Shown here one piece after another: positions 1 through 37,412 of a stretch of 37,412 nucleotides of DNA (the first letter of the stretch is position 1; every line of letters begins with the position of its first letter). The notes under the pieces are model-generated. The model had not been told where the DNA came from. It searched no databases and saw nothing but the letters and a program-made list of their open reading frames with translations. The position numbers and the translations under genes were made by a program. Origin of the DNA: Actinomycetes bacterium (GTDB lineage Bacteria; Actinomycetota; Acidimicrobiia; Acidimicrobiales; JAKAOS01); the NCBI GenBank assembly GCA_021791675.1, contig JAJYWE010000010.1, positions 1 to 37,412 of the forward strand, read 5' to 3'.

Positions 1-176
1 CCGAGGCCGCCGGGCCGGGCGACGTGGGGGAGTCGGGTGTCGTCCCCTCCGCTCGCGCCGTGGCGCGCCGCGACAGGAACCAGCGACCCGCTCCCCACCC
101 CGACGCAGGCCCCGGCTCGGACGTTGCCGGCGAGGACGCTGCGGGATCGACGCCCTCCGCCACCCAGGATGGGGGG
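1..176. other. Window start, no gene supported
   Basis: The plus-strand frame of the GNAT gene is open from position 24, but these residues are Pro/Ala/Arg/Gly-rich and show no domain. They look like non-coding GC-rich sequence in front of the GTG at 177. I see no repeat or RNA here. A start as early as 24 for the GNAT protein cannot be excluded. Confidence 0.4.
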
Positions 177-857
177 GTGAACGAGATCCGGGTGGCATGG
201 CAGGTGGGTCGGATCGCCCCCGAGACGACGCATGCGTTGCGGCGCGCGGTGCTCCGCGGTGGTCGAGCGGACGCCGCGGTGAGCTTCCCCGACGACGCTG
301 CGCCGGGAGCGCTGCACCTCGGGGTGTGGGCGGGTGACCCGGAGCGCCGCCCGCAGGGTTCCCACCGACCCGGCGAGGGGGACGTGGCCGAGCCTGGCGA
401 GGAGCCCGCGGGCGCACCGATCGGTGTGGCGAGCTTCCTTCCCGCACCGGCCCCGGACGCGCTGCTCGTCCTCCTCGCGCCGGCTGGTGCACCGGTAACA
501 ACCGGCGCACCGAGCGCTCCTCCCCCCGATCCCGATCGCGTTCCCCCCGGTCCCGCCCCGGTCCCTGGCCCCGATCACCCCTCTGGCTCCTCGTCTCACC
601 TCCCCACGCTGGTGTTCCAGCTCCGCGGCATGGCGGTCTCTTCCCGCTGGCAGGGCTCGGGGGCGGGCTCGGCCCTCCTCCGCCACGGCCTGGACACCCT
701 CGAAGCCTCCGGTGCGACGCTGGTGTGGGCCAACGGACGTGACCCGGCGCTCGCCTTCTACCGACGGCACGGCTTCGTCGTCCTCGGGGACGGCTTCCTC
801 GGGGCCGAGGGGGTGCCGCACCACTGGATCGCCCGGCGGCTCGGCAGGCTGCGCTGA
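177..857 (+). CDS. GNAT family N-acetyltransferase with Pro-rich insertion
   Basis: Probable acyl-CoA-dependent N-acetyltransferase of unknown substrate, about 226 residues from the GTG at 177. The C-terminal part carries the GNAT signature: a strand with RGMAVS (about 150-155), the CoA pyrophosphate-binding loop RWQGSGAG (157-164) and its helix, then motif B with ALAFYRRHGF (191-200). The N-terminal part (about 1-55) is less distinctive. Between about residues 88 and 142, where the fold normally runs from one beta strand to the next, lies a low-complexity stretch rich in Pro, Ala and Gly. A second loop near 55-80 is also Gly/Pro/Glu-rich. The start was chosen because the residues before it have no fold character and AGGAT lies just upstream; an in-frame start at 24 also exists. 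The family call is firm, the substrate unknown. Confidence 0.8.
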   Translation: MNEIRVAWQVGRIAPETTHALRRAVLRGGRADAAVSFPDDAAPGALHLGVWAGDPERRPQGSHRPGEGDVAEPGEEPAGAPIGVASFLPAPAPDALLVLLAPAGAPVTTGAPSAPPPDPDRVPPGPAPVPGPDHPSGSSSHLPTLVFQLRGMAVSSRWQGSGAGSALLRHGLDTLEASGATLVWANGRDPALAFYRRHGFVVLGDGFLGAEGVPHHWIARRLGRLR

Positions 858-933
858 GCCCTCCGGACCACCCGGCGGCTCGACGGCCCGGCGTCCCGAC
901 CAGACCGGAAGCCCAGCCCAGCCCCCGTCCCGC

Positions 934-2673
934 TCAGCGATCCACGAATGCGCCCGAGAGCAGCACCTCCGACTCCTCGAGCAGCTCTGCGGCCTCGCGA
1001 AGGCGCGCGCCCACGTCCGCCGGGGCGAGGTGCGCCGTCGCGAAGCGCGCGGCCACGAGCGCCTTGCGATCGTGCTCCGGCCCCGCCCCCCAGCCGGCCT
1101 GTTCGACGAGGAGCGCCGCGGCGAGGGTCACCGAGAGGTGGCGGGCGAGCGACTCGAGGGCCGCCTCGGCGGCCCGGGGGTCACGCCGGTCGAGGTCGCG
1201 CCAGTCCTCGAGCACCCCGGGCAGCTCCGCCCGAGCCGCTCCGAGAAGTGCGGCGGCATGCCGGAGCGCTGCGGAGCCCGGCCCGGCGGCCCGGGCGAGG
1301 ACGGCGTTGAGGCGCGCCAGGTAGGGCTCGGCGGCGCCCTCTCGGACGAGGGCGCGCCGGACGTCGAGGCAGAGCACGTTGTCCGGGCCCTCCCACACGG
1401 TGTTGACCTGTGCGTCGCGAAACAGGCGCGCGACCGGCCAGTCCTCGATGTACCCGTTCCCCCCGTGCAGCTCGATGGCGACGCTCGCCGCGGTGACCCC
1501 GAGCCGTCCTGCGAAGAGCTTCGCGAGCGGGGCCGCGAGGCGAAGCGGCGGGCCGAGGAACCCGTCGAAGACGAGTGCCTGCGCGGCCTCGACGTCCACG
1601 ACGAGCGCTGCGAGCGTGCGCCGGACGAGGGGTTGGTCCACGAGCCTCGCACCGAAGGCCTCGCGGGCGGTGGTGTAGCAGAGCGCCTCGACGAGCGCGC
1701 GCCGCGCGCAGCCGAGCCCCATCATCGCGACGCCCAGCCGGGCGTTGTTGGTGAGCCGCATGAGGCCCCCGAGCCCGAGGTCGGTCCCGTCCAGGCCCGC
1801 CGGGCCCGGGTCGGGCGCGAGGAGGAAGCCCTCTGCGTCGGCGAGCTCCACCTCCGCAGAGGCGACCGAGCGGGTGCCGAGCTTGTCCTTCAGCCGTCGC
1901 ACGGTGATCCCGTTCGGCGAGCCGTCCCGGCGGGTGCGCAGCACCAGGAAGGGCGCAACGCCCCGGATTCCCTCGGGCGCGCCCTCCGGTCGAGCGAGCA
2001 CCAGGTACGCCGCACCGTTCGCGTTCGAGACGAACCACTTCACGCCCGAGAGCCGCCAGGCGTCCCCGGAATGGCGCGCCACGGTCTCGAGCGCCCCCAG
2101 GTCCGAGCCGCCCGAGCGCTCCGTGAACAGCTGTGCCGCCTCGCCGGAGTACTCCCCGTTCGGGAAGAGCTCGGCGACGCGCGCGGCCACGTCCGCCGGC
2201 GCGTGCGCCGCCGCCAGGCGCAGGACCATCTCGCCCCCGGTTCCGAGCGCGCAGCTCATGCCGATGTCGGCCTGGTCGAGGAGGTAGGTCCACGCCGCGA
2301 CGAGCGGCTCGAGGTCGACTCCCGCCTCAGTCGCCGCTGCGGCGAGGGCCGGGCGGAAGACGCTCTCGGCCTGGATCGCCGCTCGGGCGGCGAGAAAGCT
2401 CTGGGGCAGGACGATCTCGTTCACCTCGTGGCCGAAGCGGTCGTAGCGGACGAGCTCGGCGGGGTGGCGATCCGTCTCGACCGCGGCCGCGGCGACCACG
2501 CCGCCCATCAGCGTGCCCAGGCGGTCGAGGTACGGCTCCGCCCAGGCGAGGCCGTCCGCACCGAGATGGTGCGCGAGGAGGAAGCGGAGGGTGGGGTCGC
2601 TCCGGTACCAGTTGCGTCCGGCGGCACCGGCGAAACGAGCGGTCTCGTAGCGAGCGGCCACCGGGTTGCCCAC
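934..2673 (-). CDS. AidB-like acyl-CoA dehydrogenase
   Basis: FAD-dependent acyl-CoA dehydrogenase-fold protein of 579 residues, near the size of E. coli AidB (541). The order is N-terminal helical domain (about 20-175), beta domain with FTERSGGSDLG (183-193) and VKWFVSNANG (211-220), then C-terminal helical domain. Residues 401-430 hold ELHGGNGYIEDWPVARLFRD and NTVWEGPDN, which resemble the corresponding part of AidB. Short-chain dehydrogenases of this subgroup either oxidise an acyl-CoA thioester or, as in AidB, bind DNA after alkylation stress; the sequence alone does not decide. The GTG start (complement of 2671-2673) has GGGG upstream and lies back to back with the HNH gene. The final 130 residues are helical and poorly conserved. 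Confidence 0.85.
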   Translation of the reverse strand: MGNPVAARYETARFAGAAGRNWYRSDPTLRFLLAHHLGADGLAWAEPYLDRLGTLMGGVVAAAAVETDRHPAELVRYDRFGHEVNEIVLPQSFLAARAAIQAESVFRPALAAAATEAGVDLEPLVAAWTYLLDQADIGMSCALGTGGEMVLRLAAAHAPADVAARVAELFPNGEYSGEAAQLFTERSGGSDLGALETVARHSGDAWRLSGVKWFVSNANGAAYLVLARPEGAPEGIRGVAPFLVLRTRRDGSPNGITVRRLKDKLGTRSVASAEVELADAEGFLLAPDPGPAGLDGTDLGLGGLMRLTNNARLGVAMMGLGCARRALVEALCYTTAREAFGARLVDQPLVRRTLAALVVDVEAAQALVFDGFLGPPLRLAAPLAKLFAGRLGVTAASVAIELHGGNGYIEDWPVARLFRDAQVNTVWEGPDNVLCLDVRRALVREGAAEPYLARLNAVLARAAGPGSAALRHAAALLGAARAELPGVLEDWRDLDRRDPRAAEAALESLARHLSVTLAAALLVEQAGWGAGPEHDRKALVAARFATAHLAPADVGARLREAAELLEESEVLLSGAFVDR

Positions 2674-2716
2674 GCCCCGAGCCTACGAGCCCGGACCGGG
2701 TGTAGAACCGGGGGCG

Positions 2717-3625
2717 GTGAGGGGCCCCGACGACGCGGTCGTGCGTCACGCGATGCTCGATCACCTGGCGCGCCTCCGCGCTGCGAGCCCGACCGGTGCG
2801 GTCCATCGGGATGCCCTGAACGCGTTCTGGGTCGAGGGCGTGCACATCCCCCTCGTCGTCCAGCAGGGCATCCGCAAGCCGGCATGGCTCGAGGCGGCGC
2901 TCGCGATCCGGACGGCCTACACCCCCCCGGGCGCCCGGCCACCCTACGAGGACGACCTGGCCGGGGCCGGGGACGGCTTCGTCCGCTACCACTATCGAGG
3001 CACCGACCCTGCGCATGCCGACAATCGCGCGCTGCGCGCAGCCAGGGTGGCTCGCCTGCCGCTCGCGTACCTGCTCGGGGTGGAACCGGGCTGGTACTTC
3101 CCCTTTGCGCCGGTGTGGATCGTGGGCGAGGAGCCATCCCGAGCCCAGTTCGTGGTTGCCGTGGACGAGGGACAGCTGTACCTGGAGGATCGGTCGGGGT
3201 CCGGAGACGCTCGTACGTACGCGCAGCGCCTTGCGAAGGTCCGGCTCCACCAGCCCATGTTCCGCGCCCGGGTGCTCCGCGCGTACGAGAGCACCTGCGC
3301 GATCTGCGGGTTGCGCCACGGGGAGCTGCTCGATGCGGCGCACATCGTCCCCGACGGCCGTCCCCGAGGCGACGCGGTGGTGCCGAACGGGCTCGCCCTC
3401 TGCAAGCTGCACCACGCTGCGTTCGACCGGAACCTCCTCGGGGTCCGCCCCGACCTCGTCGTGGAGCTGACGGGAGCCCTCCGGGACGAGGTGGACGGCC
3501 CGATGCTCCGCCATGGTCTGCAAGAGATGGCGGGGCGGCGTCTCCAGGTGCCCCGCGAGCGAGCGGCACGACCAGACCGGGACCGACTCGAGGAACGCTA
3601 CGAGGAGTTTCGCCGAGCCAGCTGA
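2717..3625 (+). CDS. HNH endonuclease, COG3440-type predicted restriction nuclease
   Basis: 302 residues from the GTG at 2717. The N-terminal half (about 5-180) resembles the recognition-like domain of actinobacterial COG3440 proteins (VPLVVQQGIRKP, YRGTDP, GVEPGWYFPF, PVWIVGEEP). The C-terminal half is a zinc-supported HNH nuclease: CAIC (194-197), AAHI with His209, NGLALC (224-229), HH (232-233) and AFDRN. His209, Asn224 and His233 are candidates for the beta-beta-alpha-metal active site. I chose 2717 because family members begin at about this point (DDAVVRHAML) and GGGGG lies just upstream; a TTG at 2666 would overlap the start of the divergent dehydrogenase. No methyltransferase is adjacent, so it could be a solitary modified-DNA nuclease or a repair enzyme. 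The target is unknown. Confidence 0.82.
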   Translation: MRGPDDAVVRHAMLDHLARLRAASPTGAVHRDALNAFWVEGVHIPLVVQQGIRKPAWLEAALAIRTAYTPPGARPPYEDDLAGAGDGFVRYHYRGTDPAHADNRALRAARVARLPLAYLLGVEPGWYFPFAPVWIVGEEPSRAQFVVAVDEGQLYLEDRSGSGDARTYAQRLAKVRLHQPMFRARVLRAYESTCAICGLRHGELLDAAHIVPDGRPRGDAVVPNGLALCKLHHAAFDRNLLGVRPDLVVELTGALRDEVDGPMLRHGLQEMAGRRLQVPRERAARPDRDRLEERYEEFRRAS

Positions 3626-3779
3626 GCTGTGTCCTACCGTGCCGGTCGAGAGGAAGCTCGACGACCGCTCCGAGTGGTTCCGCGGAGCTGGGTCAACCGG
3701 GGCAGGGCTGGGCCGGTCGAGCGGGAAGACTGTGCGCCGTGGAGCCAGCGAGTGGACCGAGCGGCCGGACGGGGCCGAG
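3626..3779 (+). other. tyrS leader with hairpin
   Basis: Directly after the HNH stop lies a 6-bp inverted repeat, GTCGAG and CTCGAC around AGGAAG, which could end the upstream transcript, although no T-run follows. Further down, GAGTGGTTCCGCGG (3672-3685) resembles the T-box core, but with one change in the conserved ACC. No promoter is obvious. This is a weakly supported leader, not a called riboswitch. Confidence 0.2.
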
Positions 3780-5072
3780 GTGACGACGGGCGGACTCTTC
3801 GAGGAGCTGTCCTGGCGTGGCCTCGTGGCGCAGGCGACCGACGACACCCTCGCCGAGCGGCTCGACCAGGAGTCGCTCGTCCTCTACTGCGGCTTCGATC
3901 CGTCGGCCCCGAGCCTGCACGTCGGCAACCTCCTCGGGATCCTGCTCCTGCGCCGGCTGCAGGAAGCGGGCCATCGGGTCATCGCACTGGTCGGCGGGGG
4001 GACCGGCATGGTCGGGGACCCGAGCGGCCGTGACGCAGAGCGGACGCTGCTCGAGACCGAGCGGCTCGCCGCCAACGTCGCGGGAGTCCGCGCGCAGCTG
4101 GAGCATCTGCTCGAGGTGGACGAGACGCCGGGCAGACCAGGTGCGCTCGTGCTGGACAATGCCGTGTGGCTCTCCTCCGTGGGCCTGCTCGAGTTCCTTC
4201 GCGACGTCGGAAAGCACTTCACCGTCAACCAGATGGTGGCCAAGGAGTCGGTACGCGCCCGACTCGAGGGTCGAGAGCAGGGCATCTCCTACACGGAGTT
4301 CTCCTACATGCTGCTCCAGGCCTACGACTTCCTCCAGCTCCACGACGGCTTCGGCTGCACGCTCCAGGTGGGCGGGAGCGACCAGTGGGGCAACATCACC
4401 GCAGGCGTCGACCTCGTTCGCCGCGCTCGTGCGCGAGAGGTGTTCGGGCTCACCCACCCGCTCGTAGTCCGGGCCGACGGGACCAAGTTCGGCAAGTCCG
4501 TTGCCGGCGCAGTCTGGCTCGATCCCGCCCGGACGAGCCCCTTCGCGTTCTACCAGTTCTTCCTCCAGGCAGAGGACGCAGTCGTCGGTTCGTACCTCCG
4601 CTTCTACACCTGGCTCAGCCGGGAGGAGATCGAAGCGCTCGACGCCGAGACGGCGGCGCATCCCGAACGGCGCGCTGCCCAGCGAGCACTTGCCCGTGCG
4701 CTCACGACGCTCGTGCACGGCGCAGATGCCGCTGCGAACGCCGAGCGTGCGGCCGCAGCGCTCTTCTCGGGCTCGCTCCAGGAGCTCGACGCCGCAGCGC
4801 TGGAAGAGGCGTTCCGGGAGGCCCCGAGCTCGACCTGGCCGCTCGCACGCCTCGACCCACCCGGATGGGCCCTGGTGGAGGTGATGGCGGCCTGCGGGCT
4901 GGTCGAATCGAAGGGTGCGGCCCGCCGTGCAGTCGCCCAGGGCGGTGCGTACGTGAACGGCGTGCCCGTCGCCGATCTCGAGGCGGCACTCTCCCGTGAC
5001 GACCTGCTCGCGGGCGGCGTCGTCGTGCTCCGACGAGGAAAGCGCCACCAGCACCTGCTGCGCTTCGTCTGA
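3780..5072 (+). CDS. tyrS: Tyrosyl-tRNA synthetase
   Basis: Class I aminoacyl-tRNA synthetase charging tRNA-Tyr in the cytoplasm; 430 residues, the usual bacterial TyrS length. The Rossmann catalytic domain has the HIGH-type motif HVGN (47-50), with YCGFDPSAPSLH before it and GGGTGMVGDPSG after it, GGSDQWGNIT for tyrosine/ATP binding, and the KMSKS-type loop KFGKS. An S4-like RNA-binding domain follows at about 365-430 (LVESKGAARRAV, GGAYVNG). The GTG at 3780 gives an N-terminus like mycobacterial TyrS (FEELSWRGLVAQ); an in-frame GTG at 3732 is less likely. GAGG touches the start codon, so the Shine-Dalgarno is poorly spaced. The 154-base leader is discussed separately. Confidence 0.96.
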   Translation: MTTGGLFEELSWRGLVAQATDDTLAERLDQESLVLYCGFDPSAPSLHVGNLLGILLLRRLQEAGHRVIALVGGGTGMVGDPSGRDAERTLLETERLAANVAGVRAQLEHLLEVDETPGRPGALVLDNAVWLSSVGLLEFLRDVGKHFTVNQMVAKESVRARLEGREQGISYTEFSYMLLQAYDFLQLHDGFGCTLQVGGSDQWGNITAGVDLVRRARAREVFGLTHPLVVRADGTKFGKSVAGAVWLDPARTSPFAFYQFFLQAEDAVVGSYLRFYTWLSREEIEALDAETAAHPERRAAQRALARALTTLVHGADAAANAERAAAALFSGSLQELDAAALEEAFREAPSSTWPLARLDPPGWALVEVMAACGLVESKGAARRAVAQGGAYVNGVPVADLEAALSRDDLLAGGVVVLRRGKRHQHLLRFV

Positions 5073-5167
5073 GCCCCCGTGCCGTGGCTGCGGGCTCGCC
5101 GGCCCTGGCCCGATTCCCGGCGACGACCTCGGACTGCGAGGTCGCGCGTGGTCTGGGAGGATGGGAC

Positions 5168-5629
5168 GTGACCGACGAGACCCCGATCCAGCTCCACCCT
5201 GCGCCGCCGGAGACGGTCCTGCCGGCACCGCCACCCGAGGCGGCGGCGGAGCTCGCGTCGGCGCTCGGCCAGGACGAGACGGTGCGCCGAGACGCCGTGG
5301 CCGCCGTGGCAGGTCGCCATCCTCGCCTCCTCGAGGCATGGGCGGCGCTCGGAGGCCTCGCGAGGGACGACGTCGAGGCCTATGCCTACTACCGCGTCGG
5401 GTACCACCGGGGTCTCGACGCGCTCCGCCAGGCCGGCTGGCGGGGCACCGGCTTCGTCCGCTCGACCCATCCCGACAACCGCGGCTTCCTCGACTGCCTC
5501 GCCGGCCTCGCCGCCGTCGCGGGGCGCCTCGGGGAACAGGACGAGCACGAGCGCTGCCGGCATTTCCTCGCCGATCTCGACCCGGCACGCCCCGGGCCCG
5601 CCGGTGCAGCCGGGGCTACGGTGGAGTGA
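5168..5629 (+). CDS. DUF3151 family protein
   Basis: A 153-residue cytoplasmic protein of the actinobacterial DUF3151 family, whose biochemical function is unknown to me. Recognisable features are the mid-region AYAYYRVGYHRGLDALRQAGW, FVRSTHPDNRGFLDCL, and the helix ending GEQDEHERCRHFLADLDP. The GTG at 5168 is favoured by a very good ribosome site, GGGAGG at 5155-5160 with a 7-base spacer. The first 30 residues are Pro-rich. Its stop codon shares one base with the putA start (TGATG), so the two are probably co-translated. Whether this reflects a link to proline catabolism or just packing is open. Confidence 0.85.
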   Translation: MTDETPIQLHPAPPETVLPAPPPEAAAELASALGQDETVRRDAVAAVAGRHPRLLEAWAALGGLARDDVEAYAYYRVGYHRGLDALRQAGWRGTGFVRSTHPDNRGFLDCLAGLAAVAGRLGEQDEHERCRHFLADLDPARPGPAGAAGATVE

Positions 5630-8600
5630 TGGCCCTCGCGACCCGCTCGCCCAACCTCGAGAAGCAACTCGACAAGCAGGTCACCGCGCTCGCCCGCCAG
5701 ATCGCCCATCTCGGGACCGGACGGGCGGGGGTCTACCAGATGTCGTGGTGGAGCGACCGGATGCTCGCCTGGGCGATGTCGGATCCGGCCTTCAAGACCC
5801 AGCTGTTCCGCTTGGTCGACGTGTTCCCCGCGACGACCGGTGACGCCGACACGCTCCGGCACATCCACGAGTACCTGGGCGGAGGCGACGCCCCGAAGCT
5901 CCTCGAGGTCGGCGTGGGGCTCGCGGAGCGGCTCCCCGGTGGCGAGCGCATCTCTGCGACGGTCGCCCGCCGGAACATCACCCGCATGGCCGGCCAGTTC
6001 ATCATCGGGACCGACGCCGCCGAGGTGGCTGCGGCGCTCGGGCGCCTCTGGCGGACCGGGAGCGCCGCGACGGTGGACCTGCTCGGCGAGAAGACGGTCA
6101 CCGCTGCCGAGGCCGACGGGTACGCCGGGCGGGTTCGGGAGCTGCTCGAGCGGCTCTTCGTGGCCGCGGATGGCTGGGCCCCGGACGACCACCTCGGGCG
6201 GGACGACGTCGGTGCGATCCCCCGGGTCAGCGTGAGCGTGAAGCCGACCGCGCTCGCCCCCCGCTACGCCCCGTTGACCGCGGCGGAGGGCAAGGCGGAG
6301 CTCGCGCTCCGCCTCGGCCCGCTGCTCGACCTCTCTGCGCAGCGTGGCGCACTCGTCTTCTTCGACATGGAGCACTACGACGTGAAGGACCTCACCCTCG
6401 AGGCCTTCGAGGAGCTCGCGGCGGCGCCGGGGCTCGAGTCGGCGTCGCTCGGCATCGTGCTCCAGGCCTACCTGCGGGACAGCTACCGGGACCTCCAGCG
6501 TATCGTCGCCGCCTCGGTGGCCCGGGTGGGAGCGGGGAAGTCGCCGTTCTGGGTCCGGCTCGTGAAGGGGGCCTACTGGGACACCGAGTGCGTGCACGCC
6601 CGCGCAGAGGGTTGGCCGGAGCCGGTCTTCCTCGACAAGGCGCAGACGGATGCCAACTACGAGCGCTGCGTCCGGCTCCTGCACGACCACCACGGCGAGG
6701 TGCGCGCCGCGTTCGGGTCCCACAACCTGCGCAGCCTTGCCTACGCCGTCTGTTACGCGCGCTCGCTCGGGATCCCGGACAGCGGCTACGAGCTGCAGAT
6801 GCTCCACGGCATGGCGGAGCCGGTCCAGGACGCGATCCGCCAGCTCGGCCTGCGGCTGCGGATCTACGCCCCGATGGGTGAGCTCGTGCCCGGGATGAGC
6901 TACCTCATCCGGCGCCTCCTCGAGAACACCTCGAACGAGAGCTTCGTGCGGCACCGCTTCGCAGAGGGGCGCGGGCTCGACGCGCTGCTCGCCCCCCCTC
7001 GGGTCGGTGAGCTGCCCGGGCCGACCGAGCCCACGACCCGAGGTGAGACCGACGTTGCGGACCCGGGGCCCTACCGGCACGAGCCGGTGCGCGAGTGGCG
7101 CCGGAGGGCGGCTCGGGAGGAGCTGGCCCGCACGCTCCGTGCGATCGGCCGCCGCCTCGGGAGCGACGTCCCCGGTGAGGGACCGATCGAGGTCCGGGCG
7201 TTCGTGGCCGGGGAGGAGGTGGAGACCGGGGAGACCATCGCCTCGGTGAACCCCTCGCACCCCTCGGCGTTGGTGGGGGTCTCCGCGAGCTGTGGCGTCC
7301 GCGAGGCGGACGAGGCCGTCGCGGCGGCTGCCGAGGCGTTCCCGGTGTGGCAGGGCGCGCCGGCAGCCCAGCGCGCTGCGACGCTGTTCCGGGCGGCCGC
7401 CTGGATGCGCCACCACCGCGAGGAGCTGAGCGCGCTCGAGGTCCTCGAAGCCGGGAAGCCCTGGCCGGAAGCCGACGCCGACGTCTGTGAGGCAGTGGAC
7501 TTCTGCGAGTACTACGGGCGTGAAGCGCTCCGACTGGACGGCGGTGGCGTGGTCAACTCGCCACCGGGGGAGGCGAACAACCTCCGCTATCAGGGCAAGG
7601 GTGTCGCAACGGTGATCGCGCCCTGGAACTTCCCCCTCGCCATCCCGACCGGGATGGTCGTCGCGGCGCTCGCCGCCGGCAACACCGTCGTGCTCAAGCC
7701 CGCAGAGCAGACGCCGGTGATGGCGGCGATGCTCGTCCAGGCCTTCCGGGAGGCCGGCCTCCCGCCGGGGTGCCTCAACCTCCTCCCCGGCCTCGGAGAG
7801 GTGGTCGGGGCGCGGCTCGTGGAGCACCCCGAGACCGCGCTCGTCGCCTTCACCGGTTCGCTCGCCGTCGGGCTCGCGATCTACGAGGCAGCAGCTCGGC
7901 ACCGTCCCGGCCAGCGCCATCTCCGGCGCGTGATCGCCGAGCTGGGCGGGAAGAACGCGATCGTGGTCGACGCCGATGCCGATCTCGACCAGGCCGTGCC
8001 GGCCGTGCTCGCCTCGGCCTTCGGCTTCGCGGGCCAGAAGTGCTCTGCCGCGTCCCGGGTCGTCGTCCACCAGGCGATCGCCTCGCGCTTCGTCGAGCGA
8101 CTCGTGGGGGCAGGTCGTGAGCTCGTGGTGGGGGACCCCATCTCGCCGTCGGTCGCGGTTGGCCCGGTGATCGACGCCGACGCCCTCGAGCGCGTGCGGC
8201 GCTACGTGGGCCTCGCGCCCGACGAGGGCCGGGTCGTCCTTGCCCGGACCGACGTGCCCGACGAGGGATACTTCGTCGGGCCTCATATCGTCGACAACGT
8301 GGGAGAGGATGCGACACTTGTCCGGGAGGAGATCTTCGGCCCGGTCCTCGCGATCCAGCGGGCATCCTCGTTCGAGGAGGCGCTGCGCCTGGCGAACAAC
8401 ACCGACTACGCGCTCACCGCGGGGATCTTCTCCCGCTCCCCGGCGCGCATCGCCGAGGCCGCGTCGCGCCTTCGGGCCGGCAACGTCTACGTCAACCGGG
8501 GCATCACCGGCGCCGTCCCGGGCCAGCAGCCCTTCGGCGGCTACGGGCTCTCCGGCATCGGCTCGAAGGCAGGTGGGCCGGACTACCTGTTGCAGTTCTG

Positions 8601-8661
8601 CGATCCCCGGGTCGTCACGGAGAACACGGTGCGCCAGGGCTTCGCTCCCGAGCTGGCGTGA
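5629..8661 (+). CDS. putA: Bifunctional proline dehydrogenase / L-glutamate gamma-semialdehyde dehydrogenase
   Basis: 1010 residues, the size of short (type A-like) PutA proteins without a DNA-binding domain. The N-terminal half is the FAD-linked proline dehydrogenase barrel: SVKPTAL, FFDMEHYDVKDLT, QAYLRDS, VRLVKGAYWDTE, LQMLHGMA and the substrate-arginine region. The C-terminal half is an NAD-linked aldehyde dehydrogenase: IAPWNFPLAIP, NTVVLKPAEQTP, FTGS, general-base Glu771 in ELGGKN, catalytic Cys805 in GQKCSAAS, and EEIFGPVLA. Together they oxidise proline to glutamate by channelling pyrroline-5-carboxylate. The start ATG overlaps the DUF3151 stop. TACGGT six bases before the ATG could act as a -10 element for a leaderless message, but no -35 is visible, so coupling is as likely. 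No PutA repressor lies nearby. Confidence 0.96.
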   Translation: MALATRSPNLEKQLDKQVTALARQIAHLGTGRAGVYQMSWWSDRMLAWAMSDPAFKTQLFRLVDVFPATTGDADTLRHIHEYLGGGDAPKLLEVGVGLAERLPGGERISATVARRNITRMAGQFIIGTDAAEVAAALGRLWRTGSAATVDLLGEKTVTAAEADGYAGRVRELLERLFVAADGWAPDDHLGRDDVGAIPRVSVSVKPTALAPRYAPLTAAEGKAELALRLGPLLDLSAQRGALVFFDMEHYDVKDLTLEAFEELAAAPGLESASLGIVLQAYLRDSYRDLQRIVAASVARVGAGKSPFWVRLVKGAYWDTECVHARAEGWPEPVFLDKAQTDANYERCVRLLHDHHGEVRAAFGSHNLRSLAYAVCYARSLGIPDSGYELQMLHGMAEPVQDAIRQLGLRLRIYAPMGELVPGMSYLIRRLLENTSNESFVRHRFAEGRGLDALLAPPRVGELPGPTEPTTRGETDVADPGPYRHEPVREWRRRAAREELARTLRAIGRRLGSDVPGEGPIEVRAFVAGEEVETGETIASVNPSHPSALVGVSASCGVREADEAVAAAAEAFPVWQGAPAAQRAATLFRAAAWMRHHREELSALEVLEAGKPWPEADADVCEAVDFCEYYGREALRLDGGGVVNSPPGEANNLRYQGKGVATVIAPWNFPLAIPTGMVVAALAAGNTVVLKPAEQTPVMAAMLVQAFREAGLPPGCLNLLPGLGEVVGARLVEHPETALVAFTGSLAVGLAIYEAAARHRPGQRHLRRVIAELGGKNAIVVDADADLDQAVPAVLASAFGFAGQKCSAASRVVVHQAIASRFVERLVGAGRELVVGDPISPSVAVGPVIDADALERVRRYVGLAPDEGRVVLARTDVPDEGYFVGPHIVDNVGEDATLVREEIFGPVLAIQRASSFEEALRLANNTDYALTAGIFSRSPARIAEAASRLRAGNVYVNRGITGAVPGQQPFGGYGLSGIGSKAGGPDYLLQFCDPRVVTENTVRQGFAPELA

Positions 8662-8720
8662 GCCGCGGGGTTCTCCGGGCGGGGCTGGGTCGGGCTGGGT
8701 CCCGCCCCTTCGCCGCCCGC

Positions 8721-9197
8721 ATGGCGGTGCTCTGGCGTGGTGACCCCGGACGGCACCTCGTGCGCCGGTTCGGGATCGGGGTTGCGACGGTGGTGGCGGC
8801 GTCGGGCCTGGCCGCCTGTTCGGGACCGCCGCCGAGCGCGTCGTCGCAGCTCCAGAGCTGGGCGAAGATGGCCGGCTACCCGGCCTCGACCGCGCGAATC
8901 GAGTCCGACCTCGTCCAGATCCGTCGCTGGCAGGCGAAGGGCAACGCCCCCCAGGCCAAGCTCGACTGCATCGGGATGGGGAGCGATGCGGGGACAGCAG
9001 ACAACCAGCTCCCGACCCCCGACAAGGCCCTCACGACGATCCTGAACGCCGGGTACAGCGCGTACTTCGACTACGCAGCCGAGTGCCAGCGCTCGAAGGG
9101 CATCGAGACGCCGGCGATGGTCGCGCTCGCGGTCGCGGGCCAGCACGACCTCGCCGAGGCGGCGGCGATGTACCAGACGGCCGCACGGGTGCGCTGA
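8721..9197 (+). CDS. Putative secreted lipoprotein, unknown function
   Basis: About 158 residues from the ATG at 8721. The N-terminus has basic residues (RRFG), a hydrophobic stretch (IGVATVVAASG) and a lipobox LAAC, so the cysteine is probably lipidated and the protein anchored outside the membrane. The mature part begins Ser/Pro-rich and has two further cysteines (LDCIGM, AECQRS) that could pair. It is helical, with no domain I recognise. The start is uncertain: a GTG at 8658 would overlap the putA stop as GTGA, and a GTG at 8760 would give a shorter, more typical signal peptide. It follows putA closely and precedes a flavin-reductase-like gene. Conserved hypothetical at best. Confidence 0.6.
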   Translation: MAVLWRGDPGRHLVRRFGIGVATVVAASGLAACSGPPPSASSQLQSWAKMAGYPASTARIESDLVQIRRWQAKGNAPQAKLDCIGMGSDAGTADNQLPTPDKALTTILNAGYSAYFDYAAECQRSKGIETPAMVALAVAGQHDLAEAAAMYQTAARVR

Positions 9198-9223
9198 GCC
9201 GTGATGGCCGAGCGAGCTTCGTG

Positions 9224-9799
9224 ATGGCGGCCGAGGACGACCGCCGGCGCATGCGCCGGGTGCTCTGGGCCATGCCCCAGGGCCTCTACGTGCTCGGGAC
9301 GGCGGCCAGCGGGCGGCGGAACCTCATGACGGTGAGCCTCGCGACCCAGGCCTGCGTCGAGCCCCCGATGGTTGCCGTGGCGGTGGAGCGCGTCGCGTGG
9401 TCGCACGCGCTCCTGGCGGAGGGGGGGGTGTTCGCGCTGAGCCTCCTCGACCGGCAGGACCGAGCGCTCGTACGGCGGTTCGTGAAGCCGGTCGCCGAAG
9501 GGCCCGAGCCAGGCGAGCTCGGCGGGGAGCCGGTGGAGGAAGCCGTCACGGGTGCTCCGGTGCTCCGGCGGGCGCTTGGTTTTCTCGACTGCCGGGTTAC
9601 CGAGCGCCTCGAGCTCGGCTCTCACAGCCTCTTCGTCGGGGAGGTGCTGGCCGCGGGCGAGCGGGGGGTGCCGGCCGAGCCGCGGCGGGCGGGCGTGGAC
9701 GGACCAGCAGGACACGACGCCCCGTCGCCCGCTGCGGACCAGGCGCTCGGCGCGATGGTCCTGCGCATGGAGGACACGAGGATGCACTACGGCGGCTGA
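9224..9799 (+). CDS. Flavin reductase-like, FMN-binding split-barrel protein
   Basis: 191 residues. The N-terminal 150 fit the flavin reductase-like domain: PQGLYVLGTAASGRRNLMTVSLATQACVEPP is the typical opening, followed by MVAVAVERVAWSHALL, GVFALSLLDRQD, and the DCRV-ELGSHSLFVGEVLAAG region. Members either reduce free FMN/FAD for monooxygenases or bind FMN with another role. The segment from about residue 150 to 175 is Pro/Gly/Ala-rich and unusual. ATG 9224 was preferred since the preceding in-frame stretch is low-complexity and overlaps the lipoprotein gene; a GTG directly before it is equivalent. No partner oxygenase is visible nearby, so the substrate is unknown. Confidence 0.8.
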   Translation: MAAEDDRRRMRRVLWAMPQGLYVLGTAASGRRNLMTVSLATQACVEPPMVAVAVERVAWSHALLAEGGVFALSLLDRQDRALVRRFVKPVAEGPEPGELGGEPVEEAVTGAPVLRRALGFLDCRVTERLELGSHSLFVGEVLAAGERGVPAEPRRAGVDGPAGHDAPSPAADQALGAMVLRMEDTRMHYGG

Positions 9800-9818
9800 G
9801 GGACGTAGGCTGCGCCGA

Positions 9819-11033
9819 GTGGTCGTCCCGAGCCGAGCCGACCCGCTCGACGGCGCGGTCTGGGTCGACGACCGAGCGAGCTTTGCCGCCGTCGTGGCCG
9901 CGCTCCGAGGAGCGCCCGCGTACGCGTTGGACACGGAGTTCCACCGGGAGCGCACGTACTTCGCCCGCCTCGCGCTGGTCCAGGTGGCCTGGCAGGACGG
10001 TCTCGCGCTCGTGGACCCGCTCGCGGTCGACCTGCGTCCCCTCGCCGAGGTCTTCGCCGGCCCCGGCCTCGCCGTCGTGCACGCAGCGGACCAGGACCTC
10101 GAGGTGCTCGAGCTCGCGGTGGGACAGGTTCCGGCGCACCTGTTCGACACGCAGCTGGCGGCGGGACTGGTCGGGCTCAGCTCCCCGTCCCTCGCAACCC
10201 TTGTCGAGCGCTACCTCGGCGTGCGCCTCGAGAAGGGTGACCGCCTCACGGACTGGCTGCACCGTCCGCTCACCGCCGACCAGCGCCGCTACGCAGCCGG
10301 CGACGTGGCCTACCTCCTCGAGCTGGCGGACCTGATCCGGGAGGACCTGGACCGGCGCGGCCGCCTCGCGTGGGCGGAGGAGGAGTGTGAGGTGCTCTTG
10401 CGGCGCCGGCCCCGCCATGCGCTCCCCGAGCAGGCGTGGTGGAAGCTCAAGGATGCGCGCTCGTTGACGGGTCGGGCCCGCGGGGTCGCCCAGTCGGTAT
10501 CCGCCTGGCGTGAGCGAACGGCCGCCGAGGCCGACGTGCCCGTCCGTTTCGTGCTCTCGGACATGGCGCTGTCGGGCGTGGTGCACCGCCAGCCGAAGAC
10601 GCTGCCCGAGCTCGCAGCGCTGCGAGGCCTGCAGGGAAGGACGCTCCCACCGGACCGGGCGCGCTCCCTCCTCGAGGCGGTGACCGTCGGACAGCGCCTC
10701 CCCGATGCCGACCTCGTGCTGCCGCCGGTCGACTCGCTCGACCGCTCGCTGCGCCCGGCGGCGACGATCGCCTCGGCATGGCTCGGCATGCGCGCCCACG
10801 AGCTCGAGGTGGACCCGGCCCTGCTCGGCACGCGGGCCGATCTGTACGCCTTCCTCCGCGGCGACGCCTCCCGCCTCGCGACGGGATGGCGCCACGAGCT
10901 GGTGGGTGAGCTGCTCGCTCGCGTCTGTGCCGGCGACGTCGCCGTCGTGCTGGACGGCAAGGGCGGGCTGCGCCTCGAGGAGCGCTCGGGCCGGCGGGTG
11001 CTCGCACCCGGGTCGAGCGCGAGCGACCCTTAG
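9819..11033 (+). CDS. rnd: Ribonuclease D (DEDDy 3'-5' exonuclease with HRDC)
   Basis: 404 residues. The exonuclease domain shows all DEDDy elements: Exo I LDTEFHRERTY with Asp38 and Glu40, Exo II HAADQDLEVL with Asp91 or Asp93, and Exo III YAAGDVAYLLEL with Tyr158 and Asp162. An HRDC-type helical domain follows at about 225-300, then a second helical segment. It is expected to trim 3' ends of tRNA precursors and structured RNAs. The GTG start follows the flavin-reductase stop by 19 bases. TAGGCT seven bases before it resembles an actinobacterial -10 for a leaderless transcript, but the -35 match is poor. The 3' end overlaps the tail of the opposing small gene by four bases. Confidence 0.92.
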   Translation: MVVPSRADPLDGAVWVDDRASFAAVVAALRGAPAYALDTEFHRERTYFARLALVQVAWQDGLALVDPLAVDLRPLAEVFAGPGLAVVHAADQDLEVLELAVGQVPAHLFDTQLAAGLVGLSSPSLATLVERYLGVRLEKGDRLTDWLHRPLTADQRRYAAGDVAYLLELADLIREDLDRRGRLAWAEEECEVLLRRRPRHALPEQAWWKLKDARSLTGRARGVAQSVSAWRERTAAEADVPVRFVLSDMALSGVVHRQPKTLPELAALRGLQGRTLPPDRARSLLEAVTVGQRLPDADLVLPPVDSLDRSLRPAATIASAWLGMRAHELEVDPALLGTRADLYAFLRGDASRLATGWRHELVGELLARVCAGDVAVVLDGKGGLRLEERSGRRVLAPGSSASDP

Positions 11034-11275
11034 GAGCCGGAGCCGCCGTCTCCCGCCGGGCGCGGCCGGAGGTCCACCTCCAGGTGCAGGATGCCATCCT
11101 CGAGCTTGCCCGTCGCGTCGGCGATGATCGCGAAGTCCTGGTAGTCGAGGCGTGCCTGCTCGATGAGGCGGCGCCGCTCGGGACCCTCGACCGGTGGGAG
11201 CCCCCGCGCGCGCACCGCAGTTGCCCGCTGGCGGAAGCGCTCCAGCATCGCCGGCACGTCGAGCTCGTCAGCCAC
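11030..11275 (-). CDS. Small conserved hypothetical protein, 81 aa
   Basis: 81 residues, GTG start with AGGG five bases upstream. It has an N-terminal amphipathic helix (VPAMLERFRQRATAVRARG), a Pro-containing hinge (LPPVEG), a second helix and an ordered end, DYQDFAIIADATGKLEDGILHLEVDLRP. This composition looks like a real, conserved protein rather than a shadow, since no other gene occupies most of the interval. I cannot assign a function. It ends four bases inside the 3' end of the RNase D gene on the opposite strand, and is divergent from the 62-residue gene. Confidence 0.6.
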   Translation of the reverse strand: MADELDVPAMLERFRQRATAVRARGLPPVEGPERRRLIEQARLDYQDFAIIADATGKLEDGILHLEVDLRPRPAGDGGSGS

Positions 11276-11494
11276 ACTGCGACCCTACCGCGCTCACCCG
11301 GCGCCCCGAGGATCCCGAGGAGGACGATCCCGCCCCCCGAGGGTGTCCGGGGGCGCTGGCCCCCTGGCGAAGCCGTTCCCACTCCCAGGGAAGCACTCCG
11401 GGGGAAGCGCTCCGAGGGCTCGGCTCGACTCGGTGAGCTGGGGCATCAGCTGGTGGCTACACTGTATCCATCGAGAGTTTCCCTGGGAGGCGCA
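11276..11494. other. Divergent intergenic region with hairpin and weak promoter candidate
   Basis: It separates the minus-strand 81-residue gene from the plus-strand 62-residue gene. It holds a GC hairpin (GGGGGC, loop GCTG, GCCCCC at 11349-11364), a near-repeat GGAAGCACTCCG / GGAAGCGCTCCG, and a small inverted repeat AGCTG/CAGCT. TACACT (11458-11463) could be a -10 for the rightward gene, without a recognisable -35. Confidence 0.25.
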
Positions 11495-11683
11495 GTGAAA
11501 AAGGGTCGCCACCGGCGTTTCGAGGAGGCGCGTAGCCTCAAGCGTGCGATCGAGACGGTCCCCGAGCCGTGCCCGGAGTGCCGTGCCCGACCGGGCGAGG
11601 AGCACGCCTCCTGGTGCGAGTTCGAGCAGTCCGACGAGTTCGGCGACGGCCTCGAGGACGATCCGCTCCTCGATCGTTCCTGA
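11495..11683 (+). CDS. Small CxxC protein, 62 aa, unknown function
   Basis: 62 residues from a GTG preceded by GGGAGG (11485-11490) at a four-base spacing. The N-terminus is basic (KKGRHRRFEEARSLKR), the middle has CPECRARPGEEHASWC with three cysteines and a His that could bind zinc, and the C-terminus is very acidic (EQSDEFGDGLEDDPLLD). It might be a small nucleic-acid- or protein-binding zinc protein, but no family is recognised. The strong ribosome site and the charge layout argue for a real gene. Its stop codon lies inside a 20-bp tandem duplication. Confidence 0.6.
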   Translation: MKKGRHRRFEEARSLKRAIETVPEPCPECRARPGEEHASWCEFEQSDEFGDGLEDDPLLDRS

Positions 11684-11711
11684 GCCCGGGGGATCGTTCC
11701 TGAGCCCGGGG
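11672..11711. repeat. Perfect 20-bp tandem duplication
   Basis: The unit GATCGTTCCTGAGCCCGGGG occurs at 11672-11691 and again, without a gap, at 11692-11711. The first copy contains the last codons and the TGA of the 62-residue protein; the second repeats them after the stop. The CCCGGG cores could form small hairpins at this convergent junction. Confidence 0.9.
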
Positions 11712-11779
11712 CGCCCTCGCCACTCGGGGTAGGTCAAGCCGGCGAGCGACCGTGCGGGCGCTCCCGGGGCGGGTTCCGA

Positions 11780-13321
11780 TCAGGCGGGCTGCCCCGCGAC
11801 GCAGCCGAGTTGTCCCTCTGTGGGCTCTGCGCAGCAGAACCAGGGCTCCGTCAGCCCCGGTGCGGGCACTCCCGCGGCTCCCGCGCCCCGGAGCTCGCGG
11901 ACGGCGGGTTCGTCCAGCGCGTCGGCGACGAGATCGCAGATCTCGGGCCAGACCTCCGCCGGCCCGCTCGCCGCGCGTCCAGCCTCTTCGGCACGGGCGG
12001 CCAGCCGGGACTGGAGCGCGTCGAGTCGATGGTCCGCAGCAGACCAGGTCCAGCTCAGCCGGTTCGGGTCGTAGCCGTCCAGGCGTCGACGAGCCTCTGG
12101 CAGCTCGAGGAGGAGCGAGCCCGGCGGGACGAGGAGCCGGATCGAGTACTGAACGGGGTCAGTGGCGGGGACAAGCCCGTGCGCGGCGGTGAAACGGAGG
12201 AGGTCCACGACCGAGGCCGCGGTTGTCCAGGGCGTGAAGGGGAGCCAGGACGGGCGGACGGTGACGCCGTGGCCGGCGAGCAGGTCGACGGCCCGGCTCG
12301 CGTCGGCGCGGGTGTGGCCCTTGCCGAGGAGCGCGAGGACGGCGTCGTCAGTCGTCTCGAGCGCCGACACGACGAAGGCAAGGCCCTGGTGAGCCCAGCG
12401 CGCGACGAGGTCGTCGTGACGGAGCAGGTGGGTGACCTTCGCGGTCACGTCGAAGGTCACCTCGGGGAAGGCACCGTGCACGGCGTCGACGACCCGCTCG
12501 GCGTGCCGGGGCACGTTCAGGAAGTCCGGGTCGCCAAAGGTGACGTGGCGCGCGCCGAGTGCGACAAGGGACTCGACGTCCGCGACGACGTCGTCGACCG
12601 GGACTCGCCGGACGCGCCCGGCGTAGACGACGGGGACCGGGCAGTGCCGGCAGCGTTCGGCGCACCCGGTCGTTGCCTCCACATAGCCGGCGAGGTGCTC
12701 GCCGTCCCGGGTCGAGAGCCGGGCGTAGGCTCCGAGATTCGCGAGCCCTTGGCGGTCGGGGACGAGACCGGGCCTGCGGCGCCCGAGCTCGACCCGCACG
12801 GCCGGCTCGCTGGCGGGCCGGCCCGACCCGCCCGCATCCGACGAGGACGCCGCCGTGGAGAGGGCGCCCGAGGGGGGGGTCGGGGGCGACGAGCCCCCGT
12901 GCGACGAGCCCCCGTGCGACGAGCCCCCCGGCGCGCGGACCTGCGACCGGGCGCTCCCTGCCGCGAGCTCGACGAGCCCGTCCAGGTACTCGCCCGCCAG
13001 GGCGACGTCCGCCACGCCAGCGAGGTCGGCACTGTCGGCGAGGGTCGCGTAGAGGCCGTAGAGGCAGACGACCAAGTCGGGCTGGCGCTCCCGCGCGCGC
13101 CGGAGCAGGGGGACGGCGAGGCGCATGGCCGTGTGCATCGGCACCGACACGGCGAGGAGCTCCGCCCAGCCGAGGGACGCGTCGTCCGCAGCGCCCCAGG
13201 GTCGCTCGTGGAGGTCGACGGTGCGGACCTCGTGGCCGGCACGGCGGAGCGCCGCAGCGGGGGTGGCGAGGTGCAGCGGCTGGTGCCCCAGCTCGTAGGT
13301 CGAGACGAGGAGGACCCTCAC
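11780..13321 (-). CDS. B12-binding-domain radical SAM protein with CCAEP tail
   Basis: 513 residues. Residues 1-120 form a Rossmann-like cobalamin-binding-type domain (VRVLLVSTYELGHQ, LAVSVPMHT, LVVCLYG). A low-complexity linker (about 121-180) contains three GGSS repeats. The radical SAM core follows with CAERCRHC (Cys220, Cys224, Cys227) for the 4Fe-4S cluster, GDPDFLN, and later barrel strands. The C-terminus has EPWFCCAEP at 492-500, the hallmark of the CUAEP/CCAEP-tail radical SAM family, in which some members have selenocysteine at the second position; here both codons are TGC. The reaction is unknown. The GTG start overlaps the ATP-grasp stop by four bases (GTGA), so the two should act in one pathway. 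A longer open frame upstream is the antisense shadow of nothing recognisable. Confidence 0.9.
   Translation of the reverse strand: MRVLLVSTYELGHQPLHLATPAAALRRAGHEVRTVDLHERPWGAADDASLGWAELLAVSVPMHTAMRLAVPLLRRARERQPDLVVCLYGLYATLADSADLAGVADVALAGEYLDGLVELAAGSARSQVRAPGGSSHGGSSHGGSSPPTPPSGALSTAASSSDAGGSGRPASEPAVRVELGRRRPGLVPDRQGLANLGAYARLSTRDGEHLAGYVEATTGCAERCRHCPVPVVYAGRVRRVPVDDVVADVESLVALGARHVTFGDPDFLNVPRHAERVVDAVHGAFPEVTFDVTAKVTHLLRHDDLVARWAHQGLAFVVSALETTDDAVLALLGKGHTRADASRAVDLLAGHGVTVRPSWLPFTPWTTAASVVDLLRFTAAHGLVPATDPVQYSIRLLVPPGSLLLELPEARRRLDGYDPNRLSWTWSAADHRLDALQSRLAARAEEAGRAASGPAEVWPEICDLVADALDEPAVRELRGAGAAGVPAPGLTEPWFCCAEPTEGQLGCVAGQPA
12886..12930 (-). repeat. 15-bp tandem repeats coding the GGSSH linker
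   Basis: Three consecutive 15-base units of GCGACGAGCCCCCGT (third one diverging at its last two bases) lie inside the radical SAM gene. Read on the minus strand they encode GGSSH-GGSSH-GGSSP, around residues 132-146, between the cobalamin-type domain and the radical SAM core. Copy number probably changes by slippage without breaking the frame. Confidence 0.85.
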
Positions 13322-14607
13322 ACCGCCACCGCGGCGTCCGCCGGGACCGGGTCGACGAGGACGTCGAGCTCTGCCCAGGCACGCCGGAGCGCTTCCTCGA
13401 CGGCGGCGGGTCCTGCGCCCCTGGCGAAGACGAAGCCGAGGTAGCGGTCGCCCTCGGGGAGAGGCGCGACGCGCCGACCCGCCGCGATGGTGAGCTCGAC
13501 CCCGACGATGCCGGGCAGGGCGCTCGCTGCCTCGACCCCGCTCACACCCCGGAGGACCCCGGCGACGGGAACCGGCAGCATCAGCACCCCGGCGGCCGAG
13601 CCGAGCGTCGCAGGGCCAGGCGGCGGGTTGCCGAGCGCGTTCCGGAGCACCAGCTCCTCGAGCGAGCAGCCGGTGACGCCGGACCCGCCGGTTGCGAAGT
13701 CGAGCGCCCGACTGCACCGACCCCCGATGGTGCGCGCAGCGACCTCGAGGAGGACCGGCGTCCCGTCCGGCGTGATGCGGAGCTCCGCGTGGACGGGGCC
13801 GGAGCGCAGCCCGAGGGCGGCACACGCGGCGCCCACCCGCTCGGCGCTCGCGTCCTGCACCGGCTCGGGGAGGCGGGAGGGCGTGACGTAGATCGTCTCG
13901 GCGAAGAAGGGTCCCTCGAGCGGATCGGGCTTGTCGAACAGCGCGAGCACCTCGAGGCGGCCGTCGGCGAGGAGCGCCTCCAGGGCCACCTCCCCGCCGG
14001 GCACGTACGCTTCGGCGAGGAGTCCGCCGCCGCCCCCGACCTCCGCGATGCCGGCGCTCCGGGCGAGTGCCGCTTCGAGCGCAGCGGGGTCGTCCGCCCG
14101 GATGACGCCCCGGCTCCCCGACAGTCCTCGTGGCTTCACGACGCAGGGCAGGCCGACGGACTCGATGACGTGCTCGACGAGCGGAACGAGCCCCGGCGTC
14201 CCGCCCGGCTCGGCGAGCGGTGGGAGCTCGAGCCAAGCCGGCTGGACGACGCCCGCAGCGTCGAGGCACCTGCGCAAGAGGGCCTTGTCGCGGGTCGCGG
14301 CGAGTGCGTCGAGGGGGTTGTGCGCGAGCCCGAGCGCCTCCGCCGCGTGGCCCGCTGCCTCGAGGCCCTGGTCGTCCACGGCGACGACCGCGTCCACGCC
14401 GAGGGCGGCGACGGCCGTCGCCATCCTCGATGCCGCTTCCTCCGGCGCAGCGAAGTCGACCACGACCGGTGGGTGTGGCATGCGCCCGGCGAGGGCCTGG
14501 TCCTCCTCGCAGGCCACGACCACGTCGACCCCGAGCCGCCGCGCCGCTGCGAGGAAGTCCGCTGCCCGGTAGGTCGAGCTCGGCAGCAGCAGGAGGATTC
14601 GGGGCAC
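13318..14607 (-). CDS. ATP-grasp enzyme, partner of CCAEP radical SAM protein
   Basis: 429 residues with the layout of a carbamoyl-phosphate-synthase-like ATP-grasp ligase. A preATP-grasp Rossmann region (VPRILLLLPSSTYRAADFL, VVVDFA, AVVAVDDQG) covers 1-95. NPLDALAATRDKALLRRCL (97-115), VVKPRGLSGSRGV (156-168) and the AEAYVPGGEVALEALL strand (198-213) form the nucleotide site. GPVHAELRI and VLLEVAARTIGG (270-296) supply metal-binding Glu residues. A C-terminal domain of about 110 residues follows. Such enzymes couple a carboxylate to an amine through an acyl phosphate; the substrates here are unknown. The GTG start has AGGA upstream at a very short spacing, and AATGAT six bases before it could be a -10 of a leaderless message. 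It is divergent from the Fe-S carrier gene. Confidence 0.88.
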   Translation of the reverse strand: MPRILLLLPSSTYRAADFLAAARRLGVDVVVACEEDQALAGRMPHPPVVVDFAAPEEAASRMATAVAALGVDAVVAVDDQGLEAAGHAAEALGLAHNPLDALAATRDKALLRRCLDAAGVVQPAWLELPPLAEPGGTPGLVPLVEHVIESVGLPCVVKPRGLSGSRGVIRADDPAALEAALARSAGIAEVGGGGGLLAEAYVPGGEVALEALLADGRLEVLALFDKPDPLEGPFFAETIYVTPSRLPEPVQDASAERVGAACAALGLRSGPVHAELRITPDGTPVLLEVAARTIGGRCSRALDFATGGSGVTGCSLEELVLRNALGNPPPGPATLGSAAGVLMLPVPVAGVLRGVSGVEAASALPGIVGVELTIAAGRRVAPLPEGDRYLGFVFARGAGPAAVEEALRRAWAELDVLVDPVPADAAVAV

Positions 14608-14710
14608 GGTCCTATCATTGCCGTGGCAGGCACCGGTGCCGGCCGGCGGCCGCCGAGCCGAGGATCCGGCTCGGACCGGCCGGCGAGCGTCACGAGATCG
14701 GAGGCTGCCC
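14608..14710. promoter_or_regulatory. Divergent promoter region, ATP-grasp / nfu
   Basis: These 103 bases separate the start codons of the minus-strand ATP-grasp gene and the plus-strand Fe-S carrier gene, so promoters for both must lie here or inside them. Leftward, AATGAT sits at leaderless distance from the GTG. Rightward, TATCAT (14613-14618) is the only AT-richer hexamer, without a clear -35. GGAGG six bases before ATG 14711 is a good ribosome site. Confidence 0.35.
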
Positions 14711-15328
14711 ATGACGACCGAAGCCCAGGAGCTGACCCTCGAGGTGACGGAGGCGGCAAGGGAAGCCGTGCTCGCGCTCCGTGCCGAGGAGTCGGAGGCC
14801 GAGTCGCTCGCCCTGTGGCTCGAGGTCACCGGTGCGGCGGGCGGCGCGTATCGCTACGACCTGTACTTCGAAGCGCTCGCAGACCGGGGCCCCGGCGACG
14901 CCGTCGTGAGCGCCGGTGGGCTCTCGCTGGTCATCCCCGAAGCGAGCGTGGCTGCGCTCGACGGTGCGACCCTCGACGTCTCCGAGCTCGACGGTGGGCT
15001 CGTGCTCCGCAACCCGAACGTGCCTCCCGGCCAGGCTCAGGGGGACCTGTCCTCGGAGGCAGCCCAGCTGGTCCTTCGCGTCCTCGAGGAGGAGATCAAC
15101 CCGTCCATCGCCATGCACGGCGGGCGGGCGGACCTGGTCTCCGTGGAGGACGGCGTCGCCTACCTCAGGCTCTCCGGCGGCTGCCAGGGCTGTGGGCTCG
15201 CATCGGTCACCCTCTCCCAGGGGATCGAGGTCGCGATCAAGGACGCGGTGCCGGAGATCGTCTCCGTCGTGGACGTCACCGACCACGCGGGCGGCGCCAA
15301 CCCGTACTACGAGCCCGCCAAGAAGTAG
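14711..15328 (+). CDS. nfuA: NfuA/NifU-type Fe-S cluster carrier protein
   Basis: 205 residues. The N-terminal part (about 8-105) has the A-type (IscA-like) fold pattern, with [17 protein letters not shown] and [13 protein letters not shown], but lacks the cluster cysteines, as in E. coli NfuA. The C-terminal part (about 114-195) is the NifU C-terminal domain with [15 protein letters not shown] and the cluster-binding CQGC (Cys158, Cys161). It should accept a 4Fe-4S cluster and hand it to client proteins. ATG 14711 follows GGAGG at six bases. It is divergent from the radical SAM pair, which needs such clusters, and is followed after 10 bases by aroC, so it may be the first gene of the shikimate transcript. 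Confidence 0.92.
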
Positions 15329-15338
15329 GCGGGAGGGA

Positions 15339-16517
15339 GTGCTGCGCTTCCTCACCGCCGGTGAGTCCCACGGCCGGGCGCTCGTGGTGGTGGTCGAGGG
15401 CCTCCCGGCCGGCCTGGAGGTGCGGACGGACGAGCTTGCAGGTGAGCTCGCGCGCCGTCGCCTCGGCTACGGGCGAGGGCCTCGGATGCGATTCGAGGCG
15501 GACGAGCTGACCCTCCTCGCCGGCGTTCGCCACGGCCGCACGCTCGGCTCGCCGGTCGCGATCGAGATCGCCAACACCGAGTGGCCGAAGTGGGTCGAGG
15601 AGATGTCGCCCGAGCCCGGCCGGACCGCAAAGCCCCTCACGCAGCCGCGCCCCGGGCACGCGGACCTCGCCGGTATGCAGAAGTACGGCTTCGACGACGC
15701 ACGCGACGTGCTCGAGCGCGCATCGGCCAGGGAGACGGCGGCCCGCGTGGCGGCGGGCTATCTCGCGAAGCGCCTGCTCGCAGAGCTGGGTGTCGCCGTG
15801 CTGTCACACGTCGTCGCGCTGGGCGGCGCGAGCGCGCAGGGGCGCCGGCCAGAGCCGGGCGACCTGGCGGCGGTGGATGCCTCGGCGGTCCGCTGTTTCG
15901 ACGTCGAGGCCGAGCAGGCCATGGTGGCCGAGGTCCGCGCAGCGGCGAAGGTCGGTGACTCCCTCGGCGGCGTCGCCGAGGTGCTGGCCTACGGGGTCCC
16001 GGTCGGGCTCGGGAGCCACGTCCACTGGGACCGGAAGCTGGACGGACTCATCGCGCAGGCGCTCATGAGCATCCAGGCGGTGAAGGCGGTCTGGTTCGGC
16101 GAGGGACTCGACGTCGCAGTGAAGCGAGGTTCGGTCGCGCACGATGCGATCGGCTGGGACCCGGAGCGCGGCGGCTACGTACGGGAGACTGCCCGCGCTG
16201 GCGGTGTCGAGGGAGGGATGTCGAGCGGCTCGCTGCTCGCCGTCTCGGCGGCGATGAAGCCCCTCGCGACGCTCAACCGGCCGGTGCTCTCCACGGTCGA
16301 CGTGGTGACCAAGGCCGAGACGAAGTCCTTCAAGGAGCGCACCGATGTCACCGCCGTTCCGGCGATGGGCGTGGTGGCAGAGTCGATGGTCGCGCTCGTG
16401 CTCGCTTCGGAAGCGCTCCGCAAGTTCGGGGGGGACTCGGTCGCGGAGTTGGTGCGCAACCACGCGGCGTTCCTCGCGGGCCTCGAGGGGGCTCTCACCA
16501 GCTCGGGCTCCCCGTGA
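15339..16517 (+). CDS. aroC: Chorismate synthase
   Basis: 392 residues, normal length for the FMN-dependent enzyme that removes phosphate from EPSP to give chorismate. Recognisable blocks are [12 protein letters not shown] at the start, [72 protein letters not shown] and [18 protein letters not shown]. The GTG at 15339 follows GGGAGGGA directly and opens exactly at the family N-terminus. It is first of four aro genes. The stop overlaps the next gene's first GTG as GTGA. Confidence 0.97.
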
Positions 16518-17134
16518 TCGAGCCGGGCACCGTGGGCGGGGAGCGCCCCGTGATCGAGCTGTGCCGTCCCCACCTCGCGCTCGCCGGGCTGCCCGGAGCC
16601 GGCAAGTCCGCCCTGGCGCCGCTCGTCGCCCGCCGCTTCGGGGTGCCCGCCGTCGACCTGGACCGGGCTATCGAGGCGCGCGTGGGGCTACCCGTCCCCG
16701 AGCTGGTCGCGCGGGACGAGGCGGACTTTCGCGTGCTCGAGGGAGAGGTACTGGAGGACTTGCTCGCGGCCGGGGCCCCGAGGGTGGTGGCGCTCGGGGG
16801 CGGCGCCGTGCTCGCGGCGGCGAACCGGGCCGCGCTCCGGCGGCGGGCCACGGTGGCGTGGCTTGCCTGCGCGCCGGCGGTGCTCGCAGCGCGGCTGTCG
16901 GGGGCCGGTGCAACGGCGCGACCGCTGCTCGCCGGCGATCTCCAGGATGCGCTGCGTCGTCTCGGCGCCGCGCGGGAGGCGGTCTACGAGGAGGTTGCCG
17001 ACCTCGTCGTCGACGCCGCCCAGCCCCTCGGCGTCATGGCCGACACCCTCGTCGAGGCGCTTCGCGTTCGGGGGTGGGGAGCGTCGCTGGTGGCCCCCGC
17101 ACCGGGCGTAGTCGAGGCAACGGCTCGCCCGTGA
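16514..17134 (+). CDS. aroK: Shikimate kinase
   Basis: 206 residues from GTG 16514, which overlaps the aroC stop, or 194 from GTG 16550, which has GGGGAG seven bases upstream. It phosphorylates shikimate with ATP. The Walker A motif is GLPGAGKS (25-32), the shikimate-binding DLD follows at about 48-50, FRVLEGEVL carries the substrate Arg, and LGGGAV is the conserved Gly-rich loop. The lid region around RPLL has the expected Arg. The core starts at about residue 17, so either start gives a full enzyme. Around the two GTGs the sequence CCCCGTGATCGAGC is repeated. Confidence 0.95.
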
Positions 17135-17256
17135 GCCCGGATCCGACGAGCTCGAGCTCCTTCCCGAGCGGGTTGACGGGTCTCGGTCCCGAGCCGAACG
17201 GCGACGAGCCCGCGACCGCAGGCACAACGAGGTCGGCGCCGCCCGGCGAGTCGGGG

Positions 17257-18315
17257 ATGTGGCGGGTCGACGTGGACCTCCCGGGTCGGCCCTACCCGGT
17301 GCTCGTGGGTCCCGGGGTTCGCAAACGCCTGGGCGAGGTCCTCCCCCCGGGCGTGCGCCGGCTCGCCCTGGTCACCCAGGCGAGCGTGCCCTGGACGCTC
17401 CCGGACGAGCTGCCCGTGGCGCGCTTCGAGATCCCGGACGGCGAGGTGGCGAAGTCCCTCGCGGTGGTCGGGGAGCTCTGCGGGCGCTTCGCCCGCGCCG
17501 GGATCACGCGTCGGGATGCGGTCGTCGGCCTCGGTGGGGGCGTGGTCACCGATGTCGCCGGTCTCGCTGCTGCCCTCTACCACCGCGGGATCCCCGTGGT
17601 CCACGTCGCGACGACGCTCCTCGCCCAGGTGGATGCAGCGATCGGCGGGAAGTGCGGGGTCAACCTCCCCGAGGGCAAGAACCTCGTCGGGGCGTTCTGG
17701 CAGCCGGCAGCGGTCCTCTGCGACACCGAGACCCTCCGCACCCTGCCGGCGGCCGAGCTGCGCAGCGGTCGGGGCGAGCTCGCGAAGTACGCCTTCCTCG
17801 GGGTCGGGGACCTCGAGACTCGGTCGATCGAGGAGCAGGTCGCCGCTTGTGTCGCGGTGAAGGCGAGTTTCGTGGTCGCCGACGAGCGCGAGGGTGGTCG
17901 TCGGGCGCTGCTCAACTACGGCCACACGCTCGCCCATGCCCTGGAGGCGGAGGGTCTCGCCGACGGAAGGCCGCTCCGCCACGGCGAGGCGGTCGGTGTC
18001 GGCCTCGCCTTCGCCGCGCGCTTGGCGGCGCACCTCGGGCGCATCGACGGCGAAGACGGCGACGTCGTGGCCGCGCACCTCCGGGTGCTCCACGCGCTCG
18101 GGCTCTCCGAGCGGCTGCCCGCAGGTGCGGACTGCGCTCGGCTGGTGTCCCTCATGGCCCGCGACAAGAAGGCCACGGATGGGCTCACGTTCGTCCTGGA
18201 CGGCCCGGCGGGCCTCGAGGTCGTGCCGGGGGTCCCGGCCGAGGTCGTCACCGAGGTGCTCGCCAGCCACCCTCGCGAGCCTGCGCCGCGTAACGGCGAC
18301 GGGCCGGAGCGGTGA
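17257..18315 (+). CDS. aroB: 3-dehydroquinate synthase
   Basis: 352 residues from ATG 17257, a typical length. It is the NAD- and metal-dependent enzyme converting DAHP to 3-dehydroquinate. Motifs are RPYPVLVG at the N-terminus, DGEVAKSL, VVGLGGGVVTDVAGLAA, TTLLAQVDAAIGGKCGVNLPEGKNLVGAF, ELRSGRGELAKYAFLG and LLNYGHTLAHALE with metal ligands. A GTG at 17131 overlapping the aroK stop as GTGA is in frame and would add 42 Pro/Ser/Gly-rich residues. I prefer 17257 because known AroB proteins begin near WRVDVDLPGRPYPVLVG, but co-translation from 17131 is plausible. Confidence 0.96.
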   Translation: MWRVDVDLPGRPYPVLVGPGVRKRLGEVLPPGVRRLALVTQASVPWTLPDELPVARFEIPDGEVAKSLAVVGELCGRFARAGITRRDAVVGLGGGVVTDVAGLAAALYHRGIPVVHVATTLLAQVDAAIGGKCGVNLPEGKNLVGAFWQPAAVLCDTETLRTLPAAELRSGRGELAKYAFLGVGDLETRSIEEQVAACVAVKASFVVADEREGGRRALLNYGHTLAHALEAEGLADGRPLRHGEAVGVGLAFAARLAAHLGRIDGEDGDVVAAHLRVLHALGLSERLPAGADCARLVSLMARDKKATDGLTFVLDGPAGLEVVPGVPAEVVTEVLASHPREPAPRNGDGPER

Positions 18316-18812
18316 CCGGACCGGCGCCCGGGATCGAGGGCCTCACTGGGGCGGGGCGCCTTCCCGGGGTCGAGCGCCCCCGAGTCCTCCTCCTCTCGGG
18401 GCCGAACCTCGACCTGCTCGGCGAGCGCCAGCCCGAGATCTACGGACGGGAGCGCCTCGCTGACCATGTCGCCCGCGCGACGGCGGCCGCACGCGCGCTC
18501 GGCCTCATGCTCTCGAGCGCGCAGCACACCGACGAGGCGTCCCTCGTCCGTGCGGTGCAGGGCGCCCGGCACGAGGCCGACGCGCTGGTCGTCAACGCCG
18601 GCGCGCTCACCCACTACTCGTGGGCGCTCGCAGACGCCCTCGCGACCTTCGACGGCCCGAAGGTCGAGCTCCATCTGTCGCACCCGGAGGCGCGAGAGCC
18701 CTGGCGGCACACCTCGGTGCTGGCGAGCGTGGTGGACGGCACGATCGCCGGCTTCGGTGGGATCGGCTACGAGCTCGCGATGCACGCCGTGTCCGCGCTG
18801 CTCAGGCCGTGA
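18312..18812 (+). CDS. aroQ: 3-dehydroquinate dehydratase, type II
   Basis: 166 residues. Type II dehydroquinase, dodecameric in known members, converting dehydroquinate to dehydroshikimate. The core starts at about residue 24: VLLLSGPNLDLLGERQPEIYG (with catalytic Arg and Tyr in the flexible loop), VVNAGALTHYSWALADAL, VELHLSHPEAREPWRHTSVLA with the catalytic His, and GFGGIGYELAM. The usual SNHEG block is altered to HTDEAS, and LSN to LSH; both are conservative in position but uncommon. The GTG start overlaps aroB by four bases. The first 22 residues are a Gly/Pro-rich extension. It ends the aro operon; a strong hairpin follows. Confidence 0.93.
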   Translation: MTGPAPGIEGLTGAGRLPGVERPRVLLLSGPNLDLLGERQPEIYGRERLADHVARATAAARALGLMLSSAQHTDEASLVRAVQGARHEADALVVNAGALTHYSWALADALATFDGPKVELHLSHPEAREPWRHTSVLASVVDGTIAGFGGIGYELAMHAVSALLRP

Positions 18813-18820
18813 GCATCCCA

Positions 18821-18842
18821 GGTCTGGCGTCAGCGCCAGACC
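18821..18842. terminator. Perfect hairpin after aroQ
   Basis: GGTCTGGCG at 18821-18829 pairs with CGCCAGACC at 18834-18842 around a TCAG loop, a 9-bp stem eight bases after the aroQ stop. No T-run follows, common in high-GC actinobacteria. Because the junction is convergent, it could serve both strands. Confidence 0.6.
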
Positions 18843-18886
18843 GTCAGCTCCAGACCGTCAGCGCCAGACCGTCAGCTCCAGCCGAT
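18831..18886. repeat. Four 14-bp tandem repeats between convergent genes
   Basis: The 14-base units read CAGCGCCAGACCGT, CAGCTCCAGACCGT, CAGCGCCAGACCGT and CAGCTCCAGCCGAT, at 18831, 18845, 18859 and 18873. They alternate, so the pattern is also two copies of a 28-base unit. The first overlaps the right arm of the hairpin at 18821-18842, and units one and three can pair with its left arm. The array reaches the stop codon of the thioredoxin gene. Confidence 0.85.
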
Positions 18887-19548
18887 CAGCGCTCGAGGCG
18901 GGCGATCCAGGCGCTGAGTGTCGCCCGGGACTGCGCGCCGAACAGCTCGCCGACAACGCGGTGGTCGGCGTCGACGAGGAATGTGGTCGGGAGCACGGCG
19001 ACGTCGTAGCCGGCCGACGCCTCGGTCGCGCTCGCCTGGGCAATGGGGAAGGGGATGTGGTCGGCCCGGACGAGCGCACGAGCCGGGCCGACCTGGTCGT
19101 TCGTGTCGACGCCGACGAAGCTGACCCGGCCCCCATCCCTCCGCGCGAGCGCGGCGAGGACCGGGAGGTCGCGCCGGCAGTCGGGGCACCAGGAGGCGAA
19201 GAAGGCGACGACAGCCGGCCGCCCGGGCGCGAGCTCGACCACCCCTGCCCCACCGAGCGCGGGGATCGGTCGTGCCGGGAACGAGCCGGCGAGGTGCGGG
19301 GCCTCGAAGGACGGTGCGGCGCCTCCGGTCAGGCTCGTCGCCGCGCCCGTGGTCAGCGCAGACTGGGCAGCGCTCGGTCTGAGGAGCACGTAGGCGCCGG
19401 TCGCCAGGGCCAGCGCACCGATCAACAGGGACGCAGCAACGCCGAGATCCCGCCAGGGCCCACGACGGGCTGTGCTCCGCCGGGTTCCAGCGGTTTCGTC
19501 GGGTCGGCGCGAGGCGGAGGAAGGGGGGTCAGTGGCGGAGGAGGACAT
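18886..19548 (-). CDS. TlpA/ResA-like membrane-anchored thiol-disulfide oxidoreductase
   Basis: 220 residues. A basic, Ser-rich cytoplasmic N-terminus is followed by one membrane segment (about 35-56, LGVAASLLIGALALATGAYVLL), then an extracytoplasmic thioredoxin fold. The active site is WCPDC (120-124), the strand before it VVAFFAS, and the cis-Pro loop AVLPTTFLVD. Such proteins reduce apocytochrome c or other exported thiols. It overlaps the end of ctaB by 20 bases on the same strand, suggesting a shared transcript, and a role in cytochrome or oxidase assembly is a reasonable inference. No ccdA or resB-type gene is visible in the window. Confidence 0.9.
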   Translation of the reverse strand: MSSSATDPPSSASRRPDETAGTRRSTARRGPWRDLGVAASLLIGALALATGAYVLLRPSAAQSALTTGAATSLTGGAAPSFEAPHLAGSFPARPIPALGGAGVVELAPGRPAVVAFFASWCPDCRRDLPVLAALARRDGGRVSFVGVDTNDQVGPARALVRADHIPFPIAQASATEASAGYDVAVLPTTFLVDADHRVVGELFGAQSRATLSAWIARLER

Positions 19549-20407
19549 CGGCCCCCATGGCGACGAAGAGGACGCTCAGGTAGGTGATGGAGAGATGGAA
19601 CAGCCCCATTGCGCGCTTCGCCTCGGGGTGGCGGGCGAGATCGATGCCGCGGACGAGGAACAGCCCGCCGAGCAGCACTGCGATGCCGACGTAGAGCCAT
19701 CCGAGGTGGGCGAGGGGCACGAGCACGAGCGAGAGGGCGACCAACACGACGGTGTAGGCGACGATCTGGCGCCCGACGGTCTCGAGGCTCGCGACGGCCG
19801 GCAGCATCGGGACCTCTGCGGCTGCGTAGTCGTCACGGTAACGAACGGCGAGGGCCCAGAAGTGGGGGGGTGTCCAGACGAAGATCATCAGGAACAGCAC
19901 GAGCGGTGCAAGCCCGAGACTGCCGGTGACGGCGGCCCAGCCGACGAGGACCGGCACGGCTCCTGCCGCACCCCCGATGACGATGTTCTGCGGCGAGGAA
20001 CGCTTGAGCACCATGGTGTAGACCCCGACGTAGAACGCCGTGGCCGCCAGGGCGAGGACGGCCGACAGGAGGTTCGCGGTCACCCAGAGCTCGGCGAACG
20101 CCGCGACCTCGAGTCCGATCGCGAAGAGAAGCGCCTGGCGTGGTGAGATCGCGCCGGTCACGAGGGGTCGCCGGCGGGTCCGGTGCATCACGGCGTCGAT
20201 GTCGCGGTCGTAGACCATGTTCAGGGCGTTGGCGCCGCCCGCGGCGAGGGTCCCGCCGACGAGGACCGCGAGCATCAGCCAGACGCTCGGGAGCCCCTGC
20301 TTGGCGACGATCATCGTCGGGAGCGTGGTGAGGAGGAGGAGCTCGATGATCCGGGGCTTGGTCAGGGCGACGTAGGCCGCAACCGTCGCGCGCAGGCTCT
20401 TGTTCAC
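19529..20407 (-). CDS. ctaB: Protoheme IX farnesyltransferase (heme O synthase)
   Basis: 292 residues with eight or nine predicted membrane helices. It transfers a farnesyl group from farnesyl diphosphate to heme B for aa3/bo-type oxidases. The first Asp-rich motif is NMVYDRDIDAVMHRTRRRP, the second YRDDYAAAEVPMLP; the N-terminal YVALTKPRIIELLLLTT is typical. GTG at 20407 gives the family's usual start; an in-frame ATG at 20518 would add 37 residues of no obvious fold. Neither has a good ribosome site. It is divergent from pepQ and upstream of the tlpA-like gene. In other actinobacteria ctaB often sits with oxidase genes; here it interrupts the aro-pepQ interval. Confidence 0.95.
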   Translation of the reverse strand: MNKSLRATVAAYVALTKPRIIELLLLTTLPTMIVAKQGLPSVWLMLAVLVGGTLAAGGANALNMVYDRDIDAVMHRTRRRPLVTGAISPRQALLFAIGLEVAAFAELWVTANLLSAVLALAATAFYVGVYTMVLKRSSPQNIVIGGAAGAVPVLVGWAAVTGSLGLAPLVLFLMIFVWTPPHFWALAVRYRDDYAAAEVPMLPAVASLETVGRQIVAYTVVLVALSLVLVPLAHLGWLYVGIAVLLGGLFLVRGIDLARHPEAKRAMGLFHLSITYLSVLFVAMGADVLLRH

Positions 20408-20641
20408 GCGACTGGCGTCGGCAGGTGACGGCCCGGGGTGAAGCGTGCCCGCACGAGCCGCCTGGGGAGTCGACCGCCCCGGGCGGAGATCGTGGAGGCC
20501 TTTCACATCTGCGAACATAACGCCGGTCGAGGCCGGATCCACGTCTGGCCACGCCGGGCCACGACCCCGAGGGGCTCCCGGGCGGCGGCGGCGCGGCGGG
20601 CCCACGCAGGGGCCGACCGGTCGCGGCGGTTGAATGACCAG
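20408..20641. other. Divergent intergenic region ctaB / pepQ
   Basis: A 234-base gap between the starts of ctaB (left) and pepQ (right). The only AT-richer patch, around 20505-20522 (TTTCACATCTGCGAACATAA), may hold promoter elements; TATGTT on the minus strand is a possible -10 for ctaB. I see no clear -35, operator or structured RNA. Confidence 0.3.
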
Positions 20642-21820
20642 ATGCCCCGCGCAACCTCGTCGGCCTGCCCGGATCCCCGACCCTCCGAGCGGTCCGGGGA
20701 TCTCGGCGCCACTCTGGGCAGTCTGCCCGCCGTCGACGTCCGTCCGCGCCTCGAGCGGCTCCGGGAGCGCCTCGCCGTGGAGGGGTTGGGGACGTTGGTC
20801 GTGAGCGGCCGCTCGAACGTGCGCTACCTGAGCGGGTTCACCGGCTCCGCCGGGATCCTCGTGGTGGGTTCCGCCGAGGCCTGGCTGGTCACCGATGGCC
20901 GCTACGGCGAACAGGCCGAGACGCAGCTCGCGGGGAGCGGTGTCCGGCTCGATGTCCCCGACCGTGCGGAGGCGAACACGGCCGTGGCGCGCCACGCCTC
21001 GGCCGTTCGCGCGGGCGGGGCGCCGATCGGGGTCGAGGCGGAGCACACCAGCTGGGCGGCCGCGCGGGCGCTTCTCGACGCGCTCGGTGACATCCCCGCA
21101 CGCCCGACCACCGGCCTCGTGGAGGCGCTTCGCCGGGAGAAGGAGCCCGCGGAGCTCGAGCGGATCGAAGCGGCGGCCTCCGTCGCCGACGCGGCACTGG
21201 GTCGCGTCGTCTCCCTGGCGGGCGACGGTGTCACGGAGCGGGAGCTGGCCGACGCGCTCGAGCGCGCGTTGGCCGACCTCGGGTCGACGGGGCCTGCGTT
21301 CCCCACGATCGTCGCCAGCGGGCCGCGGGCTGCGATGCCGCACGCCGAGCCGACGACGCGCGCGATCTCGCCCGGCGAGCTCGTGATCGTGGACTATGGC
21401 GCGGTGGTCGACGGCTACCGGTCGGACGCGACGCGGACCCTCTTCGTCGGGGAGGTTCCGGTCGAGGCGGTGGCGCTCTACGAGGCCGTCGCCGAGGCAC
21501 AGGCGGCGGGGATCGCTGCACTCCGGGCAGGTGTGACCGCGGGGGAAGTCGACGCCGCGGCCCGAGAGGTCCTCGCGCAGCTCGGCCTCGCCGACGCGTT
21601 CGTCCACCCGACGGGTCACGGGGTCGGGCTCGACATCCACGAGGAGCCGATCCTGGCGCGGGGGGCTGCTGCTACGCTCCTCGCCGGTGAGGTCGTGACG
21701 GTCGAGCCTGGCGCGTACCTCCCGGGAACGTGCGGGGTTCGGATCGAGGACACCCTGGTGGTGACCGAAGGCGGGAGCCGTCCGCTCAGCCGGGCGCCGA
21801 AGCCACCGGTGGTGGTCTGA
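20642..21820 (+). CDS. pepQ: Xaa-Pro aminopeptidase / Xaa-Pro dipeptidase, M24 family
   Basis: 392 residues. Cytoplasmic metallopeptidase that cleaves before or after proline. The N-terminal creatinase-like domain (about 30-155) has [18 protein letters not shown]. The pita-bread catalytic domain has the five expected ligands: Asp in [14 protein letters not shown] (two), His in [15 protein letters not shown], Glu in [11 protein letters not shown] and Glu in [13 protein letters not shown] 20642 is the only reasonable start before the domain; it lacks a ribosome site, so a leaderless message is possible. pepQ-efp-nusB is a conserved actinobacterial order. A strong hairpin lies over its stop. Confidence 0.94.
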
Positions 21821-21840
21821 GCCCCCGGCGGCGGGGGCTC
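21819..21840 (+). terminator. GC hairpin at the pepQ stop
   Basis: GAGCCCCCG (21819-21827) and CGGGGGCTC (21832-21840) form a perfect 9-bp stem with a GCGG loop, beginning inside the pepQ stop codon. No T-run follows. It would separate pepQ from efp transcription or weaken read-through. Confidence 0.5.
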
Positions 21841-22123
21841 GCGCCCAGGGAGGCGAGCGATCGCGGACATCCCCCTCCAGGCGGCATCCGCGTGGCAGAC
21901 GGCGCCGGCCTCACGCAGGGACCCCCGGGCTGGCCGCGGCCCTCGGACCAGGGCGTCTCTCGAGCCGACCGTCCGCAAGGAGCCGGGAGAGCGACAGCGT
22001 CGAGAGGGCCTGCGAGACTGACAGAGCCCAGCGAGCCGGGGAGACCGACAGCGCCCGCCAGAACCGAGAGAAGAGCCCAGAGAGCCCAGCGAGCCGGGAA
22101 GGCCGAGAAAGAGGACAGGCGGG
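21841..22123 (+). other. efp leader region with 18-base direct repeat
   Basis: No gene is supported here. The last 160 bases are unusually purine-rich on the plus strand. AGAGCCCAGCGAGCCGGG occurs exactly at 22023-22040 and 22081-22098, and shorter AGAGCCCAG pieces recur. Ribosome site candidates AGGACAGGCGGG precede ATG 22124. I see no -10/-35 pair that stands out. A long leader for efp is plausible. Confidence 0.4.
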
Positions 22124-22684
22124 ATGGCAGTCACGACGAACGATCTGAAGAACGGCATGACGCTCGAGCTCCCGGAGGGCCTGTTCAGCGTCGTCGAGTT
22201 CCAGCACGTGAAGCCTGGCAAGGGCGGAGCATTCGTGCGGACGAAGCTGAAGAGCCTCCGAACCGGCGCGGTGATCGACCGGACGTGGCGGGCGGACGAG
22301 AAGATCGAGCAGGCGATCATCGACAAGCGCGAGATGCAGCTGCTCTACCGCGACGGCACGCAGCTCGTCTTCATGGACGCCACGTCCTACGACCAGCTCG
22401 AGGTGGCCGAGTCCACGCTCGGCGGCGCCGGCCGCTTCCTCACCGACGGCGCGTCGGCAGTGCTCTCCCTCTACGGCGGCGACGTCGTCGGTGTGGAGCT
22501 GCCTGCCGCGGTCGAGCTCTTGGTCGCGGAGACCGAGCCGGGGCTCCAGGGGGACCGCGTCTCCGGAGCTCGGAAGCCCGCCACGCTCGAGACCGGGCTC
22601 GTCGTGCAGGTGCCGTTGTTCGTGAACCCCGGCGAGCGCATCAAGGTCGACACGCGCACCGGCGAGTACCTGACCAGGGCCTGA
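22124..22684 (+). CDS. efp: Elongation factor P
   Basis: 186 residues, three-domain OB/KOW-type factor that relieves ribosome stalling at polyproline. KOW-like domain I opens [14 protein letters not shown] and carries [14 protein letters not shown], with Lys at the modification-site tip; the enzymes that modify Lys in other bacteria are not in this window. Domain III ends [23 protein letters not shown], the family signature. Given the many Pro-rich linkers in this window, a need for EF-P is sensible. nusB follows after three bases. Confidence 0.97.
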
Positions 22685-22687
22685 CCC

Positions 22688-23116
22688 GTGGCCGAGGCCC
22701 CGCGCCGGGAGGCGCGGGAGCGCGCGATGACGCTCCTCTACGAGGCGGACCTGAAGGCGGCCGACCCAGCCGTCGTGCTCGCGGGGCTCCCGGTGCCACC
22801 GGACACCTACACCGCGCGGCTGGTCGACGGGACCGCCAGGGCTCGCTCGGAGCTGGACGCCATCCTGGCGGAGCTGGCCGAAGGGTGGGGGCTCGATCGG
22901 ATGCCGGTGGTCGACCGCGCGATCCTCCGGCTCGCCCTCTACGAGCTCATCGCCGAGCCGGAGGTCCCTGCGGAGGTCGTGCTGGCCGAGGCGGTGGCGC
23001 TCGCAGGCCGGTTCTCCACCGAGGCGTCCAGCCGGTACGTGAACGGGGTGCTGGCGAACGCTGCCCGCCGGCTCCGGGGGCGCTACGATGACGGCGCCGT
23101 GAAGCGGGTCCCGTGA
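22688..23116 (+). CDS. nusB: Transcription antitermination factor NusB
   Basis: 142 residues, all-helical RNA-binding protein that works with NusE (S10) on rRNA boxA. Features are [17 protein letters not shown] at the start, [21 protein letters not shown] in the middle and [17 protein letters not shown] at the end. GTG start three bases after efp, so the two are coupled. The last ten residues diverge and their DNA overlaps a possible promoter of the pyrimidine operon. Confidence 0.95.
23084..23089 (+). promoter_or_regulatory. Possible -10 element of the pyr operon
   Basis: TACGAT inside the 3' end of nusB fits the TANNNT actinobacterial -10 pattern. A start about seven bases on would give a leader holding the hairpin at 23123-23142. 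The matching -35 position has CTGCCC, only three of six agreeing with TTGACA. Confidence 0.25.
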
Positions 23117-23122
23117 GGCCCG

Positions 23123-23142
23123 CACGGAAGGAGGCTGTCGTG
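23123..23142 (+). promoter_or_regulatory. Hairpin over the pyrR leader Shine-Dalgarno
   Basis: CACGG (23123-23127) can pair with TCGTG (23138-23142), placing AAGGAGG in the loop and the leader GTG codon in the stem. PyrR in mycobacteria is known to repress translation by binding such a leader RNA. The sequence shows AAGGAGGCT but not the full GCAAG of the Bacillus PyrR site. Confidence 0.35.
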
Positions 23143-23187
23143 ATCGCTGTTGCTCCGCCGACCTGCCGCGTGACCCCCCGAGCGTGA
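23140..23187 (+). CDS. Possible 15-residue leader peptide before pyrR
   Basis: A GTG at 23140 with the best ribosome site of the region (GGAAGGAGG, 23126-23134, five-base spacer) opens a frame coding [15 protein letters not shown] that ends at the TGA of the GTGA shared with the pyrR start. pyrR itself has no Shine-Dalgarno, so its translation could depend on ribosomes finishing this leader. The peptide has no run of a regulatory amino acid. Confidence 0.45.
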
Positions 23188-23756
23188 TCGAGCAGTCCCC
23201 CCGGGAGGTGCCCCCCGCGGGTCCGGTCCGTCTTCGCCGCACCGCACAGGTGCTCACCCCCGCCGACGTCCAACGTGCCAGCGCTCGGATCGCCCACGAG
23301 ATCCTCGAGCGCAACCGCGGGGTCGAGGATCTCGTGCTTGTCGGCATCCACGCCGGCGGTGTGCCGATCGCCCGGGCGCTCGGCGCGTTGCTCGGTGGCA
23401 TTGCGGGGGTCGCTCCGCCCGTCGGAGAGCTGGATGTCGCCTGGTACCGGGACGACACTCGGCTGCGGCCGCTCGTGAAGGCCGGGCCGACGACGATGCC
23501 GGTGGACGTCACCGGCCAGACCGTGGTGCTGGTGGACGACGTCCTCTACACGGGGCGAACCGTCCGGGCGGCGCTCGACGCCCTCGCAGACTTCGGGCGA
23601 CCCCGGGCCGTCCAGCTCGCCGTGATGGTCGATCGGGGACATCGAGAGCTCCCCATCCGTGCCGACTTCGTCGGCAAGAACCTGCCCACCCGCCAGGACG
23701 AGTTGGTCGAGGTCGGCGAGGACGGTGTCTGGCTCGGTGAGGTGGACGGCCGGTGA
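23184..23756 (+). CDS. pyrR: PyrR bifunctional regulator / uracil phosphoribosyltransferase
   Basis: 190 residues. Binds pyrimidine-operon RNA when UMP is high and often has uracil phosphoribosyltransferase activity. The PRPP loop is [18 protein letters not shown], with [11 protein letters not shown] before it, VAWYRDD in the flexible region, and [22 protein letters not shown], the PyrR-specific end. GTG start overlaps the leader frame by four bases, and its stop overlaps pyrB likewise. The first 20 residues are an extension relative to Bacillus PyrR. Confidence 0.95.
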
Positions 23757-24883
23757 GCGCGCCCGATCTCGCCCAGAGCGCGCCCGACCGCCCGCTCGGG
23801 GCGTCGGCTCGCCGGCCGAGCGCGCCGGACCGCCCGACGACCGTGCCGGATGGCGGGTCCGACGTCGGGGGGAGGCCCCGTCACCTGCTCTCCGTCGCGG
23901 CGCTCTCCCGGGGGAGGCTCGAGGAGCTGCTCGCCTTGACCGAGGTGTTCGTGGAGGTCGCCGGGCGGGACATCCCGCGGGTGCCGGCGCTGCGCGGACG
24001 GACCGTCGCGCTCTGCTTCTTCGAGGACTCGACCCGGACTCGCCTCTCGTTCGAGCTGGCTGCGAAGCGGCTCTCGGCGGACGTGGTCAGCTTCGCCGCA
24101 GCCAGCTCCTCGCTCAACAAGGGGGAGAGCCTTCGCGACACCGTCGAGACCATCGACGCGATGGGCGTGGACCTGATGGTGGTGCGCCATCGCGCCTCGG
24201 GTGTGCCGGCGCAGGTCTCTCGTTGGGTCCGAGCTGGCGTCGTCAACGCGGGCGACGGCTGGCACGAGCACCCCACGCAGGCACTGCTCGACTGCTTCAC
24301 CGTCCGGCGTGCGCTGGCCGCTCGGGGCCGGGTTCAGCCCGGCCTGGAGGGCTTGCGGATCGGGATCGTCGGCGACGTGGAGCACTCCCGGGTCGCGCGC
24401 TCCGACGTGGCCGCCTTCGCCACACTCGGCGCAGAGGTCGTCGTCGTCTCGCCGCCGACGCTCCGCCCGAGCTCGGTCGGCCGCTGGCCGGCGCGCTTCA
24501 CGAGCGCGCTCGATCCGGAGCTGCCCGAACTGGACGCGCTCTACGTCCTCCGGCTCCAGCGCGAGCGCATGGGCTCCCACGTCCTGCCGGGGCTGCGCGA
24601 GTACCGCGCCTGCTACGGGGTCGACGCCCGTCGTGCGGCGATGCTCCCCCCCCACGCCGTCGTCCTGCACCCCGGCCCCATGAACCGGGGCGTCGAGATC
24701 GACGCGGAGGTCGCCGACTCTCCTCGGAGCCTCGTCTTGGAGCAGGTCGCGTCGGGCGTGCCCGCCCGCATGGCGGTGCTCTCCTGGTTGGCGGGCGGGG
24801 AGCACCACCGCCTGACCCCATCGCCGGTCGACGCCGAGGCGGAGAGCGGGCTCGGTGCAGGAGGAGGACGGTCCGGTGTCTGA
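23753..24883 (+). CDS. pyrB: Aspartate carbamoyltransferase catalytic chain
   Basis: 376 residues, longer than the usual 300-320. Catalyses carbamoyl phosphate + aspartate to carbamoyl-aspartate. The carbamoyl phosphate loop is [13 protein letters not shown], followed by [39 protein letters not shown] and [13 protein letters not shown]. About 40 N-terminal residues (Ser/Pro/Ala/Arg-rich, with repeated APDR/SAPDRP) precede the conserved [10 protein letters not shown], and a 20-residue Gly-rich tail follows. The GTG at 23753 overlaps pyrR. A GTG later in frame (at 23843) would shorten the extension. No pyrI regulatory gene is present. Confidence 0.95.
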
Positions 24884-26189
24884 GCGCTCGCAGACGGAGA
24901 CGCTGCCGGTACTCGTGCTCGCGGGCGGGACCGTGCTCGACGCGACGGGGCAACGCCGGGCAGACGTCCTGGTGCGTGACGGGAGGGTCGTCGAGGTCGC
25001 ACCGACGATCGACCCGCCTGCGGGCGCGACGGTGCTGGATGCCGGGGGTGCGCTCGTCGGGCCCGGGTTCGTGGACCTCCACGCGCACCTTCGCGAGCCC
25101 GGTGGGGAGGAGGCCGAGACGGTGGAGACGGGCGCCCGAGCCGGGGCGCTCGGCGGCTACACGGCCCTGGTCGCCATGCCGAACACGTTCCCACCGATCG
25201 ACTCGGTCGAGATGGTCCGTGCCGTGCGGCACCTGGCCCGTGGAGCCTGCACCGAGGTCGCAGTCGCCGCGACGATCACCGAGGGGCGCCGGGGGGAGCG
25301 ACTCGCCCCGCTCGCCGAGCTCGCGGCCGCTGGCGTGCGGGTCGTGACCGACGACGGCGCCGGGGTCGCCGATGCACAACTGGCCCGTCGTGCCTTCGAG
25401 TACGCAGCCCCCTTCGGGCTGGTCGTCGCCGAGCACTGCGAGGATCCCGCGCTGGCCGCCGGTGGCGTCGCACACGAGGGCGAGTGGTCAAGCCTCCTCG
25501 GGCTGGCCGGCATCCCCGCCGAGGCGGAGGAGGTCATGCTGGCGCGGGACCTCGCCCTCGCCGGGCGGAGCGGCGCCCGCTTCCACGCCCTGCACGTCTC
25601 GACGGCCGGCTCGTTGGCGCTGCTCCGCGAAGCACGCCGGCGTGGGGTCGCCGTCACGGCGGAGGTGACCCCGCATCACCTCGCACTGACCGACGCGGCG
25701 ATCGCCGGTTTCGATCCCGTGTACCGGGTCAACCCGCCGCTGCGTCCGGAGGCGGATCGCCGGGCTCTCGTGGCCGCGGTCGCCGCCGGCGAGGTGGACG
25801 CCGTGGCGACCGACCACGCGCCGCACGCGCGACACGCGAAGGAGGCGCCCTTCGCCGAGGCACCCCCCGGGATGATCGGCCTCGAGACTGCCTTCGGTGT
25901 CGCGCGGGGCGCGCTCGCCGAGCTCCCGCTCGACGTCCTGTGGGGCCTGCTCTCGTGGAAGCCAGCGGCCATCGCCGGGCTCGAGGCCCGTCACGGTGGC
26001 CCGGTTGCGCCCGGGAGGCCGGCGAACCTCTGCGTGGTCGATCCCGAGGCTCGGTGGCGGGTGGACCCGGCGGCGGGAGCGAGCCGCAGCGCCAACACTC
26101 CCTACGCGGGCTGGGAGCTCGTCGGGCGGGCTCGCCACACTGTCCTCGCAGGCGAGGTCGTGGTCCGGGACGGGGAGGCACAGCGATGA
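24876..26189 (+). CDS. pyrC: Dihydroorotase
   Basis: 437 residues, type I amidohydrolase. Closes carbamoyl-aspartate to dihydroorotate. Metal ligands are visible in DLHAHLREPG, VTDDGAGV, HCED, HALHVSTAGS and ATDHAPHA; MPNTFPPIDS and YRVNPPLRP bind the substrate. The GTG at 24876 is chosen because GGAGGAGGAC lies about eight bases before it; a GTG at 24855 is in frame but without one. It overlaps pyrB by eight bases. The C-terminal residues PYAGWELVGRARHTVLAGEVV are typical. Confidence 0.95.
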   Translation: MSERSQTETLPVLVLAGGTVLDATGQRRADVLVRDGRVVEVAPTIDPPAGATVLDAGGALVGPGFVDLHAHLREPGGEEAETVETGARAGALGGYTALVAMPNTFPPIDSVEMVRAVRHLARGACTEVAVAATITEGRRGERLAPLAELAAAGVRVVTDDGAGVADAQLARRAFEYAAPFGLVVAEHCEDPALAAGGVAHEGEWSSLLGLAGIPAEAEEVMLARDLALAGRSGARFHALHVSTAGSLALLREARRRGVAVTAEVTPHHLALTDAAIAGFDPVYRVNPPLRPEADRRALVAAVAAGEVDAVATDHAPHARHAKEAPFAEAPPGMIGLETAFGVARGALAELPLDVLWGLLSWKPAAIAGLEARHGGPVAPGRPANLCVVDPEARWRVDPAAGASRSANTPYAGWELVGRARHTVLAGEVVVRDGEAQR

Positions 26190-27345
26190 CCTTGCGAGGG
26201 GACCAGCCCGCCGGCGCCGGGGTCGTGGGCAGTGACGGCGGCGTGGGCCGTGCCGTGGCGGTTGCGGGGATGCTCGCCGTCGCAGACGGCACCACCTTCG
26301 AGGGCGAGCTGCTCGGGCCCCCGGCGACGGGGGAGCTCGTCTTCAACACGGTCCTGCAGGGCTACCAGGAGGTCCTCACCGACCCCTCCTACGCGGGTCA
26401 AGTGGTGGCCTTCACCTACCCGCACCTCGGGAACTACGGGGTCACCGCCGCCGACAACGAGGCGGCCCGGCCGTGGGTCCGGGCGGTGGTCGCGCGCGCG
26501 CTCGCCCCGCGGCCATCCAGCTGGCGGGCGACGGAGGATCTCCCGGCCTTCCTCGCTCGCTTCGGGATCCCGCTGCTCACGGGCGTCGACACCCGCCGCT
26601 TGGTGCGCCACGTCCGCAACCACGGCAGCCTCCCGGTCGCGATCGGGCCGCTCGAGGGACCCGGCGCGGCCACACCTGGCGAGCTCGTGGCCCGAGCCGC
26701 GGCGGAGCCGGGGACGACCGGTGCGGACCTCGTCGGTCTCGTCACCCGGCGGGAACGCCTCGAGCGGGGTGAGGGGCCGGTCCATCTCGTCGCGCTGGAC
26801 CTCGGCATGAAGGAGAGCATCGTCCAAGCCCTCGCTCGCCACGCCCGCTGCACCGTGGTGCCGGCGACCACGCCCGCGGCCACGGTGTTGGCGATGGCCC
26901 CGGACGGTGTCGTGCTCTCGAACGGCCCGGGAGACCCTGCGGCCCTCCCGTGGCTCGTGGCAGAGGTTCGCTCGCTGCTCGGGCGGGTGCCCGTGCTCGG
27001 CATCTGCCTCGGCCACCAGCTCCTCGCCGAGGCGCTCGGCGCCGCGACCTACAAGTTGCGCTTCGGCCATCACGGGGGGAACCACCCGGTCCTCGACCGC
27101 CGGAGCGGGAAGGTGGAGATCACGAGCCAGAACCACAACTACGCCGTCGACACCGACAGCCTTCTTGCTGCGGCGAGTGGTGCCGTCGTGACGCACGAGA
27201 ACCTGAACGACGGGGTCCTCGAGGGCTTCGAGGTCCCCGAGCTCGCCGTGACGGCGGCGCAGTACCACCCCGAGGCGGGACCGGGCCCGCACGACGGCGC
27301 GCACCTCTTCGCCGACTTCGTCGCCTCGCTCCAGGGACGGCTCTG

Positions 27346-27346
<1 letters not shown>
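26186..27346 (+). CDS. carA: Carbamoyl-phosphate synthase small subunit
   Basis: 386 residues. Class I glutamine amidotransferase supplying ammonia to CarB. The N-terminal domain has [35 protein letters not shown] and HLGNYGV. The amidase domain has the catalytic Cys in [35 protein letters not shown], and His/Glu in [16 protein letters not shown] overlaps the pyrC stop (ATGA). The first 25 residues are a Gly-rich extension. Confidence 0.97.
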
Positions 27347-30659
<3,313 letters not shown>

Positions 30660-30663
<4 letters not shown>

Positions 30664-31664
30664 GCCGCTTCGCCGGCCCGAAGCCGGAGGGGGCCGGCGG
30701 CGGGGCTCGCGTGGACCTCGCCACCCAGGTCGGGGCAGTCGCTCTCCCGAGCCCGATCTGTCTGGCCTCGGGCACGGCCGGCAGGGGCGCCGAGCTCGCG
30801 CCCTACCTCGACCTCGCACGCCTCGGGGCCGTCGTGACGAAGTCGCTCTCCGCGCGGCCCTGGCCGGGGAACCCACCGCCGCGCCTCACGCCCGCAGGAC
30901 TCGGCATGTTGAACGCGGTGGGCCTGCAGAACCCCGGGGTGGAGCAGTGGCTGGAGGAGGATCTCCCCGATCTCGAGGCGACCGGTGCACGGGTGGTTGC
31001 CAGCATCTGGGGCGAGCGCGTGGAGGACTTTGCCACCGCGGCGGCGCTGCTCCGCGGGGCGCCTCCGTGCGTCGTGGCGGTCGAGGTCAACGTGAGCTGT
31101 CCGAACCTCGCCGATCGGCGCCGGATGTTCGCCCACTCCCCGAGCGCAACGGCGGAGGCGGTCGAGGCCGCGGCGGCCTGCGGGCTCCCCCTCTGGGCGA
31201 AGCTCTCCCCGAACGTCGCCGACCTCGTGGGCATCGCGGAGGCGGCGGCGGGTGCAGGCGCCGCAGCGGTGGTGCTCGTGAACACGCTCCTCGGCATGGT
31301 GCTCGACCTCGATCGCCGCCGTCCGGTGCTCGGGCACGGCGGGGGTGGGCTCTCCGGCCCCCCCTTGCACCCGGTCGCCGTGCGGGCCGTCTTCGACGTG
31401 AGCGCGGTGCTGCCCGAGCTGCCCGTCGTCGGCGTGGGCGGGGTCCTTCGCGGCGAGGATGCGGTCGAGCTCCTCCTCGCCGGAGCGTCCGCGGTCGAGG
31501 TCGGGACGGCGTCCTTTGCGGACCCGGCCTCGGCCGAGCGCATCCAGCGCGAGACGGTTGGGTGGTGCCGCCGCCACGGGGTGGACGCCGTTCGCACACT
31601 CGTCGGCGCCGCCCACGAGGGCGCGCCCCTCGTGGATCTGGAGAAAGTCCCGGAGAATCCATGA
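30660..31664 (+). CDS. pyrD: Dihydroorotate dehydrogenase, class 1B-like
   Basis: 334 residues. FMN-binding TIM barrel that oxidises dihydroorotate to orotate. Features are [59 protein letters not shown] with the catalytic Cys, KLSPN, and [28 protein letters not shown]. The catalytic Cys (not Ser) and soluble N-terminus fit class 1B, which normally needs PyrK as Fe-S/FAD partner; pyrK is not in this window. It occupies the position where pyrF is common in actinobacteria. GTG start overlaps carB; its ATGA stop overlaps a possible mihF start. Confidence 0.92.
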
Positions 31665-31689
31665 CGCACGGGCTTGTTTCGGCTATCGT
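31661..31689 (+). promoter_or_regulatory. Leaderless-type promoter for mihF
   Basis: ATGACG (31661-31666) resembles the -35 TTGACA, TATCGT (31684-31689) fits the -10 TANNNT, and the spacer is exactly 17 bases. Seven bases follow before ATG 31697, the distance at which the transcript would begin at or near the start codon. No ribosome site precedes that ATG, which agrees with a leaderless message. Confidence 0.5.
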
Positions 31690-31696
31690 CCTCGAC

Positions 31697-32017
31697 ATGC
31701 CTTTGCCTCCCACTCTCTCACCCGACCAGCGGAAGGCCGCACTGGAGAAGGCCGCGCAGGCGCGACGCGCCCGGGCGGAGCTCAAGGAGAAGCTGAAGTC
31801 GGGGACGATCAGCCTCCCCGAGCTGCTCTCGCGTGCAGGCTCTGACGAGCTCGTCGGCAAGATGAAGGTCGTGTCGGTCCTCGAGTCGCTCCCCGGTGTC
31901 GGCAAGGTGAAGGCGCGCCGGATCATGGAGCAGATCGGGATCAGCGAGACCCGTCGCCTGCAGGGCCTCGGCTCCAACCAGCGCGAGCGGCTCATCGAGG
32001 GCACGGCACGCCACTGA
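31697..32017 (+). CDS. mihF: Actinobacterial integration host factor mIHF
   Basis: 106 residues. Nucleoid-associated DNA-binding protein unique to actinobacteria. The N-terminal helix LSPDQRKAALEKAAQARRARAELKEKLKSG is basic and long, the C-terminal part holds a helix-two-turn-helix: LESLPGVGKVKARRIMEQIGISETRRLQGLGSNQRERLI. ATG 31697 matches family N-termini (MPLPPTLSPDQ). An in-frame ATG at 31661, overlapping the pyrD stop, would add 12 residues. Both could be used, one through operon coupling and one from the leaderless promoter. Confidence 0.93.
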   Translation: MPLPPTLSPDQRKAALEKAAQARRARAELKEKLKSGTISLPELLSRAGSDELVGKMKVVSVLESLPGVGKVKARRIMEQIGISETRRLQGLGSNQRERLIEGTARH

Positions 32018-32643
32018 TCTTCGTCGTCTCCGGTCCCGGGGGCGTCGGAAAGGGAACGCTGGTCCGCCAGCTCGTCGAGCGCGACCCGTCGCTCTGGCTC
32101 TCGAGGTCGTGGACGACGAGGACCCGCCGGCCGGGCGAGGATCCCAACGCGTACGTCTTCGTCGACGAGGCGACCTTCGAGGCCAAGCGGGCCGCGGGAG
32201 GGTTCCTCGAGTGGGCGGAGTTCCTCGGTCGGCGTTACGGGACGCCGTCGCCTGACCCTCCGGCGGGTGCGGACGTCCTTCTCGAGATCGACCTCCAGGG
32301 TGCCCAGCAGGTGCGTCGACACCGACCCGACGCGACCATCGTGCTGGTGGTCGCGCCGAGCATCGAGGAACAACAGGCGCGCCTGGTCGGCCGCGGCGAC
32401 GACGACTCGCACGTCGCCGAGCGACTCCGGATCGGCCGGGCAGAGGAGCGCGAAGGTCGGTCGCTCGCCGACCATGTCGTGGTGAACGACGAGATGGAGC
32501 GGGCGCTCGGCGAGCTCCAGCGCATCGTCGAAGCGGTGCGCGCCACGCGGGCCGGGCAGGGGGGCAGCGTGGCGGCGGCGCAGAGGGATGAAGGGGGCAG
32601 CCTCCTCGGCGAGCCGCACACCGGGGACCGGCGGCTAACCTGA
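32014..32643 (+). CDS. gmk: Guanylate kinase with CTG (non-ATG) start
   Basis: About 209 residues. Phosphorylates GMP to GDP. The P-loop VSGPGGVGKGT opens at residue 5; LSRSWTTRTRRPGEDPNAYVFVD, FLEWAEFLGRRYGTP and DVLLEIDLQGAQQVR bind GMP. The frame has a TGA at 31843-31845 and, from there to a GTG at 32311, no ATG, GTG or TTG codon. The conserved protein begins at 32017, so initiation must use the CTG at 32014 (overlapping the mihF TGA as CTGA) or another rare codon such as ATC 32017. I chose CTG by analogy with GTGA/ATGA overlaps elsewhere here. The tail after residue 180 is Gly/Ser-rich. Confidence 0.9.
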   Translation: MIFVVSGPGGVGKGTLVRQLVERDPSLWLSRSWTTRTRRPGEDPNAYVFVDEATFEAKRAAGGFLEWAEFLGRRYGTPSPDPPAGADVLLEIDLQGAQQVRRHRPDATIVLVVAPSIEEQQARLVGRGDDDSHVAERLRIGRAEEREGRSLADHVVVNDEMERALGELQRIVEAVRATRAGQGGSVAAAQRDEGGSLLGEPHTGDRRLT

Positions 32644-32679
32644 GGCTGCTCACTGCAGCCGTGCCGAACCGGGAGACCC

Positions 32680-33111
32680 ATGCCGCAGAATCGCTCGACG
32701 ATGATCGACCCGCCGATCGAGGCGCTCCTCGATCGAGTCGACTCGAAGTTCACGCTCGTGACGTTGGCCTCCAAGCGCGCTCGGCAGATCAACTCCTACT
32801 TCAACCAGCTCGGCGAGGGCCTCGGGGCGATCGTGCCGCCCCAGGTGCCGTCGCTCGCGCGAAAGCCCCTCAGTATCGCGCTCGAAGAGATCGCTGCGGG
32901 CAAGATCGTGGCCGTGCACCCGCCCGAGGTCGACGAGGAGTCCGAGGTGGCGGACGAGGTCCCGTTCGAGGCGGTCCAGTTCGAGGCTCGCGAGTCCGGG
33001 GCCGGCGAGGACGAGGCGTTCCCTGGCGCCGCCGTCGGTCTCGAAGCCGTTGCAGACGCCCCCCCCGCCGATCCGGCAGCGGACGGCGACGACGGCGGAG
33101 TGACGGCCTGA
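32680..33111 (+). CDS. rpoZ: RNA polymerase omega subunit
   Basis: 143 residues. Omega clamps beta-prime during assembly of RNA polymerase. The core is [35 protein letters not shown] and [15 protein letters not shown]. An acidic, Ala/Pro-rich tail of about 60 residues follows, longer than in most omegas, with many Glu/Asp and ending [11 protein letters not shown] 32680 has GGGAG upstream. Its stop overlaps the coaBC CTG. Confidence 0.94.
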
Positions 33112-34346
33112 GCGATCCGGGCGCCGGGCAGTCGCGCCCGGGCTCTCCCTCGGCCGGCCTCGCCGGGCGGACCATCGTCCTCGGCGTAGGCGGCGGTATC
33201 GCCGCCTACAAGGCCGTCGAAGTCGCACGGCGGCTGGTCGACGCCGGGGCGGTCGTGCTGCCGGTGCTGACCGAGGCGGCACAGCACTTCGTCGGCGCAG
33301 TGACGTTCTCGGCACTTGCGAGCGAGCCCGTGGCGTCCTCGTTGTGGCAGGCGAGCGATCCGATCCCGCACACCCGGCTCGGCCAGCGCGCCGACGCGGT
33401 GCTCGTCTGCCCAGCAACGGCTGACCTGCTCGCGCGCTACGCGCACGGCCTCGCGGACGACCTGCTCGCCGCGACCCTGCTCGCGACGCGCGCACCGGTC
33501 GTCGTCGCGCCGGCGATGCACGCCGAGATGCTGGAGCACCCGGCGGTCGTCGCGAACCTGGCGCTCTTGGCCTCCCGGGGGGTCGGCGTGGTGCCGGCGG
33601 GGACGGGTCGGCTGGCGGGTGGTGACGTCGGGAGTGGCCGGCTCGCGGAGCCTGCGGACATCGTCGCCGCGGTCGCGGGCTTGTTCCACCCGCGGGATCT
33701 CGCGGGCAAACGAGTGGTGGTCAGCGCGGGCGGGACCCGGGAGCCGCTCGACCCCGTCCGGTTCCTCGGGAACCGCTCCTCGGGGCGCCAAGGTCATGCG
33801 CTTGCCGAGGCGGCAGCCGCGCGGGGGGCGGCGGTCACCCTCGTCACCTCCTCCTCGCTACCGCCCCCCCCGGGCATCGACGCCGTGGTCCGTTTCACGA
33901 CGACGGCGGAGCTCGAAGCTGCCCTCCTCGAGACCGTCGTGGACGCAGACGTCGTGGTCATGGCCGCCGCCGTCGCGGACTTCCGGCCCCGGACGGTGGC
34001 TGCCGAGAAGCTCCACCGTGCCGACGGCCTGGTCTCACTCGAGCTCGAGCCGACGCCCGACATCCTCGCCGCGCTGGCGGGCAAGCGCCGGGCGGGCCAG
34101 CTCTTCGTGGGTTTCGCGGCCGAGACCGCCGCGGCGGTGGCGCGAGCCCAGGAGAAGCTCGCAGCGAAGGGGGTGGACCTCGTCGTGGCGAACGACGTGA
34201 CGGAGGAGGGGGCTGGTTTCGAGGTGGAGACCAACCACGTCGTGATCGTGTCCCGAGCCGGTGTCGTCGCGGAGGTCGGGCCGGCGCCCAAGCGAGTGGT
34301 GGCGGATGCCGTGCTGGACGTGATCTCGGCGCACCTGGCAACGTAG
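33108..34346 (+). CDS. coaBC: CoaBC (phosphopantothenoylcysteine synthetase/decarboxylase), CTG start
   Basis: 412 residues from CTG 33108. Two steps of CoA synthesis. CoaC half: [68 protein letters not shown]. CoaB half from about residue 200: [54 protein letters not shown]. The flap motif ACGD of E. coli CoaC reads AGGD here (GGT instead of TGT). There is no ATG, GTG or TTG in this frame from 32661, before the whole rpoZ gene, until well past the FMN loop. The CTG overlapping the rpoZ TGA (CTGA) is therefore the best start. Confidence 0.92.
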
Positions 34347-34350
34347 AGGG

Positions 34351-35544
34351 ATGCGCCGCCACACCTTCACCTCGGAGTCCGTCACCGAGGGTCACCCCGA
34401 CAAGCTCGCCGACCAGGTCTCCGACGCGATCCTCGACGCGATCCTCGCGGAGGACCCGATGGGGCGGGTCGCCTGCGAGACCCTGCTCACCACCGGGCTC
34501 GTCGTCGTCGCCGGCGAGATCTCCACCAGCGCGTACGTCGAGATCCCCCGCCTGGTGCGCCGGACCATCTGCGACGCCGGCTACGACCGCGAGGCCTTCG
34601 GCTTCGATGGGAACACCTGCGGGGTCGTGGTCTCCATCGACGAGCAGTCCCCGGACATCGACCAGGGCGTCTCGGCAGCCTGGGAGCTGCGCAGCGGCCG
34701 CGGTGGGGAGGACGTCCTGAACGCCCAGGGGGCGGGCGACCAGGGGATGGTCTTCGGCTACGCCTGTGACGAGACGCCGGATCTGATGCCCCTGCCGATC
34801 TGGCTCGCGCATCGCCTTGCCCAGCGTCTCGCAGAGGTCCGCCGCGCCGGCGTGCTCCCGTACCTCCGTCCCGACGGCAAGACCCAGGTGACCGTGGCCT
34901 ACGAGGACGGCGCGCCGAAGGCGCTCACGACCGTGCTCATCTCCACGCAGCACCAGCCCGGCATCGACATCGAGACCCTGCTGCTGCCCGACCTGCGTGA
35001 GCACGTGGTCAACCCGCTGCTCCCGCCGGACCTCGACACGAGCGGGCTCACCATCCTCGCGAACCCGACCGGCCGCTTCGAGCTCGGGGGTCCACGCGCC
35101 GACACGGGCCTCACCGGCCGCAAGATCATCGTGGACACCTACGGTGGCGCCGCCCGCCATGGGGGGGGCGCGTTCTCCGGCAAGGACCCCTCGAAGGTGG
35201 ACCGGTCGGCGGCGTATGCCGCACGCTGGGTGGCGAAGCACGTCGTCGCTGCAGGGGCGGCCCGGCGCTGCGAGCTGCAGGTCGCCTATGCGATCGGCGT
35301 CGCTCGGCCGGTGTCGGTCATGCTCGACACCTTCGGTACCGAAGAGGTGGACCCGCTGCGCCTCGAGAAGGTCGTGACGGAGCTGTTCGACCTGCGGCCG
35401 GCGGCGATCATCGAGCAGCTCGACCTTCGGAGGCCCGTCTACCGCCGGACGGCCACCTACGGGCACTTCGGCCGGTCGCCGAAGGAGTTCACCTGGGAGA
35501 GCACGCCCCACGTGGCGGAGCTCCGCCAGGCGCTCGGCCTCTGA
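34351..35544 (+). CDS. metK: S-adenosylmethionine synthetase
   Basis: 397 residues. Makes SAM from methionine and ATP, and supplies the cofactor used by the radical SAM protein upstream. Motifs are [71 protein letters not shown] and [22 protein letters not shown] 34351 lies five bases after the coaBC stop, with AGAGGG adjacent to it, too close for an ideal ribosome site. Its stop overlaps the possible priA CTG. No SAM riboswitch is seen in front. Confidence 0.98.
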
Positions 35545-37385
35545 ACGACGCCCCGGAGGCGGGCGGCACCCCGGGAGGCGGCGAAGCCCCGCGCACCGTC
35601 CGGGTGCTGCCGGAGCGGGGCCCGGGTGGGAAGGCGTTCGACTACGCAGTGCCGGAGTCGTTCGGCCTGCCCGAGCCCGGGCGGCGCGTGCGCGTCCCGC
35701 TCGGCCGGCGAAGCGTCGGGGGGTGGGTGCTCGGCCCGGGCGGCGACGGGGGAGGGCATCGGCTGCGCCCGCTCGCGGGGGACCGGGGGCTCGGGCCGGC
35801 TCCCGAGGTCGTCGCGCTCACGGCGTGGGCCGCGTGGCGGTGGGCGGGTCGACGCGAGGCCTTCCTCGTCGCGGCGTCGCCGCCACGCCTGGTCCGGAGC
35901 CTGCCCGAGCCCGCCCGAGCCGGGGACATCCCACGCGCGGCGGCCCGAGCGGCTGGCCCGATCGTCGCTGGCCGTCCCGAGCTCGGCCCACGTCTCGCCG
36001 AGGCGCTGCGCTCCCGGGCGGCCGTGGCGCGAGTCGGACCGGCCAGCCCTGCGTGGCCGTGGCTGCTCGGAGCCCTCGCGTCGCTCGCACCGGGGCGCTC
36101 GGCGCTGGTCCTCGTGCCGTCGCTCGCCGGCGCGGCGCGGGTCCATCGGACACTCGTCGCGGCCGGGATCCCTGCCGCGCACCTGCCGGACGGCTGGGCA
36201 GCGGCGGCCGCCGGCGGGAGGGTCGTGGTGGGGAGCCGAGCGGGCGCGCTCGGGCCCTGCCCGGACCTCGGGCTCGTGGTCGTCCTCGACGCGCACGACG
36301 AGGGTTTCGTGGAGACCCGGGCCCCCACCTGGGACGCCGTCGCCCTGTCGCGGGCCCGCGCTGCGAGAGCCGGGGCGGCGTGGCTCGCGGTGTCGGCCTG
36401 CCCGACCGTCGAGCTCCTTGCCGGCGCCACGCTCGTCGCCGAGGAGCGGGCCCGAGAGCGTGGGGGCTGGGCCCCGCTCGAGGTCGTCGACCTGCGCGAG
36501 GTCGACCCTCGCCAGGGTCTGCTCACCCGTCGCGTCGTGGAGCTCGCACGCCAGGCCACCTCGGACCGTCCGCTCCGCTGCGTGCTGAACCGCACGGGGC
36601 GCGCTCGCGTGCTGTGCTGCGCGGCGTGTCGCGAGCCGGTGCGCTGCGAGGCGTGCGGCACTCCCCTCGAAGAGGACACCTGCGCCGGCCTCCGCTGCCC
36701 CGGCTGCGGCGCTCGCCGCCCCGGTGTCTGCGCCGCCTGCGGTGCGACGAAGCTCAGCCGCCGGCGGCCGGGGGTCGCTCGGCTGGCCGAAGAGCTCGCG
36801 ACGCTCGCGGGCCGCCCGGTGGTGGAGGTCACGGCGAGCACCCCGCCCGGAGCCGAGCGCAACGCCGCGGTCGTCGTCGGGACGGAGGCGGTCCTGCACC
36901 GGGCCGAGGCGGCGGACGCCGAGGAGGGTCGCCGGACCCCCGGTGACGTCGCGCTCCTGGACCTCGACACCGAGCTGCTCGGGGCGCGCCTCCGGGCTGC
37001 GGAGGAGGCGCTCGCGCTGGTCGCTCGCGCAGCGCGTGTCGCGGGCGGGCGCGAACGGGGGTGCCGGGTCCTCGTCCAGACCTCCCTCCCGGGCCACGAG
37101 GTGGTGCGCGCCGCCCAGCGGGGCGAGCCCGGCCTGGTCACCGCCAGCGAGGAGCCGAGGCGATCGCTGCTGCGCCTACCGCCCCACTCGGCGCTCGCGT
37201 CGGTGACCGGCCCGCTGGCCGCCGCCTGGACGGTACCGCTCCAGCCGCCGATCGAGGTCGTGCCGGCTGCGGGAGGTCGGATGCTCGTGCGCGCACCCGA
37301 CGTCGAGACGCTCTGCAACGCCCTCGAGGGCCTCGGCCAGCTCCCCGTGGGGGTTCGGGTCGAGGTCGACCCGCGGCGGATCTGA
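35541..37385 (+). CDS. priA: PriA-like primosomal protein without ATPase motifs
   Basis: 614 residues from CTG 35541 (CTGA with the metK stop), or 593 from GTG 35604. N-terminal 3'-DNA-binding domain is [22 protein letters not shown] and [15 protein letters not shown]. The helicase core is degraded: no GxxGxGKT/S P-loop, and the DEAH position reads DAHD. Zinc cysteines remain in [35 protein letters not shown]. Loss of helicase motifs is typical of actinobacterial PriA. The CTG start keeps RTVRVLPE, the first strand, which the GTG start would cut; no ATG/GTG/TTG lies in frame upstream. Confidence 0.88.
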
Positions 37386-37412
37386 TCGCCCGGCCCTCGC
37401 CTCCCGCTCGGC
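37382..37412 (+). other. Possible truncated next gene with CTG start
   Basis: priA ends TCTGA, so CTG 37382 overlaps its TGA as CTGA, and the frame [10 protein letters not shown] stays open to the window end. In actinobacteria fmt or def often follows priA, but ten residues are too few to identify anything. Confidence 0.15.

What the first reader, a model, noticed from the sequence alone, without database searches (positions are those of the whole stretch)
11780..14607. Two-gene cassette of ATP-grasp enzyme and CCAEP-tail B12 radical SAM protein
The radical SAM protein has a cobalamin-type N-terminal domain, CxxxCxxC at 220-227 and a C-terminal EPWFCCAEP. This tail marks a family in which the second Cys is selenocysteine in some members, suggesting a redox or metal role for the C-terminus. 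Its start overlaps the stop of an ATP-grasp ligase gene by four bases, and no other biosynthetic gene is adjacent on that strand. A ligase plus radical enzyme pair suggests a small-molecule or peptide modification pathway with unknown product. A Fe-S carrier gene is divergent from it.
Basis: partly seen in the sequence, partly recalled or inferred. Interest (0 to 1): 0.75.

Follow-up and report, generated by a model that had tools for sequence, protein, structure and literature searches.

The report
Radical-SAM, peptide-ligase and Fe–S-carrier module
A radical enzyme that ends in two cysteines (or cysteine plus selenocysteine) sits in one operon with a peptide-bond-forming ligase and divergent from an iron–sulfur carrier, and relatives in many bacterial phyla carry the same parts together, which points to an undescribed pathway tied to iron–sulfur metabolism whose product is unknown.

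Summary
In detail: a 429-aa ATP-grasp gene (14607–13318, minus) overlaps a 513-aa radical SAM gene (13321–11780, minus) by GTGA; CxxxCxxC lies at 220–227 and EPWFCCAEP at 492–500. The radical SAM protein belongs to NCBIfam NF040546 (CUAEP/CCAEP-tail); its closest characterised kin is ArsL of arsinothricin synthesis. The tail is invariant in 98 of 98 complete relatives, half of which read UGA with a SECIS-like hairpin. The ATP-grasp protein is an L-amino-acid-ligase type. Neither refuting condition was met. In 397 genomes of the phylum, 22 of 23 with the radical SAM gene have the ligase, against about 11 of 374 others. In 29 genomes from many phyla where the two were not adjacent, 27 still carry the ligase. 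The divergent Nfu-type Fe–S carrier is a third member: it adjoins the ligase in about 71 of 77 ligase loci, and where it is missing other Fe–S or iron genes often sit beside the radical SAM gene. No arsenic genes, exporters or precursor peptides recur. Best reading: a three-part module in which the ligase makes an amide-linked small molecule that the ArsL-like enzyme modifies, for an intracellular role in iron–sulfur metabolism. Linkage is shown; the chemistry is inferred.

The parts
11780..13321 (-). CUAEP/CCAEP-tail radical SAM protein (Cys form), 513 aa, GTG start
   Evidence: NF040546 511.8 bits over cut-off 500; PF04055; AlphaFold mean pLDDT 89.6; PDB fold matches AprD4, TsrM
12641..12664 (-). 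codons 220-227, CxxxCxxC [4Fe-4S]/SAM motif (CAERCRHC)
   Evidence: translation; C220, C224, C227 invariant in 48 homologues
11822..11848 (-). codons 492-500, EPWFCCAEP tail; second Cys (TGC) is the Sec/UGA site in relatives
   Evidence: E492, W494, C496, C497, E499, P500 invariant in 48 homologues; tail in 98/98 complete homologues
13318..14607 (-). ATP-grasp ligase of L-amino-acid-ligase type, 429 aa, GTG start; stop overlaps the radical SAM start (GTGA, 13318-13321)
   Evidence: PF13535 ATP-grasp_4 and PF18603 LAL_C2; best PDB sequence and fold match 3vot BL00235
14711..15328 (+). Nfu-type Fe-S carrier (degenerate HesB/A-type N-terminal domain plus NifU domain with GGCQGCG), divergent from the ligase
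   Evidence: PF01106 75.5 bits; TIGR03341 93 bits against cut-off 269; next to the ligase in 71 of 77 distinct ligase loci
14608..14710 (.). intergenic stretch shared by the divergent ligase and Nfu genes; a shared control region is inferred only
   Evidence: the divergent arrangement is conserved in most Actinomycetota and Chloroflexota loci

Best explanation
This is a three-component module: an L-amino-acid-ligase-type ATP-grasp enzyme, a CUAEP/CCAEP-tail radical SAM enzyme of the ArsL superfamily, and a dedicated Nfu-type Fe-S carrier. Proposed working: the ligase joins two amino-acid-like substrates through an acyl-phosphate; [quoted passage not shown] Nfu supplies or repairs Fe-S clusters for the pathway, or receives its product. 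The product is probably an intracellular small molecule serving iron or Fe-S metabolism rather than an exported antibiotic. Shown: gene linkage, co-occurrence, tail conservation, UGA/SECIS-like signal, family membership. Inferred: reaction order, ACP chemistry, substrate atom and biological role.
For: Co-occurrence: in 397 genomes of the phylum, 22 of 23 radical SAM genomes have the ligase against about 11 of 374 others (Fisher p about 2e-28, not corrected for phylogeny). Of 29 genomes in many phyla where the two were not adjacent, 27 have the ligase elsewhere. The asymmetry (radical SAM implies ligase, not the reverse) suggests that the radical step acts on or after the ligase step. Linkage: 47 of 100 loci have the ligase directly upstream on the same strand, ten of them (window included) with a 4-base overlap. 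Nfu adjoins the ligase in 71/77 loci and in 12 of 20 further loci where ligase and radical SAM are unlinked, one more having an iron-trafficking gene there. Fe-S/iron genes are concentrated within 2.5 kb of the radical SAM gene (53/88 upstream, 12/89 downstream) against 0-3 per more distant bin, including SUF, IscU/IscA, CDGSH, Fe-trafficking and Mrp genes. ArsL kinship: 224 bits against 36 for the next model, and its tandem-Cys tail aligns with this one. Ligase type by sequence and fold. Two RCCLKC-tail (ArsL-family) plasmid clusters also carry an LAL-like ATP-grasp gene.
Against: ACP transfer by ArsL is itself only predicted in the paper read (PMC8552651), and 28-30% identity does not fix chemistry. 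The ligase-Nfu pair exists without the radical SAM gene in about 10 genomes, so that pair has a function of its own. Three Nitrospirota loci have ligase and radical SAM but no neighbouring Fe-S gene. Gene linkage does not show substrate flow.
Confidence: 0.45

Rival explanations
1. Organo-arsenic (or other metalloid) amino-acid pathway: the radical SAM enzyme makes an arsinothricin-like amino acid from As(III) held by the tail, and the ligase turns it into a peptide antibiotic.
For: ArsL is the nearest characterised family; Firmicutes RCCLKC-tail plasmid clusters carry arsenic genes (ArsM and/or ArsN, ArsR) and an LAL-like ATP-grasp gene.
Against: Ars genes are almost absent near 100 CUAEP loci: ArsB-like in 2, ArsR and distant ArsM in 1. 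No recurring exporter. The tail has two Cys/Sec, not the three of RCCLKC. Fe-S genes, not ars genes, recur.
Confidence: 0.13
2. Sulfur-inserting, self-sacrificing radical SAM enzyme (lipoyl-synthase-like) whose auxiliary cluster is rebuilt by the dedicated Nfu.
For: Nfu linkage; lipB-lipA-aceE genes follow the radical SAM gene in a Chloroflexota group and aceE is near it in several Acidimicrobiia. NfuA renewal of the lipoyl synthase cluster is established knowledge (recalled, not checked here).
Against: Only five Cys are invariant in 48 homologues (220, 224, 227, 496, 497), too few for a classical auxiliary [4Fe-4S] site. Nfu stays with the ligase where the radical SAM gene is absent.
Confidence: 0.15
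3. Protein modification: ligase and radical SAM enzyme modify a protein, possibly Nfu itself, rather than make a free metabolite.
For: Ligase-Nfu is the tightest pair; Dph2 puts an ACP group on a protein (PMC8552651); the Nfu C-terminus DVTDHA.G.NPY...KK is strongly conserved.
Against: LAL-type ATP-grasp enzymes act on free amino acids. In a Bacteroidota genome (L095) the radical SAM gene sits in a SUF operon and no ligase was found.
Confidence: 0.12
4. RiPP-like modification of a ribosomal peptide.
For: ATP-grasp plus radical SAM pairs occur in RiPP clusters (general knowledge).
Against: No short gene recurs beside the pair among called genes (genes under about 70 aa were not called); the ligase is of free-amino-acid type.
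Confidence: 0.04

Closest known systems
NCBIfam NF040546, CUAEP/CCAEP-tail radical SAM (seleno)protein
   Same: Full-length match over the curated cut-off (511.8 against 500 bits), tail included
   Different: Nothing; it is a member (Cys form). The family has a name but no paper mentioning CUAEP or CCAEP was found in the open-access library, and NF040546 is absent from the text of a 2026 selenoproteome review (PMC13188914).
ArsL, arsinothricin biosynthesis radical SAM enzyme (NF040542; PMC8552651)
   Same: Whole-length homology, CxxxCxxC, many invariant core residues, tandem Cys near the C-terminus
   Different: 28-30% identity, RCCLKC against WFC[C/U]AEP tail, 224 bits against a cut-off of 450, no ars genes nearby
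L-amino acid ligases BL00235 (3vot) and BacD
   Same: Domain set, fold, and shared motifs (KP, GxE, HxE, ExAAR)
   Different: 27% identity to BL00235; own clade with signature FDKPDPLxGPxFxETxYVTPSR; substrates unknown
NfuA Fe-S carrier
   Same: NifU-like domain with CxxC and A-type-like N-terminal domain
   Different: 93 bits against the NfuA cut-off of 269; conserved C-terminal ...NPY...KK extension

Membership tests
NF040546 CUAEP/CCAEP-tail radical SAM | score over curated cut-off 500 bits, full length | tested here: met
   511.8 bits, profile 1-467 of 468
NF040546 CUAEP/CCAEP-tail radical SAM | C[CU]AEP tail | tested here: met
   EPWFCCAEP at 492-500; invariant in relatives
ArsL (NF040542) | score over cut-off 450 bits | tested here: not met
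   224.3 bits
ArsL (NF040542) | RCCLKC tail | tested here: not met
   WFCCAEP instead
ArsL (NF040542) | arsenic gene context | tested here: not met
   ars-like genes in about 3 of 100 family loci
ArsL (NF040542) | ACP transfer from SAM | not testable with these tools
   needs enzyme assay
Cobalamin-dependent radical SAM enzymes | cobalamin-type N-terminal domain fold | tested here: met
   PF02310 30.3 bits, just under cut-off 32.1; fold matches AprD4, TsrM, OxsB
Cobalamin-dependent radical SAM enzymes | binds cobalamin | not testable with these tools
   top fold match AprD4 is, from memory, a cobalamin-free enzyme with this fold, so fold alone does not decide
L-amino acid ligase (ATP-grasp) | ATP-grasp plus LAL C-terminal domain and catalytic motifs | tested here: met
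   PF13535, PF18603; 3vot alignment; five top fold hits are LALs
NfuA (TIGR03341 equivalog) | score over cut-off 269 bits | tested here: not met
   93.1 bits; Nfu-like subfamily, not NfuA proper
Selenoprotein | in-frame UGA in this gene | tested here: not met
   window codon is TGC; its genome nevertheless has selA and selB

The most novel reading that the evidence does not exclude
The module makes a previously unknown small molecule (or protein modification) dedicated to Fe-S cluster or iron metabolism across many bacterial phyla, using a radical SAM enzyme whose C-terminal Cys-Cys/Cys-Sec pair presents the atom to be alkylated.
Probability: 0.35. Interest if true: 0.87.

Novelty: new variant of a known kind. 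Interest (0 to 1): 0.64.

Why it matters
It turns a curated but unexplained selenoprotein family into a testable three-part pathway. Co-occurrence names the near-obligate partner (the ligase), and Fe–S genes recur beside both in several phyla and arrangements. If right, there is an undescribed metabolite or modification linked to iron–sulfur metabolism, and a new role for a Cys/Sec tail in radical SAM chemistry.

Tried and rejected
Arsenic context: rejected as the general role, ars genes in about 3 of 100 loci. Ribosomal peptide substrate: no recurring short gene. Exporter/antibiotic cluster: no transporter recurs outside a few Acidimicrobiia loci with ABC genes. RNA element in the window: no Rfam match. 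Literature: nothing on CUAEP, CCAEP, RCCLKC, selenoprotein + radical SAM + ATP-grasp, or NfuA + ATP-grasp + radical SAM; two Haft papers cited in the review are not held, so prior notice of this module there cannot be excluded. Tail-to-cluster distance in the predicted model could not be measured (coordinates not given). Several small clusters (c9, c14, c24) are opposite-strand shadows of the Nfu gene and were discarded.

Full report
WHAT IS THERE. On the minus strand, a 429-aa ATP-grasp gene (14607..13318) overlaps by GTGA the start of a 513-aa radical SAM gene (13321..11780). The radical SAM protein has CxxxCxxC at 220-227 and EPWFCCAEP at 492-500, with 13 more residues after it. It scores 511.8 bits against NCBIfam NF040546, 'CUAEP/CCAEP-tail radical SAM (seleno)protein' (cut-off 500); the second-best model is ArsL of arsinothricin biosynthesis with 224 bits, and the third scores 36. 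The ATP-grasp protein has the L-amino-acid-ligase C-terminal domain and matches ligase BL00235 (3vot) best by sequence and by predicted fold. The divergent plus-strand gene 14711-15328 is an Nfu-type Fe–S carrier, too far from NfuA proper to be called that (93 against 269 bits).

THE TAIL. An HMM search of 397 genomes of the phylum found the family in 23; a scan of GTDB representatives found at least 557 relatives, of which 80 loci were kept, using motifs outside the tail. Over 100 non-redundant loci, every one of the 98 with a complete 3' end has [WY][FY]C[CU][AS]EP; a divergent relative (36% identity) still ends WFCCAAP. In 48 aligned homologues only five cysteines are invariant: the three of the cluster motif and the two of the tail. 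In 49 of 98 genes the second tail Cys is an in-frame TGA. A hairpin of six or more pairs with an AG(U/G)U apical loop starting exactly 20 bases after the TGA is found in 32 of 49 TGA genes and 1 of 49 Cys genes, with several pair types at most stem positions: a bacterial SECIS-like element. SelB over cut-off was found in 12 of 14 TGA genomes against 2 of 7 Cys genomes once the window's own SelB is counted (p about 0.02). Cys/Sec exchange needs 13 changes on the tree, at least 9 on well-supported branches. The window's genome has selA and selB but uses Cys here. The Thermomicrobium roseum record WP_012643191 stops at such a TGA in its annotation.

THE PARTNERS. The ligase family (alignment A3, signature FDKPDPLxGPxFxETxYVTPSR) lies directly upstream of the radical SAM gene on the same strand in 47 of 100 loci (ten of them, the window included, with a 4-base overlap) and elsewhere nearby in 14 more. 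In the 397-genome sample, 22 of the 23 radical SAM genomes have the ligase, including four where it is on another contig or far away, while only about 11 of the other 374 do; one of those 11 proved to carry a divergent radical SAM gene beside the ligase. In 29 genomes from Actinomycetota, Chloroflexota, Acidobacteriota, Nitrospirota, Nitrospinota, Poribacteria, Gemmatimonadota, Bacteroidota and others where the pair was not adjacent, 27 have the ligase elsewhere. The Fisher test ignores relatedness and the p-value should not be taken literally, but the breadth of phyla makes shared ancestry alone an unlikely cause. Radical SAM implies ligase; ligase does not imply radical SAM.

The Nfu gene is the third member. 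It adjoins the ligase in 71 of 77 distinct ligase loci with sufficient flank (duplicates removed by hand), usually divergently, on the same strand in Rokubacteria, convergently elsewhere. It stays with the ligase in nearly all fetched genomes that lack the radical SAM gene or have it elsewhere in the genome, and in 12 of 20 further unlinked loci, with an Fe-trafficking gene in one more. In two Acidimicrobiaceae the Nfu gene sits beside the radical SAM gene instead (L049, L074). Within 2.5 kb of the radical SAM gene Fe–S or iron genes occur in 53 of 88 upstream and 12 of 89 downstream bins, against 0-3 in each more distant bin. Apart from Nfu these include a SUF operon in a Bacteroidota genome, IscU and IscA in Poribacteria, SufA in Nitrospinota, CDGSH in Rokubacteria, the Fe(2+)-trafficking family in Ktedonobacteria and an Acidobacteriota genome, and Mrp in one actinobacterial genome. 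DUF169, with four invariant cysteines, is near the radical SAM gene in 17 loci.

HOW IT MAY WORK. From the anatomy, the ligase would form an amide between amino-acid-like substrates and the radical SAM enzyme would act on or after that step; the one-way dependence supports this order but does not prove it. For the radical step, whole-length homology to ArsL, shared core residues and the tandem Cys in both tails make transfer of the 3-amino-3-carboxypropyl group the leading guess, with the tail holding the acceptor atom. ArsL's own reaction is described as predicted in the paper read (PMC8552651). Two RCCLKC-tail plasmid clusters also carry an LAL-like ATP-grasp gene, so the pairing of the two enzyme kinds may be older than the split between the families. 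What differs is the context: arsenic genes there, Fe–S genes here. No exporter, regulator or precursor peptide recurs, which favours an intracellular product.

LIMITS. Gene calling was by an in-house codon-usage script; genes under about 70 aa were not called. Many loci are metagenome-assembled and fragmentary. Cobalamin binding cannot be told from fold alone. No result here identifies the product. The family itself is already named by NCBI; what is added here is the three-part module, the one-way dependence and the Fe–S context.

Noticed in passing
L137:7003-8622 (-) and L138:4252-5775 (+): In two genomes of one genus without the radical SAM gene, the Nfu domain beside the ligase is fused to a Cys/Met-metabolism PLP enzyme (PF01053 + PF01106), a family that also handles the 2-aminobutyrate unit; it may be a substitute for the radical SAM step.
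   Followed up: partly
L080:2446-3162 (+), L119:9177-9911 (+) and about 15 other loci: DUF169 (PF02596) proteins recur next to the module and have four invariant cysteines, which suggests a metal or Fe-S protein.
   Followed up: partly
L052, L059, L061, L062, L064, L072, L086, L101 downstream of the radical SAM gene; L058, L083, L105, L109, L111 upstream: lipB-lipA-aceE (and E2, lpd) follow the module in a Chloroflexota group, and aceE lies near it on the opposite strand in several Acidimicrobiia: a possible link to lipoyl or pyruvate dehydrogenase metabolism.
   Followed up: no
L128:5935-7371 (Thermomicrobium roseum plasmid, WP_012643191.1): The annotated CUAEP protein ends at WFC because a TGA is read as stop; the frame continues AEP, so a Sec reading is likely.
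   Followed up: yes
L149:2131-5147 (window's own genome): selA and selB are present although the window's radical SAM gene uses Cys; other selenoproteins of this genome were not sought.
   Followed up: partly
window 15341-18812: Genes that read as aroC, aroK, aroB and aroQ follow the Nfu gene on the plus strand; chorismate synthase is near the module in at least L053, L082 and L141 too.
   Followed up: no
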